Source of the DNA: Desulfobacca acetoxidans DSM 11109
GTDB lineage: Bacteria > Desulfobacterota > Desulfobaccia > Desulfobaccales > Desulfobaccaceae
Reading direction: 5' to 3'
Length of the DNA: 64,000 nt
NCBI RefSeq assembly: GCF_000195295.1
Contig: NC_015388.1
Span: forward strand, 2,976,001-3,040,000
Shown here: one piece after another, positions 1-64,000 of the stretch
Position numbering within the stretch: the stretch's first letter is position 1
Layout of the letters: every line of letters starts with the position of its first letter
Translations under genes and position numbers: made by a program
The notes under the pieces: generated by a model
Databases searched by the model: none
Told to the model about the DNA's origin: nothing
What the model saw: the letters and a program-made list of their open reading frames with translations, nothing else

Positions 1-1
1 A

Positions 2-805
2 GTTCATTGTGGCGTCACCCGCAAGGCCCTGCCATTGCTGAAAAATCGGGTTACTGGCGTAGTCTCCCGCGGCGGCGCCTTCCTGGTCGCCTGGATGCGC
101 CGGTTCGGCCGGGAAAACCCGCTCTTCGAGCGGTTTGATGAACTTCTGGACATCGCCCGCACCTATGACGTCACCCTCAGTCTGGGGGACGGCTTGCGGC
201 CCGGATGTCTGGCCGACGCCAACGACAGGGCCCAGTTCCACGAGTTGAGAGTGTTGGGTCAGTTGACCCAGCGGGCTTGGGCCGCCGGAGTCCAGGTGAT
301 CATCGAAGGTCCCGGACACGTCCCCTTACACCTTATCAAAAAAAACATCCGCCTGCAGCAGAAGTACTGCCATGGCGCCCCCTTCTATGTCCTGGGACCG
401 CTGGTCACCGATGTTGCTGCCGGATATGACCACATCGCCGGAGCTATTGGCGGAACTTTGGCCGCCAGCCTGGGGGCTGCCTTTCTCTGCTATGTCACCC
501 CCGCTGAACACCTCAAACTGCCCGAGGTTCAGGACGTCATCGACGGCGTCATCGCCTCCCGGATTGCCGCTCACGCTGCCGATATTGCCCGGGGGCTGCC
601 CGGCGCCGCAGACTGGGACCTGAAAATCTCCCAAGCCCGCCGCGCCCTGGATTGGGAAACCCAGATCGGCCTCTCAGTCAATCCCGACAAAGCCAGGCAA
701 TATCGTCTGTCCAGCCGCGCCAAGGATGATCAATGTACTATGTGCGGCCGATTCTGCGCCATGAAGGTCTTTGATGAACGCTTCGATGAAAGGGAAAAAG
801 ACTGA
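2..805 (+). CDS. thiC: Phosphomethylpyrimidine synthase ThiC (3' part), or its paralogue BzaF
   Basis: The 5' end lies outside the window. The reading frame is open from base 2 and begins inside the conserved HCGVT motif, so about 267 C-terminal residues are visible. ThiC is a radical SAM enzyme that rearranges aminoimidazole ribotide into hydroxymethylpyrimidine phosphate for thiamine. Visible family motifs are [41 protein letters not shown] and [11 protein letters not shown]-terminal cysteine cluster CTMCGRFC is the probable [4Fe-4S] site; its spacing is C-x2-C-x3-C. The short form of ThiC is close to BzaF, which makes 5-hydroxybenzimidazole, the cobamide lower ligand, in anaerobes. The visible part does not let me decide between them. 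Confidence 0.9.
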
Positions 806-933
806 TAGGACTGCCAGCCTCTAAAAGATGCCAGCGCCGGTCCGATTAAAAATCGATTCCCCTTCACTGAACGGCTGGAGGGGTCTTACTCCCAGGGCCG
901 CGATACCGGAAAGCGATACCTATCCCGCTCCCA

Positions 934-1575
934 TTATTGGGCCATCGGGTTGGGTTCAATCGCTTTGCGGTTCTTGACCCGCCGTCGCCACCAGAAGACA
1001 TAGGCCGCCGCCCCAACGACGCCCGCCGCCACTACGACAATGTCCAGGGTGTGAGAATAATGATGAATGATCTCCCAATGTTCCTTTAATTTCAACCCCA
1101 GATAGGCCAGAAACATATTCCAGATGGCGGCCCCAATGGTAGTGTAAACCAGAAATGGCGTTAGGTTCATCTTCCCCAAACCCGCCGGGATAGAGATCAG
1201 GTGGCGGACGATGGGAATGAAACGGGAGATGAAAATGGTCCGGCTGCCGTAGCGGCGGAAAAATGCCTCGGTCCATTCCAGGTGGTGCGGATTCAGCATG
1301 AGATAACGGCCAAAACGCAGAACCACAATCTCGCCTTTGCGTCCCATCCAATACGACGCCAGCGAACCTATGATAGATCCCAGAGTGCTTGCCGCCATCA
1401 CCCCTAACAGGGTAAATTCGCCGGTGTAAATCAAAAATCCGGCGAATGGCATGACCATTTCGCTGGGAACCGGAGCGATCATGCTCTCGAGGGCCATCAG
1501 GACAAAGACGCCGGTATAACCCAAAAAAGAGATGAGCTCCGTGATATAGTGTAGTAATGTTTCGGTTAGACCCAT
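934..1575 (-). CDS. DedA family membrane protein
   Basis: 213 residues. DedA proteins are polytopic inner-membrane proteins, with family roles in proton-motive-force homeostasis and polyprenyl-phosphate or phospholipid flipping. The hydrophobic pattern suggests several membrane-embedded segments. The acidic pair falls at Glu30 and Glu39 within the sequence ESMIAPVPSE. The family motif around residues 115-132 (FISRFIPIVRHLISIPAG) carries the two essential arginines, Arg118 and Arg124. The C-terminus is basic (WWRRRVKNRK) and probably cytoplasmic. The gene is encoded after pncB on the same strand, with a 73 bp gap that carries heptanucleotide repeats. The lipid substrate cannot be told from the sequence. 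Confidence 0.88.
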   Translation of the reverse strand: MGLTETLLHYITELISFLGYTGVFVLMALESMIAPVPSEMVMPFAGFLIYTGEFTLLGVMAASTLGSIIGSLASYWMGRKGEIVVLRFGRYLMLNPHHLEWTEAFFRRYGSRTIFISRFIPIVRHLISIPAGLGKMNLTPFLVYTTIGAAIWNMFLAYLGLKLKEHWEIIHHYSHTLDIVVVAAGVVGAAAYVFWWRRRVKNRKAIEPNPMAQ

Positions 1576-1578
1576 ATG

Positions 1579-1602
1579 AAGTTTCGAGTTTCAAGTTTCA
1601 AC
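1579..1602. repeat. Heptanucleotide tandem repeat
   Basis: Three exact-length 7-nt units, AAGTTTC-GAGTTTC-AAGTTTC, followed by AAC. They lie in the pncB-dedA gap directly before the dedA start. The same word family recurs at 13304-13338. Confidence 0.7.
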
Positions 1603-1641
1603 TAGGAATATGAAGGAATCCAAACCAACTTCAGATATCTC

Positions 1642-1675
1642 CTCTTCCCTATTCCCTCACCCCTAATTCCTGCCG
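1642..1675. repeat. Degenerate heptanucleotide repeat overlapping the pncB 3' end
   Basis: Units CTCTTCC-CTATTCC-CTCACCC-CTAATTC keep a strict 7-nt period. They run from the intergenic region through the pncB stop codon into its last codons, so the C-terminal tail of PncB is partly encoded by the repeat. Confidence 0.55.
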
Positions 1676-3046
1676 ACGGATGTTATCCTCCACCCGCTCC
1701 TGTAAATGTTGTAGTCCGGCGCTGATCCGCACCGGATAGTTAGGTGGATCTTGAAGGATTTTGTACTGTGTCGGCAACTGCTCAAATTCACGTAAAAATA
1801 ATTCCCGAGAGGCGCTCAGCGGCGGCAGGGGTGCCAGCGGCCGTCCCTGGGTCATCACCGGCTGCAACAGCGGCTTGGCTTGGGAAAAAGATTCTTCCCG
1901 CAGTCCGATGACGTCCTCTGCCATCTGCCCTTGGTGCTCATAAAAACGGAAGAGCTGTTTTTTATCAACGTAGGTGACTTTGCCGGTAGACAGTTTCATC
2001 ACCGGTTTATCGCCATATTTCACCAGCTTGTAGGCAATATCAAAATAAGGGGCGTCTGCGGCAACCCCCATCTTGGTACCGACACCGTAGGCGTCGATAA
2101 CCCCGCCAGCTTCCAGGGTACGGGTGATCTTGAATTCATCGAAGCCGCCGCTGGCAAAGATGGTAACGTAGTCGAGGCCGGCCTCGTTCAGCAGGCGGCG
2201 GACCTCAATGCTCAAAGCCGCCATATCGCCGCTGTCCAACCGTACCCCGCGCAGTCTCTCGCCCCGGGCCGCCATTTCCAGGCCTACCTGAATGGCCTTC
2301 TTGGCCCCGGCGATGGTGTCGTAGGTGTCGATCAGCAGCACCGTGTTGTGGGGAAAGGCCCGCGCAAAAGCCCGAAAAGACTCAATCTCGCTTTTGAAAC
2401 TGGTCACATAGGAGTGAGCCATGGTACCGAAGATAGGCAGACCGTAGAGCTTGCCGGCCAGGACATTGCTCGTCCCGACAAAGCCGCCCAGGTAGCTGGC
2501 CCGGGCAACTTTGAGCCCCGCATCCGTTCCTTGCGTGCGGCGCAGGGAAAAATCCACCAGCCGCCGCCCCCCGGCCGCTACCGTAGAGCGGGCCGCCTTG
2601 GTGGCGATCATAGTTTGCAGATTGATGGCGTTGATGAGAAAGGACTCGACTAACTGCGCTTCGATAATAGGCCCGGTTACCTCCAGGATCGGTTCATCCT
2701 TGAAAAAGATGCTCCCTTCCGGCAGGGCCCAGACCTCCCCGGTAAATCGCACCGTTTTTAAGTAATCCAGAAAGGCGATTTTAAACAGGCGGGTTGAATC
2801 CAGATAGGCCAGATCGTCTTCGCCAAAGCGCAGGGTTGCCAGATAATTAAGCGCCTCCTCCAACCCGGCGGCCACAAAATAGCCCCGATCCGGGGGATAC
2901 TTGCGGATGAAGAGGCTAAAAGTCGCCTCCTCATGCATTTCCTCCTCCAGATAGCTGGCTGCCATGGTCAGCTCATAGAGATCGGTGAGAAGGGCGTATT
3001 GCTCCCCTAAGTGGGGGTGGTTTATATGCGGGTTATTGGATAGCAT
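1649..3046 (-). CDS. pncB: Nicotinate phosphoribosyltransferase
   Basis: 465 residues, normal length for the family. It converts nicotinate and PRPP, with ATP, to nicotinate mononucleotide (NaMN) in the NAD salvage pathway. Recognisable motifs are LTDLYELTMAASYL near the N-terminus, SLRRTQGTDAG, FGTMAHSYVTSF (containing the phosphorylated histidine of the family), RLDSGDMAAL and FASGGFDEF in the phosphate-binding barrel. The ATG at 3046 has no strong Shine-Dalgarno. The gene diverges from the cobalamin riboswitch unit. NaMN is also the phosphoribosyl donor used by CobT to activate the cobamide lower ligand, so the neighbourhood may be more than chance, but that link is inference. Confidence 0.93.
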   Translation of the reverse strand: MLSNNPHINHPHLGEQYALLTDLYELTMAASYLEEEMHEEATFSLFIRKYPPDRGYFVAAGLEEALNYLATLRFGEDDLAYLDSTRLFKIAFLDYLKTVRFTGEVWALPEGSIFFKDEPILEVTGPIIEAQLVESFLINAINLQTMIATKAARSTVAAGGRRLVDFSLRRTQGTDAGLKVARASYLGGFVGTSNVLAGKLYGLPIFGTMAHSYVTSFKSEIESFRAFARAFPHNTVLLIDTYDTIAGAKKAIQVGLEMAARGERLRGVRLDSGDMAALSIEVRRLLNEAGLDYVTIFASGGFDEFKITRTLEAGGVIDAYGVGTKMGVAADAPYFDIAYKLVKYGDKPVMKLSTGKVTYVDKKQLFRFYEHQGQMAEDVIGLREESFSQAKPLLQPVMTQGRPLAPLPPLSASRELFLREFEQLPTQYKILQDPPNYPVRISAGLQHLQERVEDNIRRQELGVRE

Positions 3047-3167
3047 TTTTTTGAACTATAAATGTAATGGAATGACCTCTCTGCGTCAATAAATTTTATT
3101 GTTCAGCCTTATTAAACCAGACTTGACGGAGGACAGATGTCGTGATAATAAGGTATCATAACAGTAG

Positions 3168-3340
3168 AGTTGATCTGCGGGTTGGCTGCCGCCAACTACG
3201 GAACCCGGTGTGAATCCGGGGCGGTCCCGCCGCTGTAACCGGGGACAAAACCGGCAGAACCACTGTCTGAGCCCACTCAGGCGGGAAGGGCCGGGGGAGG
3301 TTGATCCGGAAGCCAGAAGACGAGCAGGTCGATCCTCAGG
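3168..3340 (+). promoter_or_regulatory. Cobalamin (B12) riboswitch
   Basis: The aptamer landmarks occur in the expected order: GTGTGAATCCGGGGCGGTCC near 3208-3227, CCGCCGCTGTAACCGGGG near 3228-3245, the B12-box region around 3258-3296 (AACCACTGTCTGAG followed by GGCGGGAAGG), and GAAGCCAGAAGACGAGC at 3309-3325. It points to the right and is followed within about 20 bases by an intrinsic terminator, so control is probably by transcription attenuation: cobalamin bound means off. The first genes downstream are the dehydrogenase at 3622 and the TrpD-like gene at 4689. The outer boundaries are approximate. Confidence 0.92.
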
Positions 3341-3360
3341 GCAGGTTTATGGCAACAACC

Positions 3361-3392
3361 GCCCCTGGCCAGACGCGCCAGGGGCTTTTTTT
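3361..3392 (+). terminator. Intrinsic terminator of the cobalamin riboswitch
   Basis: A GC-rich stem GCCCCTGGC paired with GCCAGGGGC across a short loop, followed by seven T. It sits directly downstream of the aptamer and is its likely expression platform. Confidence 0.85.
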
Positions 3393-3419
3393 ATGGTGCC
3401 CAACCGGTCTAAGTTGCAT

Positions 3420-3577
3420 AAGGCGAATACAAGATTCGCCCCTACCGATGGGCCTGCCGGTACTGCAGTGCCGTAGCGCCGTACCGCCGTAGTTAGCAAT
3501 TGTTCGCAGCACAGGCTGGAAAGCCGGTGCTACCGGGAAGTCATTACTCATGATGGGCGGGTAACCGCTAAGTCAAG
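3420..3577. repeat. Two dispersed hairpin repeats between riboswitch and dehydrogenase
   Basis: At 3422-3442 lies the family-2 hairpin GGCGAATACAAGATTCGCC, recurring at about 13660, 21020 and 54083. At about 3491-3577 lies a family-1 copy built around ACAGGCTGGAAAGCCGGTGC with a tail resembling TGATGGGCGGGTAACCGC. Together they fill most of the space between the riboswitch terminator and the next gene. Confidence 0.6.
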
Positions 3578-3621
3578 ACAATAAAATAGGAAAAGATTTG
3601 GCAAACGCTACAGGTGGAAAA

Positions 3622-4674
3622 ATGGCTGATCAGATGTTAGCAGCGGTCCTCCGGGGACCCAAAGATTTAGCGATCACCGAGGTCTCTCGCCCTCTCTGCC
3701 CGAGCGGCGGTCTCCTCATACAAGTGCGCGCCTGCTCGCTCTGCGCCACCGACGTCAAGATGTGGCAGCGGGGACATCGTGACCTGCTGTTGCCTCGCAT
3801 CCTGGGGCATGAGCTCGCCGGAGAAATTGCCGCCGTTTCCGATGATTTATCTGACTTTCAGGTGGGTGACCGGGTGCAGGTGGCTCCGGGATTGCCCTGT
3901 GGCCGCTGCCGCTGGTGTCTACAGGGCGCTCCGAACATGTGCCAGGCTATGCAGATTATCGGTTTTCACCACGACGGCGGTTTGGCCGAGTTCGTCGCCG
4001 TTCCCGCCGCCGGTGTGCACCAGGGGGCGGTATCGCACCTGCCTGACGCTCTAGCCTTTGACCTTGCCGCCCTGGCCGAGCCCTTGGCCTGCTGCCTGAA
4101 CGCCCAGGAACTGGCCAGGGTTGGCATGGGGGACCAGGTTGCCATTTGGGGGGCCGGTCCCCAGGGCTGGCTGCAGGTCCAGGTGGCGCGGTTGCGGGGA
4201 GCTTCCCGGATAATCCTGGTAGAAAATGATCCCGGACGCTTGCAGGATGCAGTCCAAGCCGGGGCCGATCTATTGTTGGACATTTTCCAGGAAGATCCGG
4301 TAACCGCCATTTTGGAGACCACGGCCGGCAAGGGAGTGGAGGTGGTGATTCCAGCCTGTGGCTCTTTGGAGGCTTTTGACTGGGGTTTGGCGGTACTGGC
4401 GAAACGAGGCCGTCTGTGTCTTTACTCGGGTCTGCCCAAGGAGGTAGAAACTCATCCGGTAAACCTCAACCGGTTGCATTATCTGGAAGCTTCTCTGGTA
4501 GGCGCCTACGGCTGCACCTCCCGGCAGAACGCCCTGGCCCTGGAACTCATGGCCAAGGGACGCATCCGCGTTGATCGTCTGATTACCCACCGCCTTCCTC
4601 TAAACCGGGTGGAGGAGGGGTTCGAGCTCGTGCAGAGCCGCCGGGGGCTAAAAGTGGTCATCGAATGTACCTGA
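3622..4674 (+). CDS. Zinc-dependent MDR-family dehydrogenase (threonine/sorbitol dehydrogenase-like)
   Basis: 350 residues from the ATG at 3622, which has AGGTGG four bases upstream; a TTG 24 bases earlier lacks such a site. Medium-chain dehydrogenases of this group oxidise secondary alcohols with NAD(P). The N-terminal half shows the catalytic zinc site (CSLCATD, then GHE) and the structural zinc site GLPCGRCRWCLQGAPNMC with four cysteines. The nucleotide-binding fold follows at GAGPQGWLQVQ, with an acidic residue in VENDPGR favouring NAD. The substrate cannot be told from sequence. It is the first gene after the cobalamin riboswitch and stands 14 bases before the TrpD-like gene, so the two are very likely cotranscribed. 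Confidence 0.85.
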   Translation: MADQMLAAVLRGPKDLAITEVSRPLCPSGGLLIQVRACSLCATDVKMWQRGHRDLLLPRILGHELAGEIAAVSDDLSDFQVGDRVQVAPGLPCGRCRWCLQGAPNMCQAMQIIGFHHDGGLAEFVAVPAAGVHQGAVSHLPDALAFDLAALAEPLACCLNAQELARVGMGDQVAIWGAGPQGWLQVQVARLRGASRIILVENDPGRLQDAVQAGADLLLDIFQEDPVTAILETTAGKGVEVVIPACGSLEAFDWGLAVLAKRGRLCLYSGLPKEVETHPVNLNRLHYLEASLVGAYGCTSRQNALALELMAKGRIRVDRLITHRLPLNRVEEGFELVQSRRGLKVVIECT

Positions 4675-4688
4675 CTCGGAGTTATTTT

Positions 4689-5846
4689 ATGAATAATCCC
4701 AAGAATTATGATGAATTAGAGCTACGCCGCTTTGGCCGGGCCATTACCGAGCTGGCCCAGGGCCAACACCTGAGCCGGGAAGAGACCAAAGAGCTTTACC
4801 GCCAGATTCTCCTGGCCGAGCAGCCAGACCTGCAACAGGGAGCTTTTCTGGCGGCGCACATGGCAAAATCTCCTACCCTGGACGAAATTGCCGGTGCCTG
4901 GGAGGCCCAGATGGATTATGACGTGGAAACCATCGATCCTCCCCTCCCAGGTCCCTGCGCCGATATCGTTGGCACCGGCTCGGATTATCTCAAGACCCTC
5001 AATGCCTCCAGCGGCGCCGCCATCCTGGCGGCGGCGGCCGGAGCCTATGTGGCCAAAAAGGGGGCCCGGGCCGCCACCGGTGTCAGCGGCGCCTCCGATA
5101 TCTTTGAGACCTTCGGAGTCGACCTCAAGGCCCCTTTGTCTCAGGCGGCCCAAGCCCTGACAGCCCACCGCCTCTGTTACATCCCCGGCGAAAGGTTCCT
5201 GCGCTCCGGATGGGGACGTTTGATCGCGGTGATGCGTTTTCGGACCATCTTCAATCTGGCCTGTCCGCTCCTCCTACCCTGCCGCCCTACCCGCTACCTG
5301 GTGATCGGGGCCTATAGCGCTGATTTGGCGCGTCAATTGGTCAATATCTGCCGGGAGATCGGCTTAGCGGGGGCCTTGGGCCTCTACGGCCAGAGCGATC
5401 AGCATGAGCCGGATCAGGGGATGGATGAAGTCTCGGTCTGCGGTCCTACGCTGGTAGTAGAGCTGCGCCATGATCAAATAACCGAATATGTCCTCGAACC
5501 CGAAGACCTGGGTCTGCGGCGATATCCTTATGAAAAAATTGCTGCCCAAGGTGATACTTACCAGAATGCCCTGGCTCTCCTCAAGGTGTTAAGCGCCGGA
5601 ACCAATGGTGCCGCCGCCGACTTTCTGGCCGCCAACGCCGCCGCAGTGCTCTATCTGTTGAATCTGGCTCCATCCTGGCCTGCTGCGGTGGAACAGGCCC
5701 GGCAGACCTTGGCCGCAGGAAAGGCTCTTGACACGTTGCGCTCTCTGGTCGCGGTTCAGCAGGGTAATTCCCGGCATGGAGAAGAAAAACTAAATAAATT
5801 GTTGCACCAGATCAACTCGTCTACGACTCTTATCGCCTGGAATTAG
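4689..5846 (+). CDS. Divergent TrpD-like phosphoribosyltransferase
   Basis: 385 residues from the ATG at 4689 (GGAG eight bases upstream); an in-frame ATG at 4665 overlaps the previous gene and is less likely. The whole length follows the anthranilate phosphoribosyltransferase fold (TrpD/glycosyltransferase family 3). GTGGD becomes GTGSD, the following T-F-N-[IV]-S-T becomes TLNASS, the Mg-PRPP segment GMDEVS is kept, and KHGNR becomes KKGAR. The lost HGN residues contact anthranilate in true TrpD, so another acceptor is likely; this is inference. FNxLGPLxNP is also altered, to FNLACPLLLP. No trp genes are nearby, and the gene follows a dehydrogenase behind a cobalamin riboswitch. The acceptor is unknown. 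Confidence 0.75.
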   Translation: MNNPKNYDELELRRFGRAITELAQGQHLSREETKELYRQILLAEQPDLQQGAFLAAHMAKSPTLDEIAGAWEAQMDYDVETIDPPLPGPCADIVGTGSDYLKTLNASSGAAILAAAAGAYVAKKGARAATGVSGASDIFETFGVDLKAPLSQAAQALTAHRLCYIPGERFLRSGWGRLIAVMRFRTIFNLACPLLLPCRPTRYLVIGAYSADLARQLVNICREIGLAGALGLYGQSDQHEPDQGMDEVSVCGPTLVVELRHDQITEYVLEPEDLGLRRYPYEKIAAQGDTYQNALALLKVLSAGTNGAAADFLAANAAAVLYLLNLAPSWPAAVEQARQTLAAGKALDTLRSLVAVQQGNSRHGEEKLNKLLHQINSSTTLIAWN

Positions 5847-5862
5847 AAAGATTACTTCACCC

Positions 5863-5890
5863 TTGACTTAACCGGCCACTTTTTTATGAT
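5863..5890 (+). promoter_or_regulatory. Putative sigma-70 promoter for the response regulator
   Basis: TTGACT and TATGAT separated by 16 bases, about 110 bases ahead of the response-regulator start. It sits in the gap after the TrpD-like gene, so the regulator probably has its own basal transcription. Confidence 0.45.
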
Positions 5891-6003
5891 AAAGTATTCG
5901 GCAACGCTTTCTCTTTAAGTGGCCGCTTTGGATTGTATCCGCCAGTCGAAATGGTTGGAAGACGCATTTTGGCCGGGAGAATCGAAAAATTAAAAGAATA
6001 TCC

Positions 6004-7383
6004 ATGGATACGTCATATTCGATCAAGCCCCCCAGTGTTCACCCGCTTCAAGTCCTGGTTATCGATGATGAAAAGAACATCCGCGTGGCGCTCGCGGCTT
6101 ATCTGGAAGGGATGGGCTGCCGGGTCTTGACGGTGGCTACGGCTGGCGCGGCTCTTTCCGCCCTGGAGAGCCAGCCTTTTGATCTTGCCTTTCTGGATCT
6201 CCGGCTCAGGGAGATCAGCGGCCTGGAACTTCTTCCTAAACTCCTGTCAGTCAACCCTCGTCTAGCCGTAGTGATGATTACCGCCTACGCCACCATTGAT
6301 ACCGCCGTGGCAGCCATCAAACGGGGAGCGAGGGACTATCTTCCCAAACCGCTGTCACCGGCTCAGATCAAGCACGTGGTAGATGGGCTGGCCGAACGTC
6401 TCAATCTCTATCGTCAGGTGGAAGAGCTCCAGGCGCATCTCCGTGAAGCCGTCCCGGAGGTGATCTTGGCAACGGCATCCGTCAAGATGCAGGCGACGCT
6501 GGACCTGGTGGAGAAGGTGGCGCCGACCGAGATTTCGGTGCTGCTTCTGGGCGAGAACGGCACCGGCAAAGGAGTTATCGCCCGCTGGCTGCACACCCAA
6601 AGCCGGCGCGCCGGAGGTCCCTTTGTGCTGGTCAGTTGTCCTACCCTTTCCGAGGAGCTCCTGGCCAGTGAGTTGTTTGGTCATGTAAAAGGGGCTTTTA
6701 CTGGCGCCACTCGGGACCGGGAAGGGCGGTTGGAAGCCGCGCACGGGGGAACCTTATTTCTGGATGAAGTGAGTGAGATCTCTTTAGGTTTACAAGCCAA
6801 GCTCCTACGGATGCTCCAAGAAAAGCAGTTCGAACGACTGGGGGAAAATCGCACTCGCCGGGTAGATGTGCGGGTGGTGGCGGCCACCAATCGGAATCTG
6901 GAAGAAGAAGTCAAGGCTGGCCGGTTCCGGGAAGACTTGTTTTTTCGCCTGAACGCCGTACAAATCAGTATCCCGCCGCTTAGAGAGCGCCGGGAGGACA
7001 TCCCGATGCTGGCCCGACGGTTCCTGGATTTTTTTGCCCGCCAGACTAGGCGACCTACCCCCGAACTTTCTTCTTCAGCCCTGAACGCCCTTCTTTCTTA
7101 CTCCTGGCCGGGAAATATTCGGGAACTGCGCAATGTCATGGAGCGGGCCATGATCCTCTGGCCTTCCCAAGTCATTGAGCCGGGGGCTTTCCCAGAGAAC
7201 ATTGCCTCCCAAATATCGGCGGCGCCGGTTTTGGGCGGTGATTATACCCTGGAACGTATCGATCGGGAGCATATCCTCCGAGTCCTGGCGCGGACCACCA
7301 CGTTAGAGGAAGCAGCTCACATTCTCGGCATCGATTCCTCCACCCTCTGGCGCAGACGGAAAAAATACGACGAAGAAAGCTAA
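6004..7383 (+). CDS. Sigma-54-dependent response regulator (NtrC family)
   Basis: 459 residues in three domains. The receiver domain (about 15-125) has the acidic pair Asp21/Asp22, phospho-acceptor Asp65, Thr93 and Lys115. The AAA+ domain has Walker A GENGTGK at 183-189, the sigma-54 contact loop GAFTGA at 230-235 and Walker B LFLDE near 251-255. A C-terminal Fis-type helix-turn-helix contains [18 protein letters not shown]. It should activate sigma-54 promoters when phosphorylated. It precedes the kdpF-kup genes and a histidine kinase at 11391, so it probably replaces the usual OmpR-type KdpE. Pairing with that kinase is inferred from position. Confidence 0.93.
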
Positions 7384-7425
7384 ACGTCCAAGTTCGATTA
7401 GAGTCTTTTACCGCCCAACTACCGC

Positions 7426-7465
7426 ATATTGCAATATCCTCTCCGGGAAATCTTGCATTTTGCAA
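7426..7465 (+). promoter_or_regulatory. Candidate upstream activator sites
   Basis: Two inverted repeats share a TTGCAA-type core: the perfect 12-bp palindrome ATATTGCAATAT at 7426-7437, and TTGCA-TTT-TGCAA at 7453-7465. They lie about 70-105 bases upstream of a possible sigma-54 promoter. This is the spacing expected for dimer sites of an NtrC-type activator such as the gene just upstream. Confidence 0.4.
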
Positions 7466-7529
7466 TTCTCGCCTCCGACTTTCTATTTGTAATCTATTGA
7501 AATAACTTTTCTATTCTTCTTTTCGTTCC

Positions 7530-7546
7530 CGGTCTAATCTTTGCAC
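7530..7546 (+). promoter_or_regulatory. Candidate sigma-54 promoter for the kdpF-kup unit
   Basis: GG at 7531-7532 and GC at 7543-7544 are separated by exactly 10 bases, with TTGCA at the -12 element. The -24 side is weak (CGGTCT instead of TGGCAC). The start of the first small gene lies about 60 bases downstream. Confidence 0.35.
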
Positions 7547-7605
7547 TATTACTAATAGCTGTTTTAAGGGTTTATGGAATCGAATTGCAAATAAAAGGGA
7601 AAGCT

Positions 7606-7689
7606 ATGCTAGACTTAGCTGTTTTCGGTGGAATTTTTATCTTCTTGATTCTCTCGTGGGGGTATGTGCTGCTGGCTGAGAGGTTGTAG
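7606..7689 (+). CDS. Small hydrophobic peptide ahead of kdpF
   Basis: 27 codons starting with ATG and preceded by AAAGGGAAAG as ribosome-binding site. The peptide is one membrane helix ending in LLAERL. Small peptides with a hydrophobic stretch and a C-terminal ERL-type ending are, in my recollection, common just before kdpF in other bacteria; I cannot verify this here. The TAG stop is ten bases before the kdpF ATG, so the two are cotranscribed and probably coupled. Confidence 0.6.
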   Translation: MLDLAVFGGIFIFLILSWGYVLLAERL

Positions 7690-7698
7690 GAGAACAAC

Positions 7699-7788
7699 AT
7701 GACATGGGAATATCTTATCGGCAGCCTTATTTCCCTGATGCTCCTCATATATTTGCTTTATGCGCTGCTGTGGCCGGAGCATTTTTAA
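7699..7788 (+). CDS. kdpF: KdpF-like small membrane subunit
   Basis: 29 residues, the usual size of KdpF, with AGGAG upstream of the ATG. The sequence is a single transmembrane helix ending in YLLYALLWPEHF, matching the KdpF pattern (Y-L-x-Y-A-L followed by a short acidic tail). KdpF stabilises the KdpABC potassium-pumping ATPase at the inner membrane. Here kdpA and kdpB do not follow; kup starts 12 bases later. The peptide is therefore either a relic or works with Kup. Confidence 0.8.
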   Translation: MTWEYLIGSLISLMLLIYLLYALLWPEHF

Positions 7789-7800
7789 GGAATTGTTCTC

Positions 7801-9765
7801 ATGAGTATTGCTTTCCGTGACGACGAGAAGCCCTCGCAGTCCCCCCATTCCGCCACATCGGCCGGGCGTCTACCTGACATTCAACTTGAAAAGCGAGACC
7901 GGCGTAAAACTCTCGTCATGGCGTTAGGGGCCCTGGGGGTAGTTTACGGCGACATCGGCACCAGCCCTCTGTATGCCATCAAGGAATGCTTTCACGGCTT
8001 CCATGCCATAGAAGTTACCCGAGCCAACATCCTAGGCGTCATGTCCCTGATTTTCTGGTCACTGACCATTGTGGTAACCATCAAGTATGTAACCTTTATT
8101 CTTAAAGCTGACAATGAAGGTGAAGGCGGCATCTATGCCCTGACCGCCCTGTTTTTGCGAAAAGGGGGCAAGCTGGTTTCACTAAAAACGGTCAAATATC
8201 TTTCCCTGCTGGCCATTTTCGGGGCAGCCCTGCTCTATGGCGACGGCCTTATCACTCCGGTCATCTCCGTGCTTTCGGCGGTGGAAGGGTTAAACGTCGC
8301 CACCACGGCGTTCGAAGCTTATGTCTTGCCCATCACCTGCGCTATCCTGATCGGCCTATTTATGATCCAGCGGCAGGGGACGGCGCGCTTGGGCAAGGTA
8401 TTCGGACTCACCATGCTGCTGTGGTTCTTTTCCCTGGCGAGTTTAGGTCTGATGCAGATACTCAGGCGCCCCGAGGTCTTGGTAGCCCTGAACCCCGGCC
8501 ATGCGGTGGCCTTTTTTGCCGCCAACCAGTTGCACGGCATGGTGGTATTGGGAGCTGTGGTGTTGGTCATCACCGGAGGTGAAGCCTTGTATGCCGATCT
8601 GGGACACTTTGGCCGGGGGCCCATCCAACTTTCCTGGCTGACCATTGTCTTTCCGGCGCTCGTGCTCAACTATTTGGGGCAGTGCGCCCTGCTCCTGGAA
8701 AACCCCCAAGCAACTTACCATCCTTTCTATGAGTTGGTCCCCCGGTTCCTGTTGTATCCCATGGTAGTTCTGGCCACGGCGTCCACCGTCATCGCCTCCC
8801 AGGCCATGATTTCCGGAGTCTATTCCCTCACCCAGCAGGCCATCCAGATCGGTTATTTACCCAGGCTCCATATTGTCCACACCTCTGGGGAGACCAAGGG
8901 GCAGATTTATATGCCGTGGGTAAACACCGGGATGTTGATCGGCTGTTTGGGGCTGGCGATCGCTTTCCAGGAATCGAGCCGTTTGGCGGCGGCCTACGGC
9001 ATCGCCGTCACGGGCACCATGGGCATCACCACCGTTATCTACTATTATGTGGCCCGTTATAACTGGAACTGGCCACGGTGGAAAGTACTCCTCCCCGTGG
9101 GGGTTTTCATCTTTTTCGATCTCGCCTATTTCGGCGCCAACATGCTGAAGTTTGTGGATGGCGGCTGGTTTACCGTATCTGTGGCGGTACTGCTGGCCAT
9201 TGTGATGATTACCTGGCGGGACGGCCGGAGTCTCCTGGCTAAGCGCTATGAGGACGCCAGGGTTCCCGTGGAGGTTATCTTGAGAGACATCAAGACCTAC
9301 AAACTGGTCCGCACCCCCAGGACCGGCGCCTTTCTCTCCATTTCCCCCGTGGGGGTCCCCATTACCCTACTGCACCTTCTGAAACACATCGAAGCCCTGC
9401 CCCAGAAGGTGGTCTTGATGTCCATCGTTTCCGCCAATACACCTTTCGTCTCCCGGCAAGAGCGGCTGGTCATCACCGCCTTGGGCCAGGATTTCTACCG
9501 GGTGATAGCAACCTACGGCTTCATGGAGACCCCCAACATGTCGAAAATCATGGAGATCGCCACTGAACAGGGCCTGGAACTGGACGAGTTTTCCACCACT
9601 TTTTACGTGGGCCGGGAAACCCTGATCACCAACGGGGATGGCGGCATGTCTAGCTGGCGCAAAGGACTGTTCGCCTTCCTTTCCAGGAACTCCTGGAACG
9701 TTACCATATATTTCGGCATCCCATCCGACCGCGTGGTGGAACTCGGGGTCCAAGTCAGGCTTTAA
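7801..9765 (+). CDS. kup: Kup/Trk-type low-affinity potassium uptake protein
   Basis: 654 residues, slightly longer than the E. coli protein. Kup imports K+ with protons across the inner membrane. The family signature ALGVVYGDIGTSPLYAIKE stands near residue 44, followed by about twelve hydrophobic segments and a C-terminal cytoplasmic domain of about 150 residues. A polar N-terminal tail of about 35 residues precedes the signature. AAGGA precedes the ATG by about ten bases. The gene sits between kdpF and a kdpC remnant, exactly where kdpA and kdpB would be expected. Confidence 0.95.
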   Translation: MSIAFRDDEKPSQSPHSATSAGRLPDIQLEKRDRRKTLVMALGALGVVYGDIGTSPLYAIKECFHGFHAIEVTRANILGVMSLIFWSLTIVVTIKYVTFILKADNEGEGGIYALTALFLRKGGKLVSLKTVKYLSLLAIFGAALLYGDGLITPVISVLSAVEGLNVATTAFEAYVLPITCAILIGLFMIQRQGTARLGKVFGLTMLLWFFSLASLGLMQILRRPEVLVALNPGHAVAFFAANQLHGMVVLGAVVLVITGGEALYADLGHFGRGPIQLSWLTIVFPALVLNYLGQCALLLENPQATYHPFYELVPRFLLYPMVVLATASTVIASQAMISGVYSLTQQAIQIGYLPRLHIVHTSGETKGQIYMPWVNTGMLIGCLGLAIAFQESSRLAAAYGIAVTGTMGITTVIYYYVARYNWNWPRWKVLLPVGVFIFFDLAYFGANMLKFVDGGWFTVSVAVLLAIVMITWRDGRSLLAKRYEDARVPVEVILRDIKTYKLVRTPRTGAFLSISPVGVPITLLHLLKHIEALPQKVVLMSIVSANTPFVSRQERLVITALGQDFYRVIATYGFMETPNMSKIMEIATEQGLELDEFSTTFYVGRETLITNGDGGMSSWRKGLFAFLSRNSWNVTIYFGIPSDRVVELGVQVRL

Positions 9766-9823
9766 TACTATTAAAATGCTCCTGATTTAAATAACATACC
9801 CCAGCAGTGAGGAGAAGCTTCCA

Positions 9824-10219
9824 ATATTTATGGATAGTTCCCCCCGCACTGCCGCCTGAGGGCATGCGTATATCCCAACCGCTTCGGGTGGCTCCAATTT
9901 AGGCCCCACTTCCCAGAAGCTGCGGGATCGTGCTATAAATGTCTTAGAAGATTTAAAGAAAAACAATCCCGAAGCCGACTTTCCGGTCCCGGCAGAACTG
10001 GTGACGGCCTCCGCCAGCGGCCTGGACCCGCACCTCTCCTTGGCAGGAGCGTTGTGGCAGGTGCCTCGGGTGGCCAAAGCCCGGGGAGTGGCCCCGGAGC
10101 GTCTCACCACCGTGGTGAAAGCAAATCTGGAAGGGAGGACCCTGGGAGTTCTGGGAGAACCCCGGGTAAATGTTCTTCTTTTGAACCTGGCCCTGGATCG
10201 GCAGTTTGGCAGGCCTTGA
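9824..10219 (+). pseudogene. kdpC: kdpC remnant
   Basis: In frame 2 the translation from about 9884 reads SGGSNLGPTSQKL, then PVPAELVTASASGLDPH, QVPRVAKARG and LGVLGEPRVNVLLLNLALD. These are the diagnostic C-terminal motifs of KdpC, the small subunit of the KdpFABC ATPase. Upstream in the same frame, FMDSSPRTAA resembles the KdpC Y-F-x-x-R-P-S-A-A segment and is followed by an in-frame TGA at 9857-9859. The N-terminal membrane helix is missing. Only about 130 codons of homology remain, with a stop inside, so the gene is broken. It ends 13 bases before the KdpD-like gene. Confidence 0.8.
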
Positions 10220-10232
10220 CTTGGTTTAAACT

Positions 10233-11384
10233 ATGAACCCCACTACCAACCGCGCCCAAGACTTCCTGGACCTGCTGGAACGCGCCAAGCGCGGCCGGCT
10301 GAAAATCTACCTCGGCTTTGCCGCCGGCGTGGGCAAGACCGTGCGCATGCTCAAAGAGGCCCATGCCCTGAAGCTGCGCGGCGTGGATGTGGTCCTGGCC
10401 TACATCGAGCCCCATGGCCGGGCGGAAACCGCAGAGTTGATCGGCGATCTCGAGGTCATTCCCCGGAAGCAGTTTGTCTATCGGGGCATCACGGTGGAAG
10501 AGATGGACCTGGACGCGGTCTTGGCCCGGCGCCCGGAAATTGCCATCGTGGACGAGGTGGCGCATACCAATGTACCCTTGTGCCGCCACCGGAAACGCTA
10601 TCAGGATATTCTGGAAATTACCGAGGCAGGCATCAACGTCATTTGCGCTTTTAATATCCAACACCTGGAGAGTCTCAACGACCTCATCGAACGAGTAACC
10701 GGGGTGGTGGTCCGGGAAACTATCCCCGATACCTTTGTTAAGGAAGCCGATCAGGTGGTCACCGTGGATCTGTCGGTGGACGACCTCATGGAACGCCTGA
10801 AGAGCGGTAAAATCTACACCCGGGACAAGATTCCCTGGGCCTTGGAGCATTTTTTCCGGATCGCCAACCTCTCTACGTTGCGGGAACTGGCGCTCCTGGA
10901 GGTGGCCGAGAGCCTGGGCCGGCGGCAGCCCTCCGGTCCTGAGGAATTGAAACTTCAAGACAGAGTCTCCCTTAGGACCTTGGGACGGGTCATGGTCTGC
11001 ATGGCTTCGGCCTCTCCCCGGGCCAAAACGCTTCTCCGGAAAGGCTCCCGCATGGCCGGTCGTCTCAATACCCATTGGTTTGTGGTGTATGTGGAAACCC
11101 CAGGCGAAGCCCCAACCCAGATCGAAGCCGAAACCCAACGCCATCTTTTGGAAAACTTTCAAAAGGCCCGGGAATTGGGCGCCGAGGTTATCCGCCTCCA
11201 GGCCAAGGACCCGGTTCCGGCCATCCTCGACTTTGCCCGTTCCCATGGCGTCGGCCACATTGTCATCGGCCGCTCCCAGCAACCCTGGTGGCGAAAACTC
11301 CTGGGCCGTTCCGTGTCTCACCGGATCATCGATGAGGCTGCGGGGTTTGATGTCCATGTTATCTCTTTCGAAGAGGAGGAGTAA
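10233..11384 (+). CDS. KdpD-type sensor protein without kinase domain (KdpD + Usp domains)
   Basis: 383 residues. The N-terminal KdpD domain (about 20-230) has Walker A GFAAGVGKT at 28-36 and the family DEVAHTN at 107-113. A universal-stress-type domain follows from about 250 to the end. Full KdpD continues with four membrane helices and a histidine kinase; these are absent, and the protein stops where the membrane part should begin. The next gene, six bases downstream, is a separate histidine kinase. The pair therefore looks like a KdpD split in two, or a soluble KdpD sensor working with an unrelated kinase. It could sense K+ or cyclic-di-AMP through the Usp domain, as known for KdpD; this is inference. 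Confidence 0.9.
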   Translation: MNPTTNRAQDFLDLLERAKRGRLKIYLGFAAGVGKTVRMLKEAHALKLRGVDVVLAYIEPHGRAETAELIGDLEVIPRKQFVYRGITVEEMDLDAVLARRPEIAIVDEVAHTNVPLCRHRKRYQDILEITEAGINVICAFNIQHLESLNDLIERVTGVVVRETIPDTFVKEADQVVTVDLSVDDLMERLKSGKIYTRDKIPWALEHFFRIANLSTLRELALLEVAESLGRRQPSGPEELKLQDRVSLRTLGRVMVCMASASPRAKTLLRKGSRMAGRLNTHWFVVYVETPGEAPTQIEAETQRHLLENFQKARELGAEVIRLQAKDPVPAILDFARSHGVGHIVIGRSQQPWWRKLLGRSVSHRIIDEAAGFDVHVISFEEEE

Positions 11385-11390
11385 GACGGC

Positions 11391-13244
11391 ATGCTCCTGA
11401 AAACCAAACTCCTGTTAGCCCAGGTTCCCCTGGCCCTGGCCCTCTTGGTGCTGGGCATCGTTGCCGTCGCCACCATCGGCCAGTTGGGGTCCCATTCGGA
11501 AAGAATCCTCCACGACAACTATCGGAGCGTCCTGGCCGCCCAGCGCATGAAGGAAGCCATCGAGCGTATGGATTCAGCCGCTCTCTTTATCGCTTTGGGA
11601 CGGCGGGAGCAGGGAAAGCAATTGGCCCTCAGCAACCGCAAGGTTTTTGAAGAAGAATTGGCGGTGCAAGTAAGGAATATCACCGAAAAAGGGGAACGAG
11701 AGGTCTCTAACGCCTTGGCCGCCCGCTGGCGGGATTACTTGACAGCCTATGAGAACTTCATCCAGGAAACGTCAAACGAGGCTTTGAGGGATCGTGTTTT
11801 CTCCGATCTTTTCCCTAAATTTCTTGCCATCAAAGAGGGTGCGGACCATATTCTCTCCCTGAACCAGGATGCCATGATCAGAAAAAGCGATGAAGTGCGC
11901 CAGGTTTCCCAGCGCCTGGAGAGATTGATTACCTTCGCCGCCCTGGTCGCCGCCCTGGCTGGCATTTTTGCCTCTAGCGTATTGACCACCAGGATTATCA
12001 GACCCCTTTCGGTTCTGACTCAAACCGCTCGCCGGATCAAGGAGGGTGATCTGGCGGTCCGGGCCCGGGTTGAGGGGTCTGATGAGATTGCCCTGTTAGC
12101 CCAGGAATTCAACACGATGACCGACAGCCTGGATCGTTATCGCCGGAGTTCTTTAGGGGAATTGCTCCAGGCCCAACAAGCTTCCCAGGCTGCCATCGAC
12201 AATCTTCCCGATCCGGTTTTGGCTACCAACCTGGAGGGAAAAATTCTGGGCGCCAACCGTATTGCCGAAGCGTGGTTTGGCCCGATTTTATCCGGCTCTT
12301 GTGAGGAAACCGGGCAAAATCCGGAACCCGTATTGACTACCGCCATCAAGAAGGCCAGAAAATATGTGCTGGCCGGTAAGGGGGCGTATCGGCCTTCGGA
12401 CCTGGAAGATGCGGTAAACATACATGCACCCGAGGGGGAACGCTCGGTGCTGCCCCTGGCTGTACCGGTGTATGATCAAAACGGCAACTTGGCCAGCGTC
12501 AGTCTGATTCTCCGGGACGTTACTCCCCAGAGCAAAATGGATGCCATGAGCAAAAGCCTGGTCGCTACTTTTGCCCATGAATTCCGGACGCCCTTGACTT
12601 CGTTACATCTGGCCATTCACATTTTGCTGGATCAATTGGCCGGTGCGATGACGGAAAAGCAGCTTGACCTGATTTATGCTGCCCGGGAGGATTGTGAACG
12701 GCTGCAAAACCTAGTGGATGACATCCTGAATCTGGTCCGCCTCCAATCCGGCAAGATTGAACTGCGGCGGGTGGTGATCCGGATTTTCTCCATCATCAAG
12801 AACATTATCGACCAGCACCGCCTTCTAGCCGAGGAGCAGGGACTTGATCTGGCCTGCGTCTATCCTCCTTTTGATGAAGAGGTCTTTGCCGATCCCGAGC
12901 GTTTGGAACTGGTTTTTGCCAATTTGATCACTAATGCCATCCGACATACGCCAGCCGGCGGCTCCATCGAAATCCGGGTCCTTCCTGAAAAAGAGTTCCT
13001 ACGGATTGAAATAAAAGATACCGGTGAAGGCATTCCGCTGGAATATCAGTCCCAGATCTTCGAAAAGTATTTTCAGGTTTCCGGTAGTAGCTGGAAAGGT
13101 GTTGGCTTGGGTCTGGCCCTGGCCAAAAATATCATTGCAGCCCATGGTGGAGAAATAGGTCTTTCAAGCCAATCGGGCCAGGGAAGCACATTTTGGTTTA
13201 CCCTCCCAAGACTGGAGAACAAGCCGATGGATAATGGCTTGTGA
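11391..13244 (+). CDS. Sensor histidine kinase (HAMP-PAS-HisKA-HATPase)
   Basis: 617 residues. Order: a membrane helix near 8-30, a helical periplasmic sensor domain to about 180, a second helix near 183-203, HAMP to about 255, a PAS-like domain about 262-385, a dimerisation domain with the phospho-acceptor His396 in AHEFRTPLTSL, and an ATPase domain with N box NLITNAIRHT, DTGEGIP and GVGLGLALAK. It starts six bases after the KdpD-like gene, so the two are one unit. Its likely partner is the NtrC-type regulator at 6004, since no other regulator gene is present here. The sensed signal cannot be read from the sequence. Confidence 0.93.
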   Translation: MLLKTKLLLAQVPLALALLVLGIVAVATIGQLGSHSERILHDNYRSVLAAQRMKEAIERMDSAALFIALGRREQGKQLALSNRKVFEEELAVQVRNITEKGEREVSNALAARWRDYLTAYENFIQETSNEALRDRVFSDLFPKFLAIKEGADHILSLNQDAMIRKSDEVRQVSQRLERLITFAALVAALAGIFASSVLTTRIIRPLSVLTQTARRIKEGDLAVRARVEGSDEIALLAQEFNTMTDSLDRYRRSSLGELLQAQQASQAAIDNLPDPVLATNLEGKILGANRIAEAWFGPILSGSCEETGQNPEPVLTTAIKKARKYVLAGKGAYRPSDLEDAVNIHAPEGERSVLPLAVPVYDQNGNLASVSLILRDVTPQSKMDAMSKSLVATFAHEFRTPLTSLHLAIHILLDQLAGAMTEKQLDLIYAAREDCERLQNLVDDILNLVRLQSGKIELRRVVIRIFSIIKNIIDQHRLLAEEQGLDLACVYPPFDEEVFADPERLELVFANLITNAIRHTPAGGSIEIRVLPEKEFLRIEIKDTGEGIPLEYQSQIFEKYFQVSGSSWKGVGLGLALAKNIIAAHGGEIGLSSQSGQGSTFWFTLPRLENKPMDNGL

Positions 13245-13901
13245 TAAAACCGCGTTGCACTTAAGATCACGTTTTGAAGCTTCACAGGAGATTGGCAAGA
13301 AAAGAGTTTCGAGTTTTAAATTCCGAGTTTCGGATTAATAAAGAAATAACTTTTACACAGGCTGGAAGCCTGTGCCACCGCCAAATGATTTTCATAGTTT
13401 GCGGGCGATTTTAAAGAATAATAGTTACATAGAAAATAGCCGGTAGGACGGGAAAGCGCAGCGCATGCCGCCGCAGTTAGGAAATGATTGTTTCACAGGC
13501 TAGAAAGCCCGTCTACCAGCAATGGAAAGATAAAAACTTCAACATCTGGTGAAAAATGCGGGTGAAAACCCTCATTTTTTTTAGTGACAATATATTATAA
13601 TTGTGTTAGTGGAAAGCAAAGTTGCATAAGTAGTAAAATCGTAACACTTCAGTTGTTTGGGGCGAATACAAGATTCTCCCCTAGGGGTGGGCCTGTCGGC
13701 GCTGTAGTGCTGTAGGGTGGTCACCGCCCACCATTCCTTGATCTATTTTCTCAGGTAGCTGAAGTATTACGTAAAATACAATTTGCCATAATCTTCCTCA
13801 GGTGCCAAAAAGATGGTAGCCGCAAAGCCTTCCTTCCTCTTCAGGCATTCATATCCAGGTACCCGAGCGCCTCTCTTTGACCATCCTGGCAGGAAAAATC
13901 C
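13245..13901. other. Intergenic region filled with repeats
   Basis: No gene is supported. Heptanucleotides GAGTTTC-GAGTTTT-AAATTCC-GAGTTTC lie at 13304-13331. Family-1 copies lie at about 13335-13415 (ACACAGGCTGGAAGCCTGTG, an inverted repeat) and 13473-13525. A family-2 copy with TAACACTTCAGTTGTTTGGG lies at about 13641-13690. The region separates the K+ module from the lipoprotein genes. Confidence 0.6.
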
Positions 13902-14060
13902 ATGTCAAAAAACATAAAGAACCTTTTCTGGGGAATCATCTGTGTTCTCGCCGTTGGGGCCGGTATTTATCGCGGTGGATTGGTTTTGGGGTTATTGGTG
14001 GTTGTTCTGGCGTTCATCTTTTTGAAAGGAAGGGTTGGCCATGCAAAAGCAAAGTTCTAA
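13902..14060 (+). CDS. Small membrane protein, unrecognised
   Basis: 52 residues from the ATG at 13902, with AGGA seven bases upstream. Two hydrophobic stretches (about 9-22 and 26-41) are joined by a short loop YRGG, and a basic tail follows (KGRVGHAKAKF). It overlaps the start of the lipoprotein gene at 14041 by 20 bases in another frame, which suggests translational coupling. I do not recognise a family. Confidence 0.55.
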   Translation: MSKNIKNLFWGIICVLAVGAGIYRGGLVLGLLVVVLAFIFLKGRVGHAKAKF

Positions 14061-14610
14061 GTTGGTTGCGGTTTCGGTTGGATTGTTTCTTCTCGGTCTC
14101 TATTGTGCCGGTTGTGCCAGCAGCAAAGGTTCGGTCTCAGCGGTTGCCCCTCTGCAAACTGATGTCTCCCTGGGAAAGTATGAAAAGGTGCTGATAGAGA
14201 TTAAAAACAACGATAACATACAGATAACCGCCTCCGAAAAAGAAAGAATTTTAATGCAAATTATTGCGGCGGTGAAAAGAGATTATCCTACCAGATTTAA
14301 AGGTGTTAACGAAGGCGGCGACGATCCCGCCACTTTGCGGGCCATCGTTAACATCACCCAGTATGATAAAGGCAACGCCTTTGCAAGGGCCATGCTGGCG
14401 GGCTTGGGTCAGATAAAAATCAACGCCGACGTGAGTATCTGCGACAGCTCCTCTAGCGAAACCTTATGCAGATACGAAGCTTCCAAGAGATTTGCTTGGG
14501 GCGGGATTTATGGGGGATCTACGACTATAGAGACGGTTGAAGAGGGTTTTGCCAAGGCCGTGGCGGATTGCATCTGTGGCGCCAGTGAGGCCAGCAAGGG
14601 AAAATCGTAG
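14041..14610 (+). CDS. DUF4410-type lipoprotein
   Basis: 189 residues from the ATG at 14041, preceded by AAGGAAGGG at six bases; a TTG two codons earlier is less likely. A signal sequence ends in YCAGC, giving a lipobox with Cys25 as the probable acylated residue. The remaining domain resembles DUF4410: an alternating core containing IVNITQYDKGNAFARAMLAG, then VSICDSSSSETLCRYEA and a C-terminal helix EEGFAKAVADCI. Function unknown; probably periplasmic, anchored to a membrane. The partner is the small membrane protein overlapping its start. Confidence 0.7.
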   Translation: MQKQSSKLVAVSVGLFLLGLYCAGCASSKGSVSAVAPLQTDVSLGKYEKVLIEIKNNDNIQITASEKERILMQIIAAVKRDYPTRFKGVNEGGDDPATLRAIVNITQYDKGNAFARAMLAGLGQIKINADVSICDSSSSETLCRYEASKRFAWGGIYGGSTTIETVEEGFAKAVADCICGASEASKGKS

Positions 14611-14679
14611 TTCCTGCCGCATGCTCATCAGGGGGGGGTTATTCGCCCCCCCAACGCCAGGTGAAAGGGTTCATAATGA

Positions 14680-16659
14680 TTAGCCAGCCACTTTTAAAAA
14701 GACCACCGCCAATGGCGGCAACGTCAGGTTGAGAGAGAACGGGCGTCCGTGATGCGGCCAGGGGTCGGCGTAGAGGCCGCCGGCATTACCCAAGCCACTG
14801 CCCCCATACTCGAGGGCGTCGCTGTTGAGTAATTCTTTCCAGAAGCCGCCGTGAGGAACGCCCGTGCGGTAGTTAAAGCGGGGCACCGGCGTGAAATTGC
14901 AGGCCACCAGGACAACATCCTCGGGACGCTGGCCCTGGCGCAGAAAGGTGATGACGCTGGCGTCCACGTCATTGCAGTCGATCCATTCAAAGCCGGTCCA
15001 GTTGAAATCTACTTCATAAAGGGCGGGTTGCTGCCGATAGGTCCGGTTCAGGTCGGCCAGCCAACGCTGTACGCCCGCATGGCTGGGAAAGTCCAGCAGA
15101 TGCCAGTCAAGGCTGGTTTCATGGTACCATTCATTCCATTGGCCGAACTCCATCCCCATAAACAGGAGCTTTTTCCCCGGCTGGCCATACATATAGCCGA
15201 AGAGCAGGCGCAGGTTGGCAAATTTCTGCCAATAGTCGCCCGGCAGGTTGTGAATCAAGGAACCCTTGCCATGCACCACTTCGTCATGCGAAAGGGGCAG
15301 CACAAAGTTTTCGGTGAAGGCGTAGAGCATGCGGAAGGTGATGGTATTGTGGTGATAACGCCGGTGAATGGGGTCATGAGTCAGGTATTGTAAGGTGTCG
15401 TGCATCCAGCCCATGTCCCACTTCAGCCCGAAGCCCAAACCGCCCAGGTAGGTCGGGCGGGAGACCATGGACCAATCGGTGGATTCCTCTGCAATAGTCT
15501 GCACGTCAGGAAAGTTCTTGTAGACCTCTTCATTGAACTTGCGCAGAAACCAGATGGCCTCGATATTCTCCTTGCCGCCATAGATATTGGGAATCCACTC
15601 CCCTTCTTCGCGGGAATAGTCCAGATAGAGCATGGAAGCCACGGCGTCTACCCTGAGACCGTCGGCGTGGTGTTTATCCAGCCAATAGAAAGCGCTGCTC
15701 AAGAGGAAGCTGCGGACCTCATTGCGGCCATAATTAAAGATATAACTGTTCCAGTCCGGATGGAAGCCTTTGCGCATATCGGCGTGCTCGTAAAGATGCG
15801 TGCCATCGAAGTAACCCAGACCGTGTTCATCGGCCGGAAAGTGAGACGGCACCCAATCCAAAATGACCCCGATACCGCGCTGGTGCAGCAGGTCTACCAG
15901 ATACATGAAATCCTGGGGATTGCCATAGCGGCTGGTGGGGGCAAAATAACCGGTGGTCTGATAGCCCCAGGAACCATAGAAGGGGTGCTCCATGACTGGC
16001 AGAAATTCTACGTGGGTGAAACCCATCTCTTGGACATAGTGGGCCAGTTTGGGAGCGATCTCCCGATAACTCGGTGAACGATTGGCGTCCTCGGGGATCC
16101 GCATCCAGGAACCCAGATGCACCTCGTAAATAGATATGGGGCTCTTCAAAGAGTTGCGGCGATGGCGCTCGGCCAGCCAATCCTGATCGCCCCAGGCGTA
16201 ATCCAGTTCCCAGATGATCGAGGCCATGCGAGGCGGACCCTCATAAAATACCGAAAAGGGGTCGGCCTTCTCCACCCGGTAGCCGTTGTAGCGGGAATGG
16301 ATATAATATTTGTACTTTGCCCCTTTCACTACCCCTGGGATAAAACCCTCCCAGATGCCCGATTGCCCGCGGGAACCCAAGGGGTGCGATTCTTTGTGCC
16401 AACCGTTAAAATCCCCGATGACCAGAACGCGCTCGGCATCTGGCGCCCAAACGGCAAAATACACCCCCCGGACACCGTCGGCCTCCATACAGTGCGCCCC
16501 AAATTTATCGTAGAGCCGGAAATGATTACCTTCGTTAAAAATGAACAGATCATCATCGGTGAGCCGGGAGATGTCATAGCGCACCGGACCCACAGGGATC
16601 GGAGCCGGGGTAACCGTGCCGGGGGCGGAAGACGTTGAAATGGTTTTCTTCTTCTTCAT
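14680..16659 (-). CDS. glgB: 1,4-alpha-glucan branching enzyme
   Basis: 659 residues from the ATG at 16659; a TTG at 16695 would add 12 residues and has no better ribosome-binding site. GlgB cuts alpha-1,4 glucan chains and rejoins them as alpha-1,6 branches in glycogen synthesis. An N-terminal carbohydrate-binding domain ([20 protein letters not shown]) precedes the GH13 barrel, which shows [21 protein letters not shown] (nucleophile Asp), IAEEST (acid Glu) and [16 protein letters not shown]-terminal all-beta domain closes the protein. No other glg gene is adjacent. Confidence 0.95.
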
Positions 16660-16760
16660 AGGCAAATCCAACCGACGGTTTTTCTGTAACGGCAAAATAG
16701 AAAGCCAACAGCATCAGGAGAAAATATGCAACCAATCGTCCTGAGGTTGTTGGCTGAGGG

Positions 16761-17147
16761 TTAACGTAGGCCAGCCTTAGCGATTTTTTCTCTCTGAGAC
16801 TGGCAGTCGCGGCAGAGCGTCGTCTGGGGCATAATTTCCAAGCGACGAGGCTCAATGGGCTTGCCGCAGACCTCGCATTCACCGTAGGTGCCGCCCTCCA
16901 GACGCTCCAGGGCCTCCTCGATGGCTATCAGCTCCTGACGTTTCGGTTCTATGAGGGAAAACTGCGTTTCTTCCAAAAGGCTCACTTGAGCCTGGTCTTC
17001 CTCGTCCCGGGCGGTGGCCAACAGATCTTGATAGCTCTCTCCTAAACCACTCTTGATCTGGCCTTTAACTTCCCGCCAGAGCTTGCGTTTGCGTTCTAAC
17101 AGGCGTTCTTTAAGTTCCGCCATCTTATCGACGTCCATGACTGTCAT
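16761..17147 (-). CDS. dksA: DksA/TraR-family zinc-finger transcription regulator
   Basis: 128 residues from the ATG at 17147, with GGAGGG about eight bases upstream; a longer frame reaches 17174 without a better site. DksA binds the RNA polymerase secondary channel and with ppGpp adjusts rRNA and amino-acid promoters. The N-terminal coiled coil carries acidic residues (ARDEEDQAQ) at its tip, followed by EALERLEGGTYGECEVCG and the zinc finger with C-x2-C and a second C-x2-C (LCRDCQSQ) about 17 residues later. It lies immediately downstream of the sigma factor gene, 58 bases away on the same strand. Confidence 0.9.
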   Translation of the reverse strand: MTVMDVDKMAELKERLLERKRKLWREVKGQIKSGLGESYQDLLATARDEEDQAQVSLLEETQFSLIEPKRQELIAIEEALERLEGGTYGECEVCGKPIEPRRLEIMPQTTLCRDCQSQREKIAKAGLR

Positions 17148-17205
17148 GGAGTTATCCCTCCCTCTAACAAGCAATCGGTGCCATACAGAATGAAAAAACC
17201 ATCGT

Positions 17206-18516
17206 TTACTCCAGGAAATCCTCCAGAGTAGCTTTCCGGGTGGGATGTTTGAGACGCTTGAGGGCTTTCTTTTCTATCTGACGGATGCGCTCCCGCGAAA
17301 CTTTAAATTCCCGGCCGATTTCCTCCAAAGTATGTTCTACTTCCGCCCCGATACCGAAACGCATCTTCATGATCTTTTCTTCCCGGGGGGTTAAGGTCGA
17401 CAATATAGCATCCGTTTTTTCAGACAACTCTGAACTGATGATTGAGTCAAAAGGAGAAATCGCCTGATCGTTACGGATGAAATCTCCTAACCGGTCGCCT
17501 TCATCTCCCACAGGGGTCTCCAGGGAGATGGGTTCATCAGATAAATTAGTCACTACGAGAATTTTATCTTCCGGCACACCAGAGCGCTCGGCAATCTCTT
17601 TGAGCAACGGTTCGCGGCCCAACTCCTTGAGCAGATCATAAAAAGCCCGGTAGCAGCGATTGCGAATCTCTTGGAGATGCACCGGAATCCGGATAGTGCG
17701 GGTCTTATCGTAAATCGCCCGCGTTATGGTCTGCCGAATCCACCAGGAGGCGAAGGTGCTCAGTCGATAGCCGGTAGTGTAATCATAGCGCGTAACGGCC
17801 TTCATCAGACCCAGATTGCCTTCCTGAATGAGATCGGAAAAACTCAGGCCGCGATGCAGGTATTTCTTGGCAATACTCACCACCAAACGCAGGTTGGCTT
17901 TGATCATTTCATCACGCGCCCGCACCACTTCATTCTCTTTCTCTCTAATCTTTTTGGCCAACTGCTTGATTTCTTCAGCGTTGGGATAATGCCGTAAAAC
18001 TTCCTTTAAAGTCCGATTAATGAAACGGAAGAGCTTTTCCTTGGCTTGAGCCGTTTTTTCCTCGTTTTGGAACCAATCCCGTACCTTGGACTGCAGATAA
18101 CAGACCTCTTCATGATCCGAGCGAACCAGACTCACCAACCTGAGGATGGTTTCCTGGCCATTTTTGATGATGCGGCCCAACTCTTTCTCTTCCTCAGGGG
18201 TGAGAACCGAATACCGCAACATCTCCCGGAAATAGGCCGCGACGATACCCTCCTGCTCTGGCACCTCTTCAGTATCGAAGGCCTCTTCAATCTCCGCTTC
18301 CCCGGTCTCTTCAGTCAGTTCCATACTGGGGTAAGAGACGTCCTCAATACTGTCGACTACCTCAATCTCCTCCTCCTGCAGGGAATCAAAGACCTCTTTA
18401 ATCTCAGTGGGATCAATGATATCCGAAGGGATCAGCTCATTCAGGTTGTCGTAGGTAAGGTAGCCGCCTTTTTCCTTCCCCAAGTGGATAATTTTGTCTA
18501 TATAATCTCTATCCAT
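17206..18516 (-). CDS. rpoD: RNA polymerase sigma-70 factor, RpoD type
   Basis: 436 residues from the ATG at 18516; a TTG at 18558 would give 450. A region 1.1-like start (DYIDKIIHLGKEKGGYLTY) and an acidic linker are followed by region 1.2 (AAYFREMLRYSVLTPEEE). Region 2 contains DLIQEGNLGLMKAV and LSTFASWWIRQTITRAI, then a region 3. Region 4 contains LTPREEKIMKMRFGIG and the helix-turn-helix SRERIRQIEKKALKRL. The non-conserved stretch between 1.2 and 2.1 is short, so the protein is well below the usual 600 residues. It could be the primary sigma factor or a group 2 paralogue. No dnaG is adjacent. Confidence 0.9.
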   Translation of the reverse strand: MDRDYIDKIIHLGKEKGGYLTYDNLNELIPSDIIDPTEIKEVFDSLQEEEIEVVDSIEDVSYPSMELTEETGEAEIEEAFDTEEVPEQEGIVAAYFREMLRYSVLTPEEEKELGRIIKNGQETILRLVSLVRSDHEEVCYLQSKVRDWFQNEEKTAQAKEKLFRFINRTLKEVLRHYPNAEEIKQLAKKIREKENEVVRARDEMIKANLRLVVSIAKKYLHRGLSFSDLIQEGNLGLMKAVTRYDYTTGYRLSTFASWWIRQTITRAIYDKTRTIRIPVHLQEIRNRCYRAFYDLLKELGREPLLKEIAERSGVPEDKILVVTNLSDEPISLETPVGDEGDRLGDFIRNDQAISPFDSIISSELSEKTDAILSTLTPREEKIMKMRFGIGAEVEHTLEEIGREFKVSRERIRQIEKKALKRLKHPTRKATLEDFLE

Positions 18517-18558
18517 GAGAGATTTTTCGTAACCTCCGCTGGAAGCTTCAGTAAGCAA

Positions 18559-19141
18559 TAAAGAGTGATACTATCATAAAAATTTTTTTTTATCAAAATA
18601 ATTTTTGCGACAATCAATTATTAACTATAACGAAGTTTGACGTGGGCAGGTCAGACTGCCGCATTTCAAGTTTGGAGAACAGATTCTGTTACCTACATCT
18701 ATGTGATAACTCAAAATATATTGCTTTTCCAAGGGTCCTTCGGCCAGGAATCAATAACTAAAAATCCTTTCGGGGACAGTTGGAGAACCTCCTTGCCGTC
18801 GCGATACCGCTCGTTCCGGGGGTAATAGATTAAATTCCCACTCTTTCCTTGAGCGCATAATTGCAAGAGATCGCTATTCCAGGTTGAAAGGGCTTATTGT
18901 CATTTACACCGGGTTAATAACTTATCGGCTAAGTTATTATTTTAAGTTAATTATAGCAGAGTTAGATGTCAAGAAGCATTCTTCGGACCACCCCGATAAC
19001 CTGTCCATTCTTCTTGCCGACCGGTTCCCCGGTTGCAGGTTGAAAAGAAGTTTCCCCGGTTGTCTATTCAGCCGCAGGCATGAACCTGAGGAAAACCTGT
19101 GGCCTTAAATCGGCTCGGTTGTAAAAAAGGAGACTCCCAAC
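18559..19141. other. Intergenic region with a hairpin
   Basis: I see no gene that I can support over almost 600 bases. One clear structure is the perfect inverted repeat AATAACTTA-tcggc-TAAGTTATT at 18916-18938, in an AT-rich stretch. The region separates divergent rpoD and the exoribonuclease gene, so promoters for both probably lie here, but I cannot assign them. Confidence 0.4.
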
Positions 19142-20155
19142 ATGGCCCATGAATTTGTGGTCAACCTGAAAGAAGGAATAGATATCCAGCAGTTTTTTAT
19201 CGTGCGGCAAGTCGAGGAACGTCTGACTCGCAAAGGGGAGCCTTATCTAGCGATGGTGCTGGCCGATAAAAGCGGGGCTATCCCCTGCAAGGTCTGGTCG
19301 AATGTGCGCCAGGAATTCCCGGGTTCTTTCCAGACCGGGGATTATGTGGGAGTGGTGGGGAGAGTTGAATCGTATAACGGCGAATTACAACTTAACATTA
19401 AGAAAATCTGGACCTTGGAGCAGATTTTACAGGTCAAAAAAGAGGCCAAAGATTTTGATGCCTCCCTGCTCCACGCCTGCACCGCATATGACCGGCAGCA
19501 GATGTGGGGAGAGTTGGAGGATTTAGTGCAAGAGCACCTGACCGGGCCGCTGCGGGATCTGGTCCAACGTCTGATGTCTGATCATGCCGAGGCGTGGCAG
19601 GCAGCCCCTGCGGCCCGTCACAACCACCATGCTTATTTCGGAGGATTGCTGGAACATACCTGGTTTGTGGGCCGATTGGCGCAGCAGGTGGCGGCTTTTT
19701 ACCCCGATATAAATCGGGAACTAGCTCTGGCCGGGGCCATCTTACACGACATCGGCAAGCTCAAGGAACTGGCCAAGCCCTACTCACCGGAGTACACCAC
19801 CGTCGGCCAGCTTCTGGGGCATATTGTCCTCGGATTGGAGATGATCCGGCAGACAGCCACAGCAATAGAGTTTCCCGATCCGGAGCTGCTGCTGCAATTG
19901 GAACATATTATAATATCCCACCACGGCTATCAGGAGTTCGGTTCACCCACTCCACCCAAGACCCGGGAGGCCCTGATGGTCTATTTTTTGGATGACCTTG
20001 ACGCCAAACTCAAGATGTTTGAACAACATCTCAAGGCTGATACCTCCGAACGCCGCTTTACCGCCTACCACCGCCTCCTCCAGCGTGAACTCTACAAAGC
20101 AATCGAGGAACCCGGGGAACCCGCAGAAGAACAGGAGATGGGAGATATTAATTAA
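19142..20155 (+). CDS. YhaM-like OB-fold/HD-domain 3'-5' exoribonuclease
   Basis: 337 residues with a strong AAGGAG ahead of the ATG. The N-terminal OB fold (about 17-90, GEPYLAMVLADKSGAIPCKVW) is a nucleic-acid binding module. The HD domain (about 160-310) has HHAYFGGLLEHT, ILHDIGKLKEL and ISHHG, which supply the metal-binding histidines and aspartates. This order matches the YhaM family, whose members degrade RNA and single-stranded DNA from the 3' end. The C-terminus is acidic (EEPGEPAEEQEMG). It stands alone on the plus strand. Confidence 0.85.
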   Translation: MAHEFVVNLKEGIDIQQFFIVRQVEERLTRKGEPYLAMVLADKSGAIPCKVWSNVRQEFPGSFQTGDYVGVVGRVESYNGELQLNIKKIWTLEQILQVKKEAKDFDASLLHACTAYDRQQMWGELEDLVQEHLTGPLRDLVQRLMSDHAEAWQAAPAARHNHHAYFGGLLEHTWFVGRLAQQVAAFYPDINRELALAGAILHDIGKLKELAKPYSPEYTTVGQLLGHIVLGLEMIRQTATAIEFPDPELLLQLEHIIISHHGYQEFGSPTPPKTREALMVYFLDDLDAKLKMFEQHLKADTSERRFTAYHRLLQRELYKAIEEPGEPAEEQEMGDIN

Positions 20156-20231
20156 CTGGTGGGCAGTGCCCTACCCGCCGGGCTCCTGCCCTGAAACCCT
20201 AAACTTTTTAAATTCACAGGAATAATTTCCA

Positions 20232-20260
20232 TTGACACCGGTATCTTCTGACATTATGCT
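20232..20260 (+). promoter_or_regulatory. Putative sigma-70 promoter for uspA
   Basis: TTGACA and TATGCT with a 17-base spacer. The likely start lies about 180 bases ahead of uspA, leaving a long untranslated leader with no recognised element. Confidence 0.5.
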
Positions 20261-20448
20261 TTAGGTCAAGAATGATTTTCTGTTATTAAGCAATCGTAAG
20301 TTGTTTACCTTTTAAGTGCCGTTGGTGTATTATTGGAGTTGGTGGAAACCTACAGCAATACAAACCTGATAGGCCTCTTAGAAGAGAATCTTGGGAACCG
20401 AGGAATTGAGGTTAACTACTAATCTTACCTACGCAGCAGGAGGACGGC

Positions 20449-20925
20449 ATGTTTAAGAAGATTTTGGTTCCTTTGGATGGTTCGGACCTGGCGGCAAAGA
20501 TTCTGCCCCAGGTAGAAGAACTGGCAAAAATGTGTGGCGCCCAGGTGACTCTGATCACGGTAGGATCTTCCGGGATCGATCTGGCGGGAGTGGCTAGCCC
20601 AGAGGTTTTCCAGACAGCAGCCGAACATGATAAACGGGCTTCAGAGCGGTACTTACAAAAGGTCACCGGCGATCTGCAAGGTAAAGGCCTGACGGTAAAC
20701 TGGGCCTATTTACAAGGTATGCCAGCCCAGGCAATCATCAAGTATGCGGATGACAATGATGTTGATCTTATTGCCCTTGCCACCCACGGCAAGGGTGAAG
20801 TTGCCTGGGTGTTGGGCAGCACCGCGGAAAAAGTGGTGAGCCATGCCACTGCGCCGGTATTGTTGATCCGAGTCATCGAGTTCAAACCGCCATTGCTGAA
20901 AGAGGAATTTTTCATGGGGGCCTAG
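20449..20925 (+). CDS. Universal stress protein (UspA family)
   Basis: 158 residues, one Usp domain. The N-terminus KKILVPLDGSDLAAKILP is the family strand-loop, and the C-terminal core ends in STAEKVVSHATAPVLLIRV. The glycine-rich ATP loop (ATHGKGEVAWVLGS) is one residue shorter than the G-2x-G-9x-G[ST] consensus and its first glycine is Ala, so nucleotide binding is uncertain. AGGAGG precedes the ATG. A clear terminator follows, so the gene is monocistronic. Confidence 0.9.
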   Translation: MFKKILVPLDGSDLAAKILPQVEELAKMCGAQVTLITVGSSGIDLAGVASPEVFQTAAEHDKRASERYLQKVTGDLQGKGLTVNWAYLQGMPAQAIIKYADDNDVDLIALATHGKGEVAWVLGSTAEKVVSHATAPVLLIRVIEFKPPLLKEEFFMGA

Positions 20926-20952
20926 GGCGCTATCGGCTGTCCACACTCTAGA

Positions 20953-20992
20953 AAAGCCTGGGGTGGAGAACACATACCCCCCGGGCTTTTTT
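20953..20992 (+). terminator. Intrinsic terminator after uspA
   Basis: AAGCCTGGGG pairs with CCCCCGGGCTT around a loop of about 15 bases and is followed by a run of T. Confidence 0.75.
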
Positions 20993-21000
20993 GTTCTTTT

Positions 21001-21044
21001 ATAACACTTCAGTTGTTTGGGGCAAATCTAGTATTCGCCCCCCC
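21001..21044. repeat. Family-2 dispersed hairpin repeat
   Basis: Contains TAACACTTCAGTTGTTTGGG followed by GGCAAATCTAGTATTCGCCC. The first 20 bases are identical to those at about 13642-13661, and the hairpin is the GGGGCGAAT/ATTCGCCCC element also seen at 3422 and 54083. Confidence 0.6.
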
Positions 21045-21148
21045 TGAGGATGACGCTACCTTCCGGGTTTACCACGATTTGACAACTACCGGGAAGGTAC
21101 GAATTTTGTGTTCGGCCCAAGCAACCCATATCTGAGAACCTATAAATA

Positions 21149-21958
21149 TTACAGGCTCAGGCCGACAACGGCAATTTTCGCCTGATCGGCCAAGTGCAGC
21201 ATGGCATCGCGATCAAAGACAAGGGTTTTGCCCGCTTCCAGGGCTAGAACGCTCGCCTTGACCTCCCTCATAACCTGAATAGTCTCCACGCCTACGGCCG
21301 GGACATCAAAACGCAAATCCTGCCCTGGTTTACTGACTTTCACCACCACCGCCCCCTCACCGGCCAATAGACCGCCCCGGCGGATGGTAGCATCAGTGCC
21401 GTCGATGGCCTCCAGGGCAAGCACGGCCTGGCGGCGGACGACGACGCACTGGCCGATATCCAGCTTGCCGATTTCTTTGGCGATAGACCAGCCGAACCGG
21501 ATATCCCGTTGCTCGCCAGCCGATGGCCGCCGTCGGCTGAGAACGCCAGCCGGAGCCAGCAGTTCCTCTAGAAATAGTGTAGGCGAAACAATGGTAATGC
21601 CTTCACTTTCCAATTCGTCAGCCAGGGCCCGCAGGATGCCATCATCGCGGGCCTGACCTACCCGGCGGATAATCTTAAGGGCACGCCAATCGGGCCTCAG
21701 GTGGGTGAAGAGTCGGCCTTTGGTAATGCCGCCGGCCATAACCGCCTGACTGACGCCGGCCTGTTGAAAAAATCGGATTATCTTCCCCAACTGACCTACA
21801 TACACCCATTTTAGGGCGCTGACCATCTGCTCCAGGGCCGGATCGGTCTCGCCATGATGGGCGACCGCTACTACCTCTAGACCCTGTTTTTGTGCAGCTT
21901 GGGTAAATATCAGGGGAAATTTATTCTTTCCCGCGATGAGACCGATTTTCCCGGACAT
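21149..21958 (-). CDS. lpxI: UDP-2,3-diacylglucosamine pyrophosphatase LpxI
   Basis: 269 residues from the ATG at 21958, which overlaps the end of lpxA by 38 bases; an upstream in-frame start at 21991 is less likely because homology begins with MSGKIGLIAGKNKFPL. LpxI hydrolyses UDP-2,3-diacylglucosamine to lipid X in lipid A synthesis and replaces LpxH in many bacteria. Family landmarks: VMAGGITKGRLF, ARDDGILRALADELESEG, EGAVVVKVSKPGQDLRFDVP and VGVETIQVM. It is the last gene of the envelope operon; lpxB does not follow. Confidence 0.92.
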   Translation of the reverse strand: MSGKIGLIAGKNKFPLIFTQAAQKQGLEVVAVAHHGETDPALEQMVSALKWVYVGQLGKIIRFFQQAGVSQAVMAGGITKGRLFTHLRPDWRALKIIRRVGQARDDGILRALADELESEGITIVSPTLFLEELLAPAGVLSRRRPSAGEQRDIRFGWSIAKEIGKLDIGQCVVVRRQAVLALEAIDGTDATIRRGGLLAGEGAVVVKVSKPGQDLRFDVPAVGVETIQVMREVKASVLALEAGKTLVFDRDAMLHLADQAKIAVVGLSL

Positions 21959-22736
21959 CAATAGGCGCCAGGCCTCTTTCTGAAGATTCAAGGAATTGCA
22001 GCATCTTGTGGATGGCCGGCTCTGCCGGAAACCGCTGCCGGACCTGAACTATTCCTTCTTTCAGGGTCAAGCCGGAGGCAAACAGGATTTCATAGGCAGA
22101 TTTCAACGCCTCTAAGGTGGCACTCGTAAATCCGTGCCGCTTTAACCCGACTAAATTAAGGCCGACAATTTTGGCGCGGTTGCCGATGGCCATGCAAAAG
22201 GGAGGAATGTCCCGAGCCACTGCCGAGCAGCCGCCGACAAAGGCATAGGCTCCGATCTGGCAGAACTGATGGATAGCAGACAGCCCCCCGATAATCGCAT
22301 GGTCATCCACTGAGATATGTCCTGCCAGAGTAGCAGCATTAGACATGATGACGTGATTGCCCACCGAGCAGTCATGGGCAACGTGGGTATAGGCCATCAG
22401 CAGATTGCCGTCCCCGACCTGGGTCAGGCCGCCGCCGCCAGCGGTACCCCGGTGCAGGGTAGCAAATTCCCGGATAGTATTGTCGTTGCCGATAACAAGC
22501 CTGGTTTCCTCACCCTGAAACTTCAGATCCTGAGGAATTTCGCCGATGACGGCAAACTGAAAGATGTTACAGCGCTCGCCAATCGTGGTATATGGCCGAA
22601 TGACGACATGAGGACCGACCTTCGTATCGGCTCCGATGACAACGTTGGCGTCGATGATGCTGTAAGGCCCCACGCTCACCCCGGCGGCCAATTGGGCATC
22701 TGAATGAACGATGGCACTGGAATGAACATCAGGCAT
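21921..22736 (-). CDS. lpxA: UDP-N-acetylglucosamine acyltransferase LpxA
   Basis: 271 residues, the usual length. LpxA transfers the 3-hydroxyacyl chain from ACP to UDP-GlcNAc, the first step of lipid A synthesis, in the cytoplasm. Hexapeptide repeats of the left-handed beta helix run from residue 1 to about 190 (for example SSAIVHSDAQLAAGVSVGPY and IDANVVIGADTKVG), including the catalytic-histidine region NLLMAYTHVAHDCSVG and GGLSAIHQFCQIG. A helical C-terminal domain follows. The start overlaps the end of fabZ by eight bases, and the end overlaps lpxI. Confidence 0.95.
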   Translation of the reverse strand: MPDVHSSAIVHSDAQLAAGVSVGPYSIIDANVVIGADTKVGPHVVIRPYTTIGERCNIFQFAVIGEIPQDLKFQGEETRLVIGNDNTIREFATLHRGTAGGGGLTQVGDGNLLMAYTHVAHDCSVGNHVIMSNAATLAGHISVDDHAIIGGLSAIHQFCQIGAYAFVGGCSAVARDIPPFCMAIGNRAKIVGLNLVGLKRHGFTSATLEALKSAYEILFASGLTLKEGIVQVRQRFPAEPAIHKMLQFLESSERGLAPIDVRENRSHRGKE

Positions 22737-23196
22737 CTGCAGGACTCTCCTCCCGACTCAAAGCGGCCATAAATTCCCCTTCGGCAACGACGTTGTCCTC
22801 GACCAACGCCTTGCCGAGCATCTTCCAGACCTTTTTCCCGCCCCGGATGGTAGTCATCTCCATAATAAGCTGGTCTCCAGGAACCACCGGTCGCCGAAAG
22901 CGGACTTTGTCCATCCCGACAAAAAAATACAATTTCTTTTCCAGATGCGCCTGAGTGGACATATAGGCCAGGACGCCTCCTACCTGGGCCATGGCTTCGC
23001 AGATGAGAACTCCGGGCATCACCGGACGACCAGGAAAATGCCCCTGAAAAAAAGGTTCATTCAGGGTAACGTTCTTCAAGCCCTTGATGAACTTTCCCGG
23101 CGTTACCTGAAGTATCCGGTCTACAAGCAGAAAAGGATAACGATGTGGAAGATAGTGCATGATGTCTTCCACGGCCAATTGATCAGGCTGCGTCAT
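22729..23196 (-). CDS. fabZ: 3-hydroxyacyl-ACP dehydratase FabZ
   Basis: 155 residues with a single hot-dog fold. FabZ dehydrates 3-hydroxyacyl-ACP in fatty acid elongation and competes with LpxA/LpxD for the same acyl chains, which explains its place between lpxD and lpxA. Motifs: LPHRYPFLLVDRI with the active-site His, NVTLNEPFFQGHFPGRPVMPGVL with the catalytic Glu, and EAMAQVGG. It starts five bases after lpxD ends. Confidence 0.95.
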   Translation of the reverse strand: MTQPDQLAVEDIMHYLPHRYPFLLVDRILQVTPGKFIKGLKNVTLNEPFFQGHFPGRPVMPGVLICEAMAQVGGVLAYMSTQAHLEKKLYFFVGMDKVRFRRPVVPGDQLIMEMTTIRGGKKVWKMLGKALVEDNVVAEGEFMAALSREESPADA

Positions 23197-23201
23197 GCAG
23201 A

Positions 23202-24236
23202 TTACTCCTTGGCAAGGGCCAAACTCAGCTTGGCCACCTGCTTTTCTAACACTTTTATGCGATTATACATCTCTGGCAGTTTTTTCTGGACGGTGATCAT
23301 GCGCAAGAATTCTCCGTGCGGCAGCACCGGACTGCCCATAACCGTCTGACCGGCCGGGACTGAATTTGACACGCCGGACTGGGCGCCGATGCGCACACCA
23401 TCACCGATAGTTATGTGCCCCACCAGGCCGACCTGTCCGGCCAACATCACATTCCGTCCAACCTGGGTGGAACCGGAAATCCCTACCTGCGCCACAATGA
23501 TGGAGTTTTCGCCGATTACCACGTTGTGGGCTACCTGGACGAGATTGTCAATTTTCACTCCCCGGCAGATGCGAGTATCTCCCAAGGCTCCCCGATCGAT
23601 GGTGCAGTTAGCCCCAATCTCCACATCGTCTTCAATCACCACGGAACCTAATTGCGGGATCTTATGGAAGGACTCTCGATCCGGAGCAAACCCGAAACCA
23701 TCGGCGCCGATTACCGCCCCACCGTGGATGATGACCCGGTTGCCGATGGTGCAGCCGTCGCGAATAGTAACATTGGGATGCAGCACCACGTCGGCGCCGA
23801 TACTCACTCCGTTACCGACCACCACCCCAGGCAGGAGAATAGCGCGATCGCCCAGACTGACGTTATCACCGATCCAGACAAAGGGAGCGATAGACACCTG
23901 CTCTCCCAAACGACAGGCATTTCCCAGGTAGGCCTGGTTGCTGACGCCAGGCCAGCGCCACAGGGGCGGGGCAAAAACTTCGGCAATCTTGGCATAGGCC
24001 AGATATGGGTCGTCGGTAATAAGCAACGGGCGTCCGAGATGGCCCAGGTGGGGTGAGACAATAAAAGCCCCAGCACGGCTCTGTTCCACCCGCCTGGCAA
24101 ATTTCGGACGCGTCACAAAGGTGATCTCATGCGGTCCGGCCTGATCGATGGCGTTAATGCCGCTCAGAGGGAGGTCTTCCGGGCCCCGACATTCGCCTCC
24201 CACCAATTGGGCCAATTCTTTTAGCGTCTTAGTCAT
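23202..24236 (-). CDS. lpxD: UDP-3-O-acylglucosamine N-acyltransferase LpxD
   Basis: 344 residues. LpxD adds the second hydroxyacyl chain, at the 2-amino group, in lipid A synthesis. An N-terminal uridine-binding domain (about 1-95, [16 protein letters not shown] and [15 protein letters not shown]) precedes a left-handed beta helix with many hexapeptide repeats and the catalytic region [18 protein letters not shown]; a C-terminal helix follows. It is encoded nine bases after skp in the minus-strand operon. Confidence 0.95.
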
Positions 24237-24244
24237 ACAGAGAT

Positions 24245-24754
24245 TTAACGACCAAAGGCATCTTTCACTTTTTCGGTAATATCAACAGAAGGATCAAAGC
24301 CGATGACCACGCGTTTATCGAGAATCAAGGAATATTTCCCCTCCTTGGAAATCTGCTCGATAACCCGTTTAAATTTATCGTACAAAGGTTTCAATTCCTT
24401 TTCTTCCAATTTGGCCATTTCCTGCTGCGAGGAGCCGACTTTTTGCCGTAATTCCGCTTCCTTGCGGCCAAATTCCTCTTCTTTCCTTTTACGGGCATCA
24501 TCTTTCATGACTGCTGCCTGCTTTTGGTACTCCTCCACCTGGCGGCCAAAATCAGTACGGCGGCGTTCAAGGTCTCGGCCCAGCTCTTCGCCTTTGCGTT
24601 TGATAGACTCCTGAGCCCGCTTGCCCTCGGAAGAATTAAAAATCACATCCGCCATATCAACGACGGCAACCTTGACATCAGCCGCTGGCGCGGCAGCAGC
24701 AAAGCTAAGAATTAAAACCAGAGTGGTGCACAGCTGAAATACTTTTAATTTCAT
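24245..24754 (-). CDS. skp: Periplasmic chaperone Skp/OmpH
   Basis: 169 residues. A signal peptide ([18 protein letters not shown], with AAAAPAA before the mature DVKVAVVDM) shows export to the periplasm. The central part is a long charged coiled coil (about 45-140, rich in K, E, R and Q), the tentacle region that holds unfolded outer-membrane proteins on their way to BamA. AGGAGG precedes the ATG. The 557-base gap to bamA upstream holds repeats, so skp may have its own promoter. Confidence 0.9.
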
Positions 24755-24904
24755 CCATTCCTCCTTATGGAGATATTATATTTGCCCCTTTGCGGGAATC
24801 TGTTGGCAAATCTTTGAGAAATAAGGTTCTACCAATATACAGGTCTTTTCCTTAGGCCATACCGGGCAGATTCAAAAATCACTGCGCTGTTAAACAAATT
24901 GTCA

Positions 24905-25100
24905 TTCCTGCAAAAGTCATCATGTTCGAAAGAATACCACAAAATATGAAAAAATGATTGGTGGCATAGGCCTCCTGGCCTGTGCATCAGCGTGCCGGCT
25001 GGAAAGCCTGCACCACCATCTTTCATTTAAGAGCTGTGGCAGCTGCTCACAACAATGCTTTTTCTGCTCACCGCTCACTGTTTTCATACAAATTTTTGCT
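24905..25100. repeat. Repeat modules related to the 31.7-32.2 kb array
   Basis: Between skp and bamA. A module from about 24947 to 25025 starts ATGAAAAAATGATTGGTGGC and ends CCACCATCTTTCAT. It is nearly identical to array module 2 at 31890-31969, including GTGCATCAGCGTGCCGGCTG. A second module follows directly (about 25026-25090) with GTGGCAGCTGCTCACAACAA, a heptamer pair GCTCACC-GCTCACT, and CTGTTTTCATAC at its end, like array modules 1 and 3. The 32-34 bp linker of the array is missing between them. Confidence 0.75.
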
Positions 25101-25203
25101 CATCGACCATGTTCAACATCAGCGGCGGCCATTGGCCGCGCCCGCCGTTTTTAAGAGCATTGTTTTAATGCAATTACCCGCAAACCAGGCAAATCATTTG
25201 CCG

Positions 25204-25231
25204 GCAGCACAGATTTTCTAATCTGTGCTGC
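25204..25231. repeat. Perfect inverted repeat in the bamA-skp gap
   Basis: GCAGCACAGATT and AATCTGTGCTGC flank a 4-base loop. The layout (GCACAG…CTGTGC) matches the family-1 hairpin with a changed core. On the plus strand it is followed shortly by a T run, so it could also act as a terminator, but no plus-strand gene ends here. Heptamer-like words (TTTCTCG-AAGCTCG-AAACTTA-TTTTCTC) follow at 25241-25268. Confidence 0.55.
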
Positions 25232-25311
25232 AGTCATTTTTTTCTCGAAGCTCGAAACTTATTTTCTCTATGGCAAAAGCCATTTTCCCATCAGAGCTAA
25301 GACAGTAATCG

Positions 25312-27957
25312 TCAGAAGTTGCCACCCACTGAGAATTCCCAGTTGCTGCGCCGCTCCCAGGGTTTGGGGTTGAGGTTATAACCCCACTCGACGCGTAGCG
25401 GTCCCATAGGCGAATACCAGCGGATACCCGTACCGACGCTAGTTCGCATGCTACTCAGATACGATTCGCCGGAACCGTAGACGTTGCCGGTATCGACAAA
25501 CACCAATCCGGTCAGGCCGACTTTTTTGTATAAGGGGTAGCGGAATTCGAAGTTGAAAAATTGGAATTTGTCACCGCCGATGCGGTCATTGGTTACAGGA
25601 TCGCGGGGACTGATTTCAGCGTATTTGAAACCGCGAATCGAATCAATACCGCCCAGGTAAAATTTTTCATAGGCTGGCAAGGCACCCCAACTGTTTTTCA
25701 GAACATATCCCAATCGACCGTGGATAACACCCACAGTCCCCCAAAATAAAGGATAATACCACCCGGAATCCGCCACAAAACGCGTGAAGGCGGCGTCGCC
25801 GCCCAACCCGGCCAATTCAGCGGTAAAACTATTGTCGGACCCACGAGTGGGGGTAAAAATGGCGTCCCGAGAGTCACGGCGGATAGTCAGCGAAGTAGAG
25901 CTGGTATTATGAATTTTAGCGGCTTCCAGCAACACCGGCGAGGCGTTTGCCACCATGTCGGTTAAATTGACATTTTCAAATCGATACATCCACAACAGAC
26001 GGGTATATTCCCACCGCAAGGGATGACCCAGCCTGATATCCCCCCCGCGGCTATCCCGAGTATACTCATAAAATTCCCGCTCCCAATTGTAGGCGTCGAA
26101 GCCGAAGCTGAGGGGTTTGTCAAAAAGATAAGGTTCGCTGAAGTTGAGTCGATAGCGGCGGGTGATAGCACCCAAGACGCCCTGAAGACGCAACTGCTGC
26201 CCTCGGCCAAAAAGGTTTGACTGCGAAATCTCCACCATGCCGACAACCCGATCTTGACTGCTGTAACCACCGCCGACGCCGAACTGCCCGGTAGGACGCT
26301 CCTTCACGGTGATTTTAAGATTCATCTTATCAGGCGCACTCCCCGGACTAGTGCTAAAATTGACGTCTTCGAAAAACTCCAGACGCCTTAGATTCTGCGT
26401 GCTTTTTTTGATGTTGGTGGCAGAGAACAATTCTTGTTCATAAACCCGCAATTCCCGACGGATGACCTTGTCCCGCGTCTTGACATTGCCGGCGATCTCG
26501 ATCCGCTCAAAATAGACTTTCTCCCCCTGGCGGATATCAAAAGTGATATCCACCGTCAGGTCCTGATCATTCTCCTTTAATACCGGCGAAATATCCGCCA
26601 TGGCGTAACCCTGATCGGCATAGAGATCCGCCAGGGTGGTAAGGTCCTGCTGAATCACTTCCCGGCTGTAAACCTTTTCTTTCAGTATCTTCACTTTTCC
26701 AAGCAGACTATCGGCCGGTTCGATTAAATCCCCCTGAAAATCAATCTTGCCAACTTTGTATTGAGGACCTTCATCTATAGGGATTGTAATATAGATGCCC
26801 TTTGATCTGACCTCGATCTCCGGTTCGCCCACCCGGGCCTTGATATAACCGTGATTAAAATAAAAAGCGGAGATTTTCTCGGCATCCCGCTCCAGGACAT
26901 CCTTCTTGACTATTCCCGAACCCGTAATGAAACTCAATAGGGTCTTTTCCTTGAGCTCCATTACCTCTTTCAGCTCTTTATCTTTGAAGGCGGCATTGCC
27001 GGTAAAATTGATCTGTCGGACGTAGAGTTTTGCACCTTCACTAATATCTAAGACTAAATTTACTTCAGTAGGCGTCTCTGGCTCTAAGTTATAATTAATT
27101 TCGGCTTCATAATAGCCTTTCTCACGATAGAGGGCCTTAACCTTGTTGATATTGTCCCGGATAGTGGCGTCGGAGGCGATGGAGTACTGCTTAATGTCCA
27201 TGGTCTCCAGGATTTTTTTGGTCTTTATTTTCTTATTGCCCCGAACCAAGATCTGGTCAATGGACGGTTTTTCCTCCAGCAGAAAGGTGACCACCCGTCC
27301 TTGTGGGGTGTCGGTGACGTCAACTTTGACATCAGAGAAGTATCCCATGGCATAGACAGCTTTTAAATCCTCACGCAGCTTAATAGTAGAGGTCAAATCT
27401 CCCGACCGGGATTGGATAGTGGCCAGAATGGCATCATTCTCAATACGTCGGTTGCCTTTAAATTCGATCTTGGCGATTCTTTCCTGACCCATAATTTTCA
27501 GGCCGGCTTCTTGAGCCAACTTCCGGGCAAGTTGAGATGCCGAGGCCAGACCGACCCCTTCAAACTTCAGATTGATCGGGGCTAGTTTCCCAGTAAGATC
27601 GACTGCCTGTGCCTCCAGTGCCACCGTGGGTCCGATTTTGACCAATGAACCGGCGATGATGGCATCAACGTTCAGTTTCTTACCGATTTCCGTCGCTAGT
27701 TCAGGAGTCAGGGGAGCTTTTCGGAGAGCAATCTCTCGTTCTACCTCTCCGATCGGAACCATCCCAAAACCATCTTTTTCCATCTGCTCCTGAATGGTCT
27801 GCTGAACTTTTTCACTGACGCCGGGCAGCGGCTCTTTGCTCAAGATAGTAAAGGGAAAGACCGCCAAGCGTTTTAAGGTGATCTCTTGAGCAGCCGAGGG
27901 CGTAATCCAGAACAGACATAAGATTAGGGTCAGAGATAGTCTTTTCACAAAAAACAC
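25312..27957 (-). CDS. bamA: Outer membrane assembly factor BamA with an extra N-terminal domain
   Basis: 881 residues, longer than the usual 800. After a signal peptide (to about residue 23, ITPSAAQ) comes an extra domain of about 130 residues (RLAVFPFTILSKEPLPGVSE to about 155) that resembles a TolB-N/CsgG-like fold. Five POTRA domains follow from about 160 (IAKIEFKGNRRIENDAI) to about 500, then a 16-strand barrel with the loop-6 motif SIRGFKYAEISPRD, ending in the typical aromatic C-terminus FSVGGNF. BamA folds and inserts outer membrane beta-barrel proteins. It is encoded one base after lolD and upstream of skp, its periplasmic helper. Confidence 0.94.
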   Translation of the reverse strand: MFFVKRLSLTLILCLFWITPSAAQEITLKRLAVFPFTILSKEPLPGVSEKVQQTIQEQMEKDGFGMVPIGEVEREIALRKAPLTPELATEIGKKLNVDAIIAGSLVKIGPTVALEAQAVDLTGKLAPINLKFEGVGLASASQLARKLAQEAGLKIMGQERIAKIEFKGNRRIENDAILATIQSRSGDLTSTIKLREDLKAVYAMGYFSDVKVDVTDTPQGRVVTFLLEEKPSIDQILVRGNKKIKTKKILETMDIKQYSIASDATIRDNINKVKALYREKGYYEAEINYNLEPETPTEVNLVLDISEGAKLYVRQINFTGNAAFKDKELKEVMELKEKTLLSFITGSGIVKKDVLERDAEKISAFYFNHGYIKARVGEPEIEVRSKGIYITIPIDEGPQYKVGKIDFQGDLIEPADSLLGKVKILKEKVYSREVIQQDLTTLADLYADQGYAMADISPVLKENDQDLTVDITFDIRQGEKVYFERIEIAGNVKTRDKVIRRELRVYEQELFSATNIKKSTQNLRRLEFFEDVNFSTSPGSAPDKMNLKITVKERPTGQFGVGGGYSSQDRVVGMVEISQSNLFGRGQQLRLQGVLGAITRRYRLNFSEPYLFDKPLSFGFDAYNWEREFYEYTRDSRGGDIRLGHPLRWEYTRLLWMYRFENVNLTDMVANASPVLLEAAKIHNTSSTSLTIRRDSRDAIFTPTRGSDNSFTAELAGLGGDAAFTRFVADSGWYYPLFWGTVGVIHGRLGYVLKNSWGALPAYEKFYLGGIDSIRGFKYAEISPRDPVTNDRIGGDKFQFFNFEFRYPLYKKVGLTGLVFVDTGNVYGSGESYLSSMRTSVGTGIRWYSPMGPLRVEWGYNLNPKPWERRSNWEFSVGGNF

Positions 27958-27958
27958 C

Positions 27959-28675
27959 TCAATTGTGATCTTGGGAAAGCCGCACCACCTTGCCTTCTCT
28001 GATGGTGATCTGGTTGCCGAGAAGTTCCGCCAGTTCCAGATTATGGGTGACTACTACGGTTGTCAACCTTTTTTCCCGATTCAAACCGATCAACAGTTCG
28101 TGAATCTGCCTGCCGATGCGGGGGTCCAGATTTCCAGTAGGTTCATCAGCCAATAGGACATCCGGATTCATGACCAAGGCTCGAGCCACTGCCACCCGTT
28201 GTTGTTCCCCTCCTGACAGGGCACCGATACGGTGCCGCAACCTTTCTTGAAGTCCCACCTGCTGCAATATGGCCTCAGCCCGGTCTTGGGCTTCGGACTT
28301 GGCAAGCCTGGCAATTAAACCAGGCAGCATGACATTTTCCAGGGCATTGAATTCGGGCAGGAGATGATGAAACTGAAAGACAAACCCTATCTTGCGATTG
28401 CGGAAGGCGGCCAGCTGCTCGTCATTAAAGGTGAAGATCTCTTCCTCGCCCCACAATAGCCTCCCCGCAGTAGGACGCTCCAACGCACCGATGATGTGCA
28501 ACAGCGTCGACTTGCCCACACCCGAGGCGCCCACAATGGCCAGACTGTCCCCCGGCATAATCTCCAGATCAACGCCTTTGAGCACCTCGACCCGATTGCC
28601 GTTGGAAGTAAACGTCTTGATGAGATTTTCTAAACGTATCTGAGACCCGAGGCGTAGACCGGGTGTTGTTATCAT
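27959..28675 (-). CDS. lolD: Lipoprotein-releasing ABC transporter ATPase LolD
   Basis: 238 residues. LolD powers extraction of outer-membrane lipoproteins from the inner membrane. Walker [18 protein letters not shown], the Q-loop region [20 protein letters not shown] (characteristic of the LolD/MacB family), signature [15 protein letters not shown] and Walker [13 protein letters not shown] are all present. It lies between lolC and bamA on the same strand, one base from bamA. Confidence 0.93.
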
Positions 28676-28799
28676 GTTGCATCTCTCAAGGAATCTGGCA
28701 CCGGAAAGCGTCTCCGGACTTTCCTGGCCATTCTCATGACTGTCTGTTGAATAAAAATGCCTTGGGCGGGTTTCTCAGCCCCCAAAAACTTCGCCAAGC

Positions 28800-30029
28800 T
28801 TAACCGAAACGAATGGCTTCGACCGGGTCCAACCGGGAGGCCTGCCAGGAAGGATAAATAGTCGCCAGAAAACTGATGAGCATCGTGGCCCCGGCGATCA
28901 AGGCGACATCCAGGGATTCCACCTTCACCGGCAGAGTCGAAATGTAATAGACATCACTGGGTAGTTTGATAAATTCATATTTTTTCAACATGGCGGTCAG
29001 CAGATAACCCAGCCCGAGGCCTAAAACGGTACCGATGGCGCCGATAATCAACCCTTCCAGGATAAATATCTTCATTATACTCCGCCGGGTGGCCCCCAAC
29101 GATTTCAGGATAGCGATATCTTTATGTTTTTCCATGACCAACATGATGAGCGTGCTGGTTATGTTAAAAGCGGCCACCAGGACGATCAGGGTGAGAATGA
29201 TGAACATGGCAATCTTTTCAAGCTTAAGGGCGGCAAAAAGGCTCCGGTTCATACGCATCCAATCGCGGGTCTGATACCCCGGACCTAAAGCGGTTTGAAC
29301 GGCTGCGGCAACGGTATCGGCGGCGTAGATATCGTCAACCCGGATTTCCAAACCGGTGACTTTATCGCCCAGTCCCAAATACTCCTGCACCTGGGGAATA
29401 CTGGCATATACCAGGGTATTGTCAAATTCAAACATGCCGGAATGAAAGATGGCCCCGACCTGGAAATTTTTCACGCGTGGGATGCGCCCCATTGGGGTCA
29501 GTGTCCCCAGAGGAGAGATGATTTTGATCTGGCTGCCGACCCTGACACCGATATTTTTGGCCAATTCGTTGCCCACGGCGACTGATGGCAGTTCTGCCGG
29601 CTGCACTTTATCCAACGTTGTGAAGCTGCCGTCCCGCACTTCGATGGCAGCAGGACCGCCCTGATGGATACTGGCCAGGTCCAGCCCCCGGATTACCCCG
29701 CCGGAAATATTGTTCGGACCCGAAAACATCACCTGGGTATAAATAAATGGCTTGGCTGAGGCCACCCCCGGCACGGCTTCTACTTTTTTTACCAAGGCAT
29801 CGTAGTCGACAATGCTATAGCCGGGTTTAATCAGGATGACATGTGCGTTGACACTGAGGATTTTTCTCTTCAGGTCTTGATCAAAGCCGGTCATCACCCC
29901 GATCACTACCAACAGGGCCATAACCCCCACCGCGACCCCGGCAATCGAAATAAAAGAGATGAGCGAGATGAATTTTTCCCGGCGTTTGGCCTTAAGATAC
30001 CTTAAAGCCACGAGCCGCTCGAATTGCAT
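28800..30029 (-). CDS. lolC: Lipoprotein-releasing ABC transporter permease LolC/LolE
   Basis: 409 residues. A membrane helix at about 20-50 (ISLISFISIAGVAVGVMALL) is followed by a periplasmic domain of about 220 residues, then three helices in an FtsX-like C-terminal part (about 275-395), ending in WQASRLDPVEAIRFG, a standard LolC/LolE ending. Only one permease gene is present, so it may work as a homodimer (LolF-like) with LolD. Its start is six bases downstream of the lysS stop. Confidence 0.92.
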   Translation of the reverse strand: MQFERLVALRYLKAKRREKFISLISFISIAGVAVGVMALLVVIGVMTGFDQDLKRKILSVNAHVILIKPGYSIVDYDALVKKVEAVPGVASAKPFIYTQVMFSGPNNISGGVIRGLDLASIHQGGPAAIEVRDGSFTTLDKVQPAELPSVAVGNELAKNIGVRVGSQIKIISPLGTLTPMGRIPRVKNFQVGAIFHSGMFEFDNTLVYASIPQVQEYLGLGDKVTGLEIRVDDIYAADTVAAAVQTALGPGYQTRDWMRMNRSLFAALKLEKIAMFIILTLIVLVAAFNITSTLIMLVMEKHKDIAILKSLGATRRSIMKIFILEGLIIGAIGTVLGLGLGYLLTAMLKKYEFIKLPSDVYYISTLPVKVESLDVALIAGATMLISFLATIYPSWQASRLDPVEAIRFG

Positions 30030-30035
30030 GAATTG

Positions 30036-31517
30036 TTATCCTTCGGGGCGTAACTGAGGGAACAGGATGACGTCCCGGATAGATGCCGAATCGGTGAGGA
30101 GCATCACCAAACGATCAATGCCGATACCCTCCCCCGCCGCGGGCGGCATTCCGTATTCCAAAGCCCGGACAAAATCTTCGTCCATAAAATGGGCCTCATC
30201 ATTGCCAGCCTCCCGCGCCGCCACCTGTTTTAAAAAACGCTGCCGTTGGTCATCCGGATCATTGAGTTCCGAAAAACCATTGGCAATCTCCTTGCCGGCA
30301 ATAAAGAGTTCAAAGCGGTCGGCCAATTCGGGGTTGACCTGGTTCCGGCGGGATAGCGGCGAAATTTCAACGGGGAAACCGGTAATAAAGGTCGGTTGGA
30401 TCAGCTTCGGCTCCACGTGTAGATCGAATAGCTTGGCCATGGCTCGCCCATAGCCTTCGCCGGGGCGCAGGGTCACACCCTGCTCCAGTGCCAACTGCAC
30501 CAACGCCTGCCGGTCTTGCACCAGGGCCGCCGGGATGCCGCCCACCCTGGTCAAAGACTCTTGCATCTCCAACCTCTGCCACGGAGGGGTAAGATCGATT
30601 TTGTGACCCTGATAATCGATCTGCCGGCCGCCAGTAATCTGCGTGGCAATCTGGCCGAACATCTCTTCGGTCAACATCATGAGGTCTTCATAGGTGGCAT
30701 AGGCCTGATAGAATTCCATCATGGTGAATTCCGGATTATGCTGCGTAGAGACACCCTCATTGCGAAAGCTCCGGTTGATTTCAAAGACCCGTTCGAAGCC
30801 TCCCACCAAGAGACGCTTGAGATATAACTCCGGGGCGATGCGCAAATAAAGAGGCATCGCCAATACATTATGATAGGTTTGAAAAGGCCGGGCCGTGGCA
30901 CCGCCGGGAATGGGCTGCATCATGGGGGTTTCGACCTCCAGAAATTCCCGCTGTTCCATAAAATCCCGCACTAACCGAATAATGCGGGACCGGGCCCGAA
31001 AAACGCCTTTTACCTCCGGATTGACAAATAGATCTAGATACCGCTGACGATACCGGCGCTCCACATCGCTCAGACCGTGATATTTCTCCGGCAGCGGCCG
31101 CAAGGCCTTGGTCAATAAGATAAAATCCTTAACCTGCAAGGTAAGTTCATTGGTCTTGGTCCGAAAGAGGCTGCCGCGAAAACCGACAATATCCCCCAAA
31201 TCCAGCCGTTTAAAAAAAGTGTAAGCCTCGGGACCGACCTCCTGGCGTTGGATATACCCCTGCAGACGGCCGCCATCATCTTGAAAATGGAAAAAACTGG
31301 CTTTGCCGAACTGCCGCATCAGCACCAAGCGGCCAGCCAGACTAAAGATCTGGCCTAACCCATCCAGTTCCGCCCCGGTCAACCCCCCATACGCCGCCAT
31401 CAACTCACTGATGCGATGCTCCGGATGGAAGGTATTTGCAAACGGCTCGAGGCCGGCGTCACGCCACTCCTGAACCTTCTTCCGGCGCTGTCCGATGATG
31501 TTTGATTCTTCTTGCAT
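30036..31517 (-). CDS. lysS: Lysyl-tRNA synthetase, class II
   Basis: 493 residues from the ATG at 31517; a GTG at 31535 would add six residues. LysS charges tRNA-Lys. The N-terminal OB fold (about 55-150, LAGRLVLMRQFGKASFFHFQD) binds the anticodon. Class II motif 1 is in REFLEVETPMMQPIPGG, motif 2 in FRNEGVSTQHNPEFTMMEFY, and motif 3 in GIGIDRLVMLLT. It heads the envelope operon with lolC six bases downstream, an arrangement common in Desulfobacterota and other Proteobacteria. Confidence 0.96.
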   Translation of the reverse strand: MQEESNIIGQRRKKVQEWRDAGLEPFANTFHPEHRISELMAAYGGLTGAELDGLGQIFSLAGRLVLMRQFGKASFFHFQDDGGRLQGYIQRQEVGPEAYTFFKRLDLGDIVGFRGSLFRTKTNELTLQVKDFILLTKALRPLPEKYHGLSDVERRYRQRYLDLFVNPEVKGVFRARSRIIRLVRDFMEQREFLEVETPMMQPIPGGATARPFQTYHNVLAMPLYLRIAPELYLKRLLVGGFERVFEINRSFRNEGVSTQHNPEFTMMEFYQAYATYEDLMMLTEEMFGQIATQITGGRQIDYQGHKIDLTPPWQRLEMQESLTRVGGIPAALVQDRQALVQLALEQGVTLRPGEGYGRAMAKLFDLHVEPKLIQPTFITGFPVEISPLSRRNQVNPELADRFELFIAGKEIANGFSELNDPDDQRQRFLKQVAAREAGNDEAHFMDEDFVRALEYGMPPAAGEGIGIDRLVMLLTDSASIRDVILFPQLRPEG

Positions 31518-31739
31518 ATTATTCTCACGCCACACCGCCGCCCGCGGCTAGGCATTCATTATGACGCCCAAACCGCACCCACTAACGGCACAAGCAGTTC
31601 AAGTGGCTTAAAAAGGCGAGGGCTGGCATTGATTCTTTCTACTATTAATTTATCTTATGAAACTTAAAATATTAGCTTTTGTTAGTCAAGTTAAAAGTCT
31701 GATGCCAAAAAATAACGGAGATCAGACACTTTCCACCGC

Positions 31740-32201
31740 TTATAAATTGTCATATTCTGGTGATCACAACGAAATATGAAAACAGAACCGTGGCGGCTGT
31801 TCACAATAGTGCTGTTTCTGCTCACCGTCCATTGCCCACTGCCCACTGTTTTTATACATGTTCACATGTTCTCCCGAACACAACGAAGCATGAAAGAATG
31901 ATTGGTGGCATAGGCCTCCTGGCCTGTGCATCAGCGTGCCGGCTGCAAAGCCTGCACCACCTTCTTTCATACAAGTGCACATGTTCTGCCGAACACAACG
32001 AAGCATGAAAACAGAATCGTGGCGGCTGCTCACAATAATGTTTTTGCTGCTCACGGCTCACGGCTCACGGCTCACTGTTTTTATACAAGTCCATATGTTC
32101 TGCCGAACACAACGAAGCATAAAAACAGTCGACTTCCAACGGATTGCCAGGAGTCATTACCTCTTACCTCTTACACCTTACCTATAACCTGTTTTTATAC
32201 A
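31740..32201. repeat. Regularly spaced repeat array, 114-115 bp period
   Basis: Four modules of about 82 bp begin with ATGAAA or ATAAAA (31776, 31890, 32005, 32119; spacing 114, 115, 114). Each ends with TTTCATAC or TTTTATAC. They are joined by a 32-34 bp linker, clearest in the sequence CATGTTCTGCCGAACACAAC, whose centre TGTTCTGCCGAACA is an inverted repeat. Module ends are inverted (ATGAAAACAG with CTGTTTTTAT). Modules 1 and 3 share GTGGCGGCTG and TCACAATA. Module 2 has a GGTGG…CCACC core. Modules 1, 3 and 4 contain heptanucleotide repeats just before the end. A degenerate linker precedes module 1. No cas gene is near. It lies between divergent lysS and the gene at 32437. Confidence 0.8.
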
Positions 32202-32317
32202 AGGGAGGCCGGCGCCAGAAACCATTAATACCGATTTTGGTCTGTCCTGTAACAAACTGCAACCAGAACAATAATTATGCTATAATTTACAGATTAGAAA
32301 ATACGTTTGGGGATCAG

Positions 32318-32410
32318 AGTTAATAGGAAAATAACTTCCGCACCGGAGAGGAGGCCTGTACCACCGGCAGATGATTCTCATGGTGCGCGGGTGACCGACA
32401 AGTAATGGCA
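32318..32410. repeat. Family-1 dispersed repeat
   Basis: Contains GTTAATAGGAAAATAACTTC, a degenerate hairpin, then ACCACCGGCAGATGATTCTC and ATGGTGCGCGGGTGACCGAC. It shares layout and words with copies at about 13335, 51978 and 54144, and ends just before the ribosome-binding site of the gene at 32437. Confidence 0.6.
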
Positions 32411-32436
32411 ATCACCAGGAACTAAAGGAGGTGATC

Positions 32437-33033
32437 ATGAGGCTGATCTGGCTGGAACTCAAGCAATGGCTCAAGTCAAGGCTCCGACTGCGCCCGACAA
32501 TAACCCCTGATCCTCCCTCCCCGACCAAAGCAGCGATGACCGGGCAATCAATCGGCGATTTGCCTCAACCTGATCGATTGATAAATTCATTTACGACTGT
32601 CCAGAAGATTCGGGAGAATTTTTATCGCTCCTGTACCGCCATCACAGGTTACCTTGATATTAATCAGATGAACCAGCAAAAGCCATTCTTTAGGATTGAA
32701 GCTCCTCTCTGGTTTGAATCAGACTTATTGAGACGCACGGACATCTATGCTATATGCCAACATTCAACACGGGTGTCTCGGGAGCAGATGGAATCAGTCT
32801 GTCAAACCCTGGATGCTCTTGGCTTGTGGAAATGGCCCGAGCTCCCGACAAATACCCGGACCTGCGTCATAAGCATCCACTCGTTTTCTTCGTGTTCGCC
32901 ATATGAACAAAAGAACGACGTCATTCGCAACTGCTCGCGTGCGACGTTCGAGCATGTCTTGGTCTCCATGAAGAAGGTTGTACCCGAGCTGGAATTGCCA
33001 AAGCCCCTGTTTGACCATATTCGAAGATTGTAG
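32437..33033 (+). CDS. Hypothetical protein, unrecognised
   Basis: 198 residues from the ATG at 32437, which follows a full-length Shine-Dalgarno AAGGAGGTGATC; a GTG at 32431 lies inside that site and is unlikely. The N-terminus is basic and amphipathic (MRLIWLELKQWLKSRLRLR), followed by a proline-rich linker, then a mixed domain with five cysteines and many polar residues. No signal peptide, membrane helix or familiar motif is evident. Codon use is less GC-rich than in the neighbours. The gene follows the repeat array and a family-1 repeat. I cannot assign a function. Confidence 0.6.
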   Translation: MRLIWLELKQWLKSRLRLRPTITPDPPSPTKAAMTGQSIGDLPQPDRLINSFTTVQKIRENFYRSCTAITGYLDINQMNQQKPFFRIEAPLWFESDLLRRTDIYAICQHSTRVSREQMESVCQTLDALGLWKWPELPTNTRTCVISIHSFSSCSPYEQKNDVIRNCSRATFEHVLVSMKKVVPELELPKPLFDHIRRL

Positions 33034-33360
33034 AGACCGGTTACCCCGCCCCTATTAGGGATAACCCCAAAAATAGAGGACTTTCCGGATGGCGATGAAT
33101 TGAGCAATCAACCGGAGGCTTAGGCAAATTATTTTTTTGCCATCCTGAACGAATAAATGATCTTAAGCCTATCAATACATTAGATTCGCTACGCTCAGAA
33201 TGACCATAATCCTAAGATGTCACAAACCCTTACTTTTCGGGAGGTAAGGCGATAAACTTTTTAAAAAAGGTCTCTTGACTTTAATCCTTTTGAATTATAA
33301 AATTTTCATTAATCGGTCTATGAAAGACCATACGTAATCCTATGAAGGGAGGAGAACGAA
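33034..33360. other. Intergenic region before the His-rich gene
   Basis: No gene seen. It holds an 18-base word (33058-33075, GGGATAACCCCAAAAATA) found inverted at 42524-42541, and a fragment ATTCGCTACGCTCAGAATGA (about 33182-33201) of a repeat type seen in many bacterial genomes. A probable promoter lies at 33275-33303. Confidence 0.4.
33275..33303 (+). promoter_or_regulatory. Putative sigma-70 promoter for the His-rich gene
   Basis: TTGACT and TAAAAT with a 17-base spacer, about 55 bases ahead of the ATG at 33361. Confidence 0.5.
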
Positions 33361-33621
33361 ATGCAAGGAGTCCACGAACATCGGCATCTGCATGATCATG
33401 AGCATACACACCGGCATGATCATGAGCATCGCCACGGCGAGGTGGTTCATTCTCACGAACATACTCACGTCCATGAGCATGAACATATCCATGAGCATTG
33501 TCATCCCCATACGCATGTGGCAAACGTCCATAAGCACGACCATGAACACATGGGTGAGCATGGCCCCCATGAGCATGAACATCCGGCACATTATGCCGAA
33601 GTGCACGATCATGCCCATTAA
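33361..33621 (+). CDS. Histidine-rich metal-binding protein
   Basis: 86 residues, about 35 of them histidine, arranged in x-H-x-H runs with Glu, Asp and Thr between (for example HEHTHVHEHEHIHEHCHPH). A single cysteine sits near the middle. There is no signal peptide, so it should be cytosolic. Such composition suits storage or buffering of Ni2+, Zn2+ or Co2+, as in Hpn-like proteins; the metal is inferred. GGGAGGAG precedes the ATG, a promoter lies upstream and a strong terminator follows, so it is a complete single-gene unit. The antisense frames are open only because of the repeated CAT/CAC codons. Confidence 0.8.
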   Translation: MQGVHEHRHLHDHEHTHRHDHEHRHGEVVHSHEHTHVHEHEHIHEHCHPHTHVANVHKHDHEHMGEHGPHEHEHPAHYAEVHDHAH

Positions 33622-33646
33622 CTAGTTGATAAGACTACAGGCTACG

Positions 33647-33677
33647 AAAGGCGAACCCCCTCAAGGGTTCGCCTTTT
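33647..33677. terminator. Bidirectional intrinsic terminator
   Basis: AAAGGCGAACCC and GGGTTCGCCTTT form a perfect 12-bp stem with a six-base loop, with T after it on the plus strand and an A-rich start that gives T on the minus strand. It serves the His-rich gene and the convergent gene ending at 33661. Confidence 0.8.
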
Positions 33678-33921
33678 GCATGTATGCGTCCAGAGTTGAA
33701 AATAGACCGGGCTCAAACCCCTGCTTTCTCAAAGATAGGGCAATCGGCGCTTTACTTTCCGACCGGAAACCGGAAACGATATAATGGCCCCGGTCTTTAC
33801 AAATCCCTGCCGGATAATTAGTATTGAAATAGGTTAAAAAAGTCCTTTCAAATGTTTTTGCCTTGCGCCGGATGGTCTGCACATCCAACCAAACCGTGTT
33901 CGAGGCCATCCTAACAATCAC
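33661..33921 (-). CDS. Small hypothetical protein, unrecognised
   Basis: 86 residues from a GTG at 33921, or 82 from an ATG at 33909; neither has a strong ribosome-binding site. The protein is basic with aromatic residues (FERTFLTYFNTNYPAGICKD, HYIVSGFRSESKAPIALS) and has no membrane segment. It is convergent with the His-rich gene, sharing its terminator, and divergent from the Dps-like gene. I do not recognise a family; it may not be a real gene, though the terminator placement favours it. Confidence 0.45.
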   Translation of the reverse strand: MIVRMASNTVWLDVQTIRRKAKTFERTFLTYFNTNYPAGICKDRGHYIVSGFRSESKAPIALSLRKQGFEPGLFSTLDAYMQKANP

Positions 33922-33954
33922 ATCAAATACATTCGCACGAAAGGAATAGCACGT

Positions 33955-34452
33955 ATGGGAAAAAGAGGAACAGAAATCGTCGGAATGGATGTCAAAGAAT
34001 TGCTGGACCTGTTAAACAAGGCCTTTGCCGATGAATGGCTTGCTTATTATCAATATTGGGTGGGAGCCAAGGTCGTGCGCGGGCCGATGAAGGACGCAGT
34101 GGCGGCCGAACTTTTGCAGCATGCCACCGAAGAACTGATGCACGCCGACATGGTGGCCAACCGTATCATTCAGCTAGGCGGGAAACCCATTACTGAACCC
34201 AAGAAGTGGTATGAATGGTCCGGCTGCGGGTATCTTCCCCCTGATGACGACTACGTCAAGAAGATCTTGGAACAGAACATTGACGGGGAACGCTGTGCCA
34301 TCTCGTACTACGACCAATTGATGAAAAAAACCCGGGACAGCGATATCGTTACTTTTAATATGGTCACCACCATCCTAGAGCAGGAGGTGGAGCACGAGGA
34401 GGACCTGCAATCTCTGCTGGAAGACCTGGAACTGATGATGGGCCGCAGGTAA
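33955..34452 (+). CDS. Dps-like ferritin (DPSL/thioferritin type)
   Basis: 165 residues of a four-helix ferritin fold, with AAGGA upstream of the ATG. Probable diiron ligands are Glu27 (DEWLAYYQY), Glu60 and His63 (EELMHAD), Glu112 (DGER), and Glu143/Glu146 with His147 (EQEVEHEED). Cys91 and Cys114, 23 residues apart, resemble the cysteine pair near the metal site that marks DPSL or thioferritin proteins of archaea and anaerobes. These cages oxidise Fe2+ with peroxide and protect DNA from oxidative damage. It is next to the His-rich protein and has its own terminator. Confidence 0.82.
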   Translation: MGKRGTEIVGMDVKELLDLLNKAFADEWLAYYQYWVGAKVVRGPMKDAVAAELLQHATEELMHADMVANRIIQLGGKPITEPKKWYEWSGCGYLPPDDDYVKKILEQNIDGERCAISYYDQLMKKTRDSDIVTFNMVTTILEQEVEHEEDLQSLLEDLELMMGRR

Positions 34453-34481
34453 ATTGTCAACCCTGGATACCGAAATTGCAC

Positions 34482-34509
34482 GGGCGGGTATAAAAACCCG
34501 CCCATTTTT
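34482..34509 (+). terminator. Intrinsic terminator after the Dps-like gene
   Basis: GGGCGGGT and ACCCGCCC flank a short AT loop and are followed by ATTTTT. Confidence 0.75.
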
Positions 34510-34567
34510 ATGACTCTAGACTTATTTGAAAAAGGACCGGCGCACGAGGCCGCCCCGGCGACCGGAA

Positions 34568-35731
34568 TCAGGCCCTGATCTCTTCCTTAATGGAGACGGC
34601 GATCTTATACAAAACCGTCAGGATAAAGAAACCGGTAGCCCAGATACCCAAAGTAATCATGGCCTCCAAACCGGTAGGCCAGTATTCCGTGATGTGCTCC
34701 AAGGGGTTGGGGATAAAACCGGCCGAGACCAGACCCAAACCTTTGTCAATATAGGTAGTGATGATGATAAAAACGCAGGCTATGGCCAGGTGATTCTCAT
34801 TCTGCCGGACTTTCGGCGACACCATGAACAGTGCCGTAGCAATCATGCCCAGAAGAGAGAACCACATGAAGGGCACAAGCTGGCCTTTGCCTTCCAGACC
34901 CACGAAGAGATACTTGAAATGCAGCATGTGATCCGGAATCTGGCTGTAGAAGACGGTAAAGATCTCGCAGAAAAATAAGAAGATATTAACCAGGATGGCA
35001 TAGGTGACAATTTTTGCCAGGGTCTGGATCTGCTCTTTGCCGGGATCAAATTTCGTGTTATTGCGCACCAACAGGCAGAGCAGGATGAGCAGAGACGGAC
35101 CGGCGGCGAAGGCTGAAGCCAGAAAGCGGGGCGCCATGACGGCGGTCAACCAAAAACCCCGGCCGGGCAGACCGGCATATAAAAACGCCGTGACGGTGTG
35201 AATGGAAATAGCCCAGGGAATAGAGACGTAAATCAAAAATTTCACCCAGGGTTTGTACTTGGTGTCGTTGCGCTCCGCTTCCATAACATTCCAGCCGATG
35301 ACGATGTTCAACAGGAGATAGCCGTTGAGCACCACCATATCCCAGAAGAGCACCGATCCCGGCGTCGGATATTTAATAATATTAAATAACCGGTCCGGCC
35401 GCCCCAGATCAGCAACAATGAACAGCAGACACATTGAAACGGCGGCCACGGCCAGGAATTCGCCCAGGATGGTAATACGGCCGAAGGCCTTATAATCGTG
35501 CAGATAGTAGGGCAGAACCACCATAACCCCGGAGGCAGCCACACCGACCAGATAGGTGAACTGGGCAATATAAAAACCCCAGGAGACGTCCCGGCCCATG
35601 CCGGTAATGCCTAACCCGGTAGTAAGCTGTTGATAATAACCAAGGGCGCCCAAGGCGATGAGAAAACCCAGACCGGCCAGCACCCCAAAATATTTTTTGG
35701 TTCCTACAAACGCTTGCTCAAGCATAGACAC
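34568..35731 (-). CDS. dsrP: Sulfite reduction complex subunit DsrP (NrfD-like quinone protein)
   Basis: 387 residues, about ten hydrophobic segments, NrfD/PsrC family. DsrP sits in the inner membrane and exchanges electrons between the menaquinone pool and DsrO/DsrJ. Visible landmarks are the N-terminal helix LAGLGFLIALGALGYYQQL and the polar loops PYYLHDYKAFGRI and GRPDRLFNIIKYPTPGSVLF. It is the last gene of dsrMKJOP, one base after dsrO. The gene order identifies it beyond the generic NrfD family. Confidence 0.93.
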   Translation of the reverse strand: MSMLEQAFVGTKKYFGVLAGLGFLIALGALGYYQQLTTGLGITGMGRDVSWGFYIAQFTYLVGVAASGVMVVLPYYLHDYKAFGRITILGEFLAVAAVSMCLLFIVADLGRPDRLFNIIKYPTPGSVLFWDMVVLNGYLLLNIVIGWNVMEAERNDTKYKPWVKFLIYVSIPWAISIHTVTAFLYAGLPGRGFWLTAVMAPRFLASAFAAGPSLLILLCLLVRNNTKFDPGKEQIQTLAKIVTYAILVNIFLFFCEIFTVFYSQIPDHMLHFKYLFVGLEGKGQLVPFMWFSLLGMIATALFMVSPKVRQNENHLAIACVFIIITTYIDKGLGLVSAGFIPNPLEHITEYWPTGLEAMITLGIWATGFFILTVLYKIAVSIKEEIRA

Positions 35732-35732
35732 C

Positions 35733-36548
35733 TCACACGATGTAATAGACTTGGGGATTTGAGCCCAGATGTGCTTTGCGCCGCAAGGTAAAGTTGGCGC
35801 GCAGCAACTCCCGCACCTTAGACTTGGGATCAGCTAGATCGCCGAACACCATGGCACCCCCTGAGGCTTCGACGCAGGCCGGCAGTTGCCCCTTGGCTAC
35901 CCGCTCATCGCAGAAGGTGCATTTCTCTACCACGCCGATCTCCCGGGTGGGATAATTCATGTTCACTTCCTTCAGATAAGGACGGGGGTCTTTCCAGTTG
36001 AAACTGCGGGCCCCGAAGGGACAGGCCGCCATACAGTAGCGGCAGCCGATACATCGATGCATGTCCATCATGACCATGCCGTCCGGACGCCGGAAGGTGG
36101 CCTGAGTCGGGCAGACCCGCACGCAGGGAGGATTATCACAGTGGTTACAGAGCACCGGAAACTTCATATGATGCAATTTTTCCGCTAGATTGGCATGCTC
36201 ATCGCCCGGAAAGGCGTTGTGAAAATCTTCCGTCCAGAGCCACTTAATCCGAAAGCGGTTCTGGTCTTCCGGAGAGACGCCTGCAACCGCTTCTTTCGGC
36301 TGAGCAATATTTGGAACATTGTGGGTAAGGTGACAGGCGTTCATACATTTCTGGGCGGTCTTCTCGTCCATTTTGCGCATGTCGATCACCATGGCCCATC
36401 TTTTGGCTTTTAAGGCATTAGGCTCCGGGGCGTAGGTTTGGGCCTCCAATTGGCCGGGCGCCAGCAGTTCAAAAGCCGTTTTACCACCCAATCCCAGGAG
36501 CGTGGAGAGACCAGCTAAGCGTAAGAATTCTCGTCTGTTTATACCCAT
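35733..36548 (-). CDS. dsrO: Sulfite reduction complex iron-sulfur subunit DsrO
   Basis: 271 residues. A twin-arginine signal (INRREFLRLAGLSTLLGLGG) exports the folded protein to the periplasm. Cysteine clusters for [4Fe-4S] centres appear in CNHCDNPPCVRVCP, CIGCRYCMAACP and CTFCDERVAKGQLPAC, plus an N-terminal CMNAC. DsrO carries electrons between DsrJ and the membrane partner DsrP. Its start coincides with the stop region of dsrJ, and dsrP follows one base after its end. Confidence 0.94.
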   Translation of the reverse strand: MGINRREFLRLAGLSTLLGLGGKTAFELLAPGQLEAQTYAPEPNALKAKRWAMVIDMRKMDEKTAQKCMNACHLTHNVPNIAQPKEAVAGVSPEDQNRFRIKWLWTEDFHNAFPGDEHANLAEKLHHMKFPVLCNHCDNPPCVRVCPTQATFRRPDGMVMMDMHRCIGCRYCMAACPFGARSFNWKDPRPYLKEVNMNYPTREIGVVEKCTFCDERVAKGQLPACVEASGGAMVFGDLADPKSKVRELLRANFTLRRKAHLGSNPQVYYIV

Positions 36549-37039
36549 TACTTCGCCTCCGACTGCGCCACTTGCTTTTTCTCTTTTTCAAAATGACAGC
36601 CCCAACAGTTGGGAACGACTGCGACATAGTTATGGCACTGATCGCAGAACTGACTCTTGTTGGAGTGACATTCCAAACAATTGTTCGACAAGCTGGCGAG
36701 ATATTTCTTCCCCTTGCTGTTGATATAGTCGCGATGGGCATTGCGGACCGCTTCATCCCGCCAGGATACTAACAGCAGCATGTGGTTGGCCCGCATGAAC
36801 TCTTTGTCCTCGATACAGGTGCGGTTTTTTTCAGGAAGCGCCATGATAGCAGCGGTGTTGAGTTTAGGATCAGGCGCCGGCACCACCTTGCCGATGTTCT
36901 TCCATAGCGGCATCGTCACCAGAATCAGAAATATCGCCAGACCGGCCAAGATGCCTTTGATATTATAAAGCTTCTTGGGTACCTTGGGTTTGTCTGCAAA
37001 CCAGCCGAATTCGTTTTTATAATCGCCGTTGTGTTCCAT
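36548..37039 (-). CDS. dsrJ: Triheme cytochrome c DsrJ
   Basis: 163 residues. An uncleaved N-terminal membrane helix (about 30-47, GILAGLAIFLILVTMPLW) anchors a periplasmic domain with three CxxCH haem sites: CLECH, CDQCH and CWGCH. The isolated Cys in RTCIEDKEF matches the unusual His/Cys haem ligand known for DsrJ. It passes electrons within the DsrMKJOP complex. It overlaps dsrO by one base and follows dsrK immediately. Confidence 0.93.
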   Translation of the reverse strand: MEHNGDYKNEFGWFADKPKVPKKLYNIKGILAGLAIFLILVTMPLWKNIGKVVPAPDPKLNTAAIMALPEKNRTCIEDKEFMRANHMLLLVSWRDEAVRNAHRDYINSKGKKYLASLSNNCLECHSNKSQFCDQCHNYVAVVPNCWGCHFEKEKKQVAQSEAK

Positions 37040-38677
37040 TTATTCCGCTTCCTCCTCTTCGGCAGCCTCTTCTCCGAACCCAACCAGATCGCGATCCCGC
37101 AGGTCGGTGGTACGTTCAATCTCGTCATCGAAGATCAGGGCGTTGCCCACCATTTCGGTGATGCCGGTAACATCGACCTCGGGCACCCAATACTGCATCA
37201 GCGTCGGCAGGGTCGCCCGGTCCAGGGCGCAGACACAGCCAAGATGGTTGACGCCATACTTCTCAGCCACATATTTGACTGCATTGGCTCGGGGCAAACC
37301 GCCCAACATCCGGATATCCATGTTCTCATTGGCATTCAGACCGGCACTGCTGCCGCAGCAGAACGTCTTTTCCCGGATGGTGTTGGGTGGCATCTCGAAG
37401 AAATTCTCTTTCGGCAAAACCTGGTTGATAATATACCGCGGCTCTTCGAGAAGACCCATAGCTCTCGCCGGGTTGCAGGAATCATGAAAAGTCAGTTTGA
37501 TATGGGCGTTTCTCTGGGGATCAACTTTGAGCTTACCGTGTTTGAAGAGGTCGGCGGTAAATTCGGAAATATGCACCATCTTGTGGAGTTTGGCGGTCTC
37601 GAATTTAGTGCCGGTGATGGGAGAGACCGGCTCTTCCAGAAAATCCACCGGCGCGAACCACGTAGGCATATACTGGTTGCAGACCCGCCACATGTGGCCG
37701 CATTCGCCCCCCAAAATCCACTTCACCTTCAGGCGCTTGGCCTCTTCATACATCTTGGCGTTCAACCGTTTGCCCATCTCATGGGACACGAACCATCCGA
37801 AGTTACCTCCCTCGGCGGCATAGGTGCTCATGGTGTAATCGAGACCGATATACTTGAACAACAACAGATAGCCCATCAGGGTGTAGGTCCCGGGATCGGC
37901 AAAATAGTCCCCCGACGGCACGATGAAGAGAATCTCAGCACCCTTTTTGTTGATGGGCACCGGAGTGGAAATACCCGTGATACGTTCGTTCTCCTCCGCC
38001 AAGAAGTCGATCATGTCCTTGAAGGCCTGCGGAGTGGCGCCGATGTGGCTGCCGCGATCATAGCATTGGGCCACGGAAGCCATGGCCCAATCGATATTGA
38101 GTCCTACTGATGACAGCAATTCCCGGCCAATCAGGGTCATTTCGGCCATATCTATGCCGTAGGGACAGAAGACCGAACAGCGCCGGCAGATAGTACATTG
38201 ATGCAGATAAAAGAACCACTCTTTCAGCACGTCTTCGGTAAGGTCACGGGCGCCGGCCAGTTCCCCTAAAACTTTACCCGCGGTCTTAAAATACCGCCGG
38301 TACACCGACCGCATAAGTTCGGCCCGCATGACCGGCATATTCTTGGGGTCGCCGGTGCCGAGGAAAAAGTGGCATTTGTCGGCACAGGCACCACACCGGA
38401 CACAAATATCAAAGAAAAGCTTCAAGGACCGAAACCGCTCCAACCGGTCTTCCATACCTTGAAGAACAATCTCTTTCCAATTATCCGGGAGCTTCCAGTC
38501 GTCCTCGGCGACGTTCCAGTCTCTTGGATAGGGATAATCAACTAATTCCACCCACTTGCGGCTGGCGGCGTTGACGTAGTACCCGGGCCGGATATCAGCC
38601 TTGGTTTCCATCCAACTTTTGGCCGGAAGCTTGTAATCTATCTGTATTAATTCTGCAGGTTTAGGAATCTTAGCCAT
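37040..38677 (-). CDS. dsrK: HdrD-like catalytic subunit DsrK
   Basis: 545 residues, cytoplasmic. Two ferredoxin-type clusters are present in CVRCGACADKC and CTICRRCSVFCPYG (about 93-190). The C-terminal half has CCG-type segments (HDSCNPARAMG and CCGSSAGLNANEN), which bind the special [4Fe-4S] cluster used for disulfide chemistry in heterodisulfide reductase. In sulfate reducers DsrK with DsrM reduces the DsrC trisulfide, completing sulfite reduction. It ends where dsrJ begins and overlaps the end of dsrM by one base. Confidence 0.95.
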   Translation of the reverse strand: MAKIPKPAELIQIDYKLPAKSWMETKADIRPGYYVNAASRKWVELVDYPYPRDWNVAEDDWKLPDNWKEIVLQGMEDRLERFRSLKLFFDICVRCGACADKCHFFLGTGDPKNMPVMRAELMRSVYRRYFKTAGKVLGELAGARDLTEDVLKEWFFYLHQCTICRRCSVFCPYGIDMAEMTLIGRELLSSVGLNIDWAMASVAQCYDRGSHIGATPQAFKDMIDFLAEENERITGISTPVPINKKGAEILFIVPSGDYFADPGTYTLMGYLLLFKYIGLDYTMSTYAAEGGNFGWFVSHEMGKRLNAKMYEEAKRLKVKWILGGECGHMWRVCNQYMPTWFAPVDFLEEPVSPITGTKFETAKLHKMVHISEFTADLFKHGKLKVDPQRNAHIKLTFHDSCNPARAMGLLEEPRYIINQVLPKENFFEMPPNTIREKTFCCGSSAGLNANENMDIRMLGGLPRANAVKYVAEKYGVNHLGCVCALDRATLPTLMQYWVPEVDVTGITEMVGNALIFDDEIERTTDLRDRDLVGFGEEAAEEEEAE

Positions 38678-39711
38678 TACTTCTCCTTTTCAACTGGCAG
38701 TCCAGCCTCAATCATAGCTTCGCGATAATGATCTTCCTGGTGCATATAATCCGGAAATTTTACCGGATAATTCCATGGGTTGACATGCAGCCGCCAGCGA
38801 TTGTCACCGGGGAGATTCCGGGTGGGGCTGAAAAACACTCCCGGAGCGTGCATCAGTTTGCTAAAGGGAAAATAAACAAACAACACACAAACCAGGAAAA
38901 GGTGGATATAAAAGATCGAACCGATGCCCGCCGGAACCACCGGTTTTAAGGTCGCCAGACCGATGGCCAACTGCTTCACTGCAGCGATATCGACCTTATA
39001 GAAGTAACGCATCAGGATACCGCTGACGCCGATGGAGATGATCAGCAGCAGGGGGAAATAATCCGCCGCCAAAGAGAGATAGCGCAGCGTCGGGGTGTAG
39101 ATGCGGCGGGCCAGCAGATAGGTAACCGCCAGAACCAGAATAACCCCGGTCAGGTATACCGTGGGCACGTAGAATTGCACAAAACCGTCGGCTTCCGCCA
39201 GAGCCGTAACAAAATGCGGCACCGGTTGGGTGAAAAACCGGATATGCCGCAAGATCACCACCAGAAAGGCATAGTGAAAGGCAATAGCCCCCAGCCATAG
39301 CCACTTGTAGGACCAGTAGACCAGGCGGGACTTTTCCGGGTTGTCTTTATCCCGCCGCAACTCACTGCGAATGTTGCGGAAGAGACTGCGAAAAGCCAAT
39401 ACCTCCAGCGCCATGCGCGCCACCGTCCAGAGCCTGGTATCCGGATTGTCTAATTTATCGGCGATAGTTCTCTTAAACCAGGGCAGCGTCCTAACTTGGG
39501 CGCACGTGGTGGGAATTTTGAAAGGGACGGGCGACCGCGCCCAACTGATGATCCGATAGATCAGGCCCTCAAAGAAGATGAGCACGGCCAGATACGGGAT
39601 CACCACCCCGAAAACAAACTCTAAATTGGCTTTGACCCCGATGTAGGCGATGGCCACGAGGGCTAGGACCGCTATCAAGGGCACAAGGAAATGACGCTTA
39701 AAAAAATCCAT
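38677..39711 (-). CDS. dsrM: Cytochrome b subunit DsrM (NarI-like)
   Basis: 344 residues with five to six membrane helices. DsrM resembles NarI and binds two haems b with histidines in the helices; it oxidises menaquinol for DsrK. Visible features are the first helix (LVPLIAVLALVAIAYIGV), AFHYAFLVVILRHIRFF and FYIHLFLVCVLFVYFPFSK with candidate haem ligands, and a soluble C-terminus (HEDHYREA-type). It is the first dsr gene and follows the RsbRD_N gene by 46 bases. Confidence 0.94.
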   Translation of the reverse strand: MDFFKRHFLVPLIAVLALVAIAYIGVKANLEFVFGVVIPYLAVLIFFEGLIYRIISWARSPVPFKIPTTCAQVRTLPWFKRTIADKLDNPDTRLWTVARMALEVLAFRSLFRNIRSELRRDKDNPEKSRLVYWSYKWLWLGAIAFHYAFLVVILRHIRFFTQPVPHFVTALAEADGFVQFYVPTVYLTGVILVLAVTYLLARRIYTPTLRYLSLAADYFPLLLIISIGVSGILMRYFYKVDIAAVKQLAIGLATLKPVVPAGIGSIFYIHLFLVCVLFVYFPFSKLMHAPGVFFSPTRNLPGDNRWRLHVNPWNYPVKFPDYMHQEDHYREAMIEAGLPVEKEK

Positions 39712-39757
39712 CTACAGTCACCTCATCATTAAATTGATAACCATGCCTATCTTGTGC

Positions 39758-40285
39758 TTAAGTTCCAGACCGCTCCTCAAAAACCTCAGAGCCTAAACCA
39801 AACCGGCGCAACAGGCCGCTGACACATCGTTTAACCTCTGATAATTTAACTTCGTTCAATTTTTCCCGCCGCTCCATATAGACGTTAAAACCCAACAGCG
39901 CCAAACCATCGATGCGATCCTCAATCTCATACATCTCCTGGATATAGGCGGGATTCTGCAACTGCTGGGCAAGTTCCGACCGGATGATTTTCTTTAAAAG
40001 AAATAAAAAAGCCATCGCCCGCGCAGGGGTGTGCTCCTGGAGGGCTTTAATCTTTAAGACCTCATCCAGATGGGTAAACAACTCCTCGGCTTGGATATCC
40101 GAAAGAAAGGCATCCAGCACCCCGGTCAATCCCCGGGTAAGTTGATAAGATATGGGGTTGGCAAAGCGATCTTTCTGCGTTTTTAGGAAACGAGCCGTCT
40201 CCGGTACATAACTTTCAAAGACCAAATTGCGCCACTGCTCTAAAATTTCAGCCCTTTTTGCCGCCAACAGATCAATTAATGCCAT
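39758..40285 (-). CDS. RsbRD_N-domain protein preceding dsrM
   Basis: 175 residues, all-helical, resembling the RsbRD N-terminal domain (LIDLLAAKRAEILEQWRNLV at the start, LTRGLTGVLDAFL in the middle, KKIIRSELAQ near 95). In RsbR-type proteins this domain senses a ligand ahead of a STAS domain; here the STAS part is absent. From memory, such a protein is a regular companion of dsrM in sulfate reducers, possibly sensing redox state or haem, but no function is proven from sequence. A probable promoter lies 30-60 bases upstream. Confidence 0.75.
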   Translation of the reverse strand: MALIDLLAAKRAEILEQWRNLVFESYVPETARFLKTQKDRFANPISYQLTRGLTGVLDAFLSDIQAEELFTHLDEVLKIKALQEHTPARAMAFLFLLKKIIRSELAQQLQNPAYIQEMYEIEDRIDGLALLGFNVYMERREKLNEVKLSEVKRCVSGLLRRFGLGSEVFEERSGT

Positions 40286-40316
40286 CGCCCGATTATCCCG
40301 TCCATTTTATTTGTGA

Positions 40317-40346
40317 AAGATACAACATTCTCAAATTTGGTGTCAA
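40317..40346 (-). promoter_or_regulatory. Putative sigma-70 promoter of the RsbRD_N-dsrMKJOP operon
   Basis: On the minus strand TTGACA (40341-40346) and TATCTT (40317-40322) with an 18-base spacer. Transcription would start about 25 bases before the RsbRD_N ATG. AT-rich DNA lies directly upstream. Confidence 0.4.
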
Positions 40347-40506
40347 GGGAAAAATGCACCATCCCTCTTCTGCCGTATGTTATTGATATTTATATTATAT
40401 TATAAATTTAGGGGCTCATTGTCGTCCGCTTGCTGCTCTCATAGCCTTCCATCGATCACAGCCTGATCCGGCCTTCTCAGGCGGTAAATTGCCGGACAAG
40501 TTGCCC

Positions 40507-40785
40507 TCACGTGTCAGCCTCAGGAGGCGGCAGGCGAAGGACCCGCTTTTCATGCTTGTCCCCTTGTTCCGGCGTCGGCGACCGCCAGGGGAAGGGAAGC
40601 TTCCCGCCATACTTCGACAGGTCAAACCAATAGAGGTTGACGGTCAATAAGAGGCTCAGACCGACAATATAAGCCGGACTATCCGCCTCCACTGCCCTCA
40701 AGAGGAACTTGGCGGCAATAAAACAGCAAAAGAAGCGCACGCCAAAACCGAAAATCCATCGCATCGGATCTGCTCGAACCGGCAA
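40507..40785 (-). CDS. Small membrane protein, unrecognised
   Basis: 92 residues from a TTG at 40785 with AGGAA upstream, or 85 from an ATG at 40764. Two hydrophobic stretches (about 10-28 and 38-54) are followed by a soluble tail with FPWRSPTPEQG and a charged end. It starts 22 bases after the uspA stop on the same strand, so the two are probably cotranscribed. No family recognised. Confidence 0.5.
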   Translation of the reverse strand: MPVRADPMRWIFGFGVRFFCCFIAAKFLLRAVEADSPAYIVGLSLLLTVNLYWFDLSKYGGKLPFPWRSPTPEQGDKHEKRVLRLPPPEADT

Positions 40786-40807
40786 AATTCCTGAAATCCG
40801 GCGTTGT

Positions 40808-41272
40808 TTAACTCGCCATGGGGGTTATCAAATGCACCGGCACCGTCGACTGCGCCATGATCTTGCGGGCGACACTGCCAAAATCGGCGCTCTTCTGATC
40901 CAGGTCGTCATGGCCCCGGCCATGGGCGGTGAGCACCACGATATCCGCCTTCTCCTCTTGTATTGCCTTGAGGATTTCCGCCGCCGGATCCCCCTGGACC
41001 AACTTCAAACTCATAAAGGGACATGCCTTGAGATTCTGATCGCAGATGGCCTCCATCTGTTTCTTTGCCTGATCTAACTCCCATTCCTGAAAATGTCTCA
41101 GGTGTTCGGCGCTGGGATAGCTGTAAGCGCCGGTCATCGCAGTCAGATCGGTCCCCACGTACATCAATACGACCCGAGCCTGATATTTATCCGCCAGGGA
41201 GACCACATGCCTCGCAGCCTTTAGAGAATTCCTGGACAGATCGGTAGGCCACAGAATAGTCTGTACCTCCAT
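40808..41272 (-). CDS. Universal stress protein (UspA family)
   Basis: 154 residues, one Usp domain. It starts with VQTILWPTDLSRNSLKAARH and ends with KIMAQSTVPVHLITP. The ATP-binding loop (HGRGHDDLDQKSADFGS) is longer and more charged than the G-2x-G-9x-G[ST] consensus, so ATP binding is doubtful. GGAGG-type sequence precedes the ATG. It lies upstream of the dsr operon on the same strand and divergent from the ferredoxin. Confidence 0.85.
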   Translation of the reverse strand: MEVQTILWPTDLSRNSLKAARHVVSLADKYQARVVLMYVGTDLTAMTGAYSYPSAEHLRHFQEWELDQAKKQMEAICDQNLKACPFMSLKLVQGDPAAEILKAIQEEKADIVVLTAHGRGHDDLDQKSADFGSVARKIMAQSTVPVHLITPMAS

Positions 41273-41469
41273 AAAAAAAACCTCCTCCGCTCAGCCTTAT
41301 CAATCATTGGTTGCCTGTGAGAATACCACATTCAGTGATATCTAACAAAACTTTTATGTGAAAAAAATTATTTTTACCGAAGCCGAAAAATACTATTCCG
41401 TGGAAAAACAACGACTATAATTACAAATCTCCCTGGAATCATTATATATACTATAATGGCAAGAATTTC

Positions 41470-41496
41470 TTGACAGATGTGATTGTGAAGGATAAT
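41470..41496 (+). promoter_or_regulatory. Possible sigma-70 promoter for the ferredoxin
   Basis: TTGACA (41470-41475) and GATAAT (41491-41496). The 15-base spacer is short, so the -10 may instead be a neighbouring AT word. It lies 48 bases before the ATG. Confidence 0.3.
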
Positions 41497-41543
41497 TTAA
41501 TCCTAGCATGCGCGGTAATCTTTAAAAGGAGGATGAATCTCTC

Positions 41544-41732
41544 ATGGCCTGGAATGTTGAAGTTGATCATGACAAATGTACCGGTTGCGAGGAATGTGTT
41601 AACGTCTGTCCTGCTGGTGTCCTTGAGATGCAAGACGGCAAATCTACTCCGGTCAATATTGATGAATGTCTGGGGTGTGAAAGCTGCGTTGAGGTTTGCG
41701 AGGCCGGCGCTATCACCGTTACCGAAACCTAA
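41544..41732 (+). CDS. 2[4Fe-4S] ferredoxin
   Basis: 62 residues with two C-x2-C-x2-C-x3-C cluster motifs: [14 protein letters not shown] and [14 protein letters not shown]. The second cluster has Glu in place of the usual Pro after the last Cys. It is a small soluble electron carrier of anaerobic metabolism; its partner is not shown. AAAAGGAGG precedes the ATG by 11 bases. It is convergent with the SlyD gene. Confidence 0.92.
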
Positions 41733-41804
41733 TCACTGGACCACGGTCAGACGACGCTGGCCGCACCGACGCAGCCAGCGTTGTTTGGTTCTAGCACCTG
41801 CCTC

Positions 41805-42311
41805 TCAGGTTTCACAGCTCTCCAACTCCCCCGCACAGGCCTCGCACTGTTGCAACGGTGCCAATTCCGGCGGCGTCGCCGGCCGCACTTCTAAGATCTT
41901 AACCCGATAATGCAGGTCCTCTCCCGCCAGGGGATGGTTCTGATCCACTATCACGACCTCACCTTTGACTTCGACAATTTTATAGGGGTACTCGACGGGA
42001 ATGGCGCAGGGGTATGGCACTACCGCCTGTCCGGGTTGCAGATCAACATGGTATGGAAAGCGTTTGCGATCCCATTCCTGTACCAGCCAGGGATCACGCA
42101 ACCCGAAGGCCTCGGTCGCCGGAATAATGAATCGACGCTCCTCCCCCGGTCTCATCCCCAGGAGTTGGTTCTCCAGAGCTGGCAGCAGTTCCCGATAGCC
42201 GACCACGAAGGTAAGCTCCTCCGGCTGCTCGGCCGATCCCCGGATATACTCGCCGGACGCCATCTGCAACCAATAAGCCAGACGCACAAAACAATCACGA
42301 TGAATGATCAT
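41805..42311 (-). CDS. slyD: FKBP-type peptidyl-prolyl isomerase, SlyD-like
   Basis: 168 residues with GAGGAG eight bases before the ATG. The FKBP core (VRLAYWLQMASGEYI, then FVVGYRELLPALENQLLGM) is interrupted by the insert-in-flap domain, and the ending VVIVDQNHPLAGEDLHYRVKI is the SlyD hallmark. A C-terminal CEACAGELESC tail could bind metal, replacing the His-rich tail of E. coli SlyD. It catalyses proline isomerisation and acts as a chaperone in the cytoplasm; a role in nickel delivery is only inferred. It stands alone. Confidence 0.9.
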   Translation of the reverse strand: MIIHRDCFVRLAYWLQMASGEYIRGSAEQPEELTFVVGYRELLPALENQLLGMRPGEERRFIIPATEAFGLRDPWLVQEWDRKRFPYHVDLQPGQAVVPYPCAIPVEYPYKIVEVKGEVVIVDQNHPLAGEDLHYRVKILEVRPATPPELAPLQQCEACAGELESCET

Positions 42312-42562
42312 GTATAATTCTCCTCAAAAATCGACTTAATTTTTATGCCTATGATATCTAAAATTTCTGAATCAGGCAATCACGCCCCACTGCAAAATAT
42401 TCTCTTTCTGTCAGGACACCTGAGCCATCTCATAGACATCCACAACGGATGAGGTTTGAATAATAATAAAGACTTTTAAAAATAATTCTTTATACTTAAT
42501 TAGTCTCCAGTCGGAAAGAGCTTTATTTTTGGGGTTATCCCTTGGTCAGGAGGCTCATAATC
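42312..42562. other. Intergenic region without gene
   Basis: AT-rich sequence with no gene that I can support. It includes the 18-base word TATTTTTGGGGTTATCCC at 42524-42541, the inverse of 33058-33075. Confidence 0.35.
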
Positions 42563-42652
42563 ATGCAGCTAATCGAATCTCAAACCTCTTTTCAACTGTT
42601 TTCTGACAGGTTTTGCAGAGTAAATGTGAATTTCAACTGCGGTCTGGGATGA
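42563..42652 (+). CDS. Possible 29-residue leader peptide
   Basis: ATG at 42563 is preceded by AGGAGG nine bases upstream and is open for 29 codons to TGA at 42650, ending 21 bases before the acyl-CoA synthetase gene. The peptide (QLIESQTSFQLFSDRFC at its start) has no recognisable feature. It may be a real small gene, a leader, or chance. Confidence 0.25.
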   Translation: MQLIESQTSFQLFSDRFCRVNVNFNCGLG

Positions 42653-42673
42653 CGCAGCCAAGCGGAGGCCAGG

Positions 42674-45346
42674 ATGCCCAACCACATCCTCGATACATTT
42701 TTTAAACCACAGTCCATTGCCGTTGTTGGAGCCAGCCCCAAGGAGAACAGCATCGGCCGCACCCTGGTAGAGAATCTCCAGAAGGACGGCTTCCCTGGGA
42801 ACATTTATCCTATCAATCCCAAGCACAAAGAAATCTTAGGTATTCCGGTTTTCCCGTCAATTGCGGCCGTGCCTGCCGACATTGACCTCGCCATTGTTGC
42901 CGTTCCCATTAAAGGGGTAGCGGATGTCATGCGGGAGTGTGGCCAGGCCAAGGTCTCCGGGGCAATCATCATCTCCGCTGGCGGCAAGGAGGTGGGAGAA
43001 GAAGGGGAGAAGATCGAGGCCGACATCCATGCTGCGGCGCAGGCCTACGGTATCCGCTATCTTGGGCCCAACTGCATGGGGATTCTCTGTCCCCGGTCCC
43101 GCCTTAACGCCAGTTTTGCGGCGCATTCGGTACGACCCGGGAGTGTGGCCCTTCTCTCCCAGAGCGGCGCCATTTGCAGCGTCATCCTCGACCTGGCCGA
43201 GTCTCAGAACATCGGCTTTAGTCACTTTGTCAGCATCGGCTCCATGGCGGACCTCGATTTTGCCGAAATGATTGACTACCTGGGTAACGATGACCAGGTG
43301 CGCAGCATCCTTATCTATATGGAAAACCTGGTGCACCACCGCAAGTTCATGAGCGCCGCCCGTTCGGTATCCAGGGTAAAGCCAATCATCGTGGTAAAGT
43401 CTGGCCGAAGCGAAGCGGCCGCCCGGGCGGCAACCTCGCATACGGGCGCGTTGGCCGGCAATGATGCAGCTTATAATGCTGCGTTCCAGCGGGCGGGCAT
43501 CATTCGGGTGGACACTATTGCTCAGCTCTTCGACTGTGCCGAGGCCATGGCCAGAACGAACCGTCCTCTGGGAGGGAATCTGGCAATCATCACCAATGCC
43601 GGGGGATTAGGGGTAATGGCAGTGGACGCCTGCAGTAAGTGGAAGCGGGAGCCAGCGGTCTTGAGTCCTGAAACCGTGGCGCTGCTTGATAAAGGATTGC
43701 CGCCCTATTGGAGCCGGAGCAATCCGATTGATATTCTGGGCGATGCACCGCCGGAGCGTTATCTAACCGCCGTGCGTGGGGTCATGGCTGCCCCGGAAGT
43801 CTCTGGCGTGCTTGCCCTCCTCTCACCGCAGGCCATGACCGATCCCACCGCCGTAGCCCAGACCCTGATACCCGAGATCAAAAAACAGGCCAAGCCCTTC
43901 TTTGCTGTCTGGATGGGGGGACAGGACGTGACTGCGGGGATCAAGCTGTTAAATGAGGCTGAGGTCCCCACCTTCGGAACCCCCGAGGAAGCGGTGGATA
44001 CCTTTATGCAGATGTACTCCTACACCCGTAATCTGGAGCTGCTTCAGGAAACGCCGCCTCGGCTATCCGCTGATTTGAAGGTGAATACAAAGCCGGCCCG
44101 AACCTTCATTGATGAGTGCTTCAAACGCCAAACACTGCTCCTGACCGAAGTGGAAGCCAAAGCCATTCTCTCGACGTATGGCCTACCGGTAAATCCCACG
44201 GTGACCGTGTCTTCCGCTGCCGCAGCGGCCGCCGCCGCCAAAAAGTTGGGGTTCCCGGTGGTGGTGAAAATCCACTCCCCTGAAATATCTCATAAGTCGG
44301 ATGTGGATGGAGTACGGACCTTTCTTAAAACTGAGGAGGAAGTGGCAGCCGCTTTTGAGGAAATCGTGAATCGGTCTCGGGCCGCCAAACCCGGAGCCAG
44401 GATCTTTGGCGTAACCGTTCAGACCCAGGTGGAAAAATCGACTCTGGAACTAATTCTCGGAGCCAAGAAAGACCCTCAGTTCGGCCCCTTACTGCTTTTT
44501 GGGCTGGGAGGCATACACACCGAAGTCCTCCAGGAAGCGGCTGTGGATCTTCCACCCCTCAATCTGCTCCTGGCCCGGCGGCTTATGGAGAGAACCCGCA
44601 TCTATAAGATTCTTAAGGGATATCGCAACATCCCGTCCGCCAATCTGGAACTTTTAGAAGAAGTGCTTGTACGCCTCTCCCAACTCGTAACAGACTTCCC
44701 GGAGATAGCGGAACTCGATATCAACCCCCTGCTAATCAGCAATGGCCGTCCAGTTTGCGTAGATGCGAGGATCCTTTTGGAACCCAGTCCCGTTCGAGCT
44801 CCCCGGCATCTGATTATCGCCCCCTACCCCAACCAATATGAGAGCGATTGGCTCCTTGAAGACGGAACGCCGGTGCTGCTGCGGCCCATGAAGCCTGAAG
44901 ATGAATCCCTGGTATCTGAGTTTCTCAGTAATTGTTCGGAAGACAGCATTTATTTCCGCTACTTCCAACATATAAAAAAGTGGACCCATGAAATGCTCAT
45001 TCGCTTTACCCAAAACGATTACGACAGAGAGCTGGGTCTGATGGCAGTTGGCCAGCCGCCGGGTCCAGAGGTTATGTTGGGAGTAAGCCGCCTGGTAATG
45101 GCCTCCGACCGGTCCACTGCGGAATTTGCCGTGATTGTGGCAGACCCCTGGCAGGGGAAAGGCCTGGGTGAAAAACTTCTGGAACGGATCATTGAGATTG
45201 CCCGGGATAACGAAGTCACGAAGCTCTATTCCGAGGTCCTGGCTGCCAACCTGCCAATGTTGGGTCTGGTAGAAAAATTAGGCTTTACCATTAAGGCCGC
45301 CGACCAGGGGGTGAGGGAGGTGGAGATGCCTTTGGCAGTGAAATAA
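42674..45346 (+). CDS. ADP-forming acyl-CoA synthetase fused to GNAT acetyltransferase (Pat-like)
   Basis: 890 residues; GGAGG lies five bases before the ATG. Domains in order: CoA-binding domain (about 1-130, FKPQSIAVVGASPKENSIGR), succinyl-CoA ligase-like domains to about 450 with His256 in SHTGALAGN, an ATP-grasp domain (about 485-700, with KIHSPEISHKSDVDGV), and a C-terminal GNAT domain (about 725-890, VADPWQGKGLGEKLLERI). This is the layout of protein lysine acetyltransferase Pat. In Pat the catalytic His of the synthetase part is lost; here both candidate phospho-histidines are kept. It could make acetate and ATP from acetyl-CoA, acetylate proteins, or do both. Confidence 0.9.
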   Translation: MPNHILDTFFKPQSIAVVGASPKENSIGRTLVENLQKDGFPGNIYPINPKHKEILGIPVFPSIAAVPADIDLAIVAVPIKGVADVMRECGQAKVSGAIIISAGGKEVGEEGEKIEADIHAAAQAYGIRYLGPNCMGILCPRSRLNASFAAHSVRPGSVALLSQSGAICSVILDLAESQNIGFSHFVSIGSMADLDFAEMIDYLGNDDQVRSILIYMENLVHHRKFMSAARSVSRVKPIIVVKSGRSEAAARAATSHTGALAGNDAAYNAAFQRAGIIRVDTIAQLFDCAEAMARTNRPLGGNLAIITNAGGLGVMAVDACSKWKREPAVLSPETVALLDKGLPPYWSRSNPIDILGDAPPERYLTAVRGVMAAPEVSGVLALLSPQAMTDPTAVAQTLIPEIKKQAKPFFAVWMGGQDVTAGIKLLNEAEVPTFGTPEEAVDTFMQMYSYTRNLELLQETPPRLSADLKVNTKPARTFIDECFKRQTLLLTEVEAKAILSTYGLPVNPTVTVSSAAAAAAAAKKLGFPVVVKIHSPEISHKSDVDGVRTFLKTEEEVAAAFEEIVNRSRAAKPGARIFGVTVQTQVEKSTLELILGAKKDPQFGPLLLFGLGGIHTEVLQEAAVDLPPLNLLLARRLMERTRIYKILKGYRNIPSANLELLEEVLVRLSQLVTDFPEIAELDINPLLISNGRPVCVDARILLEPSPVRAPRHLIIAPYPNQYESDWLLEDGTPVLLRPMKPEDESLVSEFLSNCSEDSIYFRYFQHIKKWTHEMLIRFTQNDYDRELGLMAVGQPPGPEVMLGVSRLVMASDRSTAEFAVIVADPWQGKGLGEKLLERIIEIARDNEVTKLYSEVLAANLPMLGLVEKLGFTIKAADQGVREVEMPLAVK

Positions 45347-45463
45347 GGTGTGATCAGAACACCAATACTGTTCCCATCTTGCTTTCGTACCTCGCGAGAA
45401 TTTAGGGTCATGAAATATTTTGGCAAACCTCCTCTTTATTAATATAATGCTGCGGTATATGGA

Positions 45464-45491
45464 GTCGACAGCTAAAAGCTGACCGCACCCT
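45464..45491. repeat. Heptanucleotide-type repeat
   Basis: GTCGACA-GCTAAAA-GCTGACC-GCACCCT. A related stretch, ATTGACA-GCTTATA-GCTGAAC-GCC, stands at 50315-50338. Both precede genes (N-acetylglutamate synthase and the protease). Confidence 0.45.
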
Positions 45492-45520
45492 GAAACTGTT
45501 GAGATGCCTGGGGTGAAGCG

Positions 45521-46024
45521 ATGGAAACATCGGCAGACCTCAGTCTAGAGGAGAGCATGGCCACCGGATTAATCAGAAAGGCGCGCATTGCCGACATCAA
45601 CGCCATCAGGAAGATTTTACAGCTCTTTGCCGCCAAAGGAGAACTGCTGGCCCGTACTATGGCGGAATTATACAGCCTGGTGCGTGACTACTACGTTTAC
45701 CAGGAAGACCACAACAGCCCTGTCATCGGCGTTTCGGCCCTGCATGTATGCTGGGAAGCTCTGGGAGAGGTGCGCTCCGTAGCAGTTTTAGAGCAGTACC
45801 AGCGCCGGGGCGTGGGTGCCCGATTAGTCGAAACCTGCCTCTCCGAAGCCATCACTTTAGGATTGGAACGGGTCTTTGTCTTGACCTACCGCCCCGATTT
45901 TTTTGCACGATTCGGCTTTGAAGTGGTGGATAAAAATATATTGCCGCATATCGTCTGGGCCGACTGTGTCCGCTGCCCCAAGTTCCCCGAATGTGATGAA
46001 ATCGCCATGCTCCTCAAATTTTGA
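45521..46024 (+). CDS. GNAT acetyltransferase, short N-acetylglutamate synthase type
   Basis: 167 residues from the ATG at 45521; an ATG at 45557 with AGAGGAG would give 155 and matches where homology starts (GLIRKARIADINAIRK). The GNAT core has EVRSVAVLEQYQRRGVGARL, with the acetyl-CoA loop QYQRRGVG. The ending RCPKFPECDEIAML is typical of short, stand-alone N-acetylglutamate synthases, which make N-acetylglutamate for arginine. argJ lies two genes downstream, which supports this. A general GNAT role cannot be excluded. Confidence 0.78.
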   Translation: METSADLSLEESMATGLIRKARIADINAIRKILQLFAAKGELLARTMAELYSLVRDYYVYQEDHNSPVIGVSALHVCWEALGEVRSVAVLEQYQRRGVGARLVETCLSEAITLGLERVFVLTYRPDFFARFGFEVVDKNILPHIVWADCVRCPKFPECDEIAMLLKF

Positions 46025-46097
46025 CCGCGGCCGGATCGTTTCAGCATGTCCCGCCGCCCTATTGGCCATCTTGACAAGCACCTCTGAGGGGAGTACA

Positions 46098-46113
46098 TTG
46101 ACATATATGTCAA
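46098..46113. promoter_or_regulatory. Perfect 16-bp palindrome upstream of secA
   Basis: TTGACATATATGTCAA, in the 254-base gap before secA. It could be an operator. Its left half is also a perfect -35 hexamer, but only a weak -10 (TAAGAA, 17 bases on) follows. Confidence 0.35.
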
Positions 46114-46278
46114 AACTACCTAAGAAGAGAATTGTATTTATATTCTTAGACACCTGAAACAGTACGTTCTCACCGCCCATCTCAACTATCAAAAGACCGA
46201 CAAACCAACCTGAGAGGACGACATTATACGAGGCAAGAAGCCTGTCCGTCAGGTCTGGCCACCTCACTGAGGATAGAT

Positions 46279-48801
<2,523 letters not shown>

Positions 48802-48922
48802 TCAGAGGGGCAGAGATCAAGTTCAGAGGCTGGAGGTAAGTTTAGGGTATTTAATTCATCTTCTAAACCGAATTTTTCCGGGCAGATCTCTTAGCCCTCA
48901 TCAGACCTTTCAGGATATTGTC

Positions 48923-50125
48923 ATGCAACACCTACAAAACCTGCTCGTTCCCGGGTTTCGAGCCGCCGCGGTGGAAGCCGCTATCAAAAAACCCGGCCGC
49001 CTTGACCTGGCCCTCATCGTCTCCGAGTACCCGGCTGCGGCCGCCGGAGTTTTTACGAACAATAAGGTAAAGGCTGCACCGATCCTGCTCTGCCAAAAAA
49101 GACTGCGCCGCGGCCGGGCCCAAGCCATCCTGGTAAATAGCGGTAACGCCAACGCCTGCACCGGTGAAGCAGGATTGGAGGCCGCAGTGGTAACTTCCAG
49201 GACCATCTCCAGACTGTTAGGTCTGTCCGAAACCCTGATTTTACCGGCCTCTACCGGAGTTATTGGCCAGCCGTTGCCCCTGGACCGCATGAACTCCGCC
49301 CTCCCCTCCCTGGCGGCAGGATTGCGCCCTGACGGCCTGCCAGAAGTGGCGCAGGCCATTATGACTACCGACACCTTCCCGAAAACCTCTCGGGTTCAGG
49401 CCCAAATCAATGGGTCAGTTGTCACTATCGCCGGAATTGCCAAAGGCGCCGGCATGATCCATCCGGATATGGCCACTATGCTGGTCTTTCTGCTCACCGA
49501 CGCGGTTGTCGCTCCCAATACCCTCAAAGCTGCTCTCAAACAGGGACTGGTCACCAGTTTTAACCGGATTACGGTGGACGGCGACACCAGCACCAATGAC
49601 TGTGTGCTGGTACTGGCCAACGGTATTGCCGGCCACAGCCCTATCGAGCAGTTGCAATCCCCTGGGGGTGAAATCCTAAGCACTTCGCTGCAAACGGTCA
49701 TGGCAGACCTGGCGGCCCAGGTTGTACGCGATGGCGAAGGCGCCGCCCACGTCTTCAAAGTTATTATTGAAGGTGCGGCCAGTGCCGCCGATGCCGTTAA
49801 AGGAGCCCGAACCGTGGCCTTATCACCACTGGTCAAAACCGCCGTAGCCGGCAACGACGCCAATTGGGGACGCATCATGGCCGCCTTAGGCAGGGCCGGG
49901 ATCAGACTTAATCCTGACCGCGTAGATATCTTCTTCGGCCCCCACCAGGTCGTCAGACAGGGTGTCGCTACCGATGCAGCAAACGAGCAGGCGGCCCACA
50001 GATTGATGGCAGACGGCAGTTTCGATCTGCGCATCCATCTCAACTTAGGGGCCTACACGGATTACTATCTCACCTGTGACCTGACTGCCGACTATGTCCA
50101 CATTAATGCCGACTACCGCAGCTAG
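48923..50125 (+). CDS. argJ: Glutamate N-acetyltransferase ArgJ
   Basis: 400 residues from the ATG at 48923 (AGGA eight bases upstream); the frame is open to 48686 within secA, but homology begins at MQHLQNLLVPGFRAAAVEAA. ArgJ transfers the acetyl group from N-acetylornithine to glutamate, the recycling step of arginine synthesis, and may also use acetyl-CoA. The self-cleavage site, before Thr in HPDMATMLVFLLTDA, gives alpha and beta chains. Other motifs: LVNSGNANACTG and GNDANWGRIMAALGRAG. A possible acetylglutamate synthase lies 2.9 kb upstream. Confidence 0.95.
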   Translation: MQHLQNLLVPGFRAAAVEAAIKKPGRLDLALIVSEYPAAAAGVFTNNKVKAAPILLCQKRLRRGRAQAILVNSGNANACTGEAGLEAAVVTSRTISRLLGLSETLILPASTGVIGQPLPLDRMNSALPSLAAGLRPDGLPEVAQAIMTTDTFPKTSRVQAQINGSVVTIAGIAKGAGMIHPDMATMLVFLLTDAVVAPNTLKAALKQGLVTSFNRITVDGDTSTNDCVLVLANGIAGHSPIEQLQSPGGEILSTSLQTVMADLAAQVVRDGEGAAHVFKVIIEGAASAADAVKGARTVALSPLVKTAVAGNDANWGRIMAALGRAGIRLNPDRVDIFFGPHQVVRQGVATDAANEQAAHRLMADGSFDLRIHLNLGAYTDYYLTCDLTADYVHINADYRS

Positions 50126-50360
50126 AAGCCTTTTTGGCAGACAGATAATTCTCTGGATCAGCATTTCTCTTAGTGCTACTATGACAGATGACTCTCAGGA
50201 CTCCTCTTGCTGCCGCCAGTCATTGGATAGGATGTGACCTGGCGATTAGACCGGGCAAGAATTTTTTTGATCATTAGAAATTAACTTAGCCCTTCAATTT
50301 ACCGATATTTAGTTATTGACAGCTTATAGCTGAACGCCTGGCAGAATTTTTAGGCCAACT

Positions 50361-51380
50361 ATGCTTCCTATCAAAAAAGCCCTTCTCTGCTGCGTGCTGT
50401 TAGCCCTCTTCGCCCCCAATACCGCGGCCTGGCCCCAAGAAGACCTGCCGGCCATCGTCAAGCGCATCTCGCCCGCCGTGGTGGTGGTGGAAACCCGCAA
50501 AGGCGGCCGCCGAGGGCTGGGCAGTGGATTTTTTATCAATTCCCAGGGGCATATTGTCACCAATTATCACGTGGTCTTTGGTGCGGACCAGGCGACGGTG
50601 AAAACCTACGACGGTAAGCGTTATCTGGTCAAAAAGGTGCTGACCGAAGATAAAAAGGCCGACCTGGTGCTGCTGGCTATCGATATCCCCCCCCATACCG
50701 TCAGTTACCTCGAGGTGACGGGAAAATTGCCGGAAGTGGGGGAAAAAGTGTACGCCATCGGCCACCCCATGGGACTGGAAAAAACCGTCTCCGAAGGCAT
50801 CGTCTCAGCCATTCGCAAGATGCCCAGATTGGGCGAGATCATCCAGATCACGGCGCCCATTTCCCAAGGCTCCAGCGGCGGTCCGGTATTTAACGCCTCC
50901 GGCCGGGTTATCGGCGTTGCTCGGGCGACCTATCGCACCGGGCAAAACCTGAACTTCGCCGTCCCCGGGGAAAAAGTCCTACGTTTAAGATCAGGCGGCG
51001 GCCAAACTTTTGGCGAGTTCTCCCAGGAAATGCCGGGAACCGCCCTGGAGCAGTTTCAGCGGGGAAGGCTCCTGCATACCCAAAAAAAATACCACAAAGC
51101 CGTCCAGGCCTTTCAGGAGGCCATTAGCGTTAAACCGGATTTTGCCGAAGCCTATTATGGCGTCGGCATGTCCTATGGCGCTATGGGGCGGCATCAGTTA
51201 GCCATTGACAACTTTCGCCAGGCGGTCAGGCTGCAACCCAACAACCCAGTCTTTCACTTTCATCTGGGCGTGGCCTACCATGTCTCGGGAGATACTCAGC
51301 AAGCCATGGAGGAATACCGCACCCTTAGTCGCCTTAATCCCAACCTCGCCCGAAAGTTGAAAGGAATCATGGAACGATAA
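50361..51380 (+). CDS. Trypsin-like serine protease with TPR repeats
   Basis: 339 residues. A signal peptide (about 1-23) precedes a chymotrypsin-fold protease domain with the catalytic triad His70 (VTNYHVV), Asp101 (KADLVLL) and Ser172 (GSSGGPVFN). Instead of the PDZ domains of DegP/HtrA, three TPR-like repeats follow from about 225 to 325 (ALEQFQRGRLLHTQKKYHKA, AYYGVGMSYGAMGRHQLAID, VFHFHLGVAYHVSGDTQQAM). It should act in the periplasm, probably in protein quality control with a protein partner bound by the TPRs. It is followed closely by a small lipoprotein gene. Confidence 0.88.
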   Translation: MLPIKKALLCCVLLALFAPNTAAWPQEDLPAIVKRISPAVVVVETRKGGRRGLGSGFFINSQGHIVTNYHVVFGADQATVKTYDGKRYLVKKVLTEDKKADLVLLAIDIPPHTVSYLEVTGKLPEVGEKVYAIGHPMGLEKTVSEGIVSAIRKMPRLGEIIQITAPISQGSSGGPVFNASGRVIGVARATYRTGQNLNFAVPGEKVLRLRSGGGQTFGEFSQEMPGTALEQFQRGRLLHTQKKYHKAVQAFQEAISVKPDFAEAYYGVGMSYGAMGRHQLAIDNFRQAVRLQPNNPVFHFHLGVAYHVSGDTQQAMEEYRTLSRLNPNLARKLKGIMER

Positions 51381-51429
51381 ACGGTCAATGCTGTCAGGAT
51401 TCTTCATCTGGTCCGAAAAGGGCGGAAAT

Positions 51430-51636
51430 ATGAAAACTCTGATCACCTTCGGCTTGGCGATTCTCCTAGCCCTGAGCGTAGCCGCCTGCACCACCGGCCT
51501 CTATCGGCAACCGCAGGCAATCCAGCGGGAATTTCCCAGCGGCCCGGGGACCATACCGCCCTCGTGGTACGATTACGACCCCGCTTACGGCCACTGGTTC
51601 GATCCCTGGTACGTCAACCCCTATACGTCCTTATAA
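51430..51636 (+). CDS. Small lipoprotein
   Basis: 68 residues from the ATG at 51430; a frame from 51388 would put extra residues before the signal peptide. The signal peptide ends in a lipobox LSVAAC, with Cys20 acylated. The mature part is short, with aromatic and proline residues (PPSWYDYDPAYGHWFDPWYV). Function unknown. It follows the protease by 49 bases and may be cotranscribed with it. Confidence 0.65.
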   Translation: MKTLITFGLAILLALSVAACTTGLYRQPQAIQREFPSGPGTIPPSWYDYDPAYGHWFDPWYVNPYTSL

Positions 51637-52245
51637 CTCAAGGGCAACCCGATTTCACTCATCCCCCCCCACCCGGATCAGGGATAGGTAACCGAATACC
51701 GCCTCGAGGAAGATAGCAATATTCTATCTATATAATATTATTATTGAATAATATCAAGACTGCAACCCGGTCGCTAATGTAACCGTCAAAAGCTGCCAAT
51801 ATGCATTCTGAGGAGAATTTGAGGTGATCAGGTTCCCTATACACCGGAATCCCCAACTGGCTGCGGTCGCTGACTTCCTCCTCCTTGACGCTGTCTACGG
51901 TACTCGCGGTAGTACTCAACCAGATACTGCGCTCCAGGGAGATAGCGCCGCCTAAGTAAGCCGAAATAAAAATTACCGCTATTAATTGCCGAGGAAACAA
52001 GTTCTGCACACGATAGTAAGCCTGTGCTGCCAGCAAATGATTTCCAGAGCTTGCGGGTGTTTCTTAACGAGGGTTTCAATCCCAGCAATTTCATTCACCT
52101 GCTAATATCTTCTTGCCAGTCCCCTTGCAAGTCTTGCCGCCGGAATTATTCATTTAAAAAAAACCAGTTGCATGATATAGTAAACAGAGCTTAGAGATTA
52201 ATTTGCTGAAAACCTTCCAGCCGTTTCAATTAAAGCGAGTTTCTT
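51637..52245. other. Intergenic region with a family-1 repeat
   Basis: No gene that I can support. A family-1 copy stands at about 51978-52070, with TGCACACGATAGTAAGCCTG, TGCCAGCAAATGATTTCCAG and GCTTGCGGGTG. The rest is AT-rich. Confidence 0.4.
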
Positions 52246-52833
52246 ATGCAGCTATTGAATATCCGCCGGGCAACCGCCTGGCGCCTGATCCTTTTATTCC
52301 TGGCACTCCTGATAATCGTACATTGTGGACTCAAAAAGAAACCCCTGAGTCCGGGCGCCCAAAAATTTAAACAAGAGATTCAGAGTTTGATCGGGGTCCT
52401 GGCGCCATCCCTGATCGAACCGATACAAAAACGCGATATCCCGGCAATTCATACCTCCTTGGCAAAACATCTGGAAACCCATGACAGCATTTGCATAACC
52501 TGCTCTTTTCGAGTTGGGGTCTTAGACCGGCAAGGCATTGTACTGGCCACCTACCCCAAGATCGGTCTGGCAGGCATTAATTTTTCAACGTATCAGACCG
52601 TAACCGAGGCTTTGCAGAGAGGACGCATCGGCAGTCAACCGATATTCACCCCGCAAGGTGAGGCAGACTTTATCATCTGCGCCCCAGTCAACCGAGGAAG
52701 TAAGATTATTGGGGCCCTAGCACTGGCGGTCCGCAGCATTGATCTGGAAAATAAATGGGGCATTTCAAAAAAGGAATTCCCCTCCATTGATTTTAATACC
52801 GGATCTGGATTGGCGAGCAGTTGGTCCGAGTAA
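52246..52833 (+). CDS. Membrane-anchored protein with Cache-like sensor domain
   Basis: 195 residues. A single N-terminal hydrophobic helix (about 12-27) ends at HCGLKKK, which may be a lipobox, though His before Cys is atypical. The remainder resembles a periplasmic Cache/PAS-like sensor (VGVLDRQGIVLATYPKIGLAG, DFIICAPVNRGSKIIGALAL) without any signalling domain. It is followed after 70 bases by mlaE on the same strand. Function unknown. Confidence 0.55.
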   Translation: MQLLNIRRATAWRLILLFLALLIIVHCGLKKKPLSPGAQKFKQEIQSLIGVLAPSLIEPIQKRDIPAIHTSLAKHLETHDSICITCSFRVGVLDRQGIVLATYPKIGLAGINFSTYQTVTEALQRGRIGSQPIFTPQGEADFIICAPVNRGSKIIGALALAVRSIDLENKWGISKKEFPSIDFNTGSGLASSWSE

Positions 52834-52903
52834 GAAGCAAGCTAGTCATCTGCGACAGCTTAAAGTTAGCGGCTGTTGCACTACCCGCACCCTTCGGTTC
52901 TGC

Positions 52904-54043
52904 ATGAAGCCAACTCTTAAGAGACAGTATACGATCACCATCCAGCCGCAACCCGATGGTGGCCAGAAGCTCCTCATATCCGGCCGTCTGGAGTTATTCG
53001 ATCTGGCGATATTTTCCCGAGAGATCCAACCCCTTCTACAGCAGCCGCAGCTATCCAGTGTGGGTTTGGATCTCGGAGGCTTGGAATACCTGGACAGTGC
53101 CGGGGCCCTAGCGGTCCTGCAACTGGCGGAAAAGCTTAAGTCTCAAGGAATCATCTGCACCTTAGACAATATTTCTCCAAAAATCAAAAAAATCTTGGAC
53201 CTGATCGATATCCAGGCCTTGACCCACCCACCCCTCATCACCGTTGGCAAAAGGTTTGGGTGGATCAGCCAGGTGGGTGAAGCCTCCCTGGCCTTTTGGC
53301 GTGATATCATTGAGGTAATTGCCTTTTTTGGAGAGTTGCTGCTGGACCTCGCCTCGGTCTGTCTCCGTCCCCGCCGGGTTCGCTGGGAATATGTTATGTT
53401 TTACATGAAACGGGCGGGAGTCGATGGTCTGCCTATCGTCAGTCTCATCGGCCTGCTGCTCGGCCTGATCATCGCCTTTATGTCTTCATTGCAATTGCAG
53501 CAGTTCGGCGCCAACATCTATGTGGCTTCGCTGTTGGGGGTTGCTATGGTCCGGGAACTTGGACCCATCATGACGGCCATTCTGGTTGCCGGCCGCTCCG
53601 GCTCCGCCTTTGCCGCCGAAATCGGTTCGATGAAAGTCAGTGAAGAGGTTGATGCTCTGACAGTTATGGGTTTCAACCCGATGCGGATGTTAACCACTCC
53701 CAAGGTAATAGCCTCTCTGGTGGTAGTACCGCTGCTCACTATTTATGCGGATCTGCTGGGTATCATCGGCGGTCTGATCGTTGGCGTCACCATGCTTGAC
53801 CTGACGGTCTACTCGTATATCCAAGAAACCCGAAGAATCCTAACCCTTTTCGACTTTACCTCCAGCTTCATCAAGTCGGTTGTCTTTGCCTTTCTGATTG
53901 CCGCCATCGGTTGCCAACGGGGTTTTCAGGTCCGCGGCGGCGCTTCAGCCGTCGGCTCGGCGACAACTTCGGCAGTGGTAGCGGCAATTTTTTTGATTAT
54001 CGTCGTGGATTCAATCTTTGCCATCGTTTTGACATATGTTTGA
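52904..54043 (+). CDS. mlaE: ABC transporter permease MlaE with N-terminal STAS domain
   Basis: 379 residues from the ATG at 52904; the frame is open further upstream, overlapping the previous gene. The N-terminal STAS domain (about 20-100, LISGRLELFDLA, LGGLEYLDSAGALAVL) corresponds to MlaB, here fused. The MlaE permease (about 130-379) has about five helices and the motifs VRELGPIMTAILVAGRSGSAFAAEIG and VDALTVMGFNP. It forms the channel of the phospholipid transporter that works with MlaF and MlaD at the inner membrane. Confidence 0.93.
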   Translation: MKPTLKRQYTITIQPQPDGGQKLLISGRLELFDLAIFSREIQPLLQQPQLSSVGLDLGGLEYLDSAGALAVLQLAEKLKSQGIICTLDNISPKIKKILDLIDIQALTHPPLITVGKRFGWISQVGEASLAFWRDIIEVIAFFGELLLDLASVCLRPRRVRWEYVMFYMKRAGVDGLPIVSLIGLLLGLIIAFMSSLQLQQFGANIYVASLLGVAMVRELGPIMTAILVAGRSGSAFAAEIGSMKVSEEVDALTVMGFNPMRMLTTPKVIASLVVVPLLTIYADLLGIIGGLIVGVTMLDLTVYSYIQETRRILTLFDFTSSFIKSVVFAFLIAAIGCQRGFQVRGGASAVGSATTSAVVAAIFLIIVVDSIFAIVLTYV

Positions 54044-54082
54044 GCTAGGTGTCAGGTATATAACTGACTGCTAAGAGTGCTC

Positions 54083-54235
54083 AGGGCGAATACAAGATTC
54101 GCCCCTGCGATACAAATCTACTTTCTATGGATGTCTTACGGCGAGTTAGTTAGAAAATAACCCGTTCACAGCCGGGAAAACCTCTGCCACCGGTAACTGA
54201 TTTTAATGGTGTATGGGTGATTCATTAGTGATAAC
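54083..54235. repeat. Family-2 and family-1 repeats inside the mla operon
   Basis: GGGCGAATACAAGATTCGCCCC (54083-54104) is the family-2 hairpin. From about 54144 to 54235 lies a family-1 copy with TTAGTTAGAAAATAACCCGT and a degenerate hairpin. Together they fill the gap between mlaE and mlaF. Confidence 0.55.
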
Positions 54236-54256
54236 TATTACATCGGGAGCCATCTG

Positions 54257-55048
54257 TTGAATGGAAGCAACGGCGGCAATCATTCTGCCGCACCCTCGGA
54301 GCCGGTCATTGTCGTTGAGCATATGGCCTCTCGTTTTGGGGACAACCTCATCTTCCAAGACGTCAGTTTCCAGGTTAACCGGGGGGAGATCTTTGTCATT
54401 TTAGGAGGCAGCGGCTGTGGCAAAACCACCCTGCTGAAACATCTGATCGGCCTGTATCAGCCCGCGGCCGGCAGGGTAGTAGTCAACGGCATCGATATCG
54501 CTACCCCGAATCTGCAGCGACTGCGGCAGGTAAGAAAGAACGTCGGTATGCTCTTTCAGGCCGGAGCTTTGCTGGGTTCCTTGACCCTGGCGGAAAACGT
54601 GGCGCTGCCCTTGCAGGAATACACTGATCTCTCCGAAACCGAGATTGATCTGATTGTCAAGATGAAGCTGGCGTTGGTAAATCTTGCCGGTTATGAAAAT
54701 CATCTACCGGAGGAAATCTCGGGCGGCATGAAAAAGCGGGCCGGACTGGCACGGGCTATGGCCCTTGATCCGGCTATTCTTTTCTTTGATGAACCCTCCG
54801 CCGGATTGGACCCGATCACCGCAGTGGAACTTGACCTCTTAATTAAAAATCTTAACTCCGGCCTGGGAACCACCATGGTCATTGTAACTCACGAATTAGA
54901 GTCTATCTTTATGATTGCTCATCGAATTATTATGCTGGATAAAGCCGCCAAGGGGATTATCGCTGAAGGCGACCCGAGATATCTCAAAGACCATGCCACC
55001 GATCCCAAGGTGGTTAATTTCTTTAACCGCAAGCCGATGACTAGCTAA
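54257..55048 (+). CDS. mlaF: Lipid-transport ABC ATPase MlaF
   Basis: 263 residues from the TTG at 54257, with GGGAG about eight bases upstream; no better ATG exists before homology begins. Walker A LGGSGCGKTTLLKHL, Q-loop region GMLFQAGALLGSLTLAENV, signature ISGGMKKRAGLARAMALDP and Walker B ILFFDEPSAGLDP are typical of MlaF. It powers MlaE. The space before it holds two repeats, and mlaD follows 18 bases later. Confidence 0.93.
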   Translation: MNGSNGGNHSAAPSEPVIVVEHMASRFGDNLIFQDVSFQVNRGEIFVILGGSGCGKTTLLKHLIGLYQPAAGRVVVNGIDIATPNLQRLRQVRKNVGMLFQAGALLGSLTLAENVALPLQEYTDLSETEIDLIVKMKLALVNLAGYENHLPEEISGGMKKRAGLARAMALDPAILFFDEPSAGLDPITAVELDLLIKNLNSGLGTTMVIVTHELESIFMIAHRIIMLDKAAKGIIAEGDPRYLKDHATDPKVVNFFNRKPMTS

Positions 55049-55066
55049 AGGAAAGGGAAACCGCGC

Positions 55067-55975
55067 ATGGCCAGGAAGACTTCGAGTTTTCTGGTGGGGC
55101 TCTTTGTCATCATCGGGGTCGCCCTGACAGTATTCGCCATCATCTGGGTCGGCGTGACCGGTTATTTCCAACAAGGCGCTACCTATGTCACCTACGTGGA
55201 CGAATCGGTCCAGGGTCTGCAAAAGGATTCCGTCGTCAAGTTCCGCGGGGTTGATGTCGGTCGAGTAGAGCATATCCGCATTGCACCGGACAATAAACTC
55301 GTCGCCATCATCATGAAAATAAACCTGCCGGGAGACCTGACGGAGAACATAGTAGCCCAACTCACCAGTTCGGGCATCACCGGCATCATGTTTATAGACC
55401 TGGATTACCGGCGTCCCGGAGCACCCGACTTATCTCCTAAAATCGACTTCCCTTCGGAGTACCCGATCATCCCATCCAAGCCGTCGGAATATACCAGAAT
55501 CATCTCCGGCATCAATGACGTTATCAGTCGGTTGAACCAGATCGACATAGAGGGTATCTCCACTCAATTAAAAGATGCCATTCGGGAAATCACTCTCCTC
55601 CTTAAAGGCGATAAGGTTCAGTCAATCCTGGCAAAAACCGAGAAAACGGCGGCGAATCTGGAAGCCTTGACTGGCAAGGCCAACACCCTGGCAGGAGAAG
55701 TGAAACTCACTGAAGTGATCAGGGAGACTACCGCGACCATCAGCGAGGCCAGAAAATTCGTCGTTGACCTTAATCGCCAGCTCTATGATCTCAAACTCCC
55801 TGAAACTATGGGGAAAACCCGCAATCTGCTCCGGGAGGCCCAAGCCATCGGCGAAAATCTTCACCGCACTACCGAGTCTTTGGAGATGTTCGCCGATAGG
55901 ATCTATGAACGCCCGCCGGATCTGTTATTCGGCAAGCCACCGACACCGCGCTGGAATGAAAAGACGGCTCGATAA
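55067..55975 (+). CDS. mlaD: MCE-family lipid-binding protein MlaD
   Basis: 302 residues with AAAGGAAAGGG upstream of the ATG. An N-terminal helix (about 9-30) anchors the protein in the inner membrane. The MCE domain (about 37-115, VTYVDESVQGLQKDSVVKFRG) binds lipid, and a long helical tail (about 140-280) may span the periplasm or build a hexameric tunnel. It works with MlaE and MlaF in phospholipid transport between the membranes. Confidence 0.92.
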   Translation: MARKTSSFLVGLFVIIGVALTVFAIIWVGVTGYFQQGATYVTYVDESVQGLQKDSVVKFRGVDVGRVEHIRIAPDNKLVAIIMKINLPGDLTENIVAQLTSSGITGIMFIDLDYRRPGAPDLSPKIDFPSEYPIIPSKPSEYTRIISGINDVISRLNQIDIEGISTQLKDAIREITLLLKGDKVQSILAKTEKTAANLEALTGKANTLAGEVKLTEVIRETTATISEARKFVVDLNRQLYDLKLPETMGKTRNLLREAQAIGENLHRTTESLEMFADRIYERPPDLLFGKPPTPRWNEKTAR

Positions 55976-55999
55976 CCCATTAGACCAAGGAAGCGACAG

Positions 56000-56650
56000 G
56001 TGCAACGAATCAGCAATTTATTTAATCGCCAGCTTGCCGCCGCAACGGCAGCCGTTATCATGATGACTCTGACTGCGATCGGCTGCGGCAAACCACCGGT
56101 GACGCTCAATCGCTACCTCCTGGAATATCCCTCCCCGGTTTCGGGTAGCAGACCAACCCTGCCGGACAGCATCCGGGTGGAGCTCTTCGCTGCGGTTCAA
56201 AGCCTCACCACCACTGCCATGATCTACCGTCCCAAACCTTATGAGGCCAGCTCCTATGCCTACAATCGCTGGCAGGTAAGCCCCAGTCATCTGGTCACCG
56301 ATTATCTGCTGCGCGATCTGAGGAATTCAGGTCTCTTTCAGGGGGTCTTCGGCTATCAGCAATCCGGGGGGGTCAGTCGCTTTAAGCTCGAGGGCGCGGT
56401 CCAGGAATTTGCCGAAGTCGATGCCCCGGACGGCTGGAAGGCGGTCTTGGCCATTTCCATCAATCTATTGGATACCAATCAGGAGGAAATCACCCGGCGG
56501 GTAATCATGCAGCAGAATTATTGCTCGGAAGAGAGTATGCCGGACCAGACCCCGCTAGGTCTGGCGGGAGGTATGAGCCGGGCCATGGAACGCATTTCAG
56601 CCCAGGTGATCGCTGATGTTTACCAGGCCGCGAGCCGAGCCGGCCGGTAA
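56000..56650 (+). CDS. ABC-transport auxiliary lipoprotein (PqiC/YmbA-like)
   Basis: 216 residues from a GTG at 56000 with AAGGA upstream. A signal peptide ends in TAIGC, with the lipid-modified Cys near residue 29. The domain (RYLLEYPSP at its start, SIRVELFAAVQSL, MIYRPKPYEASSYAYNRWQV, DYLLRDLRNSGLFQGVFG) matches the ABC_trans_aux family linked to MCE transporters. It probably docks the transporter to the outer membrane. It ends the mla operon. Confidence 0.88.
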   Translation: MQRISNLFNRQLAAATAAVIMMTLTAIGCGKPPVTLNRYLLEYPSPVSGSRPTLPDSIRVELFAAVQSLTTTAMIYRPKPYEASSYAYNRWQVSPSHLVTDYLLRDLRNSGLFQGVFGYQQSGGVSRFKLEGAVQEFAEVDAPDGWKAVLAISINLLDTNQEEITRRVIMQQNYCSEESMPDQTPLGLAGGMSRAMERISAQVIADVYQAASRAGR

Positions 56651-56912
56651 AGACGCAGGTAATGAGGTTTCCGGCCTGGAATCATGAATCATCAGTGGCA
56701 GGGTCTTCCTAACTGCGTTGTGGTTATTGCTCATGCCGCATTCACCTCAGAGAGGTGGTTAACAGACCGCCAGGCAGAATTCCTTGAATCGGTTTACGGA
56801 TAATAGATCAGGCTTCCAACCCAAATAATTTCTTGATGGCCCCACACTTCCAGGTCTGGCGAGATAAATCCGGGTCAGACCTGGAGGTCTTCCTACCAGG
56901 TCTTGCACCGGT

Positions 56913-57980
56913 TTATATGCTCCGAGTAAAACCGCTGAAACGGTAGAGGTCGCTCATCAGTTCTTCATGTTCCTGCTTGAGCTTTTGGTACATACGGGCG
57001 TTTTCCAGTGCCAGGGCCGCCTGTTCCGCCAGCGAGGTCATGAACATGATCTCCTCTTCGGAGAAGCTTCGGGGTTCGCTGGTATAAAGACGAAGGACGC
57101 CAACGACATTTCCCTTCAGTGCAATGGGGATGGAAATAATAGACTTGATGCCTTCTTCAGCCGCGGCCTGGGGATAGTTGGCCCGGGGATCGGAGGCCAC
57201 ATCATACATGATCACGGCCTTGCCGGTCATGGCTTCGGTGATGGACTGATCCGTTTCCACCGGCCCCTTGTTGATATAACGATCACTTAACCCGAAGTGG
57301 GCCACCAGGGCCATCTGTTTGCGCTTTTCATCCAGCAGGCGGACGGCCGCAGCCTTGATATCGAGGGCGTTGGTGGCGGTCTTGACCATCAGAGAGAGGA
57401 CTTTCTGCACTTCCAGGGAGGAATTAATTGCCTTGACGACCTGTTGCAATCCTTTTAAAAATTCCAGTTCTTTTAATTTCGACTCATACATCTCAGCATT
57501 AATCAGGGCCTGGCCGCCGAGTTCGGCCACGGCGCCGGCGAAGTCAATCTCATCCATCAGAAATTCCCGAGGTTCGGCGGTGAGCATCCGCATGACGCCG
57601 ATGACCTTGCCCTTTACCAAAATGGGGATGGCCACGAGCGTAGCAATACCCTCCTCTTTGGCCTCCAGGGGATATTGGATGCGCGGATCGGTGGTCGCGT
57701 CATAGATTGCCACCGGACGGCCGCTCAAGGCTTCGGAGATGCTTTTGTCCATGTCTACCCGGCCTTTGTGCAGATACTTCTCACTCAAACCGAAGGACGC
57801 CACCAGTTCCAGGGTGCTGGTTTTCGGGTCCACCATGCGGATGGTGCAACCCTTCAGATTCATCACCTCCGTCACTTTGCGGACGACGAGGTTTAATATC
57901 TCCCTCACCGACAGGGTGGAACTGATAGCCTTGCTGATCTCCTGAAAGCTGATGAGATACATTCTTTCTTTGCTGCTCAT
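56913..57980 (-). CDS. Double GAF-domain protein
   Basis: 355 residues made of two GAF domains (about 12-155 and 180-325) that are similar to each other, indicating internal duplication: AIYDATTDPRIQYPLEAKEE and MYDVASDPRANYPQAAAEE, VAIPILVKGKVIGVMRM and ISIPIALKGNVVGVLRL. A short helical tail follows. GAF domains bind small molecules or haem; no output domain is present, so it needs a partner. It is encoded downstream of enolase on the same strand, 181 bases away. Confidence 0.85.
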   Translation of the reverse strand: MSSKERMYLISFQEISKAISSTLSVREILNLVVRKVTEVMNLKGCTIRMVDPKTSTLELVASFGLSEKYLHKGRVDMDKSISEALSGRPVAIYDATTDPRIQYPLEAKEEGIATLVAIPILVKGKVIGVMRMLTAEPREFLMDEIDFAGAVAELGGQALINAEMYESKLKELEFLKGLQQVVKAINSSLEVQKVLSLMVKTATNALDIKAAAVRLLDEKRKQMALVAHFGLSDRYINKGPVETDQSITEAMTGKAVIMYDVASDPRANYPQAAAEEGIKSIISIPIALKGNVVGVLRLYTSEPRSFSEEEIMFMTSLAEQAALALENARMYQKLKQEHEELMSDLYRFSGFTRSI

Positions 57981-58161
57981 ATCTTCAACTCCTTAAAATT
58001 AAGGATTTTTCCCAATCATGGCAGAAAGCCGGGTTCTTGTCAAAGGTTAAAACCGACAACGGCAGCTTTTCTGCCATCCTTGGGAACTTTGCGGCAACTT
58101 CCCCGGGATTGGAAGAAGTTTAACAGAATTGCACAGGTTATTCAACTACCGCAACTTATGA

Positions 58162-59442
58162 TTACTGCTTTCCAAAGGGATTTTGGAACAGCGCCACCTG
58201 GCCCAACTCCGCTTCGATCTCCAGGAGTCGATTATACTTGGCAATGCGTTCGCTGCGGCAGACCGAACCGGTTTTAATCTGGCCACCGCCCATGGCCACG
58301 GCAAAATCAGCTAGGAAGGTGTCTTCCGTCTCACCGGAGCGGTGGGAGATGACAAAGGCCCACCCTGCCTGCCGGCATAGTTGAATTGCCTCTATCGTCT
58401 CGGTCACACTGCCGATCTGATTGAGTTTGATCAGGACGGCATTGCTGGCCTTCTCGGCAATGCCACGGCGGATGTAGTGCGGGTTGGTGACATAGAGATC
58501 ATCTCCTACGATCTGGAGCCGATCTCCCAGGAGCGCCGTTTTTTTCTCGAATCCCGGCCAATCGTTTTCGGCCAGGCCGTCTTCGACCGAGACAATCGGA
58601 TAGCGCCGCACCCACTCTTCGTAAAGCGCAACCATCTCGTCGGTGGATTTCTTCCCCTGACCGGATTTGGACAGATTATAGGTGCCAGCTTCAAAGAAAG
58701 AACTGGCCGCCGGGTCCAAAGCCAGGGCAATGTCCTGCCCCGGGCGATATCCGGCAGCCTCAATGGCTTCGAGGATCACCTCACAGGCCTCTTCATTGCT
58801 CTTGAGGTTGGGAGCAAAACCGCCTTCATCACCGACATTGGTATTGTAGCCTTTTTTCTTCAGGATATTCTTTAAGGTGTGAAACACTTCGGCGCAGTAG
58901 CGCAGGCCCTCGGCAAAACAGGCGGCGCCCAAAGGCATGATCATAAATTCCTGAAAATCGACGCTGTTGTCGGCATGCTTGCCGCCGTTCAAGATATTCA
59001 TCATCGGCATGGGCAAGCGAAACTCTCCCGGTCCTCCCAGATAGGCATATAAAGGGAGATTAGCGTTCAAGGCCGCGGCCCGGGCGACTGCCTGCGAAAC
59101 GCCCAGAATGGCGTTGGCCCCCAACCTGCCTTTATTAGGCGTCCCATCAAGTTCAAGCATCAGCCGGTCGATCTCGGCCTGACAGATGGGGTCCCGGCCG
59201 ATGACCTCGGGAGCAATCAGCATATTAACGTGGTTGACTGCTTGCAGCACCCCTTTGCCGCCATAGCGCCGGGGATCCCCGTCTCGCAATTCCACCGCCT
59301 CATTTTCTCCCGTAGAAGCACCGGACGGCACCGAGGCCGAAGCCATGATGCCATTTTCCAACCCGACAAAGACCCGCAGGGTTGGGTTTCCACGTGAATC
59401 CAAAATCTCCATAGCCTTGACCGAACGAATGCTGCGGTTCAT
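58162..59442 (-). CDS. eno: Enolase
   Basis: 426 residues, normal length. Enolase interconverts 2-phosphoglycerate and phosphoenolpyruvate with Mg2+. N-terminal [20 protein letters not shown], metal-binding region [11 protein letters not shown] and VGDDLYVTN, catalytic Lys region [17 protein letters not shown], and [20 protein letters not shown] are all conserved. Fluoride inhibits the enzyme. It stands 110 bases downstream of the MFS gene on the same strand, last but one in the run that begins with crcB. Confidence 0.97.
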
Positions 59443-59552
59443 ATGCTCTGTCCTTTCCGTAGTATGATTGAAATCGGTTATTAACTATAGCAATTTCTTC
59501 AGGCTTAAGAAACGGAGATTATGCTGATTTTCCTAAAGCCGGAATTCGTCCG

Positions 59553-60764
59553 CTAATATTTGATCACGCAAAATTTTTTGGCCACCAGGATGAAAATCGG
59601 TAAAGCCAGCAACTGGCTTGCCACTGAAAAAATGATGAGGTATATTAGGAAATTATTATACAATAGGCCCATGAGCAGGCTGCCCAAAAACCAGAACAGC
59701 CCATAGCCGGTCTGAAAAATGCCATAGGCCGAGGCCCGGCGCGGGGACGGCACCATATCGGCGATGGCGGCCCGCATCACGGACTCCTGGGCACCCATGC
59801 CGATGCCCCACAGCACCATGCCGGTCATGGCCCCGAAAAATCCGCCTAAGAAGACCAATGGCGCAAAAAAAGCGGACAGCAACGTGGCTCCCACCATTAC
59901 CATAATCCCGAGGTGGTCATATATATACCCCAGGATCAGCGCGGCAACAGCGTCAGTGCCCATGGCCACGGCATAGGCCAAGGGAATCCAGGTATCGGTC
60001 ATAACCGCTTCTTTTTTGAAATGATAGGCCACCAGCGGAAAATCCGCATAGCCGGCCCCGATCAGAGCTACCGCGGCGATATACAACCAAAATGGGCGAG
60101 ATAAACCTGTTGATTCCACCTTAAGCACCTTTACTTCTAACTGGTGCGGCTGGGGATAGAGGTAGCGCCCGGTTAACAGCACCAACAGAGCTAATATCGC
60201 TGGAATCAGTAGAATGGCATAGCCGCTGGCGTAACCGCCTTTGACCTGAAAAAATAAAACTATGGCGACGATAAGGGGGCCAAAAATTGCCCCCAGTTGA
60301 TCCATGGCTTCATGCAACCCAAAGCCCCAGCCCCGGCCCATGGTAGAGGCGGCATGGGACAGCATGGCATCCCGGGCCGGGTTGCGGATGGCCTTGCCTA
60401 ACCGTTCGGTCAACATGAGCGCCGCGGCGATTTCCCAGCGCCCGGCCAAGGCCAGCAACGGCACGGCAAAAAGATTGAGGGCATAGCCCACCAAGGTGAT
60501 GGTCCAATAGCGCTTGGTCTGGTCAGTCAGGTAGCCAGAGAGCAGGCGCAGGGCATAGCCGATGAGTTCTCCCAACCCGGCCACGGTGGCTACTACCGTG
60601 GCGCCCGCCCCCAGTAAGGCCAGAAAAGGCCCATTGATGCTCCGGGCCCCTTCATAGGTCATATCGCTCAGGAGGCTCACTACTCCAAGCAGGATGACGA
60701 ATTTCAGCGCCGAGGGTTGGGTAATATCCCTTGATGTTGATTCAGGTTGGTTTTCCTGCGGCAT
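59553..60764 (-). CDS. MFS transporter
   Basis: 403 residues, about twelve hydrophobic helices. The MFS loop motif is weak, but ARSINGPFLALLGAGATVVA, GKAIRNPARDAMLSHAAS and GWGFGLHEAMDQLGAIFGP fit a group of MFS exporters. The substrate is not evident. It lies between uspA and enolase in the minus-strand run. A role in anion or fluoride resistance is inferred from context only. Confidence 0.8.
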   Translation of the reverse strand: MPQENQPESTSRDITQPSALKFVILLGVVSLLSDMTYEGARSINGPFLALLGAGATVVATVAGLGELIGYALRLLSGYLTDQTKRYWTITLVGYALNLFAVPLLALAGRWEIAAALMLTERLGKAIRNPARDAMLSHAASTMGRGWGFGLHEAMDQLGAIFGPLIVAIVLFFQVKGGYASGYAILLIPAILALLVLLTGRYLYPQPHQLEVKVLKVESTGLSRPFWLYIAAVALIGAGYADFPLVAYHFKKEAVMTDTWIPLAYAVAMGTDAVAALILGYIYDHLGIMVMVGATLLSAFFAPLVFLGGFFGAMTGMVLWGIGMGAQESVMRAAIADMVPSPRRASAYGIFQTGYGLFWFLGSLLMGLLYNNFLIYLIIFSVASQLLALPIFILVAKKFCVIKY

Positions 60765-60787
60765 ATTGTCGTTGCCTGTCCCTTTTC

Positions 60788-61216
60788 TTATCGGACAATA
60801 AGAACGCTGCAGGGAGCATGACGGCTGACTTTTTCGGCCGTGGTGCCCAGGAAGGCCGCCCAGACCCCGGAAACGCCCCTGTGCCCCATCAGGATCAGGT
60901 CATGTTGCCCCTCTTTGGCTATTTCGACGATGGTACGGGCCGGATGGCCGAAAGGCCGCAAGACCTTGATTTCTATGCCAGCCTCCTGGGCTCTGGCCCG
61001 CACCTGCTCCACGATCTTTCCATAATGCGCATCCACCACTTCTTTCTCTTCCTGGACTTCATCAATGGTGCCCCCGTACCGCGGCAACTTTTCCTGGACA
61101 GTGACGGCCCAAAGCTCCGCTTGATGGATTTTAACAAGATTAATGCCTGTCTCCAGGGCTTTCTTGGCCCCCTCCGACCCGTCGTAGGCCAATAAGATTT
61201 TCTGAAACATCTTCAC
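60788..61216 (-). CDS. Universal stress protein (UspA family)
   Basis: 142 residues, one Usp domain starting with FQKILLAYDGSEGAKKALETG. The ATP loop GHRGVSGVWAAFLGT fits G-2x-G-9x-G[ST], so it should bind ATP. It ends in STAEKV-type TTAEKVSRHAPCSVLIV. It lies between the antiporter and the MFS gene, 23 bases from the latter. Confidence 0.93.
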   Translation of the reverse strand: MKMFQKILLAYDGSEGAKKALETGINLVKIHQAELWAVTVQEKLPRYGGTIDEVQEEKEVVDAHYGKIVEQVRARAQEAGIEIKVLRPFGHPARTIVEIAKEGQHDLILMGHRGVSGVWAAFLGTTAEKVSRHAPCSVLIVR

Positions 61217-61314
61217 CTCCCGAAGTTGTTTCCCCTAAATATATTTATCTGGAAAGATCGAGTGTCTCTTGGTTCGATGCTTAGCCCAAACCTTTATGGA
61301 TACGGCCTACATGA

Positions 61315-62496
61315 CTATATTTCCTCTGGATAATGCAAAAAATGATCTGATGTCCCAAAAACTATCGGTTCATAAGGCACGGTGGTTTTAGGCTGGAACC
61401 AGGTTTGGGCGATAAATGTGGGTACCACCGCCGAGGCGATGACGACGGTCACCAGAACCGAATACTGCGCCTGGTTGATAATGCCATTAGTCAGACCATA
61501 CAAGGCCGAAATGCTGCCGAAAGTTAGGCCGGTGGCCATTAACAGGGTGCAATAGTTGCCTTCCCGTTTGCCCATCCGGTAGAACCGAGTTAAAGGCCAT
61601 ACACCGACTATTTTGGTAACCATTTTGACCATGAACAGCAGTGCGATCAGACCTAATGAGGCGGCCAGAGCCGGAAGTGAAATCAGGGCCCCCGCCTTAA
61701 TAAAAAAGAAAGGGGTGAGTAAGGTGAACGTAATTGTGCGCATGCGTTGGATCAATATTTTATCCTGGACAAAGACGCCGGCCACGACCAGACCAAAGAG
61801 GTAAGCCGGCAGCACTGCCTCACTACTGGCTGTGACAGCCAAGGCGCCTAGAAAACAAAGGACCAGGAAAATAAATTTGACCTCGGGTTCACTGACCCGC
61901 CCCCCGTATTTTTTAAACATCCAGCGGCTTAGGCGGGGCAGGACCCAAAGTGCCAGGCCGGTTACAACTACAAACACGAGCATCCAACGGTTATATGTGG
62001 CGAAGAGCACCCCCAGGGCAAGTACCGTTCCCAGGTCAGTGACAAAGCAGGCGGCCAGGATAAGCTTGCCTATATCAACTTCATTAAGCCGAGTTTCGAT
62101 CATCACGGCGTAGACGACGGCCACCGAAGTGGTGGACAGGGCGACGCCAGCGATCTGCGCCGCCCGCAGGTCCCAGCCATTGACAAAATAAGTAAAGGCC
62201 ATGGCTCCCAGGAACGGCGCCAAAAAGGATATGCCACCGATAACCAGGCTGGGTTTGAGATGTTTGCGAAAAGAGACGGGGTCGATCTCGGCCCCGGCCA
62301 GAAAGGTGAGCATCATGGAGCCGAAGGCGGCTAACACATCGATCCAGGGGACGGTATGGAAACCCAAAAAATTACCACCAACCATCCCTAAAAAAATCTC
62401 CACTAGGGCCACGGAAACCCCGGTGCGGATGGAGATAAGGCTGGCCAGTAAAGCCAGGCCGATCCAACTTGCTGCCGTGAACCAGACATGTTCCAC
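61315..62496 (-). CDS. CPA2-type cation:proton antiporter
   Basis: 393 residues with eleven to thirteen helices. The CPA2 core shows LVEIFLGMVGGNFLG, GSMMLTFLAGAEIDP and AGVALSTTSVAVVYAVM, typical of Kef/NapA-type exchangers. The C-terminal TrkA-N domain of Kef proteins is missing, so it is not gated by nucleotides in the usual way. In this setting it may export protons or alkali ions during fluoride or acid stress; this is inferred from context. Confidence 0.9.
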   Translation of the reverse strand: MEHVWFTAASWIGLALLASLISIRTGVSVALVEIFLGMVGGNFLGFHTVPWIDVLAAFGSMMLTFLAGAEIDPVSFRKHLKPSLVIGGISFLAPFLGAMAFTYFVNGWDLRAAQIAGVALSTTSVAVVYAVMIETRLNEVDIGKLILAACFVTDLGTVLALGVLFATYNRWMLVFVVVTGLALWVLPRLSRWMFKKYGGRVSEPEVKFIFLVLCFLGALAVTASSEAVLPAYLFGLVVAGVFVQDKILIQRMRTITFTLLTPFFFIKAGALISLPALAASLGLIALLFMVKMVTKIVGVWPLTRFYRMGKREGNYCTLLMATGLTFGSISALYGLTNGIINQAQYSVLVTVVIASAVVPTFIAQTWFQPKTTVPYEPIVFGTSDHFLHYPEEI

Positions 62497-62574
62497 GGTA
62501 AGCTCCCCCCCCTTGATATACAGTTTCAGAGCAAGTTCCCGTTTTATTTTCTAACGATTCGTTTTATCCAGGCG

Positions 62575-63855
62575 TTAAGAAGAGGCAAAACCGGTGCGCA
62601 ACAGGGCCTCCCGGCTGACCATGCCTTTAAATTTTCCCTGGGCATCGAGAACCGGCAGCCGTTTAATGCAATTTTCCAACATCAGCCGGATGGCTTCATT
62701 AATTGGAGCATCTTCCTCAATGGTGATAATATGGGTATTCATAACTTCGGAGGCAGTTTTCACCTCCAGGTGCCGCTGGAGGTGCTTATGCCGACGTCTC
62801 CGCTCGGTAAAAGGCAGTTTGCTGACAAAGTAATCCCAGATCCCGGGATGCCTGTCGGCAAAGGCCACCAGCAGATCGCGATCCGAAATCAATCCCAGGA
62901 AATTGCCTTGCTGGTCTACGACACAAACCCGCTGTATATCCCCGCAGTCGATCAAGCGAATCACCTCCTCCACCGGTGTCTCAGGAAGAACCGTAGTAGT
63001 TTCACGACGCATGATGTCCGAAACAAAGCGCAGGTTCTCCACGTTGATTTTCTGTTTCTGAAAGGTCTGCCAATCCGGGCACTCCCGTAGGATGCTATGA
63101 AATATATCCACCCGTGAGAGGTTGCCCACGAGCTTCCCTTCGGCATCAACTACTGGTAGACGCTTCACCTTTTTTTCCAGCATGAGATTCACGGCCTCGG
63201 TAACCCTTTGCTCCTGCCCTATGGTCACCGCCGGTTTGGTCATAATTTCTCTGGCCTGTCTCGAACCCAGAGCCTCCAGTACCGCATCCACTTTTTCGTC
63301 GGCTGATTCGGATAGCAATCCCAACCGCATCGGCATCCCTGCTTTGTAGATTAGATCGGTCTGGGAGATGACGCCTACCGGATGTTTCTCTGCGTCCACC
63401 ACCGGAAGGCCGGTAAAGGTGGAGGAGAGCAGCAGGCGTGTCACTTCGGCCAGCGAAGTCTCCAGATTGACCTTTCTCGGCTGTAAAGTCATCAGTTCCC
63501 GCACCTGGGTCTGCCTGGGAATGAGCAGACCCCGAGTCCTATGGGAGATTACTTGCACATCCTGAACCACCACAATACCGTCAGTGACCATCTCCTGCAT
63601 TTTGATCAGAATATTCTCAGCTCCACTTAACGGGGCGATAATCGTAATCTGCACCGGCATGTTGTAGGACAGAACCTCAATACTGCGGGTGGCGATCTCG
63701 CCGCTTTCGTAAGAACCCTCAATCCCTCCGGTTACCATAGTGCGCGCTGCGATTTTCAGGTCGTGGACATACTGCACAATGGCCTTATAAAGAGGCTCCC
63801 CCCGCCAGCGGGCTTCTTCATCAGTAAAGATTTCAATGAGCTTATAGTGCTGCAT
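62575..63855 (-). CDS. DUF190 and four-CBS-domain protein
   Basis: 426 residues. An N-terminal DUF190 domain (about 1-107, MVTGGIEGSYESGEIATRSI, PIIAPLSGAE-type) has a ferredoxin-like fold related to PII proteins. Four CBS motifs follow (about 118-168, 202-252, 279-330, 369-418), likely forming two Bateman modules that bind adenine nucleotides. DUF190 proteins are regular neighbours of the fluoride channel gene crcB, as here, 12 bases upstream. It is a probable regulator of ion export. Confidence 0.88.
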   Translation of the reverse strand: MQHYKLIEIFTDEEARWRGEPLYKAIVQYVHDLKIAARTMVTGGIEGSYESGEIATRSIEVLSYNMPVQITIIAPLSGAENILIKMQEMVTDGIVVVQDVQVISHRTRGLLIPRQTQVRELMTLQPRKVNLETSLAEVTRLLLSSTFTGLPVVDAEKHPVGVISQTDLIYKAGMPMRLGLLSESADEKVDAVLEALGSRQAREIMTKPAVTIGQEQRVTEAVNLMLEKKVKRLPVVDAEGKLVGNLSRVDIFHSILRECPDWQTFQKQKINVENLRFVSDIMRRETTTVLPETPVEEVIRLIDCGDIQRVCVVDQQGNFLGLISDRDLLVAFADRHPGIWDYFVSKLPFTERRRRHKHLQRHLEVKTASEVMNTHIITIEEDAPINEAIRLMLENCIKRLPVLDAQGKFKGMVSREALLRTGFASS

Positions 63856-63867
63856 ACATGGACTCCG

Positions 63868-64000
63868 TTACCGCAGCCGACCCACCACAAGGCCCAAGAA
63901 AACCAGGGCCGAACCGATGACATTGTTGGTTAGAATGTTGGCCGTCGAGACGATATATCTTCCTTCTCGGAAAGCATTTACCGTCTCCAGGCCAAACGTG
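63868..64000 (-). CDS. crcB: Fluoride channel CrcB/FluC, 3' part
   Basis: Only the last 43 codons are in the window. The minus-strand frame reads TFGLETVNAFREGRYIVSTA, then NILTNNVIGSALVFLGLVV and GRLR before TAA at 63868. TFGLET is the channel motif around the last pore helices, and the closing helix is the standard CrcB ending. CrcB dimers export fluoride. The 5' end and any fluoride riboswitch lie beyond base 64000. Confidence 0.88.
   Translation of the reverse strand, partial: TFGLETVNAFREGRYIVSTANILTNNVIGSALVFLGLVVGRLR

Follow-up and report, generated by a model that had tools for sequence, protein, structure and literature searches.

In Desulfovibrio vulgaris, the sigma-54-dependent regulator DVU3334 is encoded beside a split KdpD and targets its own kdpFABC operon (PMC3333781, PMC4641369). 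The N-terminal domain of KdpD reportedly acts as a KdpB-inhibiting serine kinase, and this activity needs the Walker motifs (PMC11018627). Our literature search, thin on subscription journals, returned no published kup within a kdp operon. Here, we describe such a locus in the sulfate reducer Desulfobacca acetoxidans DSM 11109. Our main reading, to which we give a probability of about 0.8, is that kup replaced kdpA, kdpB, and the 5′ third of kdpC in place, that the kdp control was kept, and that kup came under starvation control.

The genome is a single closed contig of 3,282,536 bp, and the locus lies within the window, the 64,000-nt stretch of DNA analyzed as a whole. The base composition of the locus is unremarkable. 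On the + strand, we find, in this order, the gene for an NtrC-type sigma-54-dependent response regulator (6004-7383), a 222-bp control region, a small open reading frame (sORF, 7606-7689), kdpF (7699-7788), kup (7801-9765), a kdpC remnant (about 9842-10219), a short KdpD gene (10233-11384), and the gene for a membrane sensor histidine kinase (11391-13244). This agrees with a previous sequence-only reading, which had placed an intact kdpF at 7699-7788, kup in the slot between kdpF and kdpC, a truncated kdpC with an in-frame TGA at 9857, and a KdpD-type gene behind it. The last of these turns out to be the short form, with KdpD and Usp domains.

The kup gene is complete and encodes 654 residues. 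The protein covers both the K_trans domain (PF02705, positions 2-452 of 454, 601.7 bits) and the C-terminal domain (PF22776, positions 1-151 of 151) and exceeds the TIGR00794 cut-off (551 versus 539.6 bits), which identifies it as a full-length member of the HAK/KUP/KT family. In agreement with the reported lack of kdpA and kdpB, both genes are missing from the window and from the entire genome. No PF03814 match, diagnostic of KdpA, occurs anywhere in the genome. No KdpB ortholog is present either; the best KdpB-like matches are distant P-type ATPases at other loci, and their identity does not exceed about 29% across most of their length, as expected for such enzymes. A displacement of kdpAB to another genomic site is therefore ruled out. 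No debris of kdpA or kdpB was found within the window, and no second KdpC is encoded elsewhere in the genome.

The odd structure by itself might raise the suspicion that the assembly joined kup and kdp fragments artificially. We regard this as a negligible possibility, as the genome is a single finished contig covered 313x by Illumina and 37.5x by pyrosequence reads (PMC3156406), the second kup of the genome is only 68% identical to the copy at the kdp locus, so that repeats are not the cause, and kdpAB is missing from the whole genome.

We searched 59 related genomes and found the intact operon in g6, a genus of the same order. In G027 (L072), a single contig carries the regulator, a TPR-like ORF, the sORF, kdpF, kdpA, kdpB, kdpC, and the short KdpD gene, all intact, and overlapping parts of the same operon are seen in G014 (L074, L088), G019 (L070), G022 (L071), and G028 (L073). 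Identity between the g6 loci and the window is 82-90% for the short KdpD (90% to G019), 62-76% for the kinase (76% to the kinase behind the intact kdp of G019), 75-76% for the regulator (compared with those beside the intact kdp of G014 and G027), and 70-75% for the kdpC tail. The kdp-bearing genomes of g6 have their kup at other loci. When 84,980 species genomes were scanned, a related short KdpD turned up at 42 loci, in 36 of which kdpA, kdpB, and/or kdpC lie beside it. Four of the remaining six have less than 800 bp of contig before the short KdpD, while L159 and L165 have none of these genes in 1.6 and 10 kb. Within the DNA examined, kup is adjacent to the related short KdpD in none of the 42 loci. 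Because relatives carry kdpABC at this position and none carries kup, the comparison indicates that kup replaced, in place, kdpA, kdpB, and the 5′ portion of kdpC. The sequence-only proposal of replacement in situ is thus supported by relatives with an intact kdpFABC between the regulator and the short KdpD. The order kdpF-kup-kdpC with an intact kdpC, which that reading had named as evidence to the contrary, was observed neither in the 42 loci nor in 395 genomes from the phylum when their KdpD and Kup coordinates were compared.

Kup may also have joined a complete kdp operon first, with kdpA, kdpB, and half of kdpC being deleted later. In G298 (L121), kup is found about 140 bp before kdpA in the arrangement kup-kdpA-kdpB-kdpC-KdpD, with all genes in one direction, and this could conceivably represent an intermediate. 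However, the Kup of G298 is only 58% identical, no kdpF was detected at its kdp locus, and close relatives offer no known intermediate, which makes this two-step history rather unlikely. It differs from direct replacement in route only, with the same end state and function.

The frame at 9824-10219 is KdpC (PF02669, E 8e-39), ruling out an unrelated protein. It matches only the C-terminal two thirds of the subunit, corresponding to positions 64-181 of 182 in the model and residues 69-194 of a 194-aa relative, with the match beginning at about 9842. The N-terminal helix is absent, and the in-frame TGA at 9857-9859 aligns with a Gly in relatives. The remnant is therefore not an intact KdpC. Upstream, homology to the L074 kdpF region continues a few bases past the kdpF stop and then ends, which locates the 5′ breakpoint near 7790, directly after the stop codon and the AGG that follows it. 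At the other end, the breakpoint lies near 9842, at about codon 69 of the 194-codon kdpC. The 76 bp between kup and the remnant (9766-9841) gave marginal matches only in a search for their source. The 119 codons of the remnant contain a single stop and are free of frameshifts, and its codon-position rate ratio, a measure that here informs on the age of decay only, is 0.34, compared with 0.32 for the intact kdpC of G019. These features mark the break in kdpC as recent, and from the sequence the swap itself looks recent too.

Directly before the 5′ breakpoint, kdpF encodes 29 residues (MTWEYLIGSLISLMLLIYLLYALLWPEHF) that score 36.7 bits with TIGR02115 (cut-off 26.85) and also pass PF09604, as expected for KdpF of the KdpFABC K+-transporting ATPase. 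The sORF directly 5′ of kdpF encodes a 27-aa predicted small membrane protein that matches none of the Pfam and NCBIfam models. Its homologues in G027 and G014 are 48-56% identical, and a similar frame precedes kdpF in 17 of the 18 other loci examined. KdpF and the sORF product are probably leftovers of the old operon; since the swap is recent, their survival would be expected even without selection. An alternative is that the two peptides now act as subunits or regulators of Kup, which would account for both frames being intact despite the loss of kdpAB, and a study in mycobacteria has dealt with KdpF as a regulatory membrane peptide (PMC3618439). However, both frames are too short for a selection test, and the clusters of KdpD-like protein, histidine kinase (HK), and Kup in family f16, described below, show no kdpF. 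We therefore consider such a role very unlikely, and an association between KdpF and Kup is not supported.

The control region resembles that of the intact operons. Two enhancer-like sites are located at 7422-7466 (+ strand), namely CTTGCATTTTGCAAT (7452-7466) and, about 31 bp before it, a weaker version, CCGCATATTGCAA, followed by a sigma-54-like promoter, CGGTCTAATCTTTGCA, at 7530-7545 (+ strand), which has CGG compared with the consensus TGG. The palindromic site TTGCATTTTGCAA precedes this promoter by 78 bp, close to the 76 bp seen in intact relatives, where the sigma-54-like sites 76 bp after the enhancer start are TGGCCCCTTCCTTGCA in L072 and TGGCTTGCCCTTTGCA in L074. Among 126 loci compared, the 14-mer CTTGCATTTTGCAA (7452-7465) is present only in L072 and L074, where it lies upstream of intact kdp, and in a duplicate of the window. 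Its core, TTGCA-N3-TGCAA, has a chance expectation of 0.05 per window and is found upstream of kdpF, most often at a distance of 210-272 bp, in 9 of the 18 other loci examined. The combined pattern of site and promoter, which was defined after seeing the window, occurs once in the whole genome. Sequence and conserved spacing thus point to an enhancer and a sigma-54 promoter of the kind expected for DVU3334-like kdp regulation. A second candidate promoter near the sORF, TGGAATCGAATTGCA, was ruled out by its GG-N9-GC spacing.

The regulator and the kinase retain all of their domains. The regulator contains a receiver domain (PF00072), an AAA+ domain (PF00158) with the GAFTGA motif, and a Fis-type HTH (PF02954), as expected for an NtrC-type regulator in DVU3334-like kdp regulation, and the kinase has HAMP, PAS, HisKA, and HATPase domains (Pfam). 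We defined a short KdpD by a KdpD domain with Walker A (G-X5-GKT) and Walker B motifs, together with a Usp domain and no HisKA or HATPase. The protein encoded at 10233-11384 has this composition (PF02702, 299 bits; PF00582), with GFAAGVGKT and VDEVAHTN as its Walker A and B motifs. Its best NCBIfam model is NF038185, 'KdpD-like non-kinase', at 361 bits, below the cut-off of 550. Its codon-position rate ratio of 0.08 indicates strong constraint, although the constraint on the sensor genes, including much of that on the short KdpD, may predate the swap. With KdpB gone, the KdpB-directed serine-kinase activity of KdpD would have lost its target here. The sequence-only reading had stated that the small subunit and the sensory module were kept. 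This holds for the kdpF sequence and the sensor genes, but the retention is wider, as it also includes the enhancer-like site and the sigma-54-like promoter.

These observations bear on whether kup is functionally connected to the circuit. It could be that kdpAB was lost first and that kup landed in a dying operon, with no functional link to a kdp sensor whose genes are on their way out. The kdpC pseudogene agrees with this, as does the loss from the window of the TPR-like ORF that follows the promoter in G014 and G027, and after a recent swap intact sensor genes prove little. Nevertheless, kup starts 12 bp after the kdpF stop on the same strand, behind an intact and correctly spaced kdp enhancer and promoter, and the lack of kdpAB debris is as expected for a single replacement event and not for gradual decay. 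Passive decay is accordingly an improbable explanation.

In the replacement that we favor, the ancestral operon would have comprised the regulator, followed by the enhancer, sigma-54 promoter, sORF, kdpFABC, short KdpD, and histidine kinase, until kdpA, kdpB, and the 5′ third of the kdpC gene gave way to a complete kup. As the enhancer-like site, promoter, regulator, short KdpD, and kinase are all still there, the kdp promoter most likely drives kup transcription today, and the gap of only 12 bp after kdpF also makes an upstream promoter likely. By homology, the kinase together with the short KdpD would phosphorylate the regulator at low K+, and the phosphorylated regulator would bind the TTGCA-N3-TGCAA motif and activate sigma-54 polymerase. 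Kup is probably induced when K+ is limiting. An ATP-driven high-affinity pump would thus have been exchanged for a Kup carrier with its starvation control retained, and Kup may not do the pump's job in this genome.

In a tree of the short KdpD and kinase, the window pairs with G019, a genome of a different family, with support of 100/100, while the genus-mates of G019 fall outside the pair. Among the window's congeners and other family members, those searched have neither kdpC nor the short KdpD. The Kup of the locus is placed among those of the sister family, and the genome's second Kup groups with orthologs of its own genus, which rules out the second kup as the source of the copy at the kdp locus. 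The G019 pairing, the absence from genus and family, and the Kup placement suggest that the locus moved horizontally. G019 is a metagenome bin, and its 8.9-kb kdp contig could be misbinned, in which case it would simply show that a nearer relative carries the operon intact. The gene upstream of the locus has only 33-34% identical matches in same-genus genomes and therefore is no marker of synteny.

Besides the window, KdpD and Kup occur within about 10 kb of each other in 5 of the 395 phylum genomes (G114, G142, G123, G223, and G298). In G114, G142, and G411 (family f16; G411 is of the same genus as the other two), a divergent short-KdpD-like gene, a kinase, and Kup adjoin, and in G414 the contig ends after the KdpD-like gene and kinase. 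The clusters of G114 and G411 include a regulator 60% identical to that of the window. TTGCA-N3-TGCAA is located about 240-335 bp before the KdpD-like match in G114, G411, and G414, with a weaker second site 30 bp away in the latter two (31 bp in the window); G142 has only one-mismatch sites. All four KdpD-like proteins have lost Walker A and B. Because the serine-kinase activity on KdpB needs these motifs, their loss fits a KdpD-like protein without a KdpB partner. These independent clusters speak for our main reading, as does the targeting of kdpFABC by DVU3334 in D. vulgaris. A broader idea, which we hold tentatively and at slightly less than even odds, is that Kup captures Kdp-type sensor modules repeatedly, recently here and earlier in f16, that it is induced by K+ starvation in these bacteria, and that KdpD/Usp signaling is separable from KdpB phosphorylation.

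The locus preserves a clear trace of a transporter exchange: the payload was replaced while its control circuit remained, and relatives with the intact operon are available for comparison. It predicts that Kup can be a starvation-induced, rather than constitutive, uptake system. The KdpD domain kept after the loss of KdpB, together with the f16 homologs without kinase motifs, offers a natural test of which KdpD function is needed for signaling.

The gene content, the replacement relative to kin, the geometry of site and promoter, and the absence of kdpAB are properties of the sequence itself, as is what is new here, namely that the control region was retained along with the sensor genes. Compared with the kdpFABC operons that have a split KdpD and a sigma-54 regulator (D. 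vulgaris DVU3334-3339 and those of G014, G019, G022, G027, and G028), the regulator, enhancer and promoter, sORF, kdpF, short KdpD, and kinase share homology and order, whereas the window has kup in place of kdpA, kdpB, and 5′ kdpC. The short KdpD (N-KdpD) of Deinococcus radiodurans and cyanobacteria likewise consists of KdpD and Usp domains only, with the kinase as a separate gene (PMC5716572), but it serves an intact KdpABC, while KdpA and KdpB are gone here. The f16 clusters of G114, G142, and G411 share a Kup beside a homologous pair of short KdpD and kinase, and G114 and G411 also share the regulator and TTGCA-N3-TGCAA; they differ in the order KdpD-like, HK, Kup, the convergent regulator, the lost Walker A and B motifs, and the lack of kdpF and a kdpC remnant. 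The Kup itself is an ordinary full-length member of the HAK/KUP/KT family (TC 2.A.72), above the TIGR00794 and PF02705 cut-offs, but this copy, unlike the genome's second kup, is placed within a kdp regulatory operon. On our best reading, the system is of a known kind, a kdp regulatory operon, and its novelty is the swapped transporter.

Directly 5' of kdpF, the window carries an open reading frame (7606-7689) for a predicted membrane protein of 27 residues. A predicted 27-aa membrane protein is encoded immediately upstream of kdpF in 17 of the 18 other kdp loci examined (L133, L135-L137, L140-L143, L145, L156, L161-L163, L169, L124, L126, and L074), and these loci span Myxococcota to Riflebacteria. 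Its sequence frequently follows the pattern M-x-D ... FF ... Y ... C/E-x-L, and no model in Pfam or NCBIfam describes it. A small Kdp-associated protein may have been overlooked here.

In the intact kdp operons of G027 and G014, both from genus g6 of the same order, a TPR-like secreted protein of ~150 aa is located between the sigma-54 promoter and this small frame (about 1085-1564 in L072, the G027 locus; also in L074, the G014 locus). No TPR-like frame occupies this position in the window. The gene adjoining the kdp/kup locus (window 4665-5846) is TrpD-like (anthranilate phosphoribosyltransferase-like), and its best match in congeners is just 33-34% identical.

Two separate KdpC matches are observed inside one open frame of ~350 aa in L011 and L012 (G033) and in L125 (G312). 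They cover profile positions 2-100 and 99-181, with ~400 bp between them. Two-piece matches are also found in genomes G069, G172, G213, and G241. This form looks like a KdpC carrying a large internal insertion.

Other arrangements of kup are also observed. In G298 (L121, 4312-8001), kup lies ~140 bp from the downstream kdpA, as if it were the first gene of the kdp operon. The other kup type of genus g6 (L081 and L082, from G022 and G028) is followed by a histidine kinase, ~31% identical to that of the window, and by a response regulator of short length, so pairing of Kup with a dedicated two-component system may be common in these bacteria. In one genus of family f16, another lineage, four loci (L119, L120, L184, and L185) contain clusters of a KdpD-like gene, which has lost Walker A/B, and a histidine kinase; three of these clusters include Kup, and TTGCA-N3-TGCAA is present upstream of three of the four.
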